Shown: piece after piece, positions 1 through 52,600 of the stretch
Numbering within the stretch: position 1 is the first letter of the stretch
Layout: each line of letters begins with the position of its first letter
Source: Ilumatobacteraceae bacterium
GTDB taxonomy: Bacteria > Actinomycetota > Acidimicrobiia > Acidimicrobiales > Iamiaceae
Assembly: GCA_025463265.1 (NCBI GenBank)
Contig: JAOBWH010000007.1
Location: forward strand, 1 to 52,600
DNA: 52,600 nucleotides
Direction of reading: 5' to 3'
The notes under the pieces: generated by a model
Seen by the model: only the letters and a program-made list of their open reading frames with translations
Database searches by the model: none
What the model was told of the DNA's origin: nothing
Translations under genes and position numbers: made by a program

Positions 1-854
1 CGCCGGGCCAGGGCACGGGGCCAGCCCGGCTCGAAGAACACGGTGGCCATGGCGACCATGAGCCAGGGGAAGACACCGATGGGGAACAGCCGCCAGGTGA
101 TGAGGTGGAAGGCCACCACGGCCAGCCACGCCCCCACGCGGGTCCGCCGCCACAGGAGCAGCGGGACCACCGCGCAGTCGAACGCAGCGCCCGCGACCGA
201 GAGGACGTGGGCGGTCTCGGGGTGGCGGAGCAGCGGCCCGATCAGCGGCACGTCCGAGCGGGCGGGCAGCCAGTACCGCAGCGGCAGCCCCCGCAGCAGC
301 CAGTCGGGCTGGAGCTTGGCCAGACCGGCTGATGCGTACACGACGCCGACCTGGAAGCGCAGCAGCCACACCCACCCGAGGGCGACGCGGCCTTCGGCGG
401 TGGGCCGGCGCCGGGCGTCGAAGCTCCACGTGGCACCGAACGGGACCACCAGCGCCAGCAGGGCCAGGAGCGTCACGAACCAGTAGTGGTTGAGGTAGGT
501 GGTGGCGTCGATGGCCTCGATCCACCCGAACGAGACGAGCAGCACGGCGGCGGCGAGGCGGGTCCGCCAACCGAGCGCCAGGGCGAGGCCGGCGGCGCCG
601 GTGGTGACGACGAGGACACGAATGCCCACGGGACCGGGCTGCGGAACCCAGTTCATCCAGAGGTAGCTGAACCGGTGCGTCGGCCCGGCGTAGAGGCGGT
701 CGGTCCAGCCGTAGGCCCAGGTCCGCACCGCGCTCAGCACCACCACCAGGCCGATGGCGATGCGCAACACGGCCAGCGAACCGCCGTCCGCTCGGCCGGC
801 AGCCCGACGGGTGACCGACGCCGTGGCGTCCCGAGCTTTCGTCCCGCTACCCAT
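1..854 (-). CDS. HTTM domain membrane protein (vitamin K-dependent gamma-carboxylase-like), 3' end outside window
   Basis: Reading the minus strand from the ATG at 854 gives 284 uninterrupted residues running off the window edge. It has about six hydrophobic segments, the first near residues 27-45. Two family hallmarks are visible: TTYLNHYWFV (about residues 118-127) and YASAGLAKLQPDW (about 173-185). The lysine at about 180 sits where the catalytic base of human GGCX (K218, in an AG-KKLDADW context) lies, so an active centre may be retained. HTTM proteins are polytopic membrane proteins related to the gamma-glutamyl carboxylase; most bacterial members have no known substrate. It is transcribed divergently from the imelysin operon across a 42-bp gap holding a palindrome. 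Family identity is confident; carboxylation is not shown. Confidence 0.85.
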   Translation of the reverse strand, partial: MGSGTKARDATASVTRRAAGRADGGSLAVLRIAIGLVVVLSAVRTWAYGWTDRLYAGPTHRFSYLWMNWVPQPGPVGIRVLVVTTGAAGLALALGWRTRLAAAVLLVSFGWIEAIDATTYLNHYWFVTLLALLALVVPFGATWSFDARRRPTAEGRVALGWVWLLRFQVGVVYASAGLAKLQPDWLLRGLPLRYWLPARSDVPLIGPLLRHPETAHVLSVAGAAFDCAVVPLLLWRRTRVGAWLAVVAFHLITWRLFPIGVFPWLMVAMATVFFEPGWPRALAR

Positions 855-860
855 AGTTGT

Positions 861-873
861 TAAGGTGACCTTA
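861..873. promoter_or_regulatory. 13-bp palindrome in divergent HTTM/imelysin promoter
   Basis: TAAGGT-G-ACCTTA is a perfect inverted repeat with a single central base. It lies 7 bp before the HTTM start codon and 23 bp before the imelysin start. The AGGT/ACCT arms resemble the ends of DtxR/IdeR boxes but the spacer is much shorter, so this may be an operator for an iron- or metal-responsive repressor. Assignment to a regulator is inference. Confidence 0.45.
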
Positions 874-896
874 CATCGATCTCGAAGGAGACTGCG

Positions 897-2132
897 TTGA
901 CGAAGCATCGAATCCTCCGCCAGCTGGCAGCTGCAAGTGCGGTCACGGCGCTGGCGGTGGGCATCGCCGGGTGCGGGAGCTCGGACTCCGCCAGCGACGG
1001 GGCCAAGACCGACCAGGCCACCACCACGGCAGCCGATGCCAAGACCCCGCTCCTCAGCGACCAGCAGGCCACCGCAGCCGCCACGACCTACGCCGACCTG
1101 GTGTTCGCCAGCTACACCGACCTCGTCGACGCCACGAAGCAGCTCCAGACCGACGTCGACGACTTCGTGGCCGACCCCACCGACGCCACCCTCGAGCAGG
1201 CCAAGGAGTCCTGGCTCACCGCTCGCGACGCCTACGGCCCCACCGAGGCGTACCGCTTCTACGACGGGCCCATCGACAACCCCGACGACGGCCCCGAAGG
1301 CCAGATCAACGCCTGGCCGATGGACGAGGCCTACGTCGACTACGTCGAGGACGATCCCGAGGCCGGCATCATCAACGACACCGAAGGCGTCCCGGAGATC
1401 ACCCGCGACGTCATCGTCGAGGCCAACGAGCAGGGCGGCGAGACCAACATCTCCACCGGCTGGCACGCCATCGAGTTCCTCCTCTGGGGCCAGGACCTCT
1501 CCGAGACCGGCCCCGGAGAGCGCCCGGTGACCGACTACCGCACCTCGCCCACGGCGGAGCGCCGTGCCGCCTACCTCACCGAGGTCACCGACCTCTTGGT
1601 CTCGGATCTCGAAGGCGTCACCGAGCAGTGGAACCCCGATGGCGGCGAGTACCGCACCGAGTTCCTGGACGATCCGCACCAGGCCGTCTCCAACATCCTC
1701 CGCGGCATGGGCGCCCTCTCGGCCGGTGAGCTCGCCGGCGAGCGCATCGCCGTCGCCCTCGACACCAAGGAGCAAGAAGACGAGCACTCCTGCTTCTCGG
1801 ACAACACCATGGCCGACGTCATCAACAACGCCACGGGCATCCAGCGGGCCTACACCGCCACCTACGACGGGGTCGACGGCCAGTCCCTGGCCGACGTGGT
1901 CGCCGAGGTGGATCCGGAGCTCAACGACGACCTCGTCGCCCAGCTCGATGCGAACGTCGCGCTTGCCGGCAGCCTGAAGGAACTCGGTACGTTCGAGGAG
2001 ATCATCCTCAGCGATGACGACGCCGAAGGGCCCCAGAAGATGAACCAGCTGATCGAGGACCTGCAGGCCCAGGGCGACGCCATCGCCGCCCTCGGCGCCG
2101 CGCTGGGCTACGAAGTCAGCCTCGAGATCTGA
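897..2132 (+). CDS. imelysin family lipoprotein (EfeO/IrpA-like iron-binding protein)
   Basis: 411 aa. The N-terminus is a lipoprotein signal with lipobox GIAGC (Cys 26), followed by a Ser/Thr/Ala linker. The imelysin signature GWHAIEFLLWGQD (residues 188-200) contains the conserved HxxE pair (H190, E193) thought to bind metal. Imelysin domains occur in EfeO/EfeM and IrpA-type iron-regulated surface proteins; peptidase activity was proposed for the family but is not established. The start is the TTG at 897, chosen because AAGGAG (885-890) lies 6 nt upstream. It is the first gene of an operon with the di-heme oxidoreductase 8 bp downstream. A surface iron-binding role is inferred. Confidence 0.9.
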   Translation: MTKHRILRQLAAASAVTALAVGIAGCGSSDSASDGAKTDQATTTAADAKTPLLSDQQATAAATTYADLVFASYTDLVDATKQLQTDVDDFVADPTDATLEQAKESWLTARDAYGPTEAYRFYDGPIDNPDDGPEGQINAWPMDEAYVDYVEDDPEAGIINDTEGVPEITRDVIVEANEQGGETNISTGWHAIEFLLWGQDLSETGPGERPVTDYRTSPTAERRAAYLTEVTDLLVSDLEGVTEQWNPDGGEYRTEFLDDPHQAVSNILRGMGALSAGELAGERIAVALDTKEQEDEHSCFSDNTMADVINNATGIQRAYTATYDGVDGQSLADVVAEVDPELNDDLVAQLDANVALAGSLKELGTFEEIILSDDDAEGPQKMNQLIEDLQAQGDAIAALGAALGYEVSLEI

Positions 2133-2140
2133 GGTCACCG

Positions 2141-3574
2141 ATGAACCGTCCGACCGGGCACCGCGTGGCGCGGGGGATCCTCGCGCTCGCCGTGCTCGGC
2201 GGGCTGCTCGCCGGTTGCACCAGCGACTCCCGCTCGGATGGGACGACCGCCACCACCTCCTCCGCACCCACGGACCAGGAGCTGCAGGACCAGGGCGGCG
2301 CCGACGGCACCACCGTCAACCAGGGCGCCACCGCCTTCGCCCAGGGCATGGAGGCGCTCGACAGCCAGGGCCGGCGCGACTTCGCCGTCGGCAACAGCTT
2401 CTTCAACCAGAACTGGGTGATGGCCCCCTCGTCGACCGTGGCACGCGACGGGCTCGGGCCGATCTTCAACGCCCAGTCGTGCTCGTCGTGCCACTTCGAG
2501 GACGGCCGGGGCCAGCCGCCCACCGAGCCCGATGACCCCACCCGCGGCCTGCTCATCCGCCTCAGCGTCCTCGACGAGGACGGGAACCCGCAGCCCCACC
2601 CGGACTACGGGAACCAGTTCCAGGACCGGGCCATCCGCAAGGTCCCGGCGGAAGGCTCGGTCGAGATCGACGTCACCGAGGAGCCGGGCAGGTACCCCGA
2701 CGGCACGGAGTACTCCCTCGGTGCGCCCACCTACCGGCTGGTGACCCCCGAGGGGAAGGCGATCGACGACATCGTGGTGTCGCCCCGCGTGGCGCCGGCG
2801 ATGATGGGCGTCGGCCTGCTCGAGAACGTCCCGGCCGAGACCATCGAGGCACTGGCCGACCCCGACGACACCGACGGCGACGGCGTCTCGGGCCGGCCGC
2901 ACCTGGTCGAGGGCGAGGACGGCGAGGAGGTCCTCGGACGCTTCGGGTGGAAGGCCGCGGTGCCCACCGTTCGCAAGCAGACGACCGAGGCCTTCGCCAA
3001 CGACATCGGCATCACCTCCGACGAGCACCCGGACCAGCCGTGCATGCCGGCCCAGACGGGATGCGTCGATGCCAGGAGCGGTGGTGACCCCGAGATCGAC
3101 GCCGACAAGGTCGACAAGATCGAGTTCTACTCCCGGACCCTCGCCGTGCCGGCCCGACGCGACGTGGGTGAGCCCGACACGGCAGCCGGCCAGCAGGCGT
3201 TCGAGGAGATCGGGTGCGTGTCGTGCCACACCTCGGAGCTGACGACCGGGTCGGACTCGGCGATCCCGGCGCTGAACGACCAGGTGATCCGCCCCTACTC
3301 GGACCTGTTGCTCCACGACATGGGCGAACGCTTGGCGGACGACCGGCCCGACGGCGACGCATCGGGCACGGAGTGGCGCACCCCGCCGCTGTGGGGCATC
3401 GGCCTGGTCGAGACCGTCAACGGCCACACCCGCTTCTTGCACGACGGCCGCGCCCGTTCCATCGAAGAGGCGATCCTCTGGCATGGTGGCGAGGCCGAAG
3501 GCGCCCGTGACCGGTTCGAGGACCTTCCGGCGAAGGATCGGAAGTCCGTCATCACCTTCCTGGAGTCCCTGTGA
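2141..3574 (+). CDS. di-heme oxidoreductase family lipoprotein (DHOR/DUF1111-like)
   Basis: 477 aa with lipobox LLAGC (Cys 26). There are two c-type heme sites, CSSCH (residues 114-118) and CVSCH (359-363), giving the MauG/peroxidase-like two-domain layout of the DHOR family. The protein must be exported and loaded with heme outside the cell. In many bacteria DHOR genes sit between imelysin genes, as here. By analogy with EfeB, a heme peroxidase working with the imelysin protein EfeO, it may change the redox state of iron at the surface; this is inference. Its stop overlaps the next start (GTGA at 3571-3574), so translation is probably coupled. Confidence 0.9.
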   Translation: MNRPTGHRVARGILALAVLGGLLAGCTSDSRSDGTTATTSSAPTDQELQDQGGADGTTVNQGATAFAQGMEALDSQGRRDFAVGNSFFNQNWVMAPSSTVARDGLGPIFNAQSCSSCHFEDGRGQPPTEPDDPTRGLLIRLSVLDEDGNPQPHPDYGNQFQDRAIRKVPAEGSVEIDVTEEPGRYPDGTEYSLGAPTYRLVTPEGKAIDDIVVSPRVAPAMMGVGLLENVPAETIEALADPDDTDGDGVSGRPHLVEGEDGEEVLGRFGWKAAVPTVRKQTTEAFANDIGITSDEHPDQPCMPAQTGCVDARSGGDPEIDADKVDKIEFYSRTLAVPARRDVGEPDTAAGQQAFEEIGCVSCHTSELTTGSDSAIPALNDQVIRPYSDLLLHDMGERLADDRPDGDASGTEWRTPPLWGIGLVETVNGHTRFLHDGRARSIEEAILWHGGEAEGARDRFEDLPAKDRKSVITFLESL

Positions 3575-4668
3575 TCCCTGTGCTCCCCACCATCCGCCGC
3601 GCCGCTGCGGTGCTGCTCGTCTGCAGCTCCATCTCCCTGGCCGCCTGCACCTCGAGCGACAGCGGCGGCGGGGCCACCACCACGAAGGCGCCCAAACCGG
3701 TCGAGGTCGGCGCGGTGCTGCAGGGGATCGCCGACGACGTGATCGTGCCGTCCTACGAGGCGCTGGGCTCCGGCCTCGACGGCCTCGAGGCTGCCACCGG
3801 CGAGCTCTGCGCCTCCCCGTCCGAGGCGAACCTCGTCGCCGCGCAGGATGCCTGGCGCGAGGCCGCCACCGCGTACCAGGGCACCCGGGCGGCGGGGGTC
3901 GGTCCAGCGCTCGACGCCCGGCTCATGAGCGACATCGGGTTCGCGGCGCGCGAGCGGGTGATCTCGCTGCTGCTCGAGAGCGGTGACCCGGTCGACGTCG
4001 CCGCCATGGAGCAGGAGGGCTCCGCCGCCCGCGGGCTCTACGCCGCGGAGATCGCCCTGTTCGGCGAGGGCACCGAGGCCCTCACCTCCGCGGCCGGCGC
4101 CCGCCGGTGCGAGTACGCCGCATCGGTGTCCACCCTCATGGTCCAGGCCGCCGCCCCCGTCATCGAGCAGTGGACCAGCGGCGACGCCGGCGAGCAGCTG
4201 GTGGAGGGACTCGACGGCGGTCCCCAGTCCTCCGTCGCCGCCCTGGTGAACGAGGCGACGCAGCGCCTCACCGAGATCGACGGGATGGGCCTCCGCGACA
4301 TGGCGGCGGCCTCGGGCGTCGAGGACCTCGATGCGTCCCGCGTCGGCGGCCCCGCCGACCAGCGCCTGGCCGAGCGCAAGGCCCTGCTCGCCGGCATCTC
4401 GGCGCTCACCGGCGACGGCTCGGACGGCATCTCCGCGCTCGTGGGCGCCAAGGACGCCAATGCCGCCGACCGGCTGGTGGACGCGCAGGCCAAGGCCGAC
4501 GAGACCCTGGCCGCGCTGCCCGACGCCGTGGCCGACGCGTTCGACGATCCGAAAGCGATCGATGCGGCGTCGAAGGCGGTGGACGAGCTGAAGGTCCTGC
4601 TCTCGACCGAGGTTGCGACCAAGCTCGGCGTCACCATCACGTTCAGTGACTCCGACGGCGACTCCTGA
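3571..4668 (+). CDS. second imelysin-like lipoprotein, HxxE motif not seen
   Basis: 365 aa, GTG start overlapping the DHOR stop by 4 bp. Signal peptide with lipobox SLAAC (Cys 26), then a Gly/Thr/Lys-rich linker. The helical pattern after residue 50 (a PSYEAL segment followed by AAQDAWREAATAYQGTRAAG) matches the imelysin-like fold, and the imelysin-DHOR-imelysin order supports the assignment. The GxHxxE signature of the first imelysin gene is not visible, so it may bind a different ligand or act as a structural partner. The 3' end overlaps the next ORF by 23 bp. Family call is fairly good; function unknown. Confidence 0.75.
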   Translation: MIPVLPTIRRAAAVLLVCSSISLAACTSSDSGGGATTTKAPKPVEVGAVLQGIADDVIVPSYEALGSGLDGLEAATGELCASPSEANLVAAQDAWREAATAYQGTRAAGVGPALDARLMSDIGFAARERVISLLLESGDPVDVAAMEQEGSAARGLYAAEIALFGEGTEALTSAAGARRCEYAASVSTLMVQAAAPVIEQWTSGDAGEQLVEGLDGGPQSSVAALVNEATQRLTEIDGMGLRDMAAASGVEDLDASRVGGPADQRLAERKALLAGISALTGDGSDGISALVGAKDANAADRLVDAQAKADETLAALPDAVADAFDDPKAIDAASKAVDELKVLLSTEVATKLGVTITFSDSDGDS

Positions 4669-5311
4669 CGCGGCCCCGCCGACGCGCGCCTGGCGCTGGG
4701 CCGTCCCGGTGCTCGCCGTGCTCGTCGCGGTCGTCGCCGGTGCGGTGACCCTCGCCGGGTCCGGCGAGGACGCCGGCTCCCGCAGATCGGCGCCGGCCAC
4801 GCCTCCCACCGAGGTGGCGGCGGACGCCGTCGAGGTCACCTCGGACGCCCCGGCGTACACCTCGCTCCAGGAGCTGGTCGACGCCTCGGACCTGGTGGTG
4901 CGGGGGCGGATCACCGCGGCCGAGCGGGGCCGCTGGTTCGGCGAGCCGGGGGCGGGGCGCATCCAGTCGCGCCTGCTCACGCTCGACGTCGATGAGATCC
5001 TGAGCGGCTCGCCCGAAGGCGAGGTGGCGTCGCTGCTGGTGGAGGAGGGGGGGTGGACCGAAGACGGCCGCCCGCTCGTCATCGACGGCGCCGTGCCCAG
5101 CCAGGAGGGCGATGAGGGCATCTGGTTCCTCACCGCCACCGGCGACGAGACCACCGGAGCGTGGATCGTGGTCAACGCCCAGGGGCGCTACCGCGTGGGG
5201 GAGGACGGGCTCGAGGGTGCGAAGGGCGGCGACCCGCTGGTGGCGGACCTGACGAGCGGCTCACTCGACGACCTGGAGGCCCGGATCAGCCGAACCCGGC
5301 CTCATCCATGA
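4646..5311 (+). CDS. membrane-anchored extracytoplasmic protein of unknown function in iron operon
   Basis: 221 aa from the GTG at 4646, which lies inside the 3' end of the preceding imelysin-like gene; an in-frame ATG at 4613 would add 11 residues. After a short cytoplasmic tail there is one hydrophobic segment (about residues 14-37), then an Ala/Thr/Pro linker and a roughly 150-residue domain beginning YTSLQELVDASDLVVRGRI. I do not recognise a catalytic motif; similar ASDLVVRGRV-type domains occur in uncharacterised actinobacterial surface proteins. The tight overlap indicates it belongs to the imelysin/DHOR operon. Its stop overlaps the stop region of the convergent Fe-binding protein gene by 26 bp. 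Confidence 0.7.
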   Translation: MTPTATPDAAPPTRAWRWAVPVLAVLVAVVAGAVTLAGSGEDAGSRRSAPATPPTEVAADAVEVTSDAPAYTSLQELVDASDLVVRGRITAAERGRWFGEPGAGRIQSRLLTLDVDEILSGSPEGEVASLLVEEGGWTEDGRPLVIDGAVPSQEGDEGIWFLTATGDETTGAWIVVNAQGRYRVGEDGLEGAKGGDPLVADLTSGSLDDLEARISRTRPHP

Positions 5312-6329
5312 GCTCGACGGCCTCCGGGTTCAGCTGACCGATCTTCTTGGCGTCGAGGGGCTGGGCCTCGAAGTCCAGCCCGAACTCCTCGGTGATCAAC
5401 GGCTCGGGCGTGGCCTCGGTGCTGGCCGGGAACTCGTGGTTGCTGTCGACCAGCACGCTCTGGCCGTCGGTGCCCAGCCACTCTAGGAAGTCCTGGGCGA
5501 GCTCGGGGTTCCCGGCGTACTTGGTGATGCCGCCGCCGGAGATGTTGACGTGGGTGCCGCCGGTCTCCTGGTTGGCCCAGATGAGGTCGACGGGCAGGTC
5601 CGGGTCCTGCTCCAGCTCACGGGCCAGGTAGTAGTGGTTGGCGATGCCGACATCGCAGGCGCCGGCGGCCATGGCCTGGATCATCTCGGTGTCGTTGGCA
5701 TAGATCTCGGCGTTGCGCGACCATCCCTTCAGCGTCTCGAGCGTCTTCTCCTTGCCGTCTTGGATGATCATGCTGGCGACGAGGGACTGCTGGTAGTCGT
5801 TGGTCGAGTTCCGCATGCAGACCCGGCCCTTCCACTCCGGGTCGGCCAGGTCCTCGTAGTTCTCCGGGACCTCGTCCTCGTCGAGCGCGTCGGTGTTGTA
5901 GATGATCGTGCGGGCCCGCAGCGCCAGCCCGAACCACAGGTCGTCGGGGTCGCGGTACTGCTCGGGGATGACCTTCTCGAGGGTGGGCGAGTCCATCGGC
6001 TGGAACAGCCCGTCCTCGGCGGCGTTGGCGAGGTTGCCGGCGTCGACGGTGATGTAGACGTCGGCCTCGGTGTCCTCGCCCTCGGCGGCGATCCGCTCCC
6101 GGAGCTCGGCGTCGTTGCCGGTGAGGAACTCGATCTTGACGCCCGTCTCGTCCTCGTACTGCTGGAACGCCTTCTCCACGTCGTAGTGGCGGCCGGAGTA
6201 CACGTGCAGGACCTTGCCCTCGGCGTCGCCGCCTCCGGATGAACCGCCGTCGGACTCGGCACAGCCCGCGGTGGCCAGCAGGGCGATGGCGATGGTGGCA
6301 GCGGCGATGGGGCGGAGCTTGCGGTGCAC
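5286..6329 (-). CDS. Fe(3+) ABC transporter substrate-binding lipoprotein (FbpA/FutA type)
   Basis: 347 aa. The start is the GTG at 6329, giving signal peptide HRKLRPIAAATIAIALLATAGC with lipobox Cys 23; a longer reading frame to 6536 crosses the promoter and is rejected. An AGAGGA ribosome site precedes it. The mature protein begins with the typical LHVYSGRHYD strand of class II iron-binding proteins, and GIANHYYLAREL carries the paired tyrosines that bind ferric iron in FbpA/FutA. The C-terminal region (TNDYQQSL, GGGITKYAGNPELAQDFLEWL) is also typical. It delivers Fe(III) to the permease encoded just upstream. An IdeR-like box lies 30 bp before the start, so iron repression is likely. Confidence 0.93.
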   Translation of the reverse strand: MHRKLRPIAAATIAIALLATAGCAESDGGSSGGGDAEGKVLHVYSGRHYDVEKAFQQYEDETGVKIEFLTGNDAELRERIAAEGEDTEADVYITVDAGNLANAAEDGLFQPMDSPTLEKVIPEQYRDPDDLWFGLALRARTIIYNTDALDEDEVPENYEDLADPEWKGRVCMRNSTNDYQQSLVASMIIQDGKEKTLETLKGWSRNAEIYANDTEMIQAMAAGACDVGIANHYYLARELEQDPDLPVDLIWANQETGGTHVNISGGGITKYAGNPELAQDFLEWLGTDGQSVLVDSNHEFPASTEATPEPLITEEFGLDFEAQPLDAKKIGQLNPEAVELMDEAGFG

Positions 6330-6359
6330 TGGGGGTCCTCTCGTGGACGGCCCGGCGAT

Positions 6360-6375
6360 GTTAGCCACGCCTAAC
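6360..6375 (-). promoter_or_regulatory. IdeR/DtxR-like iron box overlapping a -10 element
   Basis: On the minus strand, GTTAGGCGTGGCTAAC precedes the Fe-binding protein gene. Without its first base it matches 12 of 15 positions of the inner IdeR consensus TTAGGTTAGGCTAAC. It overlaps a TAACAT -10 hexamer, a position suited to repression when iron is plentiful. The match was made by eye and not scored. Confidence 0.6.
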
Positions 6376-6397
6376 ACGCGGTACCAGGCGCCTCCCG

Positions 6398-7444
6398 CTA
6401 CCCGTCCCGGTCCACCAGCGCCGGGGTGCGGGTGGCGAGGCTCGGGCGCACCCGGGTGCCCTCGGCGAGCGCCACGGAGCGGGGCTGCGTGGAGCGCACC
6501 GTGGTGCCCGACGCCAGGCGCACCTCGTAGGACCACGTCGGGCCCTGGTACTCCGCGCCGATGACCTCGGCGGTGCCCGCAGCGTCGATGGCCAGCGCCA
6601 CGTCGGCCGGGCGGACGACGGCATCACTCGGCCCGGGCCGCTCGCCGACGTCGATCGGACCGAGCTCGCACGACCCGTGGCCGGCATCGCCGGTGACGGG
6701 GAGGAACGCGGCCTCGCCCATGAACCCCGCCACGAAGCGGTTGGCCGGCCGGTCGAACACGTCGGGCCCGGTGCCGATCTGCTCGATGCGCCCGGCCCGC
6801 ATGACGGCGACCCGATCACCGAGGGCCATGGCCTCGGCCTGGTCGTGGGAGACGAACACCGCCGGCGTCCCGGTGGTGCGCAGCAGCGACACCAGCTGGG
6901 TGCGGACCTGGCTGCGCAGGTTCGGGTCGAGGGCGGCGAAGGGCTCGTCGAGGAGGAGCAGCCGCGGCTCGGGCGCCACCGCTCGGGCCACGGAGGCCCG
7001 CTGGCGCTCGCCGCCCGACACCTCGTGCGGGTACCGCTCGGCGAGGTGACCGATTTCGACCATGGCGAGCAGCTCGTCGACCTTCTGGCGGCGCTGGTCC
7101 TTCGGCTGCCTGCGGATGCCGAAGCCCACGTTCTCGCCGATGGTCAGGTGCGGGAACAGCGCATGGTCCTGGAACACCATGCCGACCGGCCGGCGCTCGG
7201 GAGCGGCGGCGGCCCGGCCGTCGTCGACGATCTCACCGGCCACGATGATCTGGCCCTCGTCGAGGCCGTGCAGGCCGGCGATCGAGCGCAGCAGCGTGGA
7301 CTTGCCGCACCCGCTCGGTCCCACCAGCACGAGCAGCTCGCCCTCGACCAGCTCCAGGTCCACGTGGTCGACGGCCACCACGGACCCGAACGACTTCTTG
7401 GCGCCCCGGACCTCCAGGGGCCGGTCGGCATCGGTGGTGGTCAT
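6398..7444 (-). CDS. Fe(3+) ABC transporter ATP-binding protein (FbpC type)
   Basis: 348 aa. ATG at 7444 overlaps the permease stop (ATGA). Walker A GPSGCGKST (residues 42-50), signature VSGGERQRASVARA, Walker B LLLLDEPFAALDP and the switch histidine in VFVSHDQAEAMALGDR are intact. About 110 residues follow the ATPase core and form a TOBE-like domain, as in ferric iron and spermidine/maltose importers. It powers uptake through the two-domain permease encoded immediately upstream. The long frame running on to 9100 is a shadow of the permease gene in another frame. Confidence 0.93.
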   Translation of the reverse strand: MTTTDADRPLEVRGAKKSFGSVVAVDHVDLELVEGELLVLVGPSGCGKSTLLRSIAGLHGLDEGQIIVAGEIVDDGRAAAAPERRPVGMVFQDHALFPHLTIGENVGFGIRRQPKDQRRQKVDELLAMVEIGHLAERYPHEVSGGERQRASVARAVAPEPRLLLLDEPFAALDPNLRSQVRTQLVSLLRTTGTPAVFVSHDQAEAMALGDRVAVMRAGRIEQIGTGPDVFDRPANRFVAGFMGEAAFLPVTGDAGHGSCELGPIDVGERPGPSDAVVRPADVALAIDAAGTAEVIGAEYQGPTWSYEVRLASGTTVRSTQPRSVALAEGTRVRPSLATRTPALVDRDG

Positions 7445-9081
7445 GTGCTCCTCCGATCGAGACCCCGCGAGAGCAACGCCACGGGGATGAGCGCCACGAC
7501 GATGATGGCGAGCGCCGGCAGCGCGGCCTGCCGGAAGCGGGATTCCGAGGCCAGGTTGTAGACCCACACCGGAAGCGTGTCGAAGCCGATGGGCCGCAGG
7601 AGCAGGGCGATCGGCAGCTCCTTGAGGGCGTCGACGCCCACGAGGATGGCCGCCGTCAGCAGGCTCGCTCGGGACAGGGGCAGGTGGACCCGCCGCAGCA
7701 CCGACCACGGTCGCAGGCCGAGCGAGCGGGCCGACGAGGTGAGGTCGTCGGGCACCTGGTCCAGGCCCGACTCGGTGCTCGTGATGCCCGGTGCGAGGAA
7801 GCGGACGCCGTAGGCGTAGACCAGTGCGAGGAACGAGCCGGTGGCGACGGTCCCGGGGAGCCCCCGCCCGAACGGGTCGAGTGCGGAGTCCACCGCCACC
7901 AGCGTGATGATCACGCCCATCGCGACCACCGGCCCCGGCACCGCGTACCCGATGGTGGCGGACCGGCGGGCCGCCCCGACGAAGCGGTTCGGCACGAAGC
8001 GGCGGGCGTTGACGACCAGCAGGCTCACGCTGACGCACAGGACCACGGTGGTGAGCGTGAGGCTCACGCTGTGGCGCAGGTAGCCGCCGAACTGGTCGGT
8101 GAGCGGAGTGCCCCGCTCGCTGTGCTGCTCCTCCCACGCCCAGCGCACCAGCTGGTACACCGGCGCGCCGAAGGCCAGCAGGACCACCGATCCCGCTGCC
8201 GCCGTGGCCGCCCAGCCCTTGGCGCCCCGGATCCGGTGGCGCTGGAACCCGGCGCCCTGTCCTCCCACCTCGGCGAAGCGCGCCCGGCCGCGGAACACCC
8301 GCTCGAGCACGATGGCGAAGAACGCGAACGCCAGCACCAGGCTGGCGATCTCCGCCGCCGCGTCGCGGTCGTAGGACCCGCGCCAGATGCGGAAGACGCC
8401 CACGGTGACCGTGTCGACGTCGAAGTACTGGACGGTGGCGAAGTCGGTGAGCGTCTCCATCGCCACGATCGCCGCACCCGCGGCGATGGCGGGCCGGAGC
8501 ATCGGGACCACGACGCGCCGGAACGCCTCGAACGGCGCGGCGCCGAGCGACCGGGCCACCGCGAACGAGTCGCCCGCCGAGTCCCGCAGCGACGCCCGGC
8601 AGGTGAGGTACACGTACGGGTAGAGCGTGAGGGTGAACACCGCGATGGCCATCGGCATCGACCGCACCTCGGGGAACCACGCGCTCCGGCCGAACGCGTC
8701 GCGCCACGTCGACTGGATCGGTCCGGCCACCCCGAACACCGAGGTCACCACGAAGCCGAGGATGTAGGCGGGGATGGCCAGGGGCAGCACCAGGCCCCAC
8801 GAGAAGAAGCGGCGACCGGGGAAGTCGTGGGCACCCACCAGCCACGCCAGGCCCACCCCCAGCACGACCGACGCCGTGCACACCCCGCCCACCAGCACGA
8901 GCGACGACACGATCTCGCCCGGCAGGCGCGTCGCCCACTGGTGGCGCCACACCTCGGTGTTCGGTCGGAGGACGCCGCCCAGCACCGCCAGCACGGGCAC
9001 GACCGCGGCCGCCGCCGCCACGAGGGCGACCGCCCCCCACCCGACCCGCGACATGCGGGCGGATCGAGCGGCAGCGTTCAC
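7441..9081 (-). CDS. Fe(3+) ABC transporter permease, fused two-domain (FbpB type)
   Basis: 546 aa with about twelve hydrophobic segments arranged as two six-helix halves. Each half has an EAA-like cytoplasmic loop: LGAAPFEAFRRVVVPMLRPA in the first and LGLRPWSVLRRVHLPLSRAS in the second. The internal duplication is typical of FbpB/SfuB ferric iron permeases. The start is the GTG at 9081; TATCAT (9093-9088 on the minus strand) ends 6 nt before it, suggesting a leaderless transcript. It is first in the permease-ATPase-binding protein order, but the binding protein has its own iron box. Confidence 0.92.
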   Translation of the reverse strand: MNAAARSARMSRVGWGAVALVAAAAAVVPVLAVLGGVLRPNTEVWRHQWATRLPGEIVSSLVLVGGVCTASVVLGVGLAWLVGAHDFPGRRFFSWGLVLPLAIPAYILGFVVTSVFGVAGPIQSTWRDAFGRSAWFPEVRSMPMAIAVFTLTLYPYVYLTCRASLRDSAGDSFAVARSLGAAPFEAFRRVVVPMLRPAIAAGAAIVAMETLTDFATVQYFDVDTVTVGVFRIWRGSYDRDAAAEIASLVLAFAFFAIVLERVFRGRARFAEVGGQGAGFQRHRIRGAKGWAATAAAGSVVLLAFGAPVYQLVRWAWEEQHSERGTPLTDQFGGYLRHSVSLTLTTVVLCVSVSLLVVNARRFVPNRFVGAARRSATIGYAVPGPVVAMGVIITLVAVDSALDPFGRGLPGTVATGSFLALVYAYGVRFLAPGITSTESGLDQVPDDLTSSARSLGLRPWSVLRRVHLPLSRASLLTAAILVGVDALKELPIALLLRPIGFDTLPVWVYNLASESRFRQAALPALAIIVVALIPVALLSRGLDRRST

Positions 9082-9087
9082 CTCGGG

Positions 9088-9103
9088 ATGATAGGCCCAC
9101 CTA
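9088..9103 (-). promoter_or_regulatory. Promoter with iron-box-like TAGG-N4-CCTA upstream of permease
   Basis: On the minus strand TAGGTGGGCCTA (9103-9092) is a short inverted repeat that partly matches an IdeR box. It overlaps the -10 hexamer TATCAT (9093-9088), which ends 6 nt before the GTG start. Co-regulation with the box at 6360 is plausible but this match is weaker. Confidence 0.4.
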
Positions 9104-9132
9104 CCACCCGCCCCACCAGGCCCGGATCCAGG

Positions 9133-10308
9133 TCAGACGCCGATCTGGGACCAGTAGGTGCCGTCGAGCATGGCCCGGAGGGTGTCGCGGTGGATGATCA
9201 TGTCGTCGAGGTCCGCGGGCTCGACGGCTTCGCCGAAGAGCACGGCCCGCTCGGTGACCCGGCGCATGATCACGCCGTGGCGCATCGCCGCGTAGGCGAT
9301 GTGCCAGCGGAGGTCGCCCGGCGCCCGGCCGGTGGCGGCCTCGTAGGTGACCGCAAGGTCCTGGGCCCGCATGAAGTCGGGCAGACCCGGCAGCTCCAGG
9401 GACGAGGAGATGTCCTGGAAGAACAGGTGCAGGTAGGCCATCCAGCCGAGGTCGATCTCCGGCGGGGCCACGCCGGCCATCTCCCAGTCGAGGACGGCGA
9501 CGACCTCGAAGTCGACGAACATCATGTTGCCGATGCGGGCATCGCCCCACGACAGGCAGTCCGGGCTGACGTCGGCGGGGAGGTTGGCCCGAAGCCAGGC
9601 GAAGCACTCGTCGAGCAGCGGCGACCGCTTCTCGCCCACGACCCACTCGAGGTACGCCTCCCACTCGGCGAGGTGCCGCTCCAGTGCGGTGGCACCGGGG
9701 CGGTCGTACTGCAGCGACGACAGGTCGTGGGTCTCGGGCGTGATCCGGTGGACGCCGGCCAGGGCGTCGACCGCCGACGCCTGCATCTGCGCCCGCTGGT
9801 GGGGCGTGGCGCTGTCGACCCAGTTGTCGCCGAACGTGTACGGCAGCACGTCACGGGGGACCTCGCCGTCGACGCGGCCCATCACGAAGAACGGGGCGCC
9901 GACGATGGACCCGTCGGACTCGAACCAGAGGGTCTCGGGCACGGGCACGTCGGTGGCCTCGGCCACCAGCGACATGACGTCGAACTGCATCGCCAGGTCG
10001 TAGGTGGGGAACACCGGGATCTTGTCGAGCTCGGGTTCGATGCGAGCGACGCACCGCCGCTCGAGGTGCTCGCCATCGACCGTGTAGGCGGCGTGGAACA
10101 GCAGGGTCTCCGAGGACATGCCGTTGCCCTCGGGGCTCACCACGTCGGACACGTGGGGCTCGGCACCGGCGGGGAGCACGGTGGCCAGCCAGCGCTCGAT
10201 GCGGCGGCCGAGCTCCTCGGGGTCCCGCGTCGAGGTGGTGATGTGGTCGGACGGCAGCTCCGCCGGGCCGCCGAGCTTGGCCGCGGGCGCATCGGGTTGG
10301 GTCGACAT
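9133..10308 (-). CDS. phosphotransferase family protein (APH / ACAD10-like)
   Basis: 391 aa from the ATG at 10308; longer readings extend through unrelated upstream genes. The kinase-like fold is shown by SWGDARIGNMM (catalytic loop, Trp where most family members have His) and AVLDWEMAGVAPPEIDLGW (metal-binding Asp loop). Secreted antibiotic kinases share this fold, but this subgroup, with a long N-terminal lobe (GRIDGEVP-type segment near residue 145), usually neighbours acyl-CoA dehydrogenases and probably phosphorylates small hydroxylated molecules such as hydroxyacyl-CoAs. A KstR-like palindrome directly abuts the start codon, fitting a lipid or steroid role. Substrate unknown. Confidence 0.82.
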   Translation of the reverse strand: MSTQPDAPAAKLGGPAELPSDHITTSTRDPEELGRRIERWLATVLPAGAEPHVSDVVSPEGNGMSSETLLFHAAYTVDGEHLERRCVARIEPELDKIPVFPTYDLAMQFDVMSLVAEATDVPVPETLWFESDGSIVGAPFFVMGRVDGEVPRDVLPYTFGDNWVDSATPHQRAQMQASAVDALAGVHRITPETHDLSSLQYDRPGATALERHLAEWEAYLEWVVGEKRSPLLDECFAWLRANLPADVSPDCLSWGDARIGNMMFVDFEVVAVLDWEMAGVAPPEIDLGWMAYLHLFFQDISSSLELPGLPDFMRAQDLAVTYEAATGRAPGDLRWHIAYAAMRHGVIMRRVTERAVLFGEAVEPADLDDMIIHRDTLRAMLDGTYWSQIGV

Positions 10309-10309
10309 G

Positions 10310-10321
10310 AGAACGGGTTCT
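10310..10321 (-). promoter_or_regulatory. KstR-like TetR operator AGAAC-N2-GTTCT
   Basis: AGAAC-GG-GTTCT is a perfect 5-bp-arm palindrome one base before the ATG at 10308. On the minus strand TAGAACCCGTTCTC fits TnnAACnnGTTnnA, the KstR consensus, at all but the last fixed base. The position suggests repression of the phosphotransferase gene. The regulator itself is not in the window. Confidence 0.45.
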
Positions 10322-10437
10322 AGTCCGATGCGAGCCGGCGTGCGCCGCGTTCGGACCCCGCCCCGCCCACGCTCCCGTTCCACGAGCTCGCGCCTGCCGA
10401 TTCCCGGCGGCGTGCTGGGGCGTAGCATCCTGTCCCC

Positions 10438-11559
10438 GTGGAACCGCGTCGCACCTCTGCCCGCCGAGCCGGCCTCGTCGCCCTGACCGCCCTGCTCGCA
10501 CTTGCAGCGTCCGCCTGCTCGGGCGGCACCGGCCTGGTCGGCACCCCGCCGGCGGCCACCGTGAACGACACCCGCATCTCCCAGGCCACCGTCGACCAGA
10601 TGGTCCAGGGCTCGAAGAAGATGCTCGAGGCCCAGATCGACGAGGCCCGCTCCAGCGCCGGTGCGGATCCGGCCGCCACCCAGGAGCTCGAGGCGCAGAT
10701 CGTCCAGGCTCGGGCACCGTTCGAGCGGGGCGAGTACACCTACTCCACCACGGCCGGCTCCCAGGCGCTCACCGAGCTGATCATCAGCCAGCTCTACGAG
10801 GAGGCGGTGGCCGAGGCCGGCGGCAAGATCACCGACGAGGACCGCGCCCAGGCCAAAGAGCAGCTGTCCTCCCGCACGGGCTACAAGGAGTCCGGCAAGG
10901 TCGTCCGCGACACCTACCTCCGCGGCGGGGCGGCGAACTACGCGCTGCAGCGCCTCGTGCCCAAGGACCTGCAAGACGCGCTGACCGGTGCCGCGGCCCA
11001 GTACGAGGCCCAGCTCCAGCAGGTCTACGAGCAGCAGAAGCGCTCCTTCGACCAGGTCTGCTCGTACGTGCTCCAGACCCAGGACGAAGCGGCCGCCACC
11101 GCCGCCGCCGACCGGATCCGCGCCGGCGAGGACGCCGCTGCGGTCGCCGGCGAGGTGATGGGCGCCGAGGCCGCCCCCCAGTGCGATGCGACCGCGACCA
11201 TCGCCCAGGCGTTCGGCGAGGACGCGTCGCTGGCGAAGGGCTCCATCCTCGGTCCGCTCGACACCGGTGGCGGCTTCGTCGTGCTGGTCGTGGACTCCAC
11301 CAAGACGGCCTCGTTCGACGAGGTGCGCGAGCAGATCGCCGCCTCGGTGCAGGATCAGTTCACCGCCCAGGCCCAGGCCGACATCGACGCCTGGGTGCGC
11401 AAGCAGATCGACGGGTTCGCCCACGTCACCGTCGATCCCCGCTTCGGCACGTGGGACGCAGAGGCGCTCGAGGTCGTGCCGCCCGAGGCGCCGCCCACCA
11501 CGACCACCACCGTCGCCGGAGCGACCACGGTGCCCGTGCCGGTCGTCGCCGGCTCCTGA
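10438..11559 (+). CDS. SurA/PpiC-like peptidyl-prolyl isomerase lipoprotein
   Basis: 373 aa, GTG start. Lipobox LAASAC (Cys 27). Residues about 35-190 are a SurA-N-like helical domain opening with ATVNDTRISQATVDQM; residues about 215-310 resemble a parvulin domain (GDAASLAKGSILGPL-like segment, then GGGFVVLVVDS). The tail is Pro/Thr-rich. Such lipoproteins fold exported proteins at the cell surface. The hexamer TAGCAT (10423-10428) ends 9 nt before the start with little room for a ribosome site. It sits 3 bp from mazG, a common actinobacterial neighbour. Isomerase activity is uncertain because the parvulin core is divergent. Confidence 0.78.
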   Translation: MEPRRTSARRAGLVALTALLALAASACSGGTGLVGTPPAATVNDTRISQATVDQMVQGSKKMLEAQIDEARSSAGADPAATQELEAQIVQARAPFERGEYTYSTTAGSQALTELIISQLYEEAVAEAGGKITDEDRAQAKEQLSSRTGYKESGKVVRDTYLRGGAANYALQRLVPKDLQDALTGAAAQYEAQLQQVYEQQKRSFDQVCSYVLQTQDEAAATAAADRIRAGEDAAAVAGEVMGAEAAPQCDATATIAQAFGEDASLAKGSILGPLDTGGGFVVLVVDSTKTASFDEVREQIAASVQDQFTAQAQADIDAWVRKQIDGFAHVTVDPRFGTWDAEALEVVPPEAPPTTTTTVAGATTVPVPVVAGS

Positions 11560-11562
11560 GCC

Positions 11563-12879
11563 GTGGGTCGCATCACGGTCGTCGGGCTCGGACCCGGTGA
11601 CCCGTCCCTGGTCACCGCCGGGACGCTGGCGGCCATCGACCGGGTGCCCGAGGCGGCGCGCTTCGTGCGCACCGAGCGGCACCCGTCCGCGCACCTCGTG
11701 GCCGGTGCGACCACCTTCGACCACCACTACGAGGCCGCCGACACGTTCGACGAGGTCTACGCCCGCATCGTCGATGACCTGATCGCCGCGGCGGGTGACC
11801 ACGACGAGGTCCTCTACGCCGTGCCCGGCTCGCCCCGGGTGCTCGAGCGGACGGTCGACCTGCTCGTCGCCGCCGCCGACGAAGGGCGGGTCGCCGTCGA
11901 GGTGCTGGCCGGGCTGTCGTTCACCGACCTGGCCTGGGTGCGCCTCGGCGTCGACCCCTACGAGGAGGGGGTCCGCCTCATCGACGGCCACCGCTTCGAG
12001 GTGGCGGCGGCGGGGGAGCGCGGGCCGCTGCTCGTGGCCCACTGCCACAACAAGCGGGTGCTGTCGGACCTGAAGCTGGCGGTGGACCCGTTCCCCGAGA
12101 CGCCGGTGGTGGTGCTGCAGCGGCTCGGCCTGCCCGATGAGTCGGTGGTCACGGTCGAGTGGGCCGAGCTGGACCGGTCCTTCGAGCCCGACCACCTCAC
12201 GTCGGTCTACATCCCCGAGCTGGCCGAGCCGGTGGCCGGCGAGGTGGCGGCGTTCGTCCAGCTGGTGGCCAAGCTGCGCGCCGAGTGCCCGTGGGACGCC
12301 GAGCAGACCCACCGCACGCTGACCCGCCACCTGCTCGAGGAGACCTACGAGGTCCTCGAGGCGCTGGCCGCAGTGGGCGAGGGCGGCCCCGACACCCACC
12401 CCGGTGCGTACGAGCACCTGGAGGAGGAGCTGGGCGACCTGCTCTTCCAGATCGTGTTCCACACCACGCTCGCCACCGAGGCCGGGTTCTTCGGGCTCGG
12501 CGATGTGGCCCGGGGTGTGCACGACAAGCTCGTCCACCGCCACCCGCACGTCTTCGGTGTGGTCGAGGTCGACGGTGCCGACGACGTGGTGGCGAACTGG
12601 GAGCAGATCAAGAAGGCTGAGAAGGGGCGGGCTTCGGTCTTCGACGGCATGCCCGCCGACCTCCCCGCCCTGCTCTACGCCCTCAAGGTCGCCAAGAAGG
12701 CCGCCACGTTCGAGGTGATCCCGGATCCCGACGACCAGACGCTCGGCGGCCAGCTGCTCGCCCTGGTGGCCGCCGCCCGGACCGCCGACGGCGACATCGA
12801 CCCCGAGACCGAGCTCCGAGCCGCCGCCGCCCGCCTCCGCGCCCGAGCCCAGGCCGTCGAAGCCCAGCCCCCCGGCTGA
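11563..12879 (+). CDS. mazG: tetrapyrrole methylase-like / MazG nucleoside triphosphate pyrophosphohydrolase fusion
   Basis: 438 aa, GTG start 3 bp after the foldase-like gene. Residues 1-220 carry the SAM-dependent tetrapyrrole methylase fold (VVGLGPGDPSLVT at the N-terminus, VLYAVPGSPRV in the middle). Residues about 228-435 are MazG: AECPWDAEQTH, then LEETYEVLEAL and LEEELGDLLFQIVFH with the Mg-binding acidic residues, and a second half beginning at GRASVFDGMPADLPAL. The layout equals Bacillus YabN. MazG hydrolyses canonical or damaged NTPs; the methylase half may be non-catalytic. mazG close to eno is frequent in actinobacteria. Confidence 0.93.
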   Translation: MGRITVVGLGPGDPSLVTAGTLAAIDRVPEAARFVRTERHPSAHLVAGATTFDHHYEAADTFDEVYARIVDDLIAAAGDHDEVLYAVPGSPRVLERTVDLLVAAADEGRVAVEVLAGLSFTDLAWVRLGVDPYEEGVRLIDGHRFEVAAAGERGPLLVAHCHNKRVLSDLKLAVDPFPETPVVVLQRLGLPDESVVTVEWAELDRSFEPDHLTSVYIPELAEPVAGEVAAFVQLVAKLRAECPWDAEQTHRTLTRHLLEETYEVLEALAAVGEGGPDTHPGAYEHLEEELGDLLFQIVFHTTLATEAGFFGLGDVARGVHDKLVHRHPHVFGVVEVDGADDVVANWEQIKKAEKGRASVFDGMPADLPALLYALKVAKKAATFEVIPDPDDQTLGGQLLALVAAARTADGDIDPETELRAAAARLRARAQAVEAQPPG

Positions 12880-12919
12880 CCTGCCCGGAGCACGTCGGAC
12901 GGGCCTTGCGCGTTCGGTC

Positions 12920-12949
12920 TTGACACGACTCGTCGCTATACGGTAGTTG
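12920..12949 (+). promoter_or_regulatory. candidate promoter TTGACA-18-TAGTTG
   Basis: TTGACA at 12920-12925 is a consensus -35; TAGTTG at 12944-12949 with an 18-bp spacer is a weak -10. It precedes the leader ORF and the small two-TM gene. Confidence 0.35.
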
Positions 12950-13025
12950 TTATCAGAACGGATCGCCACCCCATCCGTTGCCCCGGCACGTCACGCCGTT
13001 TCCATGCAACTCATTGGAGGTTTCC

Positions 13026-13106
13026 GTGTCTACCCATCCTTCGATCCGCCGCGCACTCGCCACCTCGCTCTCCTCCGCCTCGCGACACCTTCGGCGGCCG
13101 GCATGA
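13026..13106 (+). CDS. 26-residue leader ORF translationally coupled to the downstream two-TM gene
   Basis: GTG at 13026 is preceded by a strong GGAGG (13016-13020). The frame encodes 26 residues, with IRRALATSLSSASRHLRRPA at its C-terminal end, and stops at the TGA 13104-13106, overlapping the next ATG as ATGA. The arrangement is that of a coupled leader peptide. It could instead be the start of a gene broken by a frameshift. No homologue is recognised. Confidence 0.45.
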   Translation: MSTHPSIRRALATSLSSASRHLRRPA

Positions 13107-13366
13107 TCACCGAGGAGGCATCGGGCGGCCCCGCCGCTGGGTCGCAGCCGTTTCCCTGGAGGGGCGGGATCGTGTTCGGGGCTGCCCTGCTCTGGGGCTA
13201 CGGGGTCGGCTCGCTGATCGCGGTCGTGCTGTTCATTAGTTGGCATCGACGGGCCACGAGCAGGCTCGATGCACGGCTCATGCAGGTCGGACTGGGCCTG
13301 GGCGTCGCCGGTCTGGTTGCGACGGTGCTGTCGATCGCCGTGTTAACCGGGACCCAGAGCTCGTGA
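13103..13366 (+). CDS. small two-TM membrane protein, unknown function
   Basis: 87 aa from the ATG at 13103, overlapping the leader ORF stop. Two hydrophobic segments are clear, GIVFGAALLWGYGVGSLIAV (about residues 21-40) and VGLGLGVAGLVATVLSIAVL (about 62-81), separated by a basic loop (HRRATSRLDAR). The frame continues upstream to 12947 but that part reads like noncoding sequence. Third-position GC is a little lower than in enolase. I recognise no family. Confidence 0.5.
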   Translation: MITEEASGGPAAGSQPFPWRGGIVFGAALLWGYGVGSLIAVVLFISWHRRATSRLDARLMQVGLGLGVAGLVATVLSIAVLTGTQSS

Positions 13367-14953
<1,587 letters not shown>

Positions 14954-14954
<1 letters not shown>

Positions 14955-15316
14955 TGGTGTCGCGAGGGAAGATCAAGGCCCGTCGCCGGGCCCTGGCCGG
15001 ACTGGTGGTCACGGTGATGCTGGTGGCCGTCCTCTTGTTCGCGGTCTTCCCCACGCGGTCCTGGATGGCCCAGCGCAAGGAGGCCGCCGCAGCTCAACAG
15101 GAGCTCGACGAGGTGCGCGCCCAACGGGCCACCACGAAGCAGCTGACGGACAAGTTCAAGACCGACGAGTACATCGAGCAGACGGCCACCGCCGAGTTCG
15201 GCTGGGTGTACCCCGGCGAGGAGCTGTTCCCGATCCTGCCGGCGGCGACCGATCCCATCGGCCTCCCCGAGGGCTGGCCGTTCACCGGCGTCGAGCGCGC
15301 CCTCGGAGCGAGCTGA
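14954..15316 (+). CDS. divIC: FtsB/DivIC-family septum formation initiator
   Basis: 120 aa. A basic N-terminus (KIKARRRA) is followed by one TM helix (about residues 13-32), then a short coiled coil (AQRKEAAAAQQELDEVRAQR) and the DivIC-type segment with TDEYIEQTATAEFGWVYPGEE. Type II membrane protein of the divisome that pairs with FtsL-like partners. Start overlaps the enolase stop. The small size and the eno neighbour make the assignment secure despite low sequence conservation in this family. Confidence 0.9.
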
Positions 15317-15318
15317 GG

Positions 15319-16506
15319 TTGGACCTCGCCCCGGATCCCGATCACGAGGCGATCCGGGAGGGGGTGCGACGGGCGTGCTCGGGGTTCGACGACGACTACT
15401 GGCGGCGCTGCGACGCCGACCACGAGTTCCCGTGGGACTTCTACCGGGCGATGGCCGACGGCGGCTGGATCGGCATCGCCATCCCGGAGGCCTACGGCGG
15501 GGGCGGCCGGGGCATCACCGAGGCGTCGATCGTGGTCGAGGAGGTGGCGGCGTCGGGCGCGGCGATGAACGGCGCGTCGGCCATCCACCTGTCGATCTTC
15601 GGCATGGGGCCGGTGATCAAGCACGGGTCCGACGAGCTCAAGGCCCGGGTGCTGCCCGCCGTGGCCTCAGGCGAGCTGCACGTGTGCTTCGGCGTGACCG
15701 AGCCCGATGCCGGCACCGACACCTCCCGCATCACCACCCGGGCGACCCTGGCGGACGACGGCTCCCACTACCTGGTGCGGGGGCGCAAGATCTGGACCAC
15801 CAAGGCGCCGCACTGCCAGAAGGTGCTGCTGCTCGTCCGCACGACGGCCCGAGATGAGGCAGCCCGACCCACGGACGGCATGACCCTCCTGCTGGCCGAC
15901 CTCCAGGCCGACGGGCAGGTGCGCCCGGAGGTGGAGATCACGCCCATCGCGAAGGCGGGCCGCAACGCAGTGGTGTCGTGCGAGGTCGTGTACGACGGCC
16001 TGCCGGTGCCGTTGGCCGACCGCGTGGGCGAGGAGGGCGACGGGTTCCGCCTCCTGCTCGACGGGCTCAACCCCGAGCGCATTCTGATCGCCGCCGAGGC
16101 CCTCGGCACCGGGCGCGCCGCGCTGCGCCGGGCGGTGGCCTACGCCAACGAGCGGGTCGTGTTCGACCGGCCCATCGGCCAGAACCAGGGCATCGCCTTC
16201 CCCCTCGCCCGGGCCCACATGGAGCTGCGGGCCGCCGAGCTGGCCATCCGGGACGCATCGTGGCGCTACGACCAGGGCCTGCCGTGCGGCGAGGCGGCCA
16301 ACACCGCCAAGTACCTGGCCGCCGAAGCGGGGTACCGGGCGGCCGATCAGGCGGTCCAGACGCTGGGCGGCATGGGCTATGCCAGCGAGTACCACGTGGA
16401 GCGCTACTGGCGCGAGGCCCGGCTCATGCGCCTCGCCCCGGTCAGCCAGGAGCTGGTGCAGGCCTACATCGCCACCAACGTCCTCGGCCTGCCGAAGAGC
16501 TACTAG
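15319..16506 (+). CDS. acyl-CoA dehydrogenase
   Basis: 395 aa from a TTG at 15319, two bases after the divIC stop; the frame is open further upstream but only over divIC and eno. Typical ACAD order: N-terminal helical domain (WIGIAIPEAYGGGGRGITE), FAD-binding middle domain with CFGVTEPDAGTDTSRITT and KIWTTKAPHC, and C-terminal helical domain with ERVVFDRPIGQNQGIAFPLA and QTLGGMGYASEYHVERYWREARL. Oxidises an acyl-CoA at C2-C3, passing electrons to ETF. The catalytic base position was not resolved by eye. It sits at the left edge of the apparent insertion between eno-divIC and DUF501-ppx. Confidence 0.92.
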   Translation: MDLAPDPDHEAIREGVRRACSGFDDDYWRRCDADHEFPWDFYRAMADGGWIGIAIPEAYGGGGRGITEASIVVEEVAASGAAMNGASAIHLSIFGMGPVIKHGSDELKARVLPAVASGELHVCFGVTEPDAGTDTSRITTRATLADDGSHYLVRGRKIWTTKAPHCQKVLLLVRTTARDEAARPTDGMTLLLADLQADGQVRPEVEITPIAKAGRNAVVSCEVVYDGLPVPLADRVGEEGDGFRLLLDGLNPERILIAAEALGTGRAALRRAVAYANERVVFDRPIGQNQGIAFPLARAHMELRAAELAIRDASWRYDQGLPCGEAANTAKYLAAEAGYRAADQAVQTLGGMGYASEYHVERYWREARLMRLAPVSQELVQAYIATNVLGLPKSY

Positions 16507-16639
16507 CGCCAACCAGGCGAGGACGCCGATCAGCGGACTCGTCCTGCGGCGGTGCCAAGTGTCACGGGCGGGGGGCCGTAAAGAGGTGGAGCGTCCGGGG
16601 TTGACGACGGGTATCCATCGTCGACGCTCCAGGAGCCTC

Positions 16640-18715
16640 ATGTCTTCCCGCATCTCCCATCGCCGTCCGCCGAAGGCGGGCCATCCGCCATCACCATCCG
16701 GCTGGCAGCGCCGAGGCGCCGCAGCGCTGCTGCTCGGTGCCGTGCTCGTAGCCGGTCTGCTGGCGCATCCGGCATCGGGTGCGCCTCGATCACGAGCCGG
16801 TCAGCAGCGGGCGGCGTCCGCTGCGGATCCCGGGACGACCCGCCCGGGCAAGCGGGTGTACCTGCGCGCCTCGTCGACGCCGGCGACCGCCCGGGTCCAG
16901 GCTCGGCCGTCGTCGCTGGCGAGGGCGAACGGTGTCCGCACCCAGTTCGAGGTCACGTACCAGGGCTTCACCCCCGAGGCCCGGGCGGCGTTCCAGCGGG
17001 CAGTCGATCTGTGGTCGACGCTCGTGGTGTCGAGCGAGGTGATCCGGATCGAAGCCAACTTCGAAGACCTCGGTCCTGGTGTGCTGGGCGGGGCCATGGA
17101 AGGGAGCGCAGCGCAGAACTTCCCGGGAGCGCGCGAGCGCGACACCTGGTACCCGGCGGCGTTGGCGAACTCGATGGCCCACCAGGACCTCGACAAGGCC
17201 CAGCCCGACATCTACGCCGCCTTCTCGAGTGCGGCCGACATCGACTGGTACTTCGGCGAGGACGGGCGGGTCCCGGCCGAGGCCTACGACTTCACCACGG
17301 TCGTCCTCCACGAGATCGGCCACGGCCTCGGCTTCGGTGGTGCGCAGGCGAACGTCGAGGGTCCCTACGCGAGCCTGTGGACGATGGATGGTCACCGCTA
17401 CGCGTACGACCGGCTGGTCACCGACGCTGGCGGCTCCCCGCTCGCAAGCCTCCCGAACTACTCGGCTGCCCTGCGAGAGGCGTTCGTGAGCGACGCACTC
17501 ACCTGGTCGGGTGCGGATGCGACCGCTGCCGCTGGCGGCCGGCCTCCCAAGATCTACGCCCCGAGGGAGTTCAAGCCGGGCTCGTCGATCGTCCACCTCG
17601 ACGAGGCGGCCTTCGGGCCGGGTCACCCCAGCTCCTTGATGACCCCGAAGCTCGACGACGGCGAAGCCATCCACGACCCCGGTGACATCGGGCTCGGCAT
17701 GCTGCGCGACCTCGGCTGGGCCACCGCCGGGGCGCCCAGCACCCCCGCTGCGCCGCGACTCGCGCCGGATCGCTACCTCGTGGGCAACGGCTGGGCGGCG
17801 GTGGCGTGGACCCCGCCCGTCGACACCGGACGTCAGACCATCACCGGCTACCGCATCACCCGTTTCGACGCCGGATCGGCCACCCCGGCGGCGAGCTACA
17901 CGGTCCCCGCCGGTGCCACGGCCCACAAGATCGATGGTCTGGTCAACGGCACCGCCTACCGGTTCTCGGTCGCCGCCCTGACCGGGGCCGGCGCGGGCAC
18001 CGAGTCCAGCCGCTCCGGGGTCCTCCAGCCCGCCGACCTGGCGCCGTTCGAAGACTCCGAAGCCTTCGTCCGCCAGCAGCTCCGCGACTTCGGGCCGGGC
18101 ACCCCCACGGCGGAGGCGCGGGAAGACCGGGAAGCGAGGCTGATCGCCGGCACGACGCCGGCCATGGTCATCGCCGAGGCCACGGAGCTGAACGATGGAA
18201 CGTTCCCGACCTATGCCATGTACCAGGCGTACTTCCAGCGCACGCCGGACCTCGCCGGGTTCGAGTACTGGCGGAAGCGGGTCCTCAGCACCGAGTCGAC
18301 CGGGAAGATGTCGGCTGCCTTCGCAGCGTCGTCCGAGTTCAAGCGCCGCTACGGCACGCTGACGAACTCCGCCTTCGTGAAGCGGGTCTACCAGAACGTC
18401 CTCGGCCGCGGCCCCGATGCCGCCGGGCTGGCGCACTGGACGGCCAAGCTCGACAAGAAGCGGTTGAGCCGGGGCGGGCTCGTGGAGCACTTCGCGTACT
18501 CCAGCGAGCACATCGTGCGGCTCAACCCGAGCCTTCGCTCGGTCTACCTTCGCCACGGCATGCTTCGGCGGCTCCCGACCGCAGCTGAGGTCACGGCAGA
18601 CCGCGCCGTGATCGAGACCGGGTGTGGCCGACCGCCATGGTGGTGGGTCGGATGCAGCGAACCGCTCGCTGAGCAGATCCTCGCCAGCGCCGAGTACCGC
18701 GCCCGCTTCGCCTAG
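16640..18715 (+). CDS. secreted HEIGH-type metalloprotease with FN3 and DUF4214 domains
   Basis: 691 aa from the ATG at 16640, preceded by AGGAG. Sec signal peptide (hydrophobic core about residues 31-45, then ASGA). Residues about 90-365 contain VVLHEIGHGLGFGG; H224, E225 and H228 form a zinc motif, but the residue at the metzincin third-ligand position is Gly, as in the bacterial HELGHGLGF group. FN3 domain at about 366-455 (VAWTPPVDTG, ITGYRITRFDAG, GTAYRFSVAALT). DUF4214 repeats from about 520: YFQRTPDLAGFEYWRKRV, then VYQNVLGRGPDAAGLAHWT. No cell-wall anchor is seen. Probably an extracellular protease; substrate unknown. Confidence 0.85.
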   Translation: MSSRISHRRPPKAGHPPSPSGWQRRGAAALLLGAVLVAGLLAHPASGAPRSRAGQQRAASAADPGTTRPGKRVYLRASSTPATARVQARPSSLARANGVRTQFEVTYQGFTPEARAAFQRAVDLWSTLVVSSEVIRIEANFEDLGPGVLGGAMEGSAAQNFPGARERDTWYPAALANSMAHQDLDKAQPDIYAAFSSAADIDWYFGEDGRVPAEAYDFTTVVLHEIGHGLGFGGAQANVEGPYASLWTMDGHRYAYDRLVTDAGGSPLASLPNYSAALREAFVSDALTWSGADATAAAGGRPPKIYAPREFKPGSSIVHLDEAAFGPGHPSSLMTPKLDDGEAIHDPGDIGLGMLRDLGWATAGAPSTPAAPRLAPDRYLVGNGWAAVAWTPPVDTGRQTITGYRITRFDAGSATPAASYTVPAGATAHKIDGLVNGTAYRFSVAALTGAGAGTESSRSGVLQPADLAPFEDSEAFVRQQLRDFGPGTPTAEAREDREARLIAGTTPAMVIAEATELNDGTFPTYAMYQAYFQRTPDLAGFEYWRKRVLSTESTGKMSAAFAASSEFKRRYGTLTNSAFVKRVYQNVLGRGPDAAGLAHWTAKLDKKRLSRGGLVEHFAYSSEHIVRLNPSLRSVYLRHGMLRRLPTAAEVTADRAVIETGCGRPPWWWVGCSEPLAEQILASAEYRARFA

Positions 18716-18731
18716 CCGAGCGTGGGCCGCC

Positions 18732-18763
18732 GAGGTCGGCACCGGTGATCCGGTGCCGACCTC
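18732..18763. terminator. perfect 14-bp-stem hairpin between convergent genes
   Basis: GAGGTCGGCACCGG (18732-18745), loop TGAT, then the exact complement CCGGTGCCGACCTC (18750-18763). It starts 16 bp after the protease stop and covers the last bases of the convergent gene. No U-tract on either side, so it may act as a bidirectional, U-less terminator. Confidence 0.7.
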
Positions 18764-20663
18764 AGGAGCGGTTGTAGTAGGTGGCGCCCGACACGAGGGC
18801 GGCGATCATCGCCTGCTCGCCGTTGGCACTCGGCAGGGCGGCCACCCAGTTGGCCTGCTCCTCGGCGGTGGGCAGACGGTCGATGAACCGCAGGAACTGG
18901 TCGTCCACGAGGCGGCGCCGGGCTTCGGGCGAGTTGATGAACTGCAGGGCGACCGAGCCGCGGTCGGCGCCGTTGTCCAACTTGTTGGTCCAGTAGGCCT
19001 TGCCCGAAGGGTCGGGGGTGCGTCCGAGGACGTCGGTGTACGCCTTCTCGACGTAGGAGGCGTTGGTGGCGCCCGCCTTGGTGAAGTACTCGTTCGAGCC
19101 GAACAGCTGGGCCCGGAACCGCCAGAGCGCCTTGCCGTTGCGGAGCGAGTTGATCCAGTAGGTGCGGCCGCCGGGGTCCGACACCCGGCGCAGGTACTTG
19201 AGGAACACCCGGTCGACGTCGAGGCCGCGGTACTCGTCGGAGTTGATGATCCCCTGGGCGACCGCGGCCCGGGACTTGGCGCCGGACGTGATCTGGTCGC
19301 CGACCTGGGCCCGCTGGGCGTTCGAGAGGAACCGGAAGTCCAGGTCCCGGTAGAGCCGGTGGGCGTAGCCCTCGTTCTCGTCCGTCCAGGGCGAGTGGAC
19401 CGAGAGGTGGTCGGCATCGGGGACGTAGCTGGCGGTGATCGTGGCGTAGCCCGACGCGATCGACACGTTCTGGCCGGCGACGTCGGTCTCCCACGCGCCG
19501 GTCGGGATGGTCACGTCGAGCAGCCCGCCGCCCGTGCTGGGCAGGGTGATCTCGGCGGCGTCGGGCCCGGCCACCACGTCGGCGAGGCCCCGGTGCGGGA
19601 GAGCACCGACGTAGCTCTGTCCGAGGGTCACCTTGCCGAACGCCGCCGGCACCACCTGCTGGCCGGTGCGGGTGAGGCTGGTGGTGAACAGGGTGGATCC
19701 GGCGGTGCCGGGACGGATGCGCATCACGACGTCGCCCTGGTGGGCCTGCACGGTGTAGCCGTCCAGGTTGGTGAAGCCGCTCAGCGTCCGGCCGCCCGAG
19801 CGCGGGCCGTCGGTGTCGTACACGTACTCCGGCGCGCCGTCGCCGCTGCCGTTCACGACGTCGGTCTGGCTCTCGGACCAGTACGAATCGGTCCCGGCCC
19901 CGCCGGTGAGGGTGTTCGTTCCGGCGCCTCCGTAGAGCGCCGCGCTCAGGGCCCCGTCGCTGATGGTGTCGTCGCCGGCCCCGCCGTCGAGCACGAGGAA
20001 CGTGAGCGAGGAGGCCGCGGTGACGGCGGTGGTGACGATGGTGTCGTCGCCTGCGAGGGCCTGCACGGTGAGGCGCTCGCCGTGAGCGAACGTGGTGGAT
20101 CCGCCGCCGTCCGGGTCCGACTGGGCCACCGTGGCGAAGGCGTTGACCGAGGTGGCGGTGATCGTGTCGTCGAGCCCCGACGCGGTGAAGTACACGAAGT
20201 CGTTGGTCCCGGCGCCGAGCTCGATGCCGGTGTTGGCGGCTCCGCCGTAGAAGAGGGTCACGGTGTCGTCGCCCGGTCCCATGTCGACGTTGTCGTTGTT
20301 CGCGGTCTCCTGGAACACGTCGGCGCCGTCGCCGAGGCTGGCGACCACCTTCGGGTGGGCGACGAACGAGCTGCCGTCGAGGGCCCCCGGATAGAGGCCC
20401 TGGTTGCCGCCGTCGCCGGTCACGGTGAGCTGGATGAGCGCGCTGCAGTCGACCGCCGGGCTCACCTGGACGTTGTTGATGGCGACCTTGCCGCTGCCGT
20501 TGCATCCGGGCGTGATGGTCTCGTTGCCCGTGGCGTTCACCACCACGGTGTTGCCGCCCGACGACCCCGTGACGACGGCAGCCCCCGCCGGGCGCGCCAG
20601 CGGCCCGACGCCGATCGCGGTGAGCCCGACCGCCACCGCCGTGATGATCCGTCCTGCCCGCAT
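18762..20663 (-). CDS. secreted RTX-like repeat protein with C-terminal DUF4214 domains
   Basis: 633 aa from the ATG at 20663, with AGGGGGA just upstream. Signal peptide ends near PAGAAVV. Residues about 95-270 carry calcium-binding-like repeats: MGPGDDTVTLFYGG, LDGGAGDDTISDG, LYGGAGTNTLTGGAGTD. A beta-rich middle part follows. From about residue 435, DUF4214-type units appear: YLRRVSDPGGRTYWINSL, YTDVLGRTPDPSGKAYWTNK and FIDRLPTAEEQANWVAAL. RTX repeats fold on binding Ca2+ outside the cell. Probably a secreted or surface structural protein; no enzyme motif found. Converges on the protease gene, whose C-terminal module is related. Confidence 0.82.
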   Translation of the reverse strand: MRAGRIITAVAVGLTAIGVGPLARPAGAAVVTGSSGGNTVVVNATGNETITPGCNGSGKVAINNVQVSPAVDCSALIQLTVTGDGGNQGLYPGALDGSSFVAHPKVVASLGDGADVFQETANNDNVDMGPGDDTVTLFYGGAANTGIELGAGTNDFVYFTASGLDDTITATSVNAFATVAQSDPDGGGSTTFAHGERLTVQALAGDDTIVTTAVTAASSLTFLVLDGGAGDDTISDGALSAALYGGAGTNTLTGGAGTDSYWSESQTDVVNGSGDGAPEYVYDTDGPRSGGRTLSGFTNLDGYTVQAHQGDVVMRIRPGTAGSTLFTTSLTRTGQQVVPAAFGKVTLGQSYVGALPHRGLADVVAGPDAAEITLPSTGGGLLDVTIPTGAWETDVAGQNVSIASGYATITASYVPDADHLSVHSPWTDENEGYAHRLYRDLDFRFLSNAQRAQVGDQITSGAKSRAAVAQGIINSDEYRGLDVDRVFLKYLRRVSDPGGRTYWINSLRNGKALWRFRAQLFGSNEYFTKAGATNASYVEKAYTDVLGRTPDPSGKAYWTNKLDNGADRGSVALQFINSPEARRRLVDDQFLRFIDRLPTAEEQANWVAALPSANGEQAMIAALVSGATYYNRS

Positions 20664-20762
20664 CCGGTCCCCCTCATCGGTGGCACCCCGACCCGCTCGG
20701 GGGTGTGGACCAAGTGAACCACGCCTGGGGGCCGAGAGGGGCGCCGTCGTAGCCTCGGTCCC

Positions 20763-21278
20763 ATGGTGGATCCCCTGCCCCCGACCGTCGTCGTCGACGA
20801 CGAGCCCACGGAGGCCGACGTGGCCGCCGTGGCGAAGCTGCTCGGCCGGCCGCCGGGCGGCGCCTTCACCATCGTGGTCCGCCACGTGGAGGACGGATCG
20901 CCCGTGGTCATCCGCAACGAGCCGCTCCTCGACGACGGCCGGCCGATGCCCACCCGGTACTGGCTGCTCGGCGAACCAGAGCGGACGATGGTCAGCCGGA
21001 TCGAGAGCCGCGGCGGCGTGCACCGGGTCGAGGACGAGATCGGGCTCGACGTCATCGCCGCCGCCCACGACGAGTACCGGGCCGAGCGCGACGCCGCCCT
21101 GCCGGAGGGGTGGGAGGGTCCCCGCCCATCCGCCGGCGTCGGCGGCACGCGGGTGGGCGTGAAGTGCCTGCACGCCCACTACGGCTGGTGGCTCGCCGGG
21201 GGCGACGACCCCGTCGGGCGGTGGGTCGCAGACCACCTGGCTGCCGGCGACGGCGACCGTGAGAGGATCGACGGATGA
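20763..21278 (+). CDS. DUF501 domain protein
   Basis: 171 aa. The C-terminal GVKCLHAHYGWWLAGGDDPVGRWVADHL is the DUF501 hallmark with invariant Cys and His; the middle contains PTRYWLLGEPERTMVSRIES. Function unknown; DUF501 genes typically lie between divIC and ppx in actinobacteria. TAGCCT (20750-20755) ends 7 nt before the ATG, suggesting a leaderless transcript that starts here and so separates this pair from eno-divIC. The stop overlaps the ppx start (ATGA). Confidence 0.9.
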   Translation: MVDPLPPTVVVDDEPTEADVAAVAKLLGRPPGGAFTIVVRHVEDGSPVVIRNEPLLDDGRPMPTRYWLLGEPERTMVSRIESRGGVHRVEDEIGLDVIAAAHDEYRAERDAALPEGWEGPRPSAGVGGTRVGVKCLHAHYGWWLAGGDDPVGRWVADHLAAGDGDRERIDG

Positions 21279-22216
21279 GCGAGCGAGTGGCCGCCATCGA
21301 CATCGGGACGAACTCGACGCGCCTGCTCGTGGCGGAGGCGGGTGACGACGGCGTCCTCGTCACCGTGGAGCGGCTGATGCGGATCACCCGCCTCGGCCAG
21401 GGCGTCGACAAGCGCGGCGCGCTCGCCGGCGAGGCGATCGACCGGACCGTCGCCGTGCTGGCCGAGTACCGCACCGCGATGGACCGCCTCGGCGTGGCGC
21501 ACGGCCGGGTGCGCATGACCGCCACGTCCGCCAGCCGGGACTCGTCGAACCGCGACGTGTTCTTCGACGCCGCGGAGGCGGCCGTCGGGGTCCGCCCGGA
21601 GCTGCTGTCGGGCGACGACGAAGCCGCGCTCTCGTTCGCCGGGGCCACCGCCGACGTCGACCCCGCCCTCGGGCCGTTCCTGGTGTTCGACCTCGGCGGC
21701 GGATCGACCGAGTTCGTCATCGGCACCACCGGACCCGAGGGCGCGATCGACGGGCAGCTCTCGCTCGATGTGGGGTGCGTCCGGTTGAGCGAGCGGTTCC
21801 TCACCACCGACCCGCCCGCGCCCGAGGACCTCACCGCCGCCATCAGCTACACCGACGCCTGGCTGGAGGACGTGCAGCGGGCGTTCCCCGGGCTCGGCGC
21901 GGTGCAGACCGTGATCGGCCTGGCCGGGACGGTGAGCACCGTCGCCGCCGTGGAGCAGGGCCTCGGCGAGTACGACCGTGACGCCATCCACCACTTCCGC
22001 CTCACGAAGGACGCCGTCGAGGACGTGTTCCGCACGTTGGCGACCGAGCGCCGAGCGGACCGGATCCACAACCCCGGGCTGGAGGAAGCCCGGGCCGACG
22101 TGATCGTGGGCGGCTGCTGCGCCCTCGTGGCGATCCTGCGCCGCCTCAGCATCGACGAGATCCTGTGCAGCGAGGCCGACATCCTCGACGGGCTCGCCCT
22201 CTCGCTCCTCGCCTGA
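21275..22216 (+). CDS. ppx: Ppx/GppA exopolyphosphatase family phosphatase
   Basis: 313 aa, short single-module form common in actinobacteria. ASKHA-fold motifs are visible: VAAIDIGTNSTRLLVAE (phosphate 1), VFDLGGGSTEFVIG (phosphate 2), VIGLAGTVSTVAAVEQG and the terminal EADILDGLALSLL. The family hydrolyses polyphosphate or pppGpp. The ATG overlaps the DUF501 stop, so the two proteins are made together. Confidence 0.93.
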   Translation: MSERVAAIDIGTNSTRLLVAEAGDDGVLVTVERLMRITRLGQGVDKRGALAGEAIDRTVAVLAEYRTAMDRLGVAHGRVRMTATSASRDSSNRDVFFDAAEAAVGVRPELLSGDDEAALSFAGATADVDPALGPFLVFDLGGGSTEFVIGTTGPEGAIDGQLSLDVGCVRLSERFLTTDPPAPEDLTAAISYTDAWLEDVQRAFPGLGAVQTVIGLAGTVSTVAAVEQGLGEYDRDAIHHFRLTKDAVEDVFRTLATERRADRIHNPGLEEARADVIVGGCCALVAILRRLSIDEILCSEADILDGLALSLLA

Positions 22217-22242
22217 GGACCAGGGGCTACCGTGCGAGGCCG

Positions 22243-24171
22243 ATGACCGCCCCCATCTGGACCCCCGACCCCGCCGCTGTGGCCGAGACGAACGTCGGGC
22301 GGTTCCAGGCGGCGCACGGCATCGACACCTTCGACGACCTGCTCGCCCGCTCCCTGGCCGATCCGTCGTGGTTCTGGGGCGCGGTGGTCGAGTTCCTGGG
22401 CATCCCGTTCGCCACGCCCTACGAACGGGTGCTCGACACCTCCAAGGGCGTCCCGTGGGCGACCTGGTTCACCGGCGGCCAGACCAACCTCGCCGCCATC
22501 TGCCTCGACCGGTGGGTCGCCGAATCGCCCGACGCCGAGGCCGTGCGCTGGGAGGGGGAGGACGGCGAGGTCCGGATCCTCACCTACGCCGAGCTCGACC
22601 GCCACGTCGACGCCCTGGCCCTGCTGCTGCGCGAGCGGGGCATCGGGGTGGGCGACGCCGTCGGCATCTTCCTGCCGATGCTGGTGGAGACGGTCGCGGC
22701 GGCGCTTGCCGTCGCCAAGCTCGGCGCCATGTTCCTGCCGGTCTTCTCCGGCTACGGGGCCGACGCCATCGCCGTGCGGCTCGAAGACGCCAGTGCCAAG
22801 GCGCTGCTGTGCGCCGACGGCTTCTACCGACGGGGCAAGCCGGTGCCCATGTTGGCCACCGCCCGCGACGCCATCGCCCAGGTCGACTCCGTCGAGACGC
22901 TCGTCGTGGTGCCCCGGGTGGGCCCGGTGGCGGCGTCGGTCGACGGCCGGGTGACCACCGTGAGCTGGCCCGAGCCCACCGACGTGGTCGTGCCCACGGT
23001 CGCGGTCGACAGCGAGCACCCGCTCTTCATCGCCTACACCTCGGGCACCACCGGCAAGCCCAAGGGCTCGGTGCACGTCCACGGCGGGTTCACGGTGAAG
23101 ATCGCCGAAGAGGTGGCGTTCCAGTTCGACGCCCGCCCCGGTGACCGCCTGTTCTGGTTCGCCGACTTCGGCTGGATCATGGGCCCCTGGGAGATCGTCG
23201 GCACCCTCGCCAACGGGGCCACCGTGTGCTTGTTCGAGGGCGCGCCGGACTTCCCCGGGACCGACCGGCTGTGGTCGTTCCTCGAGGACCACGCCGTCAC
23301 CATCCTCGGCATCAGCCCCACCCTCGTCCGGGCGATGATGGCGCACGGCGACGACCCGGTCGCCGCCCACGACCTCTCCGCGCTGCGCATCCTCGGCTCC
23401 ACGGGCGAACCGTGGAACGAGACCCCGTACCGCTGGTTCTCGCAGGTCGTCGGCGGCGGGCGCTGCCCCGTCATCAACATCTCCGGTGGCACCGAGGTCG
23501 GCGCCTGCTTCCTCTCGCCCCACCCCGTGCAGCCGCTCACGCCGATGACCCTCGGCGGACCGGCGCTCGGCATGGGCGTCGACGTGTTCGACGATGCGGG
23601 CCGGCCGGTGCGCGGCGAGGTCGGGGAGCTGGTCTGCACCACCCCTTGGCCCGGCATGACCCGGGGCCTCTGGCAGGCACCCGAGCGGTACCTCGAGACG
23701 TACTGGGACCGCTGGCCCGACGTGTGGGTCCACGGCGATTGGGCGCTCATCGACGACGACGGCCAGTGGTACCTCCGCGGCCGCAGCGACGACACCATCA
23801 AGATCGCCGGGAAGCGGCTCGGCCCAGCGGAGGTCGAGTCTGCGCTCGTCGCTCACCCCGCGGTGGCCGAAGCTGCGGCCATCGGTGTGCCGCACGAGGT
23901 CAAGGGCGAAGCCCTCTGGTGCTACGTGGTGCCAGCTGCCGGGATCACCGAGACCGAGGAGCTGCGCGCCGAGTTGGTCACCGTCGTCGCCGACGCCCTC
24001 GGCAAGAGCTTCAAGCCCAGCGTGCTGCGCTTCACCGACTCGCTGCCCAAGACCCGTTCGGCGAAGGTGCTGCGCCGGGCCATCCGGGCCACCGCGGCGG
24101 GCAGGGACCCCGGCGACCTGTCCTCGCTCGAAGACCCCGCCACCATCGCCGCCGTCCGCGACGCCCGGTGA
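22243..24171 (+). CDS. acetyl-CoA synthetase-like AMP-forming acyl-CoA ligase
   Basis: 642 aa from the ATG at 22243; an upstream in-frame start lies within ppx. The N-terminal ACAS_N region (GIDTFDDLLARSLADPSWFW) is followed by the adenylation core: IAYTSGTTGKPKGSVHVHGG (P-loop), NISGGTEVGACFL, and VHGDWALIDDDGQWYLRGRSDD. The C-terminal catalytic lysine lies in PKTRSAKVLRRA. It activates a short or medium carboxylic acid to its CoA ester through an acyl-AMP; closest in layout to acetyl/propionyl/acetoacetyl-CoA synthetases. TACCGT (22228-22233) 9 nt before the start may be a -10. Confidence 0.88.
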   Translation: MTAPIWTPDPAAVAETNVGRFQAAHGIDTFDDLLARSLADPSWFWGAVVEFLGIPFATPYERVLDTSKGVPWATWFTGGQTNLAAICLDRWVAESPDAEAVRWEGEDGEVRILTYAELDRHVDALALLLRERGIGVGDAVGIFLPMLVETVAAALAVAKLGAMFLPVFSGYGADAIAVRLEDASAKALLCADGFYRRGKPVPMLATARDAIAQVDSVETLVVVPRVGPVAASVDGRVTTVSWPEPTDVVVPTVAVDSEHPLFIAYTSGTTGKPKGSVHVHGGFTVKIAEEVAFQFDARPGDRLFWFADFGWIMGPWEIVGTLANGATVCLFEGAPDFPGTDRLWSFLEDHAVTILGISPTLVRAMMAHGDDPVAAHDLSALRILGSTGEPWNETPYRWFSQVVGGGRCPVINISGGTEVGACFLSPHPVQPLTPMTLGGPALGMGVDVFDDAGRPVRGEVGELVCTTPWPGMTRGLWQAPERYLETYWDRWPDVWVHGDWALIDDDGQWYLRGRSDDTIKIAGKRLGPAEVESALVAHPAVAEAAAIGVPHEVKGEALWCYVVPAAGITETEELRAELVTVVADALGKSFKPSVLRFTDSLPKTRSAKVLRRAIRATAAGRDPGDLSSLEDPATIAAVRDAR

Positions 24172-24188
24172 CCTGGAGGACGGGAGCG

Positions 24189-24794
24189 ATGGAGCGCACC
24201 AGCACCCTCTTCGGCCGCCGGGTCATGCTGCGGCCCCTCGTCTTGTCGGACTTCGCCTCGTGGCGCGAGGTGCGGGTCCGCTGCGCCGACTGGCTGCTGA
24301 AGTGGGAGCCCCAGCGGCTGCCCCACCAGCCCGACACCACCCAGGACCGAGACGCGTTCGCCGTGCGGTGCAGCGCCCGCCAGCGCGAGCGCCAGCTGGG
24401 AAGCGGCTACGGCTTCGGGATCTTCGTCGACGGCGCGTTCTGCGGCGAGATCAACCTGTCGTCGATCCAGCGGGGACCGTTCCAGAACGCCTACGTGGGG
24501 TACTGGATCGACGAGAAGTGGGCTGGTCAGGGCATCATGCCGGAGGCGGTGATGGTCCTGGCGCGCTTCGCCTTCGAGGAGCTCCACCTCCACCGCATCC
24601 AGGTGTCGATCATCCCGCGCAACGCCGCCAGCCGGCGGGTGGTCGAGAAGCTCGACCTGCGCAACGAGGGCACGGCGGTGCGCTACCTCGAGATCAACGG
24701 CGTCTGGGAGGACCACGTCCGCTACGCCATCACCTCCGAGGAGTGGGAGGCCCGCCGCGACGAGCTGGCCGCCCAGTGGCTCAGCCCGACCTGA
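24189..24794 (+). CDS. GNAT family N-acetyltransferase (RimJ/RimL-like)
   Basis: 201 aa from the ATG at 24189. Fold motifs: RRVMLRPLVLSDFASWREVR at the N-terminus, YVGYWIDEKWAGQGIMPEA (acetyl-CoA loop, Q/RxxGxG-like) and LHRIQVSIIPRNAASRRVVEKL. This pattern is the ribosomal-protein Ala/Ser acetyltransferase type. It lies 17 bp after the ligase gene and probably in the same unit. Substrate unknown. Confidence 0.9.
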   Translation: MERTSTLFGRRVMLRPLVLSDFASWREVRVRCADWLLKWEPQRLPHQPDTTQDRDAFAVRCSARQRERQLGSGYGFGIFVDGAFCGEINLSSIQRGPFQNAYVGYWIDEKWAGQGIMPEAVMVLARFAFEELHLHRIQVSIIPRNAASRRVVEKLDLRNEGTAVRYLEINGVWEDHVRYAITSEEWEARRDELAAQWLSPT

Positions 24795-24823
24795 CTGGCC
24801 TGACCGGGCCTAGGTTCGGTGCC

Positions 24824-26590
24824 GTGGACGCCGCCGACCTCGCCGTCCAGCTGCGGGCGGCCGGTGTGGGCCGGGGCGACGTGGTGGCCCTGACGGTGGC
24901 GCCGGACCTGGGGATCGGGCTGGCGATCCCCGGTCGAGCGGAGGCCTGGTCGATCGAGACCGACGATCCGGCCGCGCTGGTGCAGGCCCTGGAGGACCAG
25001 CTGTCGCCACGCTGGGGCCTGTGGTCGTCTGCGACGGCGGTGGCGCTCGCGAGGGACGGGACCCGCCTCGCCCGCAGCTGGGATGTGGCGGCCGTGCACC
25101 GCCTGCTGTTCGGCGGGTGGCGGGCGGAGCCGGCGCGGGTGTGGGCTCGCTTGCACGGCCTCTCGGCCACCGACCTCCCCACCACCGGTCCCGCGGACCT
25201 GTTCAGCGCGCCTGACGACGGTGACGGTGACCGGCCCGTGCGGTCCGACGGCCACCTGAGCCCGACCTGGGCGGCGGGGGAGTGGGCCGACGACCTCGAC
25301 CGGTTCGGCCCGTGGGCCCACGCCCTCGCCGACGTCGTCGGGCTCCAGCAGGTGGCGGTCGAGCAGGTGGCGGCCGACGCGGACCGGCCGACGGCGATGC
25401 GGACGGCCATCGCCGAATCCACCGCTGAGCTGCTGTGCGCCGAGCTGGCCGTCGACGGGCTTCCCATGGACCGTGCGGCGATGGAAGCCCTGGTCAGCGC
25501 CTACGTCGGACCTCGGCCGCGTTCGCCGCAGGAAGCGGCGGAGCTTCGAGATGCCCGCGACGCCGAGGTGCTGCGGCACGTGCCCGAGGGGGTCGTGTTC
25601 GACCTCCGCAGCCCGTCGCAGGTGAAGTCGATGCTGCGGATGGTGGGGGTCGAGGTGCCCGACACGCGGGCCTGGCGGCTCGAAGGGCTGCGGGACGTCC
25701 ATCCGCTCGTCGACGCGCTGCTCACCTGGCGCAAGGCCGAGCGCGTCCAGACGACGTTCGGCTACGGCTGGCTCGACGAGAACCTGGGGGCCGACGGGCG
25801 CTTCCGGGGGGAGTGGTCCGGGTCCGACGGCGCCGCCGGCCGGATGACGGCCTCCGCGGGTCTCCACAACATGCCGGCGGACCTGCGAGGCGGGGTCGTG
25901 GCCGAGCCGGGCCACGTGTTCGTGCGAGCTGATCTCGGCCAGATCGAGCCCCGGGTCCTCGCCGCCGTGTCGGGCGACGGGGCCCTCGCCGCCGCCACCC
26001 AGGCCGACGACCTGTACGCCCCGGTCGCCACGGAGCTCGGGGTCGACCGGGCCACCGCCAAGGTCGCCGTGCTGGGCGCCATGTACGGCCAGACCACCGG
26101 TGAGGGGGCGCGGGCCCTGGTCGGCCTGCGACGCTCGTACCCGGTGGCCATGCGCTACCTCGACGCCGCCGATGAGACCGCTCAGGTGGGCACGGACCTG
26201 CGCACCTACGGGGGTCGGCTCGTGCGCATGGGGTCCGCTGCCCTGGGCGAGCCGGGCCAGCCCGGGTCGATGGGTGACCGGGAGGCCCGCTCCCGCGCCG
26301 CCGCCCGAGGCCGCTACGGGCGCAACGCCATGGTGCAGGGCGCCGCCGCCGAGCTGTTCAAGGTGTGGGCCGTGACGGTGCGCGCCCGCGGTCGGGCCAT
26401 CGGCGCCACCGTCGTGCTGTGCCTCCACGACGAGCTGCTCGTCCACGTCCCTGCCGAGCACGGCGAGGCCGCCGCTGCGCTCGTCGACGACGCCCTGCAG
26501 GAGGCCGCGGCGAGGTGGGCTCCCGACCGCAGCGTCCGCTTCCTCGCCGACACCTCGATCATCCCCACCTGGGCCGACGCCAAGCCCTGA
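24824..26590 (+). CDS. short family A DNA polymerase (PolA-like) with degenerate exonuclease region
   Basis: 588 aa from the GTG at 24824; TAGGTT (24811-24816) ends 7 nt upstream, suggesting a leaderless mRNA. No 5'-nuclease domain. Residues 1-200 occupy the place of the 3'-5' exonuclease but show no DxE pair. The polymerase part has motif A DLGQIEPRVLAAVSGD (D370, E375), motif B R409-x3-K413-x7-Y421 (AKVAVLGAMYGQ) and motif C CLHDELLVHVP (H535, D536, E537). The palm carboxylates are intact, but the position of Klenow F762 is Leu 417. Related short PolA-like proteins are annotated in other actinobacteria, often as bifunctional 3'-5' exonuclease/polymerase. Role in repair is inferred. Confidence 0.85.
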   Translation: MDAADLAVQLRAAGVGRGDVVALTVAPDLGIGLAIPGRAEAWSIETDDPAALVQALEDQLSPRWGLWSSATAVALARDGTRLARSWDVAAVHRLLFGGWRAEPARVWARLHGLSATDLPTTGPADLFSAPDDGDGDRPVRSDGHLSPTWAAGEWADDLDRFGPWAHALADVVGLQQVAVEQVAADADRPTAMRTAIAESTAELLCAELAVDGLPMDRAAMEALVSAYVGPRPRSPQEAAELRDARDAEVLRHVPEGVVFDLRSPSQVKSMLRMVGVEVPDTRAWRLEGLRDVHPLVDALLTWRKAERVQTTFGYGWLDENLGADGRFRGEWSGSDGAAGRMTASAGLHNMPADLRGGVVAEPGHVFVRADLGQIEPRVLAAVSGDGALAAATQADDLYAPVATELGVDRATAKVAVLGAMYGQTTGEGARALVGLRRSYPVAMRYLDAADETAQVGTDLRTYGGRLVRMGSAALGEPGQPGSMGDREARSRAAARGRYGRNAMVQGAAAELFKVWAVTVRARGRAIGATVVLCLHDELLVHVPAEHGEAAAALVDDALQEAAARWAPDRSVRFLADTSIIPTWADAKP

Positions 26591-26625
26591 GCGGTCCGGC
26601 GCCGCCCAGGTCCACTCGGGAGTCC

Positions 26626-28194
26626 CTAGGGCCAGGGCTTGGTGGCGTACTCCTCCCGGAGCTTGAACTTGAGGATCTTGCGGAGCGTCTCGTTGCGAGG
26701 CAGGGCGTCCACCACCTCGAGCTGCTCGGGGGTCTTGAACCGGGCGAGCTGGTGCTCGCCGAGGTAGGAGACCATCTCGTCGAAGGTGAGGTCCTCGTCG
26801 GGGGAGGTGCCGGCGACGCGCTCGATCACGGCGCACACCCGCTCGCCGCGCTCGCGGTCGGCCAGGCCGATGACGGCGACGTCGCCGACCTTCGGGTGGG
26901 CGTAGAGCAGGTTCTCGATCTCGGCCGCCGAGATGTTCTCGCCCTTGCGGATGATCACGTCCTTGAGCCGGCCGGTGAGCACCACGTGGCCGTCGGGGCG
27001 GAGGTGGCCGATGTCGCCGGTGCGGAACCAGCCGTCCTCGTCGAACGCCTCGCTGGTGGTGGCGGCGTCGGTGTAGCCCTGGAAGACCATCGGTCCCTTG
27101 AGCCGGACCTCGCCGTCCTCGTCGGGGCCGGCGACGGTGCCGTCTTCGGCGACGATGCGCATCTCGAGCCCGACCACCGGCTTGCCGACGGTGTTGGCCA
27201 GCTGCTCGTCGGTGTCGTGGGGGGAGCCCTCGCAGATCATCGGGCACTCGGTCATGCCGTAGCCGTGGCAGGTCTTGACCCCGAACTCGCGCTTGATCTC
27301 CTCGTAGATCTCGGGCGGCATCGGCGCCCCGCCGCCCGACATCTTGCGAAGCGTCGGGATGATCGGGGTGGCGGGGTACTTGCGCTGCTCGCCCAGGTAC
27401 ATCTGGTAGAACGCGGTCCCGCCCCCCACCATGGTGACCCCGTTGGCGGCCAGCACCGGGATGGCGGTGGCGGGCGCGAACGCCTCGAACAGCACGGCCG
27501 GGAACCCGGCGATGAGCATGGTGCCGAAGTAGTCCGGACCGGCGATGTGGCTGAACGGGAAGGCGATGGATCCGACGTCGTCGCCGCTCATGTCGAGGGC
27601 CACGGCGAGGCCGTTGGCGCCGGTGATGAGGGTGCGGTCGGTGTGGCGGACGCCCTTCGGGTCCGACGTGGTGCCCGAGGTGAAGTAGATCCACCGGACC
27701 TCGTCGCCATCGCGCGGAGCAGGGACGTCGGCCAGCTCGGACGGGTCGGCATCGGGCAGATCGGCGAACACGTCGATGACCACGGGCCTGACGGCCAGGT
27801 CGGCGGTGAGCTCGTCGACCATGGCGGTGAAGTCGAAGCCGTTCCAGGTGCCGGGCGTCAGCACGAACTCGGCGGCCGTGGCCCCGATGGCGTAGCCCAC
27901 CTCCTTGTGCCGGTAGAAGTGGAGGATCGGGTTCTGGATGGCCCCGAGGCGGGCGAGGGCGAAGCTGGCGATCACCGTCTCGAAGCGGTTCGGCAGCTCC
28001 CACGTGACCCGGGTGCCGGCCTGCACGCCCCGTCCGGCGAACCCGGCGGCGGCCCGCTCGGCCCGGTCGCGGAACTCCTGGCAGGTGAGCGTGCGTCCCG
28101 ACTCGTCGATCAGCAGCAGGGCGTCGGGCGTGGCGGCCGCCCGCTGCTCGACCAGCTCCCACAGCGTGGCGGCACCAGCGAAGTTCTCGGTCAC
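26626..28194 (-). CDS. class I adenylate-forming acyl-CoA ligase (FadD/CaiC-like)
   Basis: 522 aa. I prefer the GTG at 28194 because AGGGGA lies 5-6 nt upstream; another GTG at 28209 adds five residues. Motifs: IYFTSGTTSDPKGVRHTDRT (P-loop), YGMTECPMICEGSPHD, DGWFRTGDIGHLRPDGHVVLTGRLKDVIIRKGENIS as separate segments, and a C-terminal LPRNETLRKILKFKLRE with the catalytic lysine region. Activates a fatty, alicyclic or aromatic acid. A 21-bp palindrome upstream suggests TetR control. Confidence 0.9.
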   Translation of the reverse strand: MTENFAGAATLWELVEQRAAATPDALLLIDESGRTLTCQEFRDRAERAAAGFAGRGVQAGTRVTWELPNRFETVIASFALARLGAIQNPILHFYRHKEVGYAIGATAAEFVLTPGTWNGFDFTAMVDELTADLAVRPVVIDVFADLPDADPSELADVPAPRDGDEVRWIYFTSGTTSDPKGVRHTDRTLITGANGLAVALDMSGDDVGSIAFPFSHIAGPDYFGTMLIAGFPAVLFEAFAPATAIPVLAANGVTMVGGGTAFYQMYLGEQRKYPATPIIPTLRKMSGGGAPMPPEIYEEIKREFGVKTCHGYGMTECPMICEGSPHDTDEQLANTVGKPVVGLEMRIVAEDGTVAGPDEDGEVRLKGPMVFQGYTDAATTSEAFDEDGWFRTGDIGHLRPDGHVVLTGRLKDVIIRKGENISAAEIENLLYAHPKVGDVAVIGLADRERGERVCAVIERVAGTSPDEDLTFDEMVSYLGEHQLARFKTPEQLEVVDALPRNETLRKILKFKLREEYATKPWP

Positions 28195-28218
28195 GTTCGT
28201 CCCCTGCACTCGTGTTCG

Positions 28219-28239
28219 TTCCTGATGGACCGTCAGGAA
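28219..28239. promoter_or_regulatory. 21-bp TetR-type operator upstream of acyl-CoA ligase
   Basis: TTCCTGATGG-A-CCGTCAGGAA: two 10-bp arms around one central base with a single mismatched pair. It lies 24 bp before the GTG at 28194, a position suited to repression. The inner CTGANGG-N-CCNTCAG core is like operators of TetR-family fatty-acid regulators. Confidence 0.6.
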
Positions 28240-28254
28240 ACCTAGACCGGCTCG

Positions 28255-28830
28255 TCAGCCCCAGCTGGCGAGGTTGGCGATGCGGTAGAGGGTGAACGCC
28301 CGGTCCAGGGTCCAGGGGTCGTCGGGCGCGGTCTCGTCGAAGTTCCAGACGGCGTGGCGGCGCTCTCGCTCGGCGAGCCGGAGCACGACCTCGGTCACGG
28401 GGTACTCGCCGTCGAGACCGACCTCCATCGCCGCCGCCCCGGACTCGAGCAGCGACGCCTGGGTGGCGGCGAGCAGCGACACCTCGATGCCCTCGGCCTG
28501 CTCGGCGGCATCGGGCCGGCAGCGGCCGATCGCCCGGTCGACCTGCTCCCAGTAGCCGGCCGGGCCGAGGTCGCCGATGCGGGTGGACCGCAGCTGGACC
28601 AGCGCCGGGTGCAGGGCGGGGTCCGCCAGCCAGCCCGCAGCGCGCACCGCCAGCTCGTCGACCCGCCGGGACGCGATCAGGTCGATCAGCGGTGCGATCA
28701 CCCGGCGGTCGCGGTGCTCCGCCAGGGTCAGCACGATCTCGGCGACCCGGTCGGCGGCCAGGCGCGGCGCCGCTCGCAGCTGCTCGGCCATGGCGTCGAG
28801 GTCGGGATCCGGGGTCCGGGGATCGGCCAC
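28255..28830 (-). CDS. HEAT-like helical repeat protein, unknown function
   Basis: 191 aa from the GTG at 28830, two bases after the enoyl-CoA hydratase stop. Residues 15-75 read as alpha-helical repeats (AEIVLTLAEHRDRRVIAPLIDLIASRR, in parts DELAVRAAGWLADPALHPAL), resembling HEAT repeats. No catalytic motif seen. The tight spacing places it in an operon with the hydratase gene. Confidence 0.65.
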   Translation of the reverse strand: MADPRTPDPDLDAMAEQLRAAPRLAADRVAEIVLTLAEHRDRRVIAPLIDLIASRRVDELAVRAAGWLADPALHPALVQLRSTRIGDLGPAGYWEQVDRAIGRCRPDAAEQAEGIEVSLLAATQASLLESGAAAMEVGLDGEYPVTEVVLRLAERERRHAVWNFDETAPDDPWTLDRAFTLYRIANLASWG

Positions 28831-28832
28831 GG

Positions 28833-29606
28833 TCAGGAGCTGCCGGCGATCTTGGCCTGCAGGGCGGCGAGCTTCTCGGCGAACGCGGGCTGGCCGATGG
28901 ACCACACCTGGTCGCCCAGCTCCCGCTCGACCGCCTCGGTGTGGCTGGTGACGGCGCCCATGTCGCCGATGGTCGCCTTGATCCGCTCGACCAGCTCTCG
29001 CGGCGCCGCCGCGGCCCGCCCGGCCAGCTCGAGCGCGGATGGCAGCAGCTCGTCGTCGGGGATGCAGCGCCACACCAGCCCGGCGCGCTCGGCATCGGCG
29101 CCCGACAGCACCTCGCCGAACAGCACGGTGGCCGCGGTGGCCTGCGGCCCGACGATGTTCCGCATCATCCAGGTGTGCCCGCCGCCCGGGTGGATGCCGA
29201 GCTGGAGGAAGCGGGTGTCGAACCGGGCGGACCCGCCGGCGAGGCGGACGTCGCACGCCAGGGCCAGGTTCATGCCGGCCCCGACCGCAGCGCCGTTGAC
29301 GGCGGCGATGGTGGGAAGCGGTGATCGGGCGAAGCGGAGGAAGCCCTCGTAGACGGCGAGCAGCCCTTCCCTGGCCGAACCGTCTGACGCCGCGCCGAGG
29401 TGCGACAGGTCGGCGCCGGCGCAGAACGCCGATCCCTCGCCCGTCACCACCAGGGCCCCGACCGACGCGTCGGCCTCGAGCGCATCGATCGCAGCCACCA
29501 CCTCGTCGCACATCGACAGGTCGAACGCGTTGCGCCGGGCGGGCGCCGCCAGCGTGACCACGCCGACCCCGTCGACGATCTCGGAACGGATGGTGGGCTC
29601 GCTCAT
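28833..29606 (-). CDS. enoyl-CoA hydratase/isomerase family protein
   Basis: 257 aa. Crotonase fold: GVVTLAAPARRNAFDLSM, the first oxyanion-hole loop GSAFCAGADLSHLG, and the second oxyanion-hole loop AAVNGAAVGAGMNLALACDVRLA. In the active-site helix, the glutamates of classical hydratase are not clear (LGIHPGGGHTWMMRNIVG), so it may be an isomerase or another crotonase. CAGACT (29618-29613 on the minus strand) ends 6 nt before the ATG, a leaderless signature. First gene of a two-gene unit with the HEAT-like protein. Confidence 0.9.
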   Translation of the reverse strand: MSEPTIRSEIVDGVGVVTLAAPARRNAFDLSMCDEVVAAIDALEADASVGALVVTGEGSAFCAGADLSHLGAASDGSAREGLLAVYEGFLRFARSPLPTIAAVNGAAVGAGMNLALACDVRLAGGSARFDTRFLQLGIHPGGGHTWMMRNIVGPQATAATVLFGEVLSGADAERAGLVWRCIPDDELLPSALELAGRAAAAPRELVERIKATIGDMGAVTSHTEAVERELGDQVWSIGQPAFAEKLAALQAKIAGSS

Positions 29607-29640
29607 GGGGCGAGTCTGCCAGCCAGCCCGGCGGTGGGGG

Positions 29641-30690
29641 TCAGGAGGGCGGGGTGTCGCGCACGACGGCGGGGGAGTGCCGGAAGAACGTCTCCACGTC
29701 CTCCTCGTAGCGGTAGTCGACCTCGTCGCTGCCGACGGTGTCGCGCAGGCGCATAGCCTGGACGAAGGCCTCGACCGCGCCGGCGGAGGTGTGCTCGTAG
29801 GCGAACCCGGCGTCCTTGAAGGCCCGGTTGTCGATGCCGCGGCCGTACTTGAGCAGGTCGATCACCTCGGGCGCGAAGTCCACCAGGCCGAGGCGCTGGA
29901 GCGGATCGGTGGCCAGCCCGATGCCGAACGGCGGCATCGGGATGCCCCGCTTGCCGGCGATGGTCATGACCTCGCTCCACGGGATCTGCCCGTCGCCGGC
30001 CACGTTGTAGATGCCCGGCACCTCACGGTCGATGGCGAAGAGCAGGGCGGCGACCACATCGTCCTCGTGCACCAGCTGGAACCGGGGGTCGTAGCCGGCC
30101 ACCTTCGGCACCAGCGGCAGCCGGAGCGCCCGGGTGAGCGGCGTGGTGATGTCGGGCCCGACCACGTTGCAGAAGCGCAGCAGGCTGAGCACCACGTGCG
30201 GGTTGTCGCGGGCGAAGTCGCGCACGTAGCTCTCGACCTCGAGCAGGCTCCGCTCGACCCGGGTGCGGGCCGGGGCGACCCGCCGGTCGGTCTCGCGGAA
30301 CCAGTACGGGTCCTTCGGCGACGAGCCGTACACGAGCGCAGCCGACTTCACCACGACCTTGCGGACCGTGCTGCCCGCAGCCGATGCGGCGGCGAACAGG
30401 TTCATCGTCCCGATCACGTTGATCTCGTGCATGGCCCGCGACGACATCGTGGTGGAGTCCACGACCAGGAAGGTGTGGGCGATGGTGTCGACGCCCGTGG
30501 CCTTCACGATCCGGGAGAGGATCGAGTAGTTCTCGTCGGAGCGCACGTACTCCGTGCGCTCGAGCTTCACGGTGGGCTCGCGGGTGTCGAGCCCGATGAT
30601 CACGTCGACGTCGGGGTCCGCTTCCAGGGCCTGGGCGACGCGCCCGCCCCAGAACGTGGACAGTCCGGTGACGAGGACTCGCCTACCCAT
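29641..30690 (-). CDS. NAD-dependent epimerase/dehydratase (Rv0501/GalE2-like)
   Basis: 349 aa. Extended SDR: an N-terminal Rossmann segment RRVLVTGLSTFWGGRVAQAL replaces the classical GxxGxxG with GxxxFWGG, and LLRFCNVVGPDITTPLTRAL and PGIYNVAGDGQIPWSEVM follow. The typical YxxxK is not clear (KSAALVYGSSPKDPYWF), so catalysis may differ from sugar epimerases. It is encoded 6 bp after the acyltransferase gene on the same strand, the pairing seen for galE2-Rv0502 in mycobacteria. Probably acts in envelope lipid or sugar metabolism. Confidence 0.85.
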   Translation of the reverse strand: MGRRVLVTGLSTFWGGRVAQALEADPDVDVIIGLDTREPTVKLERTEYVRSDENYSILSRIVKATGVDTIAHTFLVVDSTTMSSRAMHEINVIGTMNLFAAASAAGSTVRKVVVKSAALVYGSSPKDPYWFRETDRRVAPARTRVERSLLEVESYVRDFARDNPHVVLSLLRFCNVVGPDITTPLTRALRLPLVPKVAGYDPRFQLVHEDDVVAALLFAIDREVPGIYNVAGDGQIPWSEVMTIAGKRGIPMPPFGIGLATDPLQRLGLVDFAPEVIDLLKYGRGIDNRAFKDAGFAYEHTSAGAVEAFVQAMRLRDTVGSDEVDYRYEEDVETFFRHSPAVVRDTPPS

Positions 30691-30696
30691 GGTCGA

Positions 30697-31596
30697 TCAC
30701 CCGAACCAGACGGAGCGGCGCTGGCGGAGCATGTCGAACAGCGCCTCTTGGATCTGCTGGCGGATGGCCTCGGACTCGTCCATGATCCGGCTCCGCGAGT
30801 AGCGGGGCTGGTCGGGCTCGACGTCGGGGAACGTGACCGGGTCCAGGACCCGCAGCTTGAACTTGGCGGGGAAGTGGATCAGGGCGCCGAGCGGGCCGAG
30901 CGCCATGTTCGCGGTGACCGGGAAGTACGGGGCCCCGAGCGCCCGGGCCACCGAAGGCACCTTGAACAGGATCGGCATCGACTCCTCGGCCCCCACCACC
31001 GCGATGGGGATGATGGGCACGCCGGCGCGCATGGCGATCTCGACGAACCCGCCCCGGCCGAAGCGCCGCAGCCGGTAGCGCTCGTTGTACGTCTTCCCCG
31101 GGCCCTTCGACCCTTCGGGGAACACCAGCACGAGCTGGTTCTGGTCGTGGAGCAGGCGGTAGGCGTTGTCGGGATGGGCGACCACGCCGCCGGTGCGGGA
31201 CCACAGGGTGCCGACGACCGGTGCGCTCTTGAAGAAGTGGTCGGCCAGCCCGTAGACGGGGCGCTCCAGCTCGGTCTCGACGCCGTGCATGATCGTGGGC
31301 GCGTCGGACGGGATGGCACCGGCGTGGTTGGCCACCAGCAGGGCGCCGCCCTCGGTGGGGATCTTGTCGAGGCCATCCCACTCGGCCCGGAACCAGTTCC
31401 GGTACATGGGGTCGTACGCCTTGCGCACGAGCGCCCGCACCCGCTCGGAGCGGCCCCACTCGTCGACGTCGCCCGTCCGCGGGTCCTCCAGCGGCTCCGG
31501 CTCCTCGTCGGCGACGGGCGGCAGCCGGAGCGGGACGATCTCGGCCGTGGTGGTCCGCGGGCCCTGCGGTTCGTCCGTCGCGTCCTCGTCGGCCAT
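30697..31596 (-). CDS. lysophospholipid/glycerol acyltransferase family protein (Rv0502-like)
   Basis: 299 aa. A charged Pro/Glu-rich N-terminus (about 50 residues) precedes the PlsC-like domain: LLVANHAGAIPSD (H-x4-D-like acyl-transfer motif, here H-x5-D), VLVFPEGSKGPGK (substrate-binding FPEG) and GVPIIPIAVVGAEES. It transfers an acyl chain to a lipid acceptor at the inner face of the membrane. TAACCT (31610-31605 minus) ends 8 nt before the ATG. Operon with the epimerase. Confidence 0.88.
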   Translation of the reverse strand: MADEDATDEPQGPRTTTAEIVPLRLPPVADEEPEPLEDPRTGDVDEWGRSERVRALVRKAYDPMYRNWFRAEWDGLDKIPTEGGALLVANHAGAIPSDAPTIMHGVETELERPVYGLADHFFKSAPVVGTLWSRTGGVVAHPDNAYRLLHDQNQLVLVFPEGSKGPGKTYNERYRLRRFGRGGFVEIAMRAGVPIIPIAVVGAEESMPILFKVPSVARALGAPYFPVTANMALGPLGALIHFPAKFKLRVLDPVTFPDVEPDQPRYSRSRIMDESEAIRQQIQEALFDMLRQRRSVWFG

Positions 31597-31695
31597 AGGC
31601 CACGAGGTTACCGCGGCCCTGCGACCCGCCCTCCAAGCCGGCCCGGTCGGCCGGGTGGGCGGTTCGGGTCATCAGGCCATCGGGCCATCAGGCCG

Positions 31696-32670
31696 TCAGG
31701 GCGTGGCGTCGTCGTCGAAGTCCGTCTCGTCGAGGAGCCATCGCTTGCCGGTGTCGCACGTCCCGAGCGCCACGCACCACCGGCACGAGAAGCTGGGCCG
31801 GTACACGGGGGCGGCGGCACCGGTCTGGAGCAGCGCCATCCGCTTCGCCCCGTCCACCACCCGGGCCACGGTCGCGTCGAGGATCCCTTCGGTCACCGGC
31901 TCGGTCTGGGCCTCGCCCATGTCCAGGTAGAACGAGGCGATCAGGCGGGGCGGGACCCCGAGGCGGAGCGCATCGAGGAGGGCGTAGAAGCGCAGGTCGT
32001 CGCGGTGGCGGGCGTTGGGCGCGCCGGTCTTCAGGTCGATCACGACCTTGCCGGCCTGCCCGCCCTCGGGTCCGGCTGTGGCCACGCCGAGCGTGAGGTC
32101 GACCTTGCCCTTCAGCACCACCCGGGCATCGAGCAGCTCGACGTACTGGCTGCTCTCGGTGACCGGCCGCCACGCCGGCTTGAGGCGGGGGAAGCATTCG
32201 AAGAACTTCGACACCCGGTCGCCCGAGGTGGCGCGCAGCTCGGCCATCTCCGCCTCCGTGCAGCCCTGGAGGAACTCGGCCATCCAGAGGTCGGACTCGG
32301 TCAGGCGGGCGATGGCCTCGTCGACCAGCTCGAGCGGGATCGGTTCGCCGCGCCAGTGGATGCCGAGCTCGACGGCCTTGTGGGCGACGCTGCCCCGGAC
32401 GATCGGGATGGAGGGCGCGAACGGCTCGTCGAGCTCGGCCAGGTACCGGGCCTCGCAGCCGTGGACCTGCGACAGCTGGTGCTTCGACAAGACGAGCTGC
32501 TCGTCGGCGCCCAGGTCGGCGAGGACGGGTGCGAGGCCCGCCTGGAGGTCGGCGCGCAGCCGGTCGCGCAGCCCGGCGGGGAACACCGGCTTCGGCGCGC
32601 CCGCCGCGCCGAGGTCGTTCAGCGTCCGCTGCTGCGCTGGCGTCAGCTCGGGCGAGGTCGCGGTCGGCAC
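31696..32670 (-). CDS. PD-(D/E)XK nuclease with Cas4/AddB-like Fe-S cysteines
   Basis: 324 aa from the GTG at 32670 (an in-frame GTG at 32703 is possible). The RecB nuclease motifs are in order: RGSVAHKAVELG with H97, LKGKVDLTLG with D191, and VVIDLKTGAP with D212 and K214. Four cysteines are placed as in Cas4 and AddB: C72 in HGCEARYL, then C296-x2-C299-x5-C305 in FSCRWCVALGTC, predicting a 4Fe-4S cluster. It probably processes DNA ends. It is divergent from dinB and shares a 66-bp gap containing a LexA box, so it may also be damage-induced. Alone, with no helicase gene nearby. Confidence 0.85.
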   Translation of the reverse strand: MPTATSPELTPAQQRTLNDLGAAGAPKPVFPAGLRDRLRADLQAGLAPVLADLGADEQLVLSKHQLSQVHGCEARYLAELDEPFAPSIPIVRGSVAHKAVELGIHWRGEPIPLELVDEAIARLTESDLWMAEFLQGCTEAEMAELRATSGDRVSKFFECFPRLKPAWRPVTESSQYVELLDARVVLKGKVDLTLGVATAGPEGGQAGKVVIDLKTGAPNARHRDDLRFYALLDALRLGVPPRLIASFYLDMGEAQTEPVTEGILDATVARVVDGAKRMALLQTGAAAPVYRPSFSCRWCVALGTCDTGKRWLLDETDFDDDATP

Positions 32671-32722
32671 AGCGGGGGAGCGTACGCCTCCTCTCGGCAC
32701 GTGACAGCGGGACGTTTCCATG

Positions 32723-32736
32723 CGAACATGTGTTCG
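32723..32736. promoter_or_regulatory. LexA SOS box
   Basis: CGAACATGTGTTCG exactly fits the actinobacterial LexA consensus CGAAC-N4-GTTCG. It directly abuts the dinB ATG at 32737 and lies 52 bp before the nuclease start at 32670. Confidence 0.9.
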
Positions 32737-33939
32737 ATGCACGTCACCGCCACCGCGTCGATCATCCACGCCGACCTGGACTCGTTCTACGCGTCGGTCG
32801 AGCAGCGCGACCACCCGCACCTGCGGGGCCGGCCGGTGGTCGTGGGCGGCGGGGTGGTCCTGGCCGCCAGCTACGAGGCCAAGGCCATGGGCATCTCCAC
32901 CCCCATGGGCGGCCGGGCTGCCCGGAAGCTGTGCCCGGACCTGATCGAGGTGCCGCCGCGCTTCGACGCCTACGTCGAGGCCAGCAGGGCGGTGTTCGAG
33001 ATCTTCAAGGAGACCACCCCGCTCGTGGAGGGCCTGTCCATCGACGAGGCGTTCCTGGACGTGAGCGGCCTGCGGCGGGTCTCGGGCGAGCCCCGCGACA
33101 TCGCCGTCCGGCTCCGCCAGCGGGTGCGCGACGAGGTCGGGCTGGCCATCAGCGTCGGCATCGCCTGCAGCAAGTTCCTGGCCAAGGTCGCGAGCGCCGT
33201 CGGCAAGCCCGACGGCCTGCTCGAGGTGCCGCCGGGGACCGAGCTCGACTTCCTCCACCCGCTGCCGGTGGAGCGCCTGTGGGGGGTGGGCCCGGTCACC
33301 GCCCGCAAGCTCCACGAGCGCGGCATCACCACCGTCGGCCAGGTAGCCGAGCTGCCGGAGCCGTCGCTGGTCGGCATGCTCGGCGCCGGCTCGGGGCGCC
33401 ACCTGTTCGCCCTCGCCCACAACCGCGACCCTCGCCGCGTCGACACCGGCCGGCGGCGCCGCTCCATCGGTTCGCAGCAGGCGCTCGGTCGTGGACCCCG
33501 GTCCACCGAGGACCTCGACGCCGTCCTCATCGGCCTGGTCGACCGGGTGTCGCGCCGGCTGCGCAAGGCGGACCGGGTGGGCCGGACCGTCGTGCTCCGC
33601 CTGCGCTTCGGCGACTTCACCCGCGCCACCCGGTCCCACACGCTCGTCGAGGCCACCGACGAGACGCTCGTCCTCCTCCAAGCCGTCCGTCGGCTCCTTC
33701 GGGCGGAGGTGCCGCGGCTTCGCACCGACGGCGTGACCCTCCTCGGCCTGTCGATCACCAACCTCCAGGACGCCGGCGCGATCCAGCTCTCGCTCCCGTT
33801 CGACGGGAGGGACCGCCGCCAGCTCGACGCCGCCCTCGACCAGGTCCACGCCAGGTTCGGCAAGGCCGCCATCGGCCGCACCACCCTGGTCACGCGCCCG
33901 CTGCGCCCCGAGGCGCCGCGCCTCCCCGGCCACGACTGA
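32737..33939 (+). CDS. dinB: DNA polymerase IV (Y-family translesion polymerase)
   Basis: 400 aa from the ATG at 32737; an alternative ATG at 32728 lies within the LexA box. Y-family signatures: IIHADLDSFYASVEQRD with D13, ASYEAKAMGI, and GLSIDEAFLDVS with the catalytic DE pair; helix-hairpin-helix LWGVGPVTARKLHERGI; and little-finger domain to the C-terminus, where IQLSLPF is a beta-clamp-binding motif. It copies past damaged bases. The LexA box at the start codon shows SOS control. Confidence 0.96.
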   Translation: MHVTATASIIHADLDSFYASVEQRDHPHLRGRPVVVGGGVVLAASYEAKAMGISTPMGGRAARKLCPDLIEVPPRFDAYVEASRAVFEIFKETTPLVEGLSIDEAFLDVSGLRRVSGEPRDIAVRLRQRVRDEVGLAISVGIACSKFLAKVASAVGKPDGLLEVPPGTELDFLHPLPVERLWGVGPVTARKLHERGITTVGQVAELPEPSLVGMLGAGSGRHLFALAHNRDPRRVDTGRRRRSIGSQQALGRGPRSTEDLDAVLIGLVDRVSRRLRKADRVGRTVVLRLRFGDFTRATRSHTLVEATDETLVLLQAVRRLLRAEVPRLRTDGVTLLGLSITNLQDAGAIQLSLPFDGRDRRQLDAALDQVHARFGKAAIGRTTLVTRPLRPEAPRLPGHD

Positions 33940-33987
33940 GTCCGCGGCGGCTTCGCTGTCAGACCCCCTGGGCACGATGTCGGAGTC

Positions 33988-34311
33988 ATGGAAAGCCCGT
34001 CCCTCCAGTTCGCCGCCACCGTCCGCACCCTGGGTGCCGCTGCACGAGAGCGCGGCCTGGTCGTGCCCGGCTTCCGCTCGCCACCCCGCCGTCCCGGGGC
34101 CGAGCGAACCGTCCGGCGCACCGCCGATGGTGCGGCGACCATCGCCGTCGCCGTCCGGGGCCGTCCGTTCCAGGCGGTCGTGGCCGACCTGATCGAGGGG
34201 CTGGTCCTGATCAACGAGCTCGACGGCCTCGCGGCCACCCGCGTCCGCACCGCCCTGTGGGAGGCCGTGGTCGAGGCCCACGCCGAGGCGGCCTGGCGCG
34301 GCGCCGCCTAG
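33988..34311 (+). CDS. small conserved hypothetical protein
   Basis: 107 aa; GGAG lies 3-7 nt before the ATG. The sequence ARERGLVVPGFRSPPRRPG followed by a repeated-strand segment (TIAVAVRGRPFQAVVADLIEG) suggests a compact alpha/beta protein. Coding bias is strong. It follows dinB by 48 bp and precedes the tRNA. No function recognised. Confidence 0.7.
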   Translation: MESPSLQFAATVRTLGAAARERGLVVPGFRSPPRRPGAERTVRRTADGAATIAVAVRGRPFQAVVADLIEGLVLINELDGLAATRVRTALWEAVVEAHAEAAWRGAA

Positions 34312-34328
34312 CGTTCACGCCGGTCCCG

Positions 34329-34414
34329 GCCCGGGTGGCGGAACTGGCAGACGCAGAGGGCTTAAACCCCTCAGGCCCTCCGGGGCCGTGCGGGTTCGAA
34401 CCCCGCCCCGGGCA
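34329..34414 (+). tRNA. tRNA-Leu (anticodon UAA)
   Basis: 86 nt. Acceptor stem GCCCGGG/CCCGGGC with discriminator A at 34414; anticodon stem GAGGG/CCCTC around loop CTTAAAC, giving UAA. The long variable arm (class II) and the T-loop GGTTCGAACCC are present. CCA is not encoded. Confidence 0.95.
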
Positions 34415-34565
34415 CTCCCGAACCCTGCTGCTGGTCTTCGGACCGCGCGGTGAGGACCGCCGCCGCTGCTCGACGCGCGGTTGCGTAAGGGGAGCCGTGG
34501 TCGGGTGTTGAAGAAGGAGCGGCGTCGGCCGGCGCTGTGGTCTTCTTCACCCCGGAGCACGCTCG

Positions 34566-35288
34566 ATGGCCCACGACCGCCCGAGATCACCTGCGGCGAG
34601 ACGCCCGACGAAGAGGCGCCGAGCTGCGTGGATCGGTGTGATCGCAGCGCTGGTTGCATCGGTGGCCGTGGTCATGTTCGGTGCTGATCTGGCACGACCC
34701 GATTGGGCCGATGATGCGATGGTGGTCGACGACGGCGCGAGCAGCGGTCCCGTGCGCCCCGTCGGTTGGCGACCGGTCCTCGCGGCCGAGCTCGTCCGCT
34801 GCGAGGCTCCGGCGGGGCGAGACGACGTCCGCGCCCATGCGTCGGACAGGGCCCTCCACGAGCGCCTCCGGCTCAGCGACCTGGTCGGGGCCTGCGAGGT
34901 GGCGACCTCCTCGCCCGACCGCACCGACCTCGACCGGTCGTGGACCGTCTGCCGGACCGCTGGGACGGAGGCGCACGCTCTCGTGGCGCCGACCGTGATC
35001 CTCGGTGCTTCCAGGTGCGCAGCGAGCGCGCGCCGCCCGTTCAGCCTGAGCGACCTGTCGAGGTTGAACGAGGCACGAGCGTTCGAGACCGCGCTCCTCT
35101 CGATCCGTCAGGCCTGCCCGAGCCGTCGCGACGCCTTGGGATGGGCGACGGCTCAGCTCGAGCGCACCGGCGTGGGTCTCGAGATCATCGATGCCGGTGT
35201 CGTGGGCCGTCCGCACGGCGCCTGCTTCGGGATCACCGTCGACTGGGGCTCCGGCACCGCCACCGTCGAGGCGAAGCCGGCCCGCTGA
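34566..35288 (+). CDS. hypothetical single-pass membrane protein
   Basis: 240 aa. A basic N-terminus (RRPTKRRRAAW) precedes one TM helix (about residues 21-40), then a roughly 190-residue extracytoplasmic domain with six cysteines (for example LVRCEAPAG, GACEVAT, WTVCRTAG), so disulfides are likely. No family is recognised. Base composition is slightly lower in GC3 than in neighbours. The ATG at 34566 has no strong ribosome site. Confidence 0.55.
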   Translation: MAHDRPRSPAARRPTKRRRAAWIGVIAALVASVAVVMFGADLARPDWADDAMVVDDGASSGPVRPVGWRPVLAAELVRCEAPAGRDDVRAHASDRALHERLRLSDLVGACEVATSSPDRTDLDRSWTVCRTAGTEAHALVAPTVILGASRCAASARRPFSLSDLSRLNEARAFETALLSIRQACPSRRDALGWATAQLERTGVGLEIIDAGVVGRPHGACFGITVDWGSGTATVEAKPAR

Positions 35289-35331
35289 CCCCCCACCGGG
35301 ATCTGGGGGCGAACCCCCGGGCCGCCAGCCG

Positions 35332-35595
35332 ATGTCCTGGGCGAGCTGCGCAGCGGTGTGGTGGGCCAGGCGGCTGGACCGTTCGGGGATCGGCCTGGTC
35401 GTGGTGATCGCCGGCTGGCTGGTGAGCTTCGCGGCGGCCTTCGTGCTGATCGACTCGTTCCCGAGCGGCGACCGCCCTTTGGTGTTCGGGTCGATGTGGG
35501 CGTTCGGCGGCATGGTGGTGACGCCGGCGGTGGCTGCGCTCGCCGCCACCGGGGGCTCGAGGCGCTCCACGAAGCATTCCGCCGCCAAGGCCTAG
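35332..35595 (+). CDS. small two-TM membrane protein, hypothetical
   Basis: 87 aa from the ATG at 35332. Two hydrophobic stretches, GIGLVVVIAGWLVSFAAAFV and VFGSMWAFGGMVVTPAVAAL, are joined by a short DSFPSGDRP loop. The frame is open upstream but loses membrane character and coding bias there. It lies 43 bp after the previous gene. Function unknown. Confidence 0.5.
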   Translation: MSWASCAAVWWARRLDRSGIGLVVVIAGWLVSFAAAFVLIDSFPSGDRPLVFGSMWAFGGMVVTPAVAALAATGGSRRSTKHSAAKA

Positions 35596-35629
35596 GAGAT
35601 CTGCCTGTTTCGACCGGCGGGCGCTGCCG

Positions 35630-36532
35630 TCAGGGTCGTGAGCCCAGTTCCGCTCGGACCGACTCGATGACGTCGGTGAAGCGGCGGACCTGGTCCGGGT
35701 CGCTGCTGCCGGGCACCAGCACGACCTCGTCGCCGCCCTCGGCCGCCACGCCGAGGAGGAAGGTGCGGACGGCATCGGGTGTCGAAAGGGGCATGCGTTC
35801 GGCCAGCCAGGCGGCGACGCCCGTCCCGAACACGTCGAGGTAGCGGCGGGCGAAGGCCGCGAGCGCGTCCTCGGCGCCGGGCCCGAGCACGGCGAACGAC
35901 CCGGTGACGCGCCGAGGTGGGGTGGTCCGGCCGGCGTCGGCCCAGGCCTGCTCGGCCAGCCGGAACGTGGCGCCGGCCTCGGCGGGGTCGGCCGCCAGGG
36001 TGAAGCCGGTCAGCCCGTCGGCCCAGCGAGCGGCTCGGGCGAGCGACCGGGGGCCGGTGCCGCTGCACAGCACCGGCGGTCCGCCGGCCTGGACGGGGGC
36101 GGGCCCGACGGTGGCCCCTTCCACGACCTCGCCGCCGGTCCAGAGCCGCCGCAGCTCCGCCACCGCATCGTCGAGGCGGCCGAACCGGCCGGCGAAGGGC
36201 GAACCGAGCGCGTCGTAGTCCTGCTCCCGCCCACCCACCCCGACGGCGACGTCGAGCCGGCCGCCCGAGAGCACGTCGACCGAGGCCAGCTCCTTCGCCA
36301 GCATCGCCGGGGCGTGCCACGGCGCCACGACCACGTTGAAGCCGATGCGCACGCGGTCGGTCAGGGCTGCGGCTGCGGTGCAGAGGGTGAAGCCGTCGAG
36401 GTTGTCGAAGGCGATGCGCTCGCCCGCCGAGATCGACGAGAACGGTCCGTCGTCGACCGCTCGGCACCAGGCCCGCACCCGGTCGCGGTCGAGGTCGGGG
36501 GTCATCTGCGGGAAGGCGAGGCCGACGTCCAT
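35630..36532 (-). CDS. LLM class oxidoreductase (probably F420-dependent)
   Basis: 300 aa from the ATG at 36532. Luciferase-like TIM-barrel: MDVGLAFPQMTP at the N-terminus, TDRVRIGFNVVVAPWHAPAMLAKEL in parts, SGGRLDVAVGVGGREQDY, and LCSGTGPRSLARAARWADG. In actinobacteria such enzymes mostly use the deazaflavin F420; substrate unknown. It diverges from the gene at 36588 across 55 bp. Confidence 0.88.
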   Translation of the reverse strand: MDVGLAFPQMTPDLDRDRVRAWCRAVDDGPFSSISAGERIAFDNLDGFTLCTAAAALTDRVRIGFNVVVAPWHAPAMLAKELASVDVLSGGRLDVAVGVGGREQDYDALGSPFAGRFGRLDDAVAELRRLWTGGEVVEGATVGPAPVQAGGPPVLCSGTGPRSLARAARWADGLTGFTLAADPAEAGATFRLAEQAWADAGRTTPPRRVTGSFAVLGPGAEDALAAFARRYLDVFGTGVAAWLAERMPLSTPDAVRTFLLGVAAEGGDEVVLVPGSSDPDQVRRFTDVIESVRAELGSRP

Positions 36533-36587
36533 CGCCTGATCATCGCCCACGGGTCCGCCCGGCGCCGACGGCGTACGGTCTGCCGCC

Positions 36588-37349
36588 ATGGCCCGTCGTC
36601 ACCTGTACCTGCACGAGACCATCGACATCGTCGGGCAGGGCCAGTACGACTACATGGCCCACTCCCTCAAGGAGCCCACGAACGTGATGCCCGACATGCT
36701 CACGCTGCAGGGCACCTTCTTCGTGTGCGCGATGGGCGGCGGCCGCTGGCCCCAGGTCGTGAACATCTGGGACGTGGGTGCGGCGGGCTGGGAGGGGTGG
36801 GCGGCCAACGTCGACCGCCTCAACCTGAAGCGCCGCAACGCCTTCTACGGCGACTGGTGGGACGAGGCGTCGACGTGGCGCACCGGCGGCTTCGACCGGC
36901 TCTGCGGGGGTGTGCCCGGCAGCCCGACCACGACCGAGATCGCCGAGCGGGGGGTGAAGGGGTCGCTGTTCGTGCACCAGCTCCTCCAGGTGCGCCCGGG
37001 CTCGGGCCTCGACTACCTGGGTGCGGTGGTCGATGAGCAGGTGCCGCTGTGGCGCGAGCACGGCCACGAGGTCACCGGCGCGTACGAGGTGCTCGGCAAC
37101 CAGCACGAGGTCGTGGTGGTGTGGGCGACGTCCATCGCCGCCCAGACCGAGCTCCGCGCCGCCCGCGACGCGGCCCGCGGTTTGAGCGACGAGGTGCCCG
37201 GTGATGCCCGGCTGGTGACGTGGGAGCAGACGGCGGCCAACTTCGTCACCGGCGGCGACACCCACCTGATGACCCCGCAGCCCGGCACGGTGTACGGCCC
37301 CGACAGCTGGGACGAGGCCAGCCTCGACGATTGGCTGCCCACCGCCTGA
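36588..37349 (+). CDS. conserved hypothetical protein, possible NIPSNAP-like alpha/beta barrel
   Basis: 253 aa. The N-terminus LYLHETIDIVGQGQYDYM and the later LFVHQLLQVRPGSGLDYL look like two related ferredoxin-like units, as in NIPSNAP or dimeric alpha-beta barrel proteins. Rich in Trp (VVNIWDVGAAGWEGW, YGDWWDEAS). No catalytic motif is recognised. TACGGT (36574-36579) ends 8 nt before the ATG. Assignment tentative. Confidence 0.7.
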   Translation: MARRHLYLHETIDIVGQGQYDYMAHSLKEPTNVMPDMLTLQGTFFVCAMGGGRWPQVVNIWDVGAAGWEGWAANVDRLNLKRRNAFYGDWWDEASTWRTGGFDRLCGGVPGSPTTTEIAERGVKGSLFVHQLLQVRPGSGLDYLGAVVDEQVPLWREHGHEVTGAYEVLGNQHEVVVVWATSIAAQTELRAARDAARGLSDEVPGDARLVTWEQTAANFVTGGDTHLMTPQPGTVYGPDSWDEASLDDWLPTA

Positions 37350-37458
37350 CGCAGCCCACGGCGTTCATGATCGCGGCCGCCCGGCCGACTTGAATGGAGA
37401 AACGTCCGCACACCGGCCCCGCGGGGAACCGGAACGGGACACCGGGGGAGACCGCACG

Positions 37459-39051
37459 ATGCAACGAGGGATGACATGCCGGGCTCGCCGGTCCGCGGGC
37501 GCGGCCAGGGTGGCCGTGACGGCTGCGCTGACCGTGATGGCCGTGGGCGTGGTCGTGGCGGCGCCACGAGCGGCGTCGGCCGCCGAGGCTGCCGGGCGGG
37601 CCGGAGGGGCGGCCTCCGTCGATGCGCCCGCGCCCGACGGCGAGGTCAACTGCGTAGGCGACGGCGCCGCCGGCAAACGGGTGCAGCTCGTCTACGCCCG
37701 GCGTCGGGCCGCCACGGACCGCTACGCCGCCACGGCCGTGAAGATGCGCTCCTGGGCCCCGGCCGTCGACCAGATCTTCCAGCAGTCGGCGGCGAAGACC
37801 GGCGGGGACCGCCAGGTGCGCTGGGCGGCCACCTCGGCGTGCACGCCGACCGTGCTCGACATCGTGGTCGGCAACGACGTGACCACGTTCGCCCAGCTGC
37901 TCACGGCGCTCAAGGGCCAGAACCTGACCGCCAAGGACCGGAAGTACCTGGTGGCTTGGGACGACGCCGACACCGTCGACTCGTTCTGCGGTCTGGGACA
38001 GGTGATGCCCGACGACAAGGCCGGTCCCACCAACAACAACGAGACCCAGCCGCTCGGGGGGATGATCGCTGCCGTCGAACCGGCCTGCTGGACCGGTCCG
38101 CTGGCCGCACACGAGCTCATCCACACCCTCGGAGCCGTCCAGACCAGTGCGCCGCACGCCACTGCGTTCGGCCACTGCACCGACGGCAGCGACCTCCTCT
38201 GCTACGCCGACGGGTCCGGCGAGGTGATCACCAAGGTGTGCCCCACCTCGCAGGCGACGCTGTTCGACTGCAACAACGACGACTACTACGCCGCCACCCC
38301 GGTGGCCGGCAGCTACCTGGCCACGCACTGGAACACGGCGACCAGCGGCTGGCTCGACCCGCACCCGCCGCCGGCGCCGAGGTACGCGCCCTTCGCCTCG
38401 TGGGCCGCGCTGGTGGAGCGCCAGCACCGCGACGTCCTGGGCCGACCGCCGACCACGGCCGAGTCGTCGAGCTGGGTCACCAAGCTGGAGGCCGGTACCG
38501 CCACGCGCGCCCAGCTGGTGGACTCGCTGCGACGGAGCCCCGAGAACACGTCCAGCGTGGACCCGACGGCTCGGCTCTACCGGGCGTTCCTGGGCCGGGC
38601 ACCCGACGCCGGCGGCCTGGAGTTCTGGATCGGGCGGCGCCGAGCCGGCACCTGGACCCTCACCCGCATGGCCGACTCGTTCGCCTCGTCGAGCGAGTTC
38701 CAGCGCAAGTACGGCACGTTGACGAACCGTCAGTTCGTGACCCGGATCTACACCGACGTCCTGGGCCGCACCGCCGACCCGAAGGGCGTCGACTACTGGA
38801 CCGGCAAGCTGGACCGGGGGGAACGGAGCCGGGGCGGGGTCATGGTCGGGTTCTCCGAGTCCAGTGAGTACCTGCGCAAGCAGGCCCAGAACACCGATGT
38901 GTCGGTGGCCTACATCTTCCTGCTCGACCGGGTGCCGACCGCCGCCGAGACCAAGGCCTGGGTCGACCGGCAGCTCGCCGGGACGGCCCACACGACCCTG
39001 ATCGAAGAGCTCCTGGCGTCGCGCGAGTACGCCGTCCGCCTCACGAAGTAG
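37459..39051 (+). CDS. secreted HELIH-type metalloprotease with C-terminal DUF4214 repeats
   Basis: 530 aa from the ATG at 37459. Twin-Arg-free Sec signal (basic start, hydrophobic about residues 16-35, then ASAAEA). The catalytic part has AAHELIHTLGAVQTSAPHAT with H218, E219 and H222, followed by GHCTDGSDLLCY, a pattern seen in actinobacterial zinc proteases; cysteines suggest disulfides. From about residue 310 to the end are DUF4214-like units: HRDVLGRPPTTAESSSWV, YRAFLGRAPDAGGLEFW, YTDVLGRTADPKGVDYWTGK and FLLDRVPTAAETKAWVDR. No anchor is seen. Related by its tail to the genes at 16640, 18762 and 49491. Confidence 0.83.
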   Translation: MQRGMTCRARRSAGAARVAVTAALTVMAVGVVVAAPRAASAAEAAGRAGGAASVDAPAPDGEVNCVGDGAAGKRVQLVYARRRAATDRYAATAVKMRSWAPAVDQIFQQSAAKTGGDRQVRWAATSACTPTVLDIVVGNDVTTFAQLLTALKGQNLTAKDRKYLVAWDDADTVDSFCGLGQVMPDDKAGPTNNNETQPLGGMIAAVEPACWTGPLAAHELIHTLGAVQTSAPHATAFGHCTDGSDLLCYADGSGEVITKVCPTSQATLFDCNNDDYYAATPVAGSYLATHWNTATSGWLDPHPPPAPRYAPFASWAALVERQHRDVLGRPPTTAESSSWVTKLEAGTATRAQLVDSLRRSPENTSSVDPTARLYRAFLGRAPDAGGLEFWIGRRRAGTWTLTRMADSFASSSEFQRKYGTLTNRQFVTRIYTDVLGRTADPKGVDYWTGKLDRGERSRGGVMVGFSESSEYLRKQAQNTDVSVAYIFLLDRVPTAAETKAWVDRQLAGTAHTTLIEELLASREYAVRLTK

Positions 39052-39141
39052 GTCGATGGCGCAGGCGGCGGCGGCCACGCCCCGCCTGACCTGCGGGTTG
39101 CTGCCTGTTCCGGGGGGTGCCGGTTCTGCCAGACTGGTCCG

Positions 39142-40008
39142 ATGCCTTCCCTGCCCCCGGTGCGCCGGTCCCTCGTTGCCGGTGCGCTGCTGGTGGCGCT
39201 CGTGGCCAGCGGCTGCTCGGGTTCCAAGGGCGGCAGCGTGAGCTCGGGCGGTTCGTCCACGGTCCCGCCCACCGAGGCGGCCACCACGGTCGAGGCGACG
39301 ACCACGACCACGGCCGCCCCGACCACCACCACCGAGGCGCCCACCACGACCACCACGACGCCCATCGACCCCACCACGGTGGCCGAGCCGGCGGGCGAGC
39401 TGCTCCGGTCGGGTTCGGTGGGAACGCGCTCCAAGGCCGTCCAGCAGGCGCTGAAGGACCAGCACTACGACCCGGGCGAGCCCGACGGGAAGTTCGGACT
39501 CAAGACCACGATGGCGGTCTGGGCGTTCCAGCAGCTCCACGGCCTGTCGCCCGACGGCGTGGTCGGGCCGCAGACCGAGGCGCTCATCCTCGCCAAGCCG
39601 GCCCAGGGGATGCTCCGAGCCAACCTCGGCCCCACCCACACCGAGGTCGACCTCACCCGTCAGGTGATGATCGTCTGGCGCGACGGCCAGCCCACCCTCA
39701 TCACCCACGTCTCCACCGGCAGCGGCGTCGCCTACTGCGAGGACACGAAGGTGGGGGAGAACTGCGGCGACGCCCTCACCCCCGAAGGCGTCTACTCGTT
39801 CAACCGGCGGGTCGAGGGCTGGCGCGAGGCGCCCCTCGGCAAGCTCTACAACCCGGTGTACTTCAACGGCGGCATCGCCGTGCACGGTGCGGCGTCGGTG
39901 CCGGACCACCCCGCCAGCCACGGCTGCGTGCGCATCCCGATGAGCATCGCCGAGTACTTCCCGTCGCTGGTCAACACCGGCGAGCCCATCGAGGTCTTCC
40001 GCTCCTAG
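39142..40008 (+). CDS. L,D-transpeptidase lipoprotein with peptidoglycan-binding domain
   Basis: 288 aa. Lipobox VASGC (Cys 25), then a Thr-rich linker (about residues 45-80), a PG_binding_1 domain (GTRSKAVQQALKDQHYDPGE, DGVVGPQTEALIL) and a YkuD catalytic domain ending HGAASVPDHPASHGCVRIP with nucleophile Cys 262. It forms 3-3 cross-links in peptidoglycan or attaches proteins to it. CAGACT (39130-39135) ends 6 nt before the ATG, a leaderless signature. It follows a DUF4214 protease gene by 90 bp. Confidence 0.94.
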   Translation: MPSLPPVRRSLVAGALLVALVASGCSGSKGGSVSSGGSSTVPPTEAATTVEATTTTTAAPTTTTEAPTTTTTTPIDPTTVAEPAGELLRSGSVGTRSKAVQQALKDQHYDPGEPDGKFGLKTTMAVWAFQQLHGLSPDGVVGPQTEALILAKPAQGMLRANLGPTHTEVDLTRQVMIVWRDGQPTLITHVSTGSGVAYCEDTKVGENCGDALTPEGVYSFNRRVEGWREAPLGKLYNPVYFNGGIAVHGAASVPDHPASHGCVRIPMSIAEYFPSLVNTGEPIEVFRS

Positions 40009-40036
40009 CGGTCCGCCCCGGCGTCCGGCCTGCCGG

Positions 40037-40912
40037 TCAGGAGGCCGGCGCGATGACGCGCTCGGCGAAGGCGGCGTAGGCGTCGGGTGCGGAGTCGGCG
40101 TCGAAGGCGAGGGGCGGCGTGATGAGGCGGTGGACGCCGAGCGCCGCCATCTCCTCGACGACACCCCGGGGGTCGCCGCCACCGAGGGCGGGCGTCCCGG
40201 CGGTGACCTCGATCGCATCGGGATCGCGCCCGTGCTCCTCGGCGGTCCGGCGCATGAGGGCGATGAGGTGGGCCAGGGTCTCGTTGCTGCCCTTGCCCGG
40301 GAAGAACCCGTCGCCGAGGCGGCCAGCGCGCCGGGCAGCGGCCTCGGAGTGGCCTCCGATGACGATGGGGACGGTGCCGTTCGCCGGCGTGGGCAGGCTG
40401 ATGGCGCGCTTCCAGGTCTGGTAGCCGTCGTCGAGGTCGACCTCCTCGCCGGTCCACAGCGCGCGCATGGCGGCGATGGAGGCGTCGGTGCGGGCCCCGC
40501 GGCCGGCGAACGGGACTCCGAGGGCGTCGAACTCCTCCTCGAGCCAGCCCACCCCGACGCCGAGCAGGAGACGGCCGCCGGAGAGCCGGTCGAGCGTGGC
40601 GCACTCCTTGGCGGTGACGGCCGGGTTGCGCTGCGGGAGGATCAAGATGCCCGTGCCGAGCTTGAGGGTCTCGGTGGCGGCGGCGACGTACGCGAGCCAG
40701 ACCAGCGGATCGGGGATGGCCCACGTCTCGCCGCCGGGCATCTTCCCGCTCCGGGCGTAGGGATAGGTGGACTCGTACCCGGCGGGCACCAGCACGTGCT
40801 CCACGGTCCATACCGATTCGAAGCCGGCGGCCTCGATGGCGCGGGCGCAGGCGGCGGCGGTGGGCCCCTCGGCGAGCGGACCGGTGTTGGCGAAGGCGAC
40901 CCCGAAGTGCAT
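40037..40912 (-). CDS. LLM class F420-dependent oxidoreductase
   Basis: 291 aa. Start ATG at 40912 with TACCGT ending 7 nt upstream (minus strand 40925-40920), a leaderless signature. LLM motifs: HFGVAFANTGPLAEG, ESVWTVEHVLVPAGYES, LGTGILILPQRNPAVTAKE, SGGRLLLGVGVGWLEEEFDALGV in parts, and PIVIGGHSEAAARRAGRLGDG. Typical of the TIGR03619-like F420 subgroup. Substrate unknown. Confidence 0.92.
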   Translation of the reverse strand: MHFGVAFANTGPLAEGPTAAACARAIEAAGFESVWTVEHVLVPAGYESTYPYARSGKMPGGETWAIPDPLVWLAYVAAATETLKLGTGILILPQRNPAVTAKECATLDRLSGGRLLLGVGVGWLEEEFDALGVPFAGRGARTDASIAAMRALWTGEEVDLDDGYQTWKRAISLPTPANGTVPIVIGGHSEAAARRAGRLGDGFFPGKGSNETLAHLIALMRRTAEEHGRDPDAIEVTAGTPALGGGDPRGVVEEMAALGVHRLITPPLAFDADSAPDAYAAFAERVIAPAS

Positions 40913-40988
40913 CGCGCCGACGGTACCCGCCGCAGGTCTGGGGCGTTCGTGGCGCGCCGACTGGTGGCGCACCGGGCACCGGGTCTAA

Positions 40989-41004
40989 CGTGACCCCCGT
41001 CACG
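40989..41004. promoter_or_regulatory. CRP-like palindrome CGTGA-N6-TCACG
   Basis: CGTGACCCCCGTCACG fits the mycobacterial CRP consensus (C/T)GTGA-N6-TCAC(G/A) exactly. It lies in the 228-bp divergent gap between the LLM enzyme and the septum-formation-like gene. No other feature was seen in that gap. Confidence 0.45.
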
Positions 41005-41140
41005 ACCGGTGCGCTTCTTGATCGCTGGTTGGACGGCTCGGCCCGATCGCAGGCTGCCTCCAAGGGGGAAGGCGCCGCGTCGGGCCGAGCCGCGTCCGGA
41101 CGGTGGTGCGGCGGTCGGAGCCGTGTGAGAAGGTGCGGCC

Positions 41141-41854
41141 GTGAACCCCGACGTTCCTTCCGGCGGCCAGCGACCTGGGTGGGTGCCGCCCCCCGACCCG
41201 TCCGCACCGCAAGCGGGCGGGTGGCCGATGCCCGGCGCCTGGCCGCAGCCCCAGGGCACCGCGCCACCGGTCCACCCGCCGGCGTACCCGCCGCCGGGCG
41301 CCTGGACCCCGCCGCCCCAGAACTGGGCGCCGCAGGGCAAGCGCAAGCGCTTCGGCTGGGGCGCCGTCATCGTGGCGTTCCTCATCGGTGGGTTCATCAG
41401 CTTCGCCATCACCCTCGGCGGCCTGATCATCATCGGCCTGGCCCTGGGCACGCCCGACGCCATCGCCGGCACCCACTCCGCCGCTGCGGAGGGCGCCGAC
41501 CCGGTGGCGGTCGGCGACTGCCTGTCCGAGGAGCCCAGCTTCGCTGCCGTCGTCGACCAGAGCGATGTCGTCGCCTGCGATGAGGCCCACGATGCCGAGG
41601 TGGCGGCGGTGATCGAGGTCCCCGGCGGCCGGACGATCCCCGGCGAGGACGACCTGCAGACCTTCGTCGACGACGCCTGCTCCCTCGCGTTCAAGGGCTA
41701 TGTGGGCTCCGACCCCGATGTCTCGCAGTACGGCTACGGCGTCATCGTGCCCAGCGACGATGCCTGGTCGAAGGGCGACAAGACCGCGTTCTGCTTGGTC
41801 GACACGGTCGGCCAGCCCGCGGGTGAGGGCACGGTGCGCGGCTCGGGCGACTGA
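41141..41854 (+). CDS. septum formation family membrane protein (PF13845-like)
   Basis: 237 aa, GTG start. The cytoplasmic N-terminal 65 residues are Pro/Gln/Gly-rich, then one long hydrophobic region (about residues 72-105), then an outer domain with VGDCLSEEPSFAAV, VVACDEAHDAEVAAVIEV and DDACSLAFKGYVG, the Cys/His pattern of the septum-formation family. Function of the family is poorly defined. An FMN-binding protein gene follows 48 bp downstream. Confidence 0.8.
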   Translation: MNPDVPSGGQRPGWVPPPDPSAPQAGGWPMPGAWPQPQGTAPPVHPPAYPPPGAWTPPPQNWAPQGKRKRFGWGAVIVAFLIGGFISFAITLGGLIIIGLALGTPDAIAGTHSAAAEGADPVAVGDCLSEEPSFAAVVDQSDVVACDEAHDAEVAAVIEVPGGRTIPGEDDLQTFVDDACSLAFKGYVGSDPDVSQYGYGVIVPSDDAWSKGDKTAFCLVDTVGQPAGEGTVRGSGD

Positions 41855-41902
41855 GGAAAATCGCCCGCTCCGGCCGGGCGCGGACTGGCAGCATCGTCCG
41901 CC

Positions 41903-42574
41903 ATGAGCGATCCGCTGGCCCAGACCGACCGCACCAAGGTGCGCCGCATCGCCGAGCGCGGCTCGTTCGACCGGGATCTCGTCAACTCCATCATCGACGA
42001 GGCCTACCTCGCCCACGTCGGGTTCGTGATCGACGGAGCGCCCAAGGTGCTGCCGATGACCTACGGACGCGACGGCGACGTGATCTACCTCCACGGTGCG
42101 GTCGGCAACGCCATGCTCCGTGCCTCCACCGACGCGGAGGTGTGCGTGACCATCACCCTGCTGGACGGCCTGGTGATGGCCCGCTCGGCCTTCCACCACT
42201 CGATGAACTACCGCTCGGTGGTGCTGCTGGGCGAGGCCGTCAAGGTGGACGACGAGGACGAGAAGCGCCGGGCGTTCGACGTGATCGTCGACCACGTCCT
42301 CCCCGGTCGCACCGAGACGGCCCGGGCGACGAACCCGTCGGAGCTGCGCAGCACGCTCGTGCTCAAGCTGCCCATCGACGAGGGCTCGGCCAAGATCCGC
42401 ACCGGGGGCGCCGTCGACGACGAGGAGGACCACGGTCTCCCGGTCTGGGCGGGGGTCATCCCGCTGGCGCTGGTGGCCGGAGAGCCGGAGCAGGACGCGC
42501 TCCAGCTCGACGTGCCCGAGCTGGCCGGGCTGACGCCGCCCGTACCGGCTCGGCCCACATCGGCCCGACGCTGA
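41903..42574 (+). CDS. pyridoxamine 5'-phosphate oxidase family FMN-binding protein
   Basis: 223 aa. Split-barrel motifs: VNSIIDEAYLAHVGFVIDG, VLPMTYGRDGDVIYLHGA and FHHSMNYRSVVLLGEAVKV match the NimA/PNPOx-like group that binds FMN or F420. Probably a small redox enzyme. CAGCAT (41889-41894) ends 8 nt before the ATG. Converges on the acyl-CoA ligase gene with a 6-bp gap. Confidence 0.88.
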   Translation: MSDPLAQTDRTKVRRIAERGSFDRDLVNSIIDEAYLAHVGFVIDGAPKVLPMTYGRDGDVIYLHGAVGNAMLRASTDAEVCVTITLLDGLVMARSAFHHSMNYRSVVLLGEAVKVDDEDEKRRAFDVIVDHVLPGRTETARATNPSELRSTLVLKLPIDEGSAKIRTGGAVDDEEDHGLPVWAGVIPLALVAGEPEQDALQLDVPELAGLTPPVPARPTSARR

Positions 42575-42580
42575 CGGCGG

Positions 42581-44131
42581 TCAGTTGACCTGGCGGTCCT
42601 GGCCGTCCCAGTACGGCGCGCGCAGCTTGAACTTCTGGAGCTTGCCGGTCGCGGTGCGGGCCAGCTCGTCGCGGAACTCGATGCGCTTGGGGACCTTGTA
42701 GCCGGCGAGCTTGGTGCGGCAGTGGTCTCGGAGCTCATCTTCGGTGGCGGTGGCGCCCGGAGCCAGCACCACCAGGGCGAGGATCAGCTCCCCCCACTTC
42801 TCGTCGGGCACGCCGATGACCGCCACCTCGGCGACAGCGGGGTGGGAGAACAGCGCGTCCTCCGTCTCGATCGACGACACGTTCTCGCCGCCGGAGATGA
42901 TCACGTCCTTCTTGCGGTCCGAGATCGTGAGGTAGCCCTCGTCGTCGATGGCCCCGCCGTCGCCGGTGTGGAACCACCCGTCGACGATGGCGTCCGCGGT
43001 GGCCTCGGGCTGCTCCCAGTAGCTCTTGAGCACGTTGTTGCCCCGAGCGAGGATCTCGCCCTGAGCATCGATGTCCATCCGCATGCCGATGGCGATGGCT
43101 CCGGCCCGGCCGAGCTTGGCGGCCCGGTCAGCGGGGGAGAGGTGGTCCCACTCGGCCCGGCTCCGGTTCATGGTGATGAGCGGAGCGGTCTCGGTGAGCC
43201 CGTAGATCTGGATGAACTCCCAGCCCAGCTCGGTCTCGACCCGCTCGATGGTCCGGGTGGGCGGCGGTGCGCCCGCCACCACGATCCGGGTGCGTCCCGC
43301 ACCGGGCACCGGGCCGTCCCAGGTGGCGGCGGCGTCGAGGATCATGGCGACCACCGCGGGCGCGCCGCACATCAGGGTCACGCCGTGCTCGTCGACCCGG
43401 CGCAGGATCTCCGCGCCGTCGATCTTGCGGATCACCACCTGCTTGGTCCCCATGCCCGTGTTGGCGTAGGGCATGCCCCAGCCGTTGCAGTGGAACATCG
43501 GCAGCGTGTGCAGGAACACGTCCCGGTCGCTCACGCCGGCCTGCCAGCCGAAGGTGGTGGCGTTGAGCCACAGCGACCGGTGGGTCTGCTCGACGCCCTT
43601 GGGCCGTGCCGTGGTCCCGCTGGTGTAGTTGATGACCGCCGTGGCGTTCTCGTCGGGCTCCCACACCGCCGGCTCGACGCCGTCGAGGGAGCCGTCGAGC
43701 CCGAACAGCGCGGCGTCGGCCTCGTCGCCGATCGTGAAGCGGTGGGCGGCCGTGACGCCCGACAGCGCGTCCTCCAGCTCCGGGTCCACGAGCAGGACCG
43801 AGGCACCGGAGTGCTCGACGATGTAGCGGACCTCCTCGGCGGCGAGCCGGAAGTTGACCGGCACGAGGACGCGTCCGGATCCGCTCACGCCGAAGAACGA
43901 CGTCAGCAACCGGGCCGAGTTGTGCGACACCAGCGCCACGCGCTCGCCCGGCCCGACGCCGAGCCGATCGAGCGCCGCCGCCTGCGCCCGCGCCCGGCGG
44001 GCCATCTCGCCGTAGGTCACCGCCCCCCAGGAGGGGCCGGGCTGATCGGGCTCGTCGACGAAAGCGGTTCGATCGGGGTAGACGGCCTCGGCGCGGTCGA
44101 GGAAGTCGCGGATGGTCAGCGGTACCTGCAT
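42581..44131 (-). CDS. AMP-binding acyl-CoA ligase (long-chain FadD-like)
   Basis: 516 aa from the ATG at 44131; TAGGGT (44144-44139 minus) ends 7 nt upstream, a leaderless signature. Motifs: VINYTSGTTARPKGVEQTHRS, HCNGWGMPYANTGMG, IYGLTETAPLITMN, GWFHTGDGGAIDDEGYLTISDRKKDVIISGGEN in parts, and ARTATGKLQKFKLR with the catalytic lysine. Activates a fatty or similar acid to acyl-CoA. Divergent from an LLM oxidoreductase gene. Confidence 0.92.
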   Translation of the reverse strand: MQVPLTIRDFLDRAEAVYPDRTAFVDEPDQPGPSWGAVTYGEMARRARAQAAALDRLGVGPGERVALVSHNSARLLTSFFGVSGSGRVLVPVNFRLAAEEVRYIVEHSGASVLLVDPELEDALSGVTAAHRFTIGDEADAALFGLDGSLDGVEPAVWEPDENATAVINYTSGTTARPKGVEQTHRSLWLNATTFGWQAGVSDRDVFLHTLPMFHCNGWGMPYANTGMGTKQVVIRKIDGAEILRRVDEHGVTLMCGAPAVVAMILDAAATWDGPVPGAGRTRIVVAGAPPPTRTIERVETELGWEFIQIYGLTETAPLITMNRSRAEWDHLSPADRAAKLGRAGAIAIGMRMDIDAQGEILARGNNVLKSYWEQPEATADAIVDGWFHTGDGGAIDDEGYLTISDRKKDVIISGGENVSSIETEDALFSHPAVAEVAVIGVPDEKWGELILALVVLAPGATATEDELRDHCRTKLAGYKVPKRIEFRDELARTATGKLQKFKLRAPYWDGQDRQVN

Positions 44132-44185
44132 TTGCCGCACCCTAGGCACGACATCAGGGGTCCCGCTTCCGATAAGAACGGCGCT

Positions 44186-45082
44186 ATGCGCATCGGTATC
44201 TTCGCCAGCGACGACAACCTCAACACCCTCGTGGAGCGAGCCAGCCAGGCCGAGGCCGATGGCTTCGACTCGTTCTGGCTGCCTCAGATCTTCGGGGTCG
44301 ACGCCCTCAGCGCGCACACGCTGATCGGCGCGACGGTGCCGCGGATCGAGCTCGGCACCGCCGTGGTCCCCACCTATCCCCGCCACCCCATGGCCCTGGC
44401 CGGCCAGGCCCGGACGGTGTCGGCGGCCAGCGGCGGACGGCTCACGCTCGGCGTCGGGCTCTCGCACCAGATGGTGGTCGAGGGGATGTGGGGCTACTCG
44501 TTCGACAAGCCGGTCCGCCACATGCGGGAGTACCTGAGCGCGCTCGTGCCGCTGTGTGCCGGGCAGAGCGTTGCGTTCACCGGCGAGACGTTGACGGCCA
44601 ACGGGGCGATCTCCGTCGACGACGCCCCGCCCGTCCCGGTCATGGTGGCGGCGCTCGGGCCGGCGATGCTCAAGGTGGCGGCGGAGCTCACCGCCGGGAC
44701 CATCACGTGGATGACCGGTCCGCGGACCCTCGGCGACCACACGGTGCCGACGCTGGTCGCCGCAGCCGAGGCCGCCGGCACGGGGGAGATGCGCGTGGTG
44801 ACCTCGCTGCCGGTCGCGGTGACCGACGACGTCGAGGGGGCGCGGGCGCGCGCCGCCCGGGTCTTCTCCGTCTACAACCAGCTGCCGAGCTACCGGGCCA
44901 TGCTCGACCGCGAGGGCGCGGACGGGCCGGCGGACGTGGCCATCGTGGGGAGCGAGGCCGAGGTCCGCGCCGGCATCGAGCGCCTCCGCAGCGCCGGGGT
45001 GACGGACTTCGTGGCCAGCGAGTTCTCGACCGACCCGGTGGTGATCACCGAGACGCGGGAGCTGCTGAAGTCGCTGCTCTGA
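44186..45082 (+). CDS. LLM class F420-dependent oxidoreductase
   Basis: 298 aa. MRIGIFASDDNLNTLVERA, DGFDSFWLPQIFGVDALSA, IELGTAVVPTYPRHPMALAGQA and SGGRLTLGVGLSHQMVVEGMWG are typical of the TIGR03564-type F420 enzymes. C-terminal region ends in FVASEFSTDP. Divergent from the acyl-CoA ligase across 54 bp and converging on the DUF2007-like gene. Substrate unknown. Confidence 0.92.
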   Translation: MRIGIFASDDNLNTLVERASQAEADGFDSFWLPQIFGVDALSAHTLIGATVPRIELGTAVVPTYPRHPMALAGQARTVSAASGGRLTLGVGLSHQMVVEGMWGYSFDKPVRHMREYLSALVPLCAGQSVAFTGETLTANGAISVDDAPPVPVMVAALGPAMLKVAAELTAGTITWMTGPRTLGDHTVPTLVAAAEAAGTGEMRVVTSLPVAVTDDVEGARARAARVFSVYNQLPSYRAMLDREGADGPADVAIVGSEAEVRAGIERLRSAGVTDFVASEFSTDPVVITETRELLKSLL

Positions 45083-45094
45083 CCGCGGCGGCGA

Positions 45095-45400
45095 TCAGGC
45101 GTCGGGAGCCCCGGCGTCGAGGAAGCCGGCTTCGACGAACGCCTCGCGGGCCCGGTCGGCCTCCTCGGCCTTCACCAGCACCTTGCACTGGGCGGGGTAG
45201 AGCGGGGTGGTGTCGCCGAGGTCGCCGGCGTCGAGCAGGTGGAGCGTGAGCCCCTCATCGATGAGGGCGCTGACCACGAGCTGGACGTCCATCGCCTGCT
45301 GGACGCCGAGGTCGATGGTGACGGGCTCGGGGTGGGCTGCCAGCTCGGTCTCGGCGGCGGCCGCCCGGGCGGCTTCGTCTTCGTGCTTGAACAGGCCCAT
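45095..45400 (-). CDS. DUF2007-like small protein
   Basis: 101 aa. After a charged helix, the sequence MDVQLVVSALIDEGLTLHLLD and CKVLVKAEEADRAREAFVEAG resembles DUF2007 (putative signal-transducing protein). An AGGAG lies 7-11 nt before the ATG. Function unknown; 12 bp from the convergent LLM gene. Confidence 0.7.
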   Translation of the reverse strand: MGLFKHEDEAARAAAAETELAAHPEPVTIDLGVQQAMDVQLVVSALIDEGLTLHLLDAGDLGDTTPLYPAQCKVLVKAEEADRAREAFVEAGFLDAGAPDA

Positions 45401-45449
45401 CGCAGTGCTCCTCGGTGCTGGCTGGGACGACAGCGTAGGCGCCAGACTA

Positions 45450-45478
45450 TTGACATCATGACTGCCACTACTTACGGT
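45450..45478 (+). promoter_or_regulatory. consensus promoter TTGACA-17-TACGGT
   Basis: TTGACA (45450-45455) and TACGGT (45473-45478) with the ideal 17-bp spacer. The predicted start site falls on or next to the ATG at 45485, so the transcript should be leaderless for the short ORF there. Confidence 0.65.
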
Positions 45479-45484
45479 GCGGTC

Positions 45485-45580
45485 ATGAGCAGCGCTGCCG
45501 CCGATCCCGTCGCGCCCCCGGTCGCGCCCGCCGACGAGCCCTGCGCCGACCGCAACCGGACGACGTCGTCGGATGCCTGA
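45485..45580 (+). CDS. 31-residue leaderless leader peptide ORF overlapping the hydrolase start
   Basis: ATG at 45485, 6 nt after a good -10. It encodes 31 residues, Ala/Pro-rich with a single Cys (APADEPCADRNRTTSSDA near the end), and stops at 45578-45580, overlapping the hydrolase ATG (45573) by 8 bp. Too short for homology. Likely a coupled leader that gives ribosomes access to the hydrolase start. Confidence 0.45.
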   Translation: MSSAAADPVAPPVAPADEPCADRNRTTSSDA

Positions 45581-46520
45581 GCCCTTCGACCGCCCCGCAG
45601 TCGTCGAGGCCGCGGAGGCCTGGGTCCGTCAGGGCACCTGGGTCGACTCGCCCAACGGTGCGATCTGGTGCGCCCGCTTCGCCGGGGACCGGGACGCGGG
45701 GAACCCGCCGCTCCTGGTGCTCCACGGGTTCCCGACCTGCGCCTACGACTGGAGGGCGGTGCTGCCGGCGCTGCGGGCCGAGCGCGACGTGGTCGTGCTC
45801 GACGTGCACGGCTTCGGGCTGTCGGACAAGCCGGACCACCGCTACTCCATCCGTGGGTACGCGGACGATGTCGAGGCGGTGATCGCCGCGTTCGGCCTCA
45901 CCGAGGTGGACCTGATCACCCACGACATGGGCGACACCGTCGGGGGCGAGCTCCTGGCGCGGATGCTGGAGGGGGCGCTGTACCTGACGGTCCGCCGCCG
46001 CGTGGTCACCAACGGCTCCATCTACATCGACATGGCCCAGCTCACCTTGGGCCAGCAGGTGCTGCTCGGCCTGCCCGACGAGGCCAACGAGGTGGTCGCC
46101 ACCGACGGCGGCACCGCCTACCGGGCCGGCGTGGTGGGCACGTTCGCACCCGACACCGCCATCGATGACGCCACCGACCTCGACCTCGACGTGGCCACCC
46201 ACCTCGCGGTCCGCGCCGGTGGGTTGGCGATGCTCCCGCGGACCATCCGCTACGTCGAGGACCGGCGGGCCGAGGAGGCCCGCTTCACCGGCGCCATCGA
46301 GTCGCACCCGTCACCGGTCGGTGTCGTGTGGGGTGGACTCGATCCGGTCGCCGTCCATGCGATGGCGGAGCGCTTCGTCGCCGCCCGGCCGGCCACGCCG
46401 CTCACCACGCTCGAAGGGGTCGGCCACTACCCGATGATCGAGGCGCCGGAGCGCTTCGCCACCGCCGTGCTCGACCTGCTCGACCAGCTCGACAGCCCGC
46501 ACCCGGGTGATCTCGCGTGA
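45573..46520 (+). CDS. alpha/beta hydrolase with Asp nucleophile (epoxide hydrolase/haloalkane dehalogenase type)
   Basis: 315 aa. Oxyanion segment LVLHGFPTCAYDWRAVLPAL, nucleophile elbow DLITHDMGDTVGGEL in which Asp replaces the usual Ser, and catalytic His in GVGHYPMIEAPERF. An Asp nucleophile points to epoxide hydrolase or dehalogenase rather than an esterase. Its start lies inside the short leader ORF, and its stop overlaps the MBL gene start (GTGA). Confidence 0.87.
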   Translation: MPEPFDRPAVVEAAEAWVRQGTWVDSPNGAIWCARFAGDRDAGNPPLLVLHGFPTCAYDWRAVLPALRAERDVVVLDVHGFGLSDKPDHRYSIRGYADDVEAVIAAFGLTEVDLITHDMGDTVGGELLARMLEGALYLTVRRRVVTNGSIYIDMAQLTLGQQVLLGLPDEANEVVATDGGTAYRAGVVGTFAPDTAIDDATDLDLDVATHLAVRAGGLAMLPRTIRYVEDRRAEEARFTGAIESHPSPVGVVWGGLDPVAVHAMAERFVAARPATPLTTLEGVGHYPMIEAPERFATAVLDLLDQLDSPHPGDLA

Positions 46521-47365
46521 CCATCGAGATCACCCTGCTCGGCACGGGCAGCCCGCTGCCGGACCCGAACCGGGCCGGGCCTTCCACACTGGTGCGAGCC
46601 GGCGGACGGACGTTCCTCTTCGACGCCGGCCGGGCGGTCGGGCTCCGGCTGGCTGCTGCGGGCGCCGCCTCCTCGACGCTGACGGCCGTGCTGCTCACGC
46701 ACCTGCACAGCGACCACATCACCGATCTCAACGACGTGATCACCGGGCGTTGGGTCACGAGCCTGACCCCGAACCCGCTGCCGATCACCGGGCCGGGGCG
46801 GACCCGAGAGGTGGTCGACGGGATCCTGGCCATGCTCGGTCCCGACATCGGGTACCGGATCGCGCACCACGCCGACATGACCGATGGTCCCCAGCCCGTG
46901 GTCACCGAGTCCGCTGGCGGCACGGTGTTCGAGGACGCAGCGGCCGACGTGCGCATCATCGCCGTCCCCACCGACCACAAGCCGGTCGAGCCCACCCTCG
47001 GCTACCGCATCGAGCACGACGGCGCGGCGGTGGTGATCGGCGGCGACGGGGTCCCCTGCGCCGGGCTCGACGAGCTGTGCGCCGGCGCCGACGCCTACGT
47101 GCAGACGGTGCTGCGGGAGGACCTGGTGAGCCAGATCCCGGTCCAGCGCTTCCTCGACACGATCGACTACCACTCGACGGTGCGCCAGGCGGGGGAGACG
47201 GCGGAGCGGGCGGGGGTCGGCACCCTGGTCCTCACGCACCAGGTCCCGACGCCCGCCCCCGGCTCCGATGCGGAGTGGGTGGCGCTCGCCGCCGAGGTCT
47301 TCTCCGGCGAGGTGGTCTTCGGGACCGACCTCACGGTCGTGACGGTGGAGGGCACCGCCACCTAG
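46517..47365 (+). CDS. MBL-fold metallo-hydrolase (RNase Z-like)
   Basis: 282 aa, GTG start overlapping the hydrolase stop. N-terminal ITLLGTGSPLPDPNRAGPS is RNase Z/arylsulfatase-like, LLTHLHSDHITDLNDVI is the zinc HxHxDH motif, and VLTHQVPTP and later His/Asp residues complete the site. Lacks an obvious tRNA-binding exosite, so a small-molecule lactone or ester is more likely than tRNA. Coupled to the hydrolase, so the two may act in one catabolic pathway. Confidence 0.9.
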   Translation: MTIEITLLGTGSPLPDPNRAGPSTLVRAGGRTFLFDAGRAVGLRLAAAGAASSTLTAVLLTHLHSDHITDLNDVITGRWVTSLTPNPLPITGPGRTREVVDGILAMLGPDIGYRIAHHADMTDGPQPVVTESAGGTVFEDAAADVRIIAVPTDHKPVEPTLGYRIEHDGAAVVIGGDGVPCAGLDELCAGADAYVQTVLREDLVSQIPVQRFLDTIDYHSTVRQAGETAERAGVGTLVLTHQVPTPAPGSDAEWVALAAEVFSGEVVFGTDLTVVTVEGTAT

Positions 47366-47376
47366 CGTCCCCCCGG

Positions 47377-49437
47377 ATGGGGGACCGGTTGACACTGCTG
47401 CTGCCGCGCGTCGGGTTCGGCGCGCTGGTCGTTGCGGCGTTCCTGGTGCCGATCGTCTGCGTGCCCCCGCTGGCGGATGCGTTCGTGCTGCCGAAGGCGT
47501 TCGTCTCGTGGGTGGCGGTCCTGCTCGCGGTCGTGGGCGTGGTGGCCGGATCGCTCTCGCTCCGGCAGGCACCGTTCGGTCGGCTCCGGATCCTGCTGCC
47601 GCTCGGGCTGCTCGTGGCGTGGACCGCCCTGGCGACGGTGATGAGCCCGCAGCCGCTCGTCTCCCTGCTGGGCGGGTACGGGCGCTACGACGGCCTGGCC
47701 GCCCTGCTGACCGGGGCCGGCGCAGCGCTGGCCGTGGTGGCCTGCACCGCCGGCGATCCCGGGCGCCTGGCCCGGCTGGCGGTGGCGCTGGTGGCGGGCG
47801 GGGCGGTGGGTCTGCTGGTCGTCGTGCTGCAGTGGCTGGGCTGGGCCTTCGGCGGGTGGCGGGTCCCGGGGCTGGCCTCGCTCGACGTGGTGGGCCTGGG
47901 CGGCAACCCGAACTTCACCGGCGCCCTGCTGGCGCTGGTGATCCCGTTCGCCCTCGGTCTGCGGTCCTCCACGTCGCGGCGCGAGGTCCGGATCGGTGCC
48001 CCCGTGCTGGCGGTCGCACTGGCGGGCGGCGTGGCGATGACCGGCACCCGCGGCGGGTTCATCGCCGTGGCGGGCGGCGTCGCCGCGTTCGCCTGGGTGG
48101 CCCCGGAGCTCCTGCCCAAGGCCGTGCGCTGGGGGGCGACGGTGGTGCTGGTGGCGGCCCTCGGTGCGGTGGCGGTGTCGTCGGCCTCCGATGTGCTTCC
48201 GAGCACGACCCGGGGCGACGACCAGTCGGTGCTCGACACCTCCGGTCTCGGGCAGCGCGAGTACGTGTGGGCGGGCGCGGCCCGGAGCGTGGTGGCGCAC
48301 CCGGTCGTCGGCGTCGGTCCCGATGCGCTGGCGCTGGCCTTCCCGTACGAGCGACCGCCTCGCGGCGGTCGTCCGCTGATCGACGCCGATGAGGCCCACG
48401 ACGTCTACCTGGACCGGGCGGCCACGGCCGGCCTGCCCGCCCTCGCCTGCTACCTCTGGCTCGTCGGCACCGTCGCCGTGGTGGCGTGGCGCGGGCGCCG
48501 GCGCGTGGCAGCCGAGCACCGCTGGCTCCTGGCTGCGTTCGCCGGCGGCTTCGCGGCCTACCTGCTGCAGGGGGCCTTGAGCATCGACATGGTCCCCCTC
48601 GCCTTCTGCTCGTGGCTCTTCGTCGGCGCGCTCGTGAGCCTGACGGACCCCGCGGTCCGTCCCGCAGGGCGAGCAGCTTCCGCCGCCGCCTCCCGGCCGC
48701 TCCCGCTTCCGGTGCTCACGGGCCTGGTGCTCGTGGTCGTGGTGGGAACCGCCGCCGCCATCCGACCCGTGATGGCCGACCGCCACGTACGGCTGGGTTC
48801 GGCCGCCCTCGCCGCCGGTGAGCCCCTCGAGGCCTACGGCGAGTACGCCGCGGCCTCGAGCTGGCTGGGCCACGAGCCGAGCTACCACCAGCGCCAGTCC
48901 GCCGCCCTGGTGGCGGCCGCGGCAGCGCCGTCGACGGACCCGGCGCTGCGCGAGACCCTGCTCGACGAGGCGATCATCGCGTCCGGTCAGGCGCTCGACC
49001 GGGCCCCTGGTGACCTGCTGACGCTGATGGCGCTGGCCGACAGCCACGTGCTGGCCGCCGAGGCCGCGTCGAGCACCGACGACGCGGACGCCCACCTCGC
49101 CGAGGCGCTCGCGATCCTGGAGGACCTGGAAGTCGACGTCCGCGCCGACGACGTCCTCCACCTCCGCCTCGGTCGGCTCCACGAGACCCGCGCCCGCCTC
49201 GGCTCGGGCGATGCCGAGCGCGACCAGGCGCGGGCGGCCGAGCAGTACGAGCTCGCCCGCCGCTACCGGGTCGACGAGCTCGCCGCCCTCGAGGGGCTCG
49301 CCCGCCTGGCCATCGGAGACGACCGGCTCACCGACGCCAGGCGCTACCTGGTCCGGGCGCAGAAGATCGCGCCGGACGACGAGGACCTGGAAGCGGCGGC
49401 CGACGAGGTCGACCGCCGCATCCGCGACGAGCACTGA
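47377..49437 (+). CDS. O-antigen ligase-like polytopic membrane protein with TPR-like C-terminus
   Basis: 686 aa from the ATG at 47377. Roughly 12-13 TM segments occupy residues 10-470. A long outer loop contains GQREYVWAGAARSVVAHPVVGVGPDALALAFP in parts and DEAHDVYLDRAATAGLPAL, the Wzy_C/WaaL hallmark. Residues about 475-686 are helical TPR-like repeats (AAGEPLEAYGEYAAASSWLG, LAEALAILEDLEVDVRAD). Such proteins join or polymerise surface glycans, or glycosylate proteins. TAGCGT (47363-47368) overlaps the preceding stop codon and may be a -10. The earlier in-frame extension to 46507 is a shadow. Confidence 0.87.
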   Translation: MGDRLTLLLPRVGFGALVVAAFLVPIVCVPPLADAFVLPKAFVSWVAVLLAVVGVVAGSLSLRQAPFGRLRILLPLGLLVAWTALATVMSPQPLVSLLGGYGRYDGLAALLTGAGAALAVVACTAGDPGRLARLAVALVAGGAVGLLVVVLQWLGWAFGGWRVPGLASLDVVGLGGNPNFTGALLALVIPFALGLRSSTSRREVRIGAPVLAVALAGGVAMTGTRGGFIAVAGGVAAFAWVAPELLPKAVRWGATVVLVAALGAVAVSSASDVLPSTTRGDDQSVLDTSGLGQREYVWAGAARSVVAHPVVGVGPDALALAFPYERPPRGGRPLIDADEAHDVYLDRAATAGLPALACYLWLVGTVAVVAWRGRRRVAAEHRWLLAAFAGGFAAYLLQGALSIDMVPLAFCSWLFVGALVSLTDPAVRPAGRAASAAASRPLPLPVLTGLVLVVVVGTAAAIRPVMADRHVRLGSAALAAGEPLEAYGEYAAASSWLGHEPSYHQRQSAALVAAAAAPSTDPALRETLLDEAIIASGQALDRAPGDLLTLMALADSHVLAAEAASSTDDADAHLAEALAILEDLEVDVRADDVLHLRLGRLHETRARLGSGDAERDQARAAEQYELARRYRVDELAALEGLARLAIGDDRLTDARRYLVRAQKIAPDDEDLEAAADEVDRRIRDEH

Positions 49438-49470
49438 GGACCGAGGACCGAGGACCGAGGACCGAGGACC
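49436..49470. repeat. five perfect tandem copies of GAGGACC
   Basis: A 7-bp unit repeated five times without error, beginning in the stop codon of the O-antigen-ligase-like gene and ending at the hairpin at 49471. Because 7 is not a multiple of 3, a change in copy number here would not alter either protein. Confidence 0.95.
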
Positions 49471-49486
49471 GGGGCCGTCCGGCCCC
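49471..49486. terminator. hairpin between convergent genes
   Basis: GGGGCC-GTCC-GGCCCC: 6-bp perfect GC stem with a 4-nt loop, 33 bp after one stop codon and 4 bp before the other. No U-tract. Confidence 0.5.
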
Positions 49487-49490
49487 GTGA

Positions 49491-51023
49491 TCAGCCGGCC
49501 CGGGCGTCGAAGGTCGGCTGGTGGATCCAGGTCCGCACCACCTGGGCGATGGTCTGGGTGCCGAGCAGCGTCTGGAGGTCCGTCACCTGCGTCGGGGTGG
49601 GGGACTTGCCGAGGAACTGGATGTACAGCGACACCGCGTCGACGTAGGTGGCCCGCTTGGTCTTGTACTCGTTGGAGTCCGAGAAGTTCAACATGACCTG
49701 GCCACGGGACTTCTTCTTGGCGTTGAGCTGACCGGTCCAGTAGTTGAGGCCGGCCGTGTCGGGGGCGCGGTCGAGCACGTTGTCGTACACGAGCTTCACG
49801 TAGTCGCTGTTCGACAGCTGGCCGTATCGGTTCTTGAACTCCGACGAGCCGGCGAAGTTGTCCGAGATCCTCGACAGCGTCCATCCGGCCCGGCGGCGGT
49901 TGAGCCAGAAGTTCAGGCCGCTCGAGTCCGGGGTGCGGAGGAAGTACGCCGAGTAGAGCCGGATCACCGGGTCGACGTTGGTGGTGGCGTCGGTGCCGTC
50001 GCGCAGCTCGCTCACGAGATCGCCCGGGAGCTTGGTGCCGGCGTTCGCCGCGGCCGTGAACGCGCTGAGCTGGCTGGCGGTGGGCGCCTTGCCGGTGAGC
50101 CAGGTGGAGATCTCGGTCACCGCCTTGGTGCCCGAGGTCCACGGCCGCCACCACTGGGGCACGACCGTGTTCGACTGGGCGATGGTCCCGTCACCGGCGC
50201 CGGTGGTGGCGGCCACGTCGAAGCGGTACGTGTGGCCGTTGGTGAGCGCCGGGAAGTCGTAGGACAGCATGCTGGCTCCCACGGTGATCGGCGTGCCGGG
50301 CGTGCCGTTGTCGACGGGCGTGATGCGGTAGCCGGTGATGACCTGGCCGCCGTTGGAGCTGGGTGCCTTCCAGGTGAGCCTGCCGGTGCCCTCGCCCACG
50401 GTGGCGACGGCCGGGGTGGGAGCGGTGGGCCCGTCGATGATGGTCACCTTCGCCTGGGCGGAGGCATCGTCGCTCTGGACGCCGTCGGTCGCGGTCCAGG
50501 TGCCGACGTTGACGACCACGGAACCCTGGCCGGCGAGGCTGGCGGCGGCGGTGGCGAAGGTCGACGCCCCCGGGGCGAGGTTGTAGGCGAAGCCCGACAG
50601 CAGCGTGCCGAGGCGGTCGTCCACGAGGGTGTGGGAGGTGGCGGGCAGCGTGCCGGTGTTGGTCACCTTGTAGCAGTAGATGACGTCGGTGTTGGCCGAG
50701 GTCACCGTGATCTCGGTGGTCACGGCGCAGCTCTCGACGTCGAAGCCCACCGTCTTGGCCAGGGAGATGGTGAGCCCGTTGTCAGACTCGGCGACGGGTG
50801 CTGCCGCCGTGGCATCGCCGCAGCTGGATGCTGTGGCCCCCGACGGGAGCCGCACCTCGTGGGCGTCGAAGCCATCGGCGCAGCTCGAAGAGCCAGAGGC
50901 AGGGCTGAAGCCGGCGCCGTCCTGGGCGCCTGCGGTGCCGCTCCAGGTGAGGAGCCCCACCAGGAGTCCGGCGATCAGGAGCCAGGCCCTGTTCCCCCGT
51001 GTCGAGGCAAACGTGTCCCGCAT
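49491..51023 (-). CDS. secreted protein with DUF11-like, FN3 and DUF4214 domains
   Basis: 510 aa. GGGGGAA lies upstream of the ATG at 51023. Sec signal peptide with likely cleavage near AGA-Q at residue 33. Residues about 83-195 form a DUF11-like beta domain (VIYCYKVTNTGTLPATSHTL); about 199-289 is FN3 (GRLTWKAPSSNGGQVITGYRI in parts, NGHTYRFDVAATTG); about 300-500 are DUF4214 units (YFLRTPDSSGLNFWLNRRRAG, SSEFKNRYGQLSNSDYVKLV in parts, YDNVLDRAPDTAGLNYWTGQL). No catalytic motif or anchor is seen. Same tail as the two metalloproteases and the RTX-like protein. Confidence 0.85.
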   Translation of the reverse strand: MRDTFASTRGNRAWLLIAGLLVGLLTWSGTAGAQDGAGFSPASGSSSCADGFDAHEVRLPSGATASSCGDATAAAPVAESDNGLTISLAKTVGFDVESCAVTTEITVTSANTDVIYCYKVTNTGTLPATSHTLVDDRLGTLLSGFAYNLAPGASTFATAAASLAGQGSVVVNVGTWTATDGVQSDDASAQAKVTIIDGPTAPTPAVATVGEGTGRLTWKAPSSNGGQVITGYRITPVDNGTPGTPITVGASMLSYDFPALTNGHTYRFDVAATTGAGDGTIAQSNTVVPQWWRPWTSGTKAVTEISTWLTGKAPTASQLSAFTAAANAGTKLPGDLVSELRDGTDATTNVDPVIRLYSAYFLRTPDSSGLNFWLNRRRAGWTLSRISDNFAGSSEFKNRYGQLSNSDYVKLVYDNVLDRAPDTAGLNYWTGQLNAKKKSRGQVMLNFSDSNEYKTKRATYVDAVSLYIQFLGKSPTPTQVTDLQTLLGTQTIAQVVRTWIHQPTFDARAG

Positions 51024-51101
51024 GTCTTTCCCCCCGCGTTGCTGAGGGGCGAACGCTAGTAAGGATCGGCGCGTCGCGCTCGGCTCTTGCCGGCGCCGAA
51101 G

Positions 51102-51905
51102 TCAGACGACGGTCCAGCCGCCGTCCACCGCCAGGGTCTGGCCGACCACGTAGGTGCTCGCGTCCGAGGCCAGGAACAGCAGCGCGCCGTCGAGCTCGTG
51201 CTCCGCCCCCTCCCGTCCGATGGGCGCGCCCCGGCGCACGTACGCCTCCGACGCCTCGTCGCCCCACATCACCTCGGTCATCTCGCTGGGGAACCAGCCC
51301 GGCGCGATGCCGTTCACCCGCACCCCCTTCCGGGCCCACTGCGCACCCAGCTCGCGGGTCAGGTTCACCAGACCGCCCTTCGACGCGCAGTACCCCGCCT
51401 GCTTGACCGGCGTGCCCCCCACGAGGCCGAGGATGGAGGAGACGTTGACGATCGAGCCGCCCCCGCTCGCCGTCATCGGCTCGAACGCCAGCTGGCACAG
51501 CTGGAACGGGCCGGTGAGGTTCACGGCCAGGGTCCGGTCCCAGCTCTCGGCGGTCTCCTGCTCGGCGGGACCGATCCACGAGATCCCGGCGTTGTTCACC
51601 AGCACGTCCAACCGGCCGTCGCCTGCAGCGACCGCTGCGTCCACCAGGCGCCGGCAGTCGCCGGGTTCAGCGACGTCGGTGGGGACGGGCACGATGCGGT
51701 CGCCGAGCTCCGCCGCCAGCTCCTCGAGCGCCTCGCCCCGCCGGGCGGCCACGACCACGGTCGCTCCGGCGGCGTGGAGCACCCGGGCGAAGCGCCGGCC
51801 GAGCCCGGCCGACGCCCCGGTGACGATCGCGACCCTGCCGTCGAGGCGGAAGGCGGCGAGGGGGTCGAGCTGAGCGGGGGAGGTGGAGGGCACGTCGGCG
51901 GACAT
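51102..51905 (-). CDS. short-chain dehydrogenase/reductase
   Basis: 267 aa from the ATG at 51905; TAGGGT (51918-51913 minus) ends 7 nt upstream, a leaderless signature. Classical SDR: VAIVTGASAGLGRRFARVL (NAD(P)-binding TGxxxGxG), DVLVNNAGISWIGPA, SIVNVSSILGL (catalytic Ser) and AGYCASKGGLVNLTREL (YxxxK). ends DASTYVVGQTLAVDGGWT. Reduces or oxidises a hydroxyl/keto group; substrate unknown. Divergent from the LLM gene at 51964. Confidence 0.94.
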   Translation of the reverse strand: MSADVPSTSPAQLDPLAAFRLDGRVAIVTGASAGLGRRFARVLHAAGATVVVAARRGEALEELAAELGDRIVPVPTDVAEPGDCRRLVDAAVAAGDGRLDVLVNNAGISWIGPAEQETAESWDRTLAVNLTGPFQLCQLAFEPMTASGGGSIVNVSSILGLVGGTPVKQAGYCASKGGLVNLTRELGAQWARKGVRVNGIAPGWFPSEMTEVMWGDEASEAYVRRGAPIGREGAEHELDGALLFLASDASTYVVGQTLAVDGGWTVV

Positions 51906-51963
51906 GGCGGCGACCCTAGGACGGGCGGTGCCGGGCCGGGTCCGGCACTGGCAGGCTGGGCCG

Positions 51964-52600
51964 ATGAAGATCCGCATCGGCTTCGGTCTCGGCACCCACA
52001 CGTCTGCCAACGACGCCCGGTCCTTCGGGGACCTGGTCGATGCGCTGGAGGACCTCCGCTACGACTCCCTCTGGCTCTCCGAGCGGCTCACCGGCGACGG
52101 GCCCGATCCGCTGACGGCCCTGGCGTTCGCCGCCGGTCGGACGCGCCAGCTCAAGCTGGGCACCAGCGTGCTCGTGGTGCCGGGTCGCAACCCGGTGGTG
52201 CTCGCCAAGGAGATGGCCTCCCTCGACCGCCTGTCGGGCGGACGGTTCCTGCCCGCCGTCGGCCTGGGCGCCCCGACCCCGGTGGAGCACCAGGCCTTCG
52301 GCGTCGAGCGCAAGGATCGGGCGGCATGGTTCGACGAGGCGCTCGGGCTCATGCGGCGGTTGTGGACCGAGGACGGCGTCACCCACCACGGTGAGCGCTT
52401 CCGCATCGACGACGTGACCCTGCGGCCGAGGCCGGTCCAGCAGCCCATCGACGTGTGGCTCGGCGGCCAGGCGCCGTCCGAGCTCCGTCGGGTGGGCCGG
52501 TTGGGCGACGGCTGGCTGCCGTCGTTCTGCACGGCCGACGACGTGGCCGAGGGGTGGGCGGCGGTCACGGCGAGCGCAGCGGAGCACGGTCGGGCGATCG
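51964..52600 (+). CDS. LLM class F420-dependent oxidoreductase, 3' end outside window
   Basis: 212 residues visible. MKIRIGFGLGTHTSANDARS, YDSLWLSERLTGDGPDPL, LKLGTSVLVVPGRNPVVLAKE, SGGRFLPAVGLGAPTPVEHQ and VWLGGQAPSELRRVGRLGDGW are standard LLM/F420 segments. CAGGCT (51952-51957) ends 6 nt before the ATG. The frame is open to the window edge. Confidence 0.92.
   Translation, partial: MKIRIGFGLGTHTSANDARSFGDLVDALEDLRYDSLWLSERLTGDGPDPLTALAFAAGRTRQLKLGTSVLVVPGRNPVVLAKEMASLDRLSGGRFLPAVGLGAPTPVEHQAFGVERKDRAAWFDEALGLMRRLWTEDGVTHHGERFRIDDVTLRPRPVQQPIDVWLGGQAPSELRRVGRLGDGWLPSFCTADDVAEGWAAVTASAAEHGRAI

Follow-up and report, generated by a model that had tools for sequence, protein, structure and literature searches.

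In an Ilumatobacteraceae genome, the 14-bp operator for LexA that precedes dinB appears to double as the core promoter of the gene it represses. In the arrangement that we propose, the TG preceding the box and box bases 2 to 7 (GAACAT) would form an extended -10 element, and RNA polymerase would initiate at the last base of the box or at the next one. The start codon, GTG or ATG, begins with this base, and the dinB mRNA would therefore carry no leader. LexA and RNA polymerase would compete for the same bases; dinB would be off while LexA is bound and on once LexA is cleaved after DNA damage. A divergent nuclease gene would lie outside this switch and keep its own probable leaderless promoter approximately 50 bp away, and dinB with its operator would have been inserted between the nuclease gene and a divergent neighbour of longer standing, in an ancestor common to a few species of a single genus. 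We hold this account as a whole, in which the operator is the core promoter, dinB is leaderless, the nuclease is a bystander and dinB is an insertion, with good confidence.

The window is the complete contig C13 (52,600 nucleotides) of a 4.05-Mb genome in 204 contigs. The following features are discussed:

31696-32670, minus strand: nuclease of the RecB/Cas4-like type (PDDEXK_1) whose four cysteines are invariant; GTG 32670 is the likely start (Pfam, alignment, model, fold and profile).
32679-32684, minus strand: TACGCT, proposed -10 hexamer of the nuclease gene, 8 nt before the GTG (compare the 26 of 34 loci that have a TANNNT 6-8 nt ahead of the start).
32721-32722, plus strand: TG of the proposed extended -10 element (TG-C-GAACAT), from its frequency at dinB versus control boxes.
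32723-32736, no strand: LexA (SOS) box CGAACATGTGTTCG, which contains the proposed -10 hexamer and extends as far as the dinB start (sequence, genome counts and alignment).
32724-32729, plus strand: GAACAT, proposed -10 hexamer within the LexA box, from the frequency of T at box base 7.
32737-33939, plus strand: dinB, DNA polymerase IV (PRK03858 subfamily), 400 aa, probable leaderless start ATG 32737 (family match and geometry).
33988-34311, plus strand: small gene, the usual divergent neighbour of the nuclease gene in relatives (divergent in 27 of 41 loci), here located beyond dinB.

The LexA box is a perfect actinobacterial box, CGAACATGTGTTCG, whose last base (32736) is directly 5´ of the dinB ATG at 32737-32739; the coordinates confirm the abutment noted in the initial annotation. 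It is the single LexA box in the 66-bp region from which the nuclease gene and dinB diverge. Exact matches to CGAACNNNNGTTCG number 21 in the genome versus 0 for the reversed control, and 1273 versus 217 in 99 related genomes. Because the pattern far exceeds its control in both sets, the box is not a chance occurrence. The downstream gene matches the NF003015/PRK03858 DNA polymerase IV model over its full length (E 1.5e-189; residues 1-397 on model positions 1-398 of 399; 630 bits versus a curated cut-off of 367).

Among the boxes fetched from the same genome, others precede recA, a PHP-domain gene that is dnaE2-like by eye, an AlkB-type dioxygenase gene and HNH/DUF222 genes, and one lies upstream of a LexA domain match. 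With CGAAC-N4-GTTCG at its promoter, the sequence mark of the actinobacterial LexA regulon, and with both a LexA domain and RecA found in the genome, dinB is a predicted member of that regulon. A second dinB is located on contig C183, which has no exact LexA box. The boxes in front of the HNH/DUF222 family are numerous (loci L002, L003, L006, L009, L010, L011 and L014; assigned by Pfam for L002, L006 and L014 and by eye for the other four), and these genes often have a TANNNT 6-7 nt before the ATG. The gene at locus L004 is imuA-like by eye and had no match in a Pfam search.

The abutment of box and start codon is conserved among dinB relatives. Two samples were compared: the best 30 loci from 99 relatives at the level of the order, of which one was dropped (L073, where the alignment begins at residue 62), and 25 new loci from the 29 of 296 phylum genomes with a match at E <= 1e-95, including two loci of the same order and two of the same class. 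A box matching at least 9 of 10 positions lies upstream of dinB in all 29 assessable order-level loci and in 17 of the 25 phylum-sample loci; the remaining eight have no box of 9 or 10 of 10. An in-frame ATG or GTG touches the box (offset 0 or 1) in 40 of these 46 loci (25/29 in the order and 15/17 in the phylum sample), counts that overstate independence since the loci are related and some come from one genus. Six boxes touch no start. At neither of the two in-frame codons that follow does any of the 46 loci have an ATG or GTG, although the distance from the box to the conserved dinB core varies from 5 to 31 codons. The touching codon takes two forms. In the first, a GTG shares the last G of the box (12/29 order and 12/17 phylum-sample loci); in the second, the start, mostly ATG, lies one base later (13/29 and 3/17). 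Box-plus-ATG and box-plus-TG patterns are common and mostly not gene starts: seven of 60 fetched loci are dinB, and the 60 did not establish the fused layout for a further class of genes.

On the opposite strand, the nuclease most likely starts at GTG 32670, because profile matches begin there, the first 20 residues of the longer form have low model confidence, and the ATG that would give the longer form, 32721 beside the box, is absent in two relatives with the same arrangement (L017 and L021). ATG 32721 was therefore rejected as the start. After 16 of 50 nuclease loci were dropped (the N-terminal pattern found nothing), a TANNNT hexamer, the actinobacterial -10 motif (PMC4895711, as given in the accessible part of that paper), is located 6-8 nt ahead of the aligned start in 26 of the 34 loci left, three of them before ATC. 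The nuclease has a probable leaderless promoter of its own. dinB lies within 3 of 30 fetched nuclease loci, and a LexA box of 9 or 10 of 10 is found upstream of the nuclease in those three only; none is present in the other 27 (400 bases searched; 209 in L038, and L029 contains Ns). In the three pair-bearing species, the insertion could have had the side effect that LexA at the shared box also lowers nuclease transcription. The perfect box is compatible with such an effect, as only 52 bases separate it from the nuclease start in the window and the distances in L017 and L021 are similar. However, the core promoter of the nuclease has the box upstream of it, and most relatives examined express the nuclease gene from a region that has no such box, so that we regard this effect as unlikely. 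The nuclease is probably a bystander to the dinB switch.

The bases flanking and filling the dinB boxes are not random. TG stands immediately 5´ of the box in 36 of 46 dinB boxes versus 3 of 146 control box-orientations, and T occupies box base 7, the final T of GAACAT, in 45 of 46 versus 42 of 146; the controls include chance sites and sites chosen for a following ATG or TG. The TG tracks the abutment, being present at 34 of 40 abutting and 2 of 6 non-abutting boxes (Fisher p 0.015); in total, ten dinB boxes have no TG. A TG followed by one base and a hexamer is the layout of an extended -10 element. The last T of GAACAT lies six or seven bases before the conserved GTG or ATG, which is the spacing that leaderless transcription would need, although the hexamer is imperfect. 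No -35 element stands out: in the 46 box-aligned loci, every column between -40 and -3 stays at or below 0.53 bits. The best reading of this sequence pattern is an extended -10 promoter (TGn-GAACAT) inside the LexA operator and a leaderless dinB mRNA.

TG and T7 could instead be LexA contacts, with the promoter elsewhere and the abutment reflecting operator spacing only. GAACAT makes a poor -10 hexamer, being without the first T of TANNNT, and the central ATRT of the box could suit LexA. Against LexA contacts, the TG has no mirror image on the right side of the palindrome and is rare at other boxes, and no other conserved element is present upstream to serve as a promoter. Such an explanation is rather improbable, slightly more so than the side effect on the nuclease considered above. 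A promoter embedded in the operator agrees better with these patterns, and it is fairly likely that they mark a widely conserved SOS switch of about 20 bp, in which operator, extended -10 element, transcription start and start codon would share bases and repressor and polymerase would meet at one site.

The initial annotation recognized that the box leaves no room for a ribosome site before ATG 32737 and concluded that dinB is either leaderless or starts at another codon. The former is supported by the geometry common to the 40 abutting relatives, of which one has a Shine-Dalgarno-like 5-mer upstream and 35 have no further in-frame start ahead of the conserved core. A start at another codon, with a leader, could use GTG 32701 or ATG 32728 inside the box, both in frame in the window. 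An in-frame ATG lies inside the box in 10 of the 40 abutting loci, including the window, and one relative (L059) seems to start at it, with TACCAT six bases before by eye. However, the in-box ATG is out of frame in GTG-type loci, ATA-type boxes contain no ATG, and the family model alignment begins at ATG 32737. Another start is thus quite improbable. The geometry settles the doubt about the start codon in the window: the dinB mRNA is probably leaderless, and translation would begin at ATG 32737.

The nuclease-dinB pair is local and not conserved, which is one of the two observations that the initial annotation named as refuting its proposal. Among 99 genomes (dinB at E <= 1e-100, nuclease at E <= 1e-45), 21 hold both genes, and a hand count finds them adjoining in three (G000, G008 and G009), all of the genus of the window; G024 was not counted, as its split dinB falls below the cut-off. 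In the other 18, the genes lie at least 0.8 Mb apart on the same contig (four genomes) or on different contigs (14). The initial annotation had suggested that the pair may form an SOS-induced end-processing and translesion unit. Its observations on the abutment, the missing room for a ribosome site and the nuclease motifs hold, and a conserved, shared SOS-induced pair is not supported. Both genes do diverge from one region with one box, and the nuclease resembles end-processing enzymes by fold (AdnA, AddB and Dna2); yet the adjacency in 3 of 21 genomes, the 27 boxless nuclease loci and the position of the box beyond the nuclease -10, 52 bases upstream of the likely start, make a unit driven by one LexA box highly improbable.

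The neighbourhood in relatives points to a different history. The small gene (107 aa; no match in a Pfam search) is divergent from the nuclease in 27 of 41 loci, 18 of these with less than 300 bases from match start to match start; ten of 51 loci were dropped because the fetched piece held no nuclease match. In G009 (L186), the small gene follows dinB as in the window. In L025, another gene, MOSC-like by eye, occupies the place of dinB between the nuclease and the small gene; the single further relative from a contig scan (L076) repeats L025 in length, distances and identity, and this repeat stands within the count of 41. Insertion of dinB with its operator between the nuclease and the small gene would be the simplest history. 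In the window, the genes seen beside the nuclease are dinB and an acyltransferase gene. The small gene is also a possible functional partner of the nuclease.

The nuclease matches PF12705 (PDDEXK_1; E 3.9e-10), and NCBIfam has no model that matches it at E <= 0.01. Of the 99 relatives, 71 have a homologue (E <= 0.001), and a profile search finds homologues in 55 of the 296 phylum genomes (E <= 1e-20). The complete RecB motifs and four Cas4-like cysteines described initially are real: all 26 aligned homologues have the same residues at H114, D208, D229, K231, C89, C313, C316 and C322 (numbered as in the 341-aa long form), which gives the H, D, D-x-K and C-x(n)-C-x2-C-x5-C signature of the RecB/Cas4-like Fe-S class. 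The predicted fold agrees. Relatives of known structure came to light by fold only, as a search of solved structures by sequence returned none that was credible (best E 0.23). With a mean pLDDT of 90, the AlphaFold2 model aligns in VIA-align with AdnA (9np6_A, Z 16.1), ACE1 (9iac_B, 15.5), AddAB chain B (4ceh, 13.6), Dna2 (5eax, 13.1) and Cas4 (8d3l, 12.3) at 12-20% identity; the fold match rests on Foldseek as well. The protein shares its fold with the AdnA domain, ACE1 and the Cas4/AddB/Dna2-type nucleases and, unlike these, is a stand-alone protein of 324 aa without a helicase. The model and motifs predict a RecB/Cas4-like Fe-S nuclease with a putative 4Fe-4S cluster and putative activity.

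The nuclease promoters of relatives carry a further motif. GTC[AG][CG] begins exactly 15 bases before the -10 hexamer in 8 of 25 promoters (L029 excluded for Ns), and 0 of 3000 base shuffles reach eight at any offset. The mycobacterial motif tTGTCRgtg-8 nt-TannnT (excerpted from PMC5656591) has this spacing, and promoters of its type are PafBC-dependent according to the part of PMC6789036 available. The motif hints at a PafBC-type damage response in the order, and two tandem WYL-domain proteins of the genome resemble PafB and PafC by eye. The nuclease promoter of the window does not have the motif at this spacing: its GTCAC lies 21, not 15, bases before the -10 hexamer, six too far upstream. 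In the portion of PMC9380542 consulted, the authors report that the PafBC motif of M. smegmatis lacks conservation in S. venezuelae, which weakens a PafBC reading outside mycobacteria. PafBC damage control of the nuclease in relatives, separate from LexA, is possible.

Three same-genus species (G005, G010 and G003; loci L019, L020 and L022) have ATC where relatives start the nuclease with ATG or GTG, with a TANNNT exactly 6 nt upstream of the ATC. L020 has an in-frame TAA four codons upstream of the ATC, and its next ATG, GTG or TTG is codon 37; L022 has no start within 59 codons upstream, and L019 has a GTG 11 codons after the ATC. An AUC start on a leaderless mRNA is possible in these three loci.

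Classical SOS promoters of E. coli also place the LexA operator over the promoter, where the repressor occludes RNA polymerase, and their mRNAs have a leader with a ribosome site. Occlusion would be common to both systems; in the window, operator, proposed -10 element and start codon lie within about 20 bp. Translation of M. tuberculosis lexA starts at the transcription start (PMC2897130), which makes it, like the dinB of the window as predicted here, an SOS gene with a leaderless mRNA; compared with the accessible text of that paper, a box that would hold the -10 element and touches the start codon is described for the window only. Approximately 21% of primary transcripts in S. coelicolor are leaderless (PMC4895711, available sections). 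The excerpts of PMC9380542 list dinP of S. venezuelae together with dnaE2, and the dnaE2 box begins 68 bases ahead of the start codon; this pair and the window have in common a DinB-type polymerase of an actinobacterium under LexA control, predicted in the window. The DinB of the window (400 aa, DLDSFY with a tyrosine at the gate site by eye) can be likened, by description, to M. smegmatis DinB3 (MSMEG_6443), a 403-aa DinB with a tyrosine steric gate in the part of PMC4176160 available. Rv2119 of M. tuberculosis is annotated as a recB-like exonuclease, and its expression rose when a recA deletion strain was exposed to mitomycin C (PMC8151990, in excerpt); as a possible counterpart of the nuclease of the window it is a lead only.

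Operators overlapping promoters are classical, and actinobacteria commonly have leaderless genes; the proposed conserved fusion of operator, promoter and start is a new version of these known kinds. No description of the fused layout was found in searches of the open-access PMC literature, and it may be described elsewhere. A repressor half-site that serves as the -10 element with the start codon at its edge would be unusually compact. The nuclease and dinB also warn that two genes can share a LexA box in a single genome without forming a unit. If the proposed switch is correct, dinB would have a tight off state and no leader-based control, and single changes in the box would shift repression and promoter strength together.
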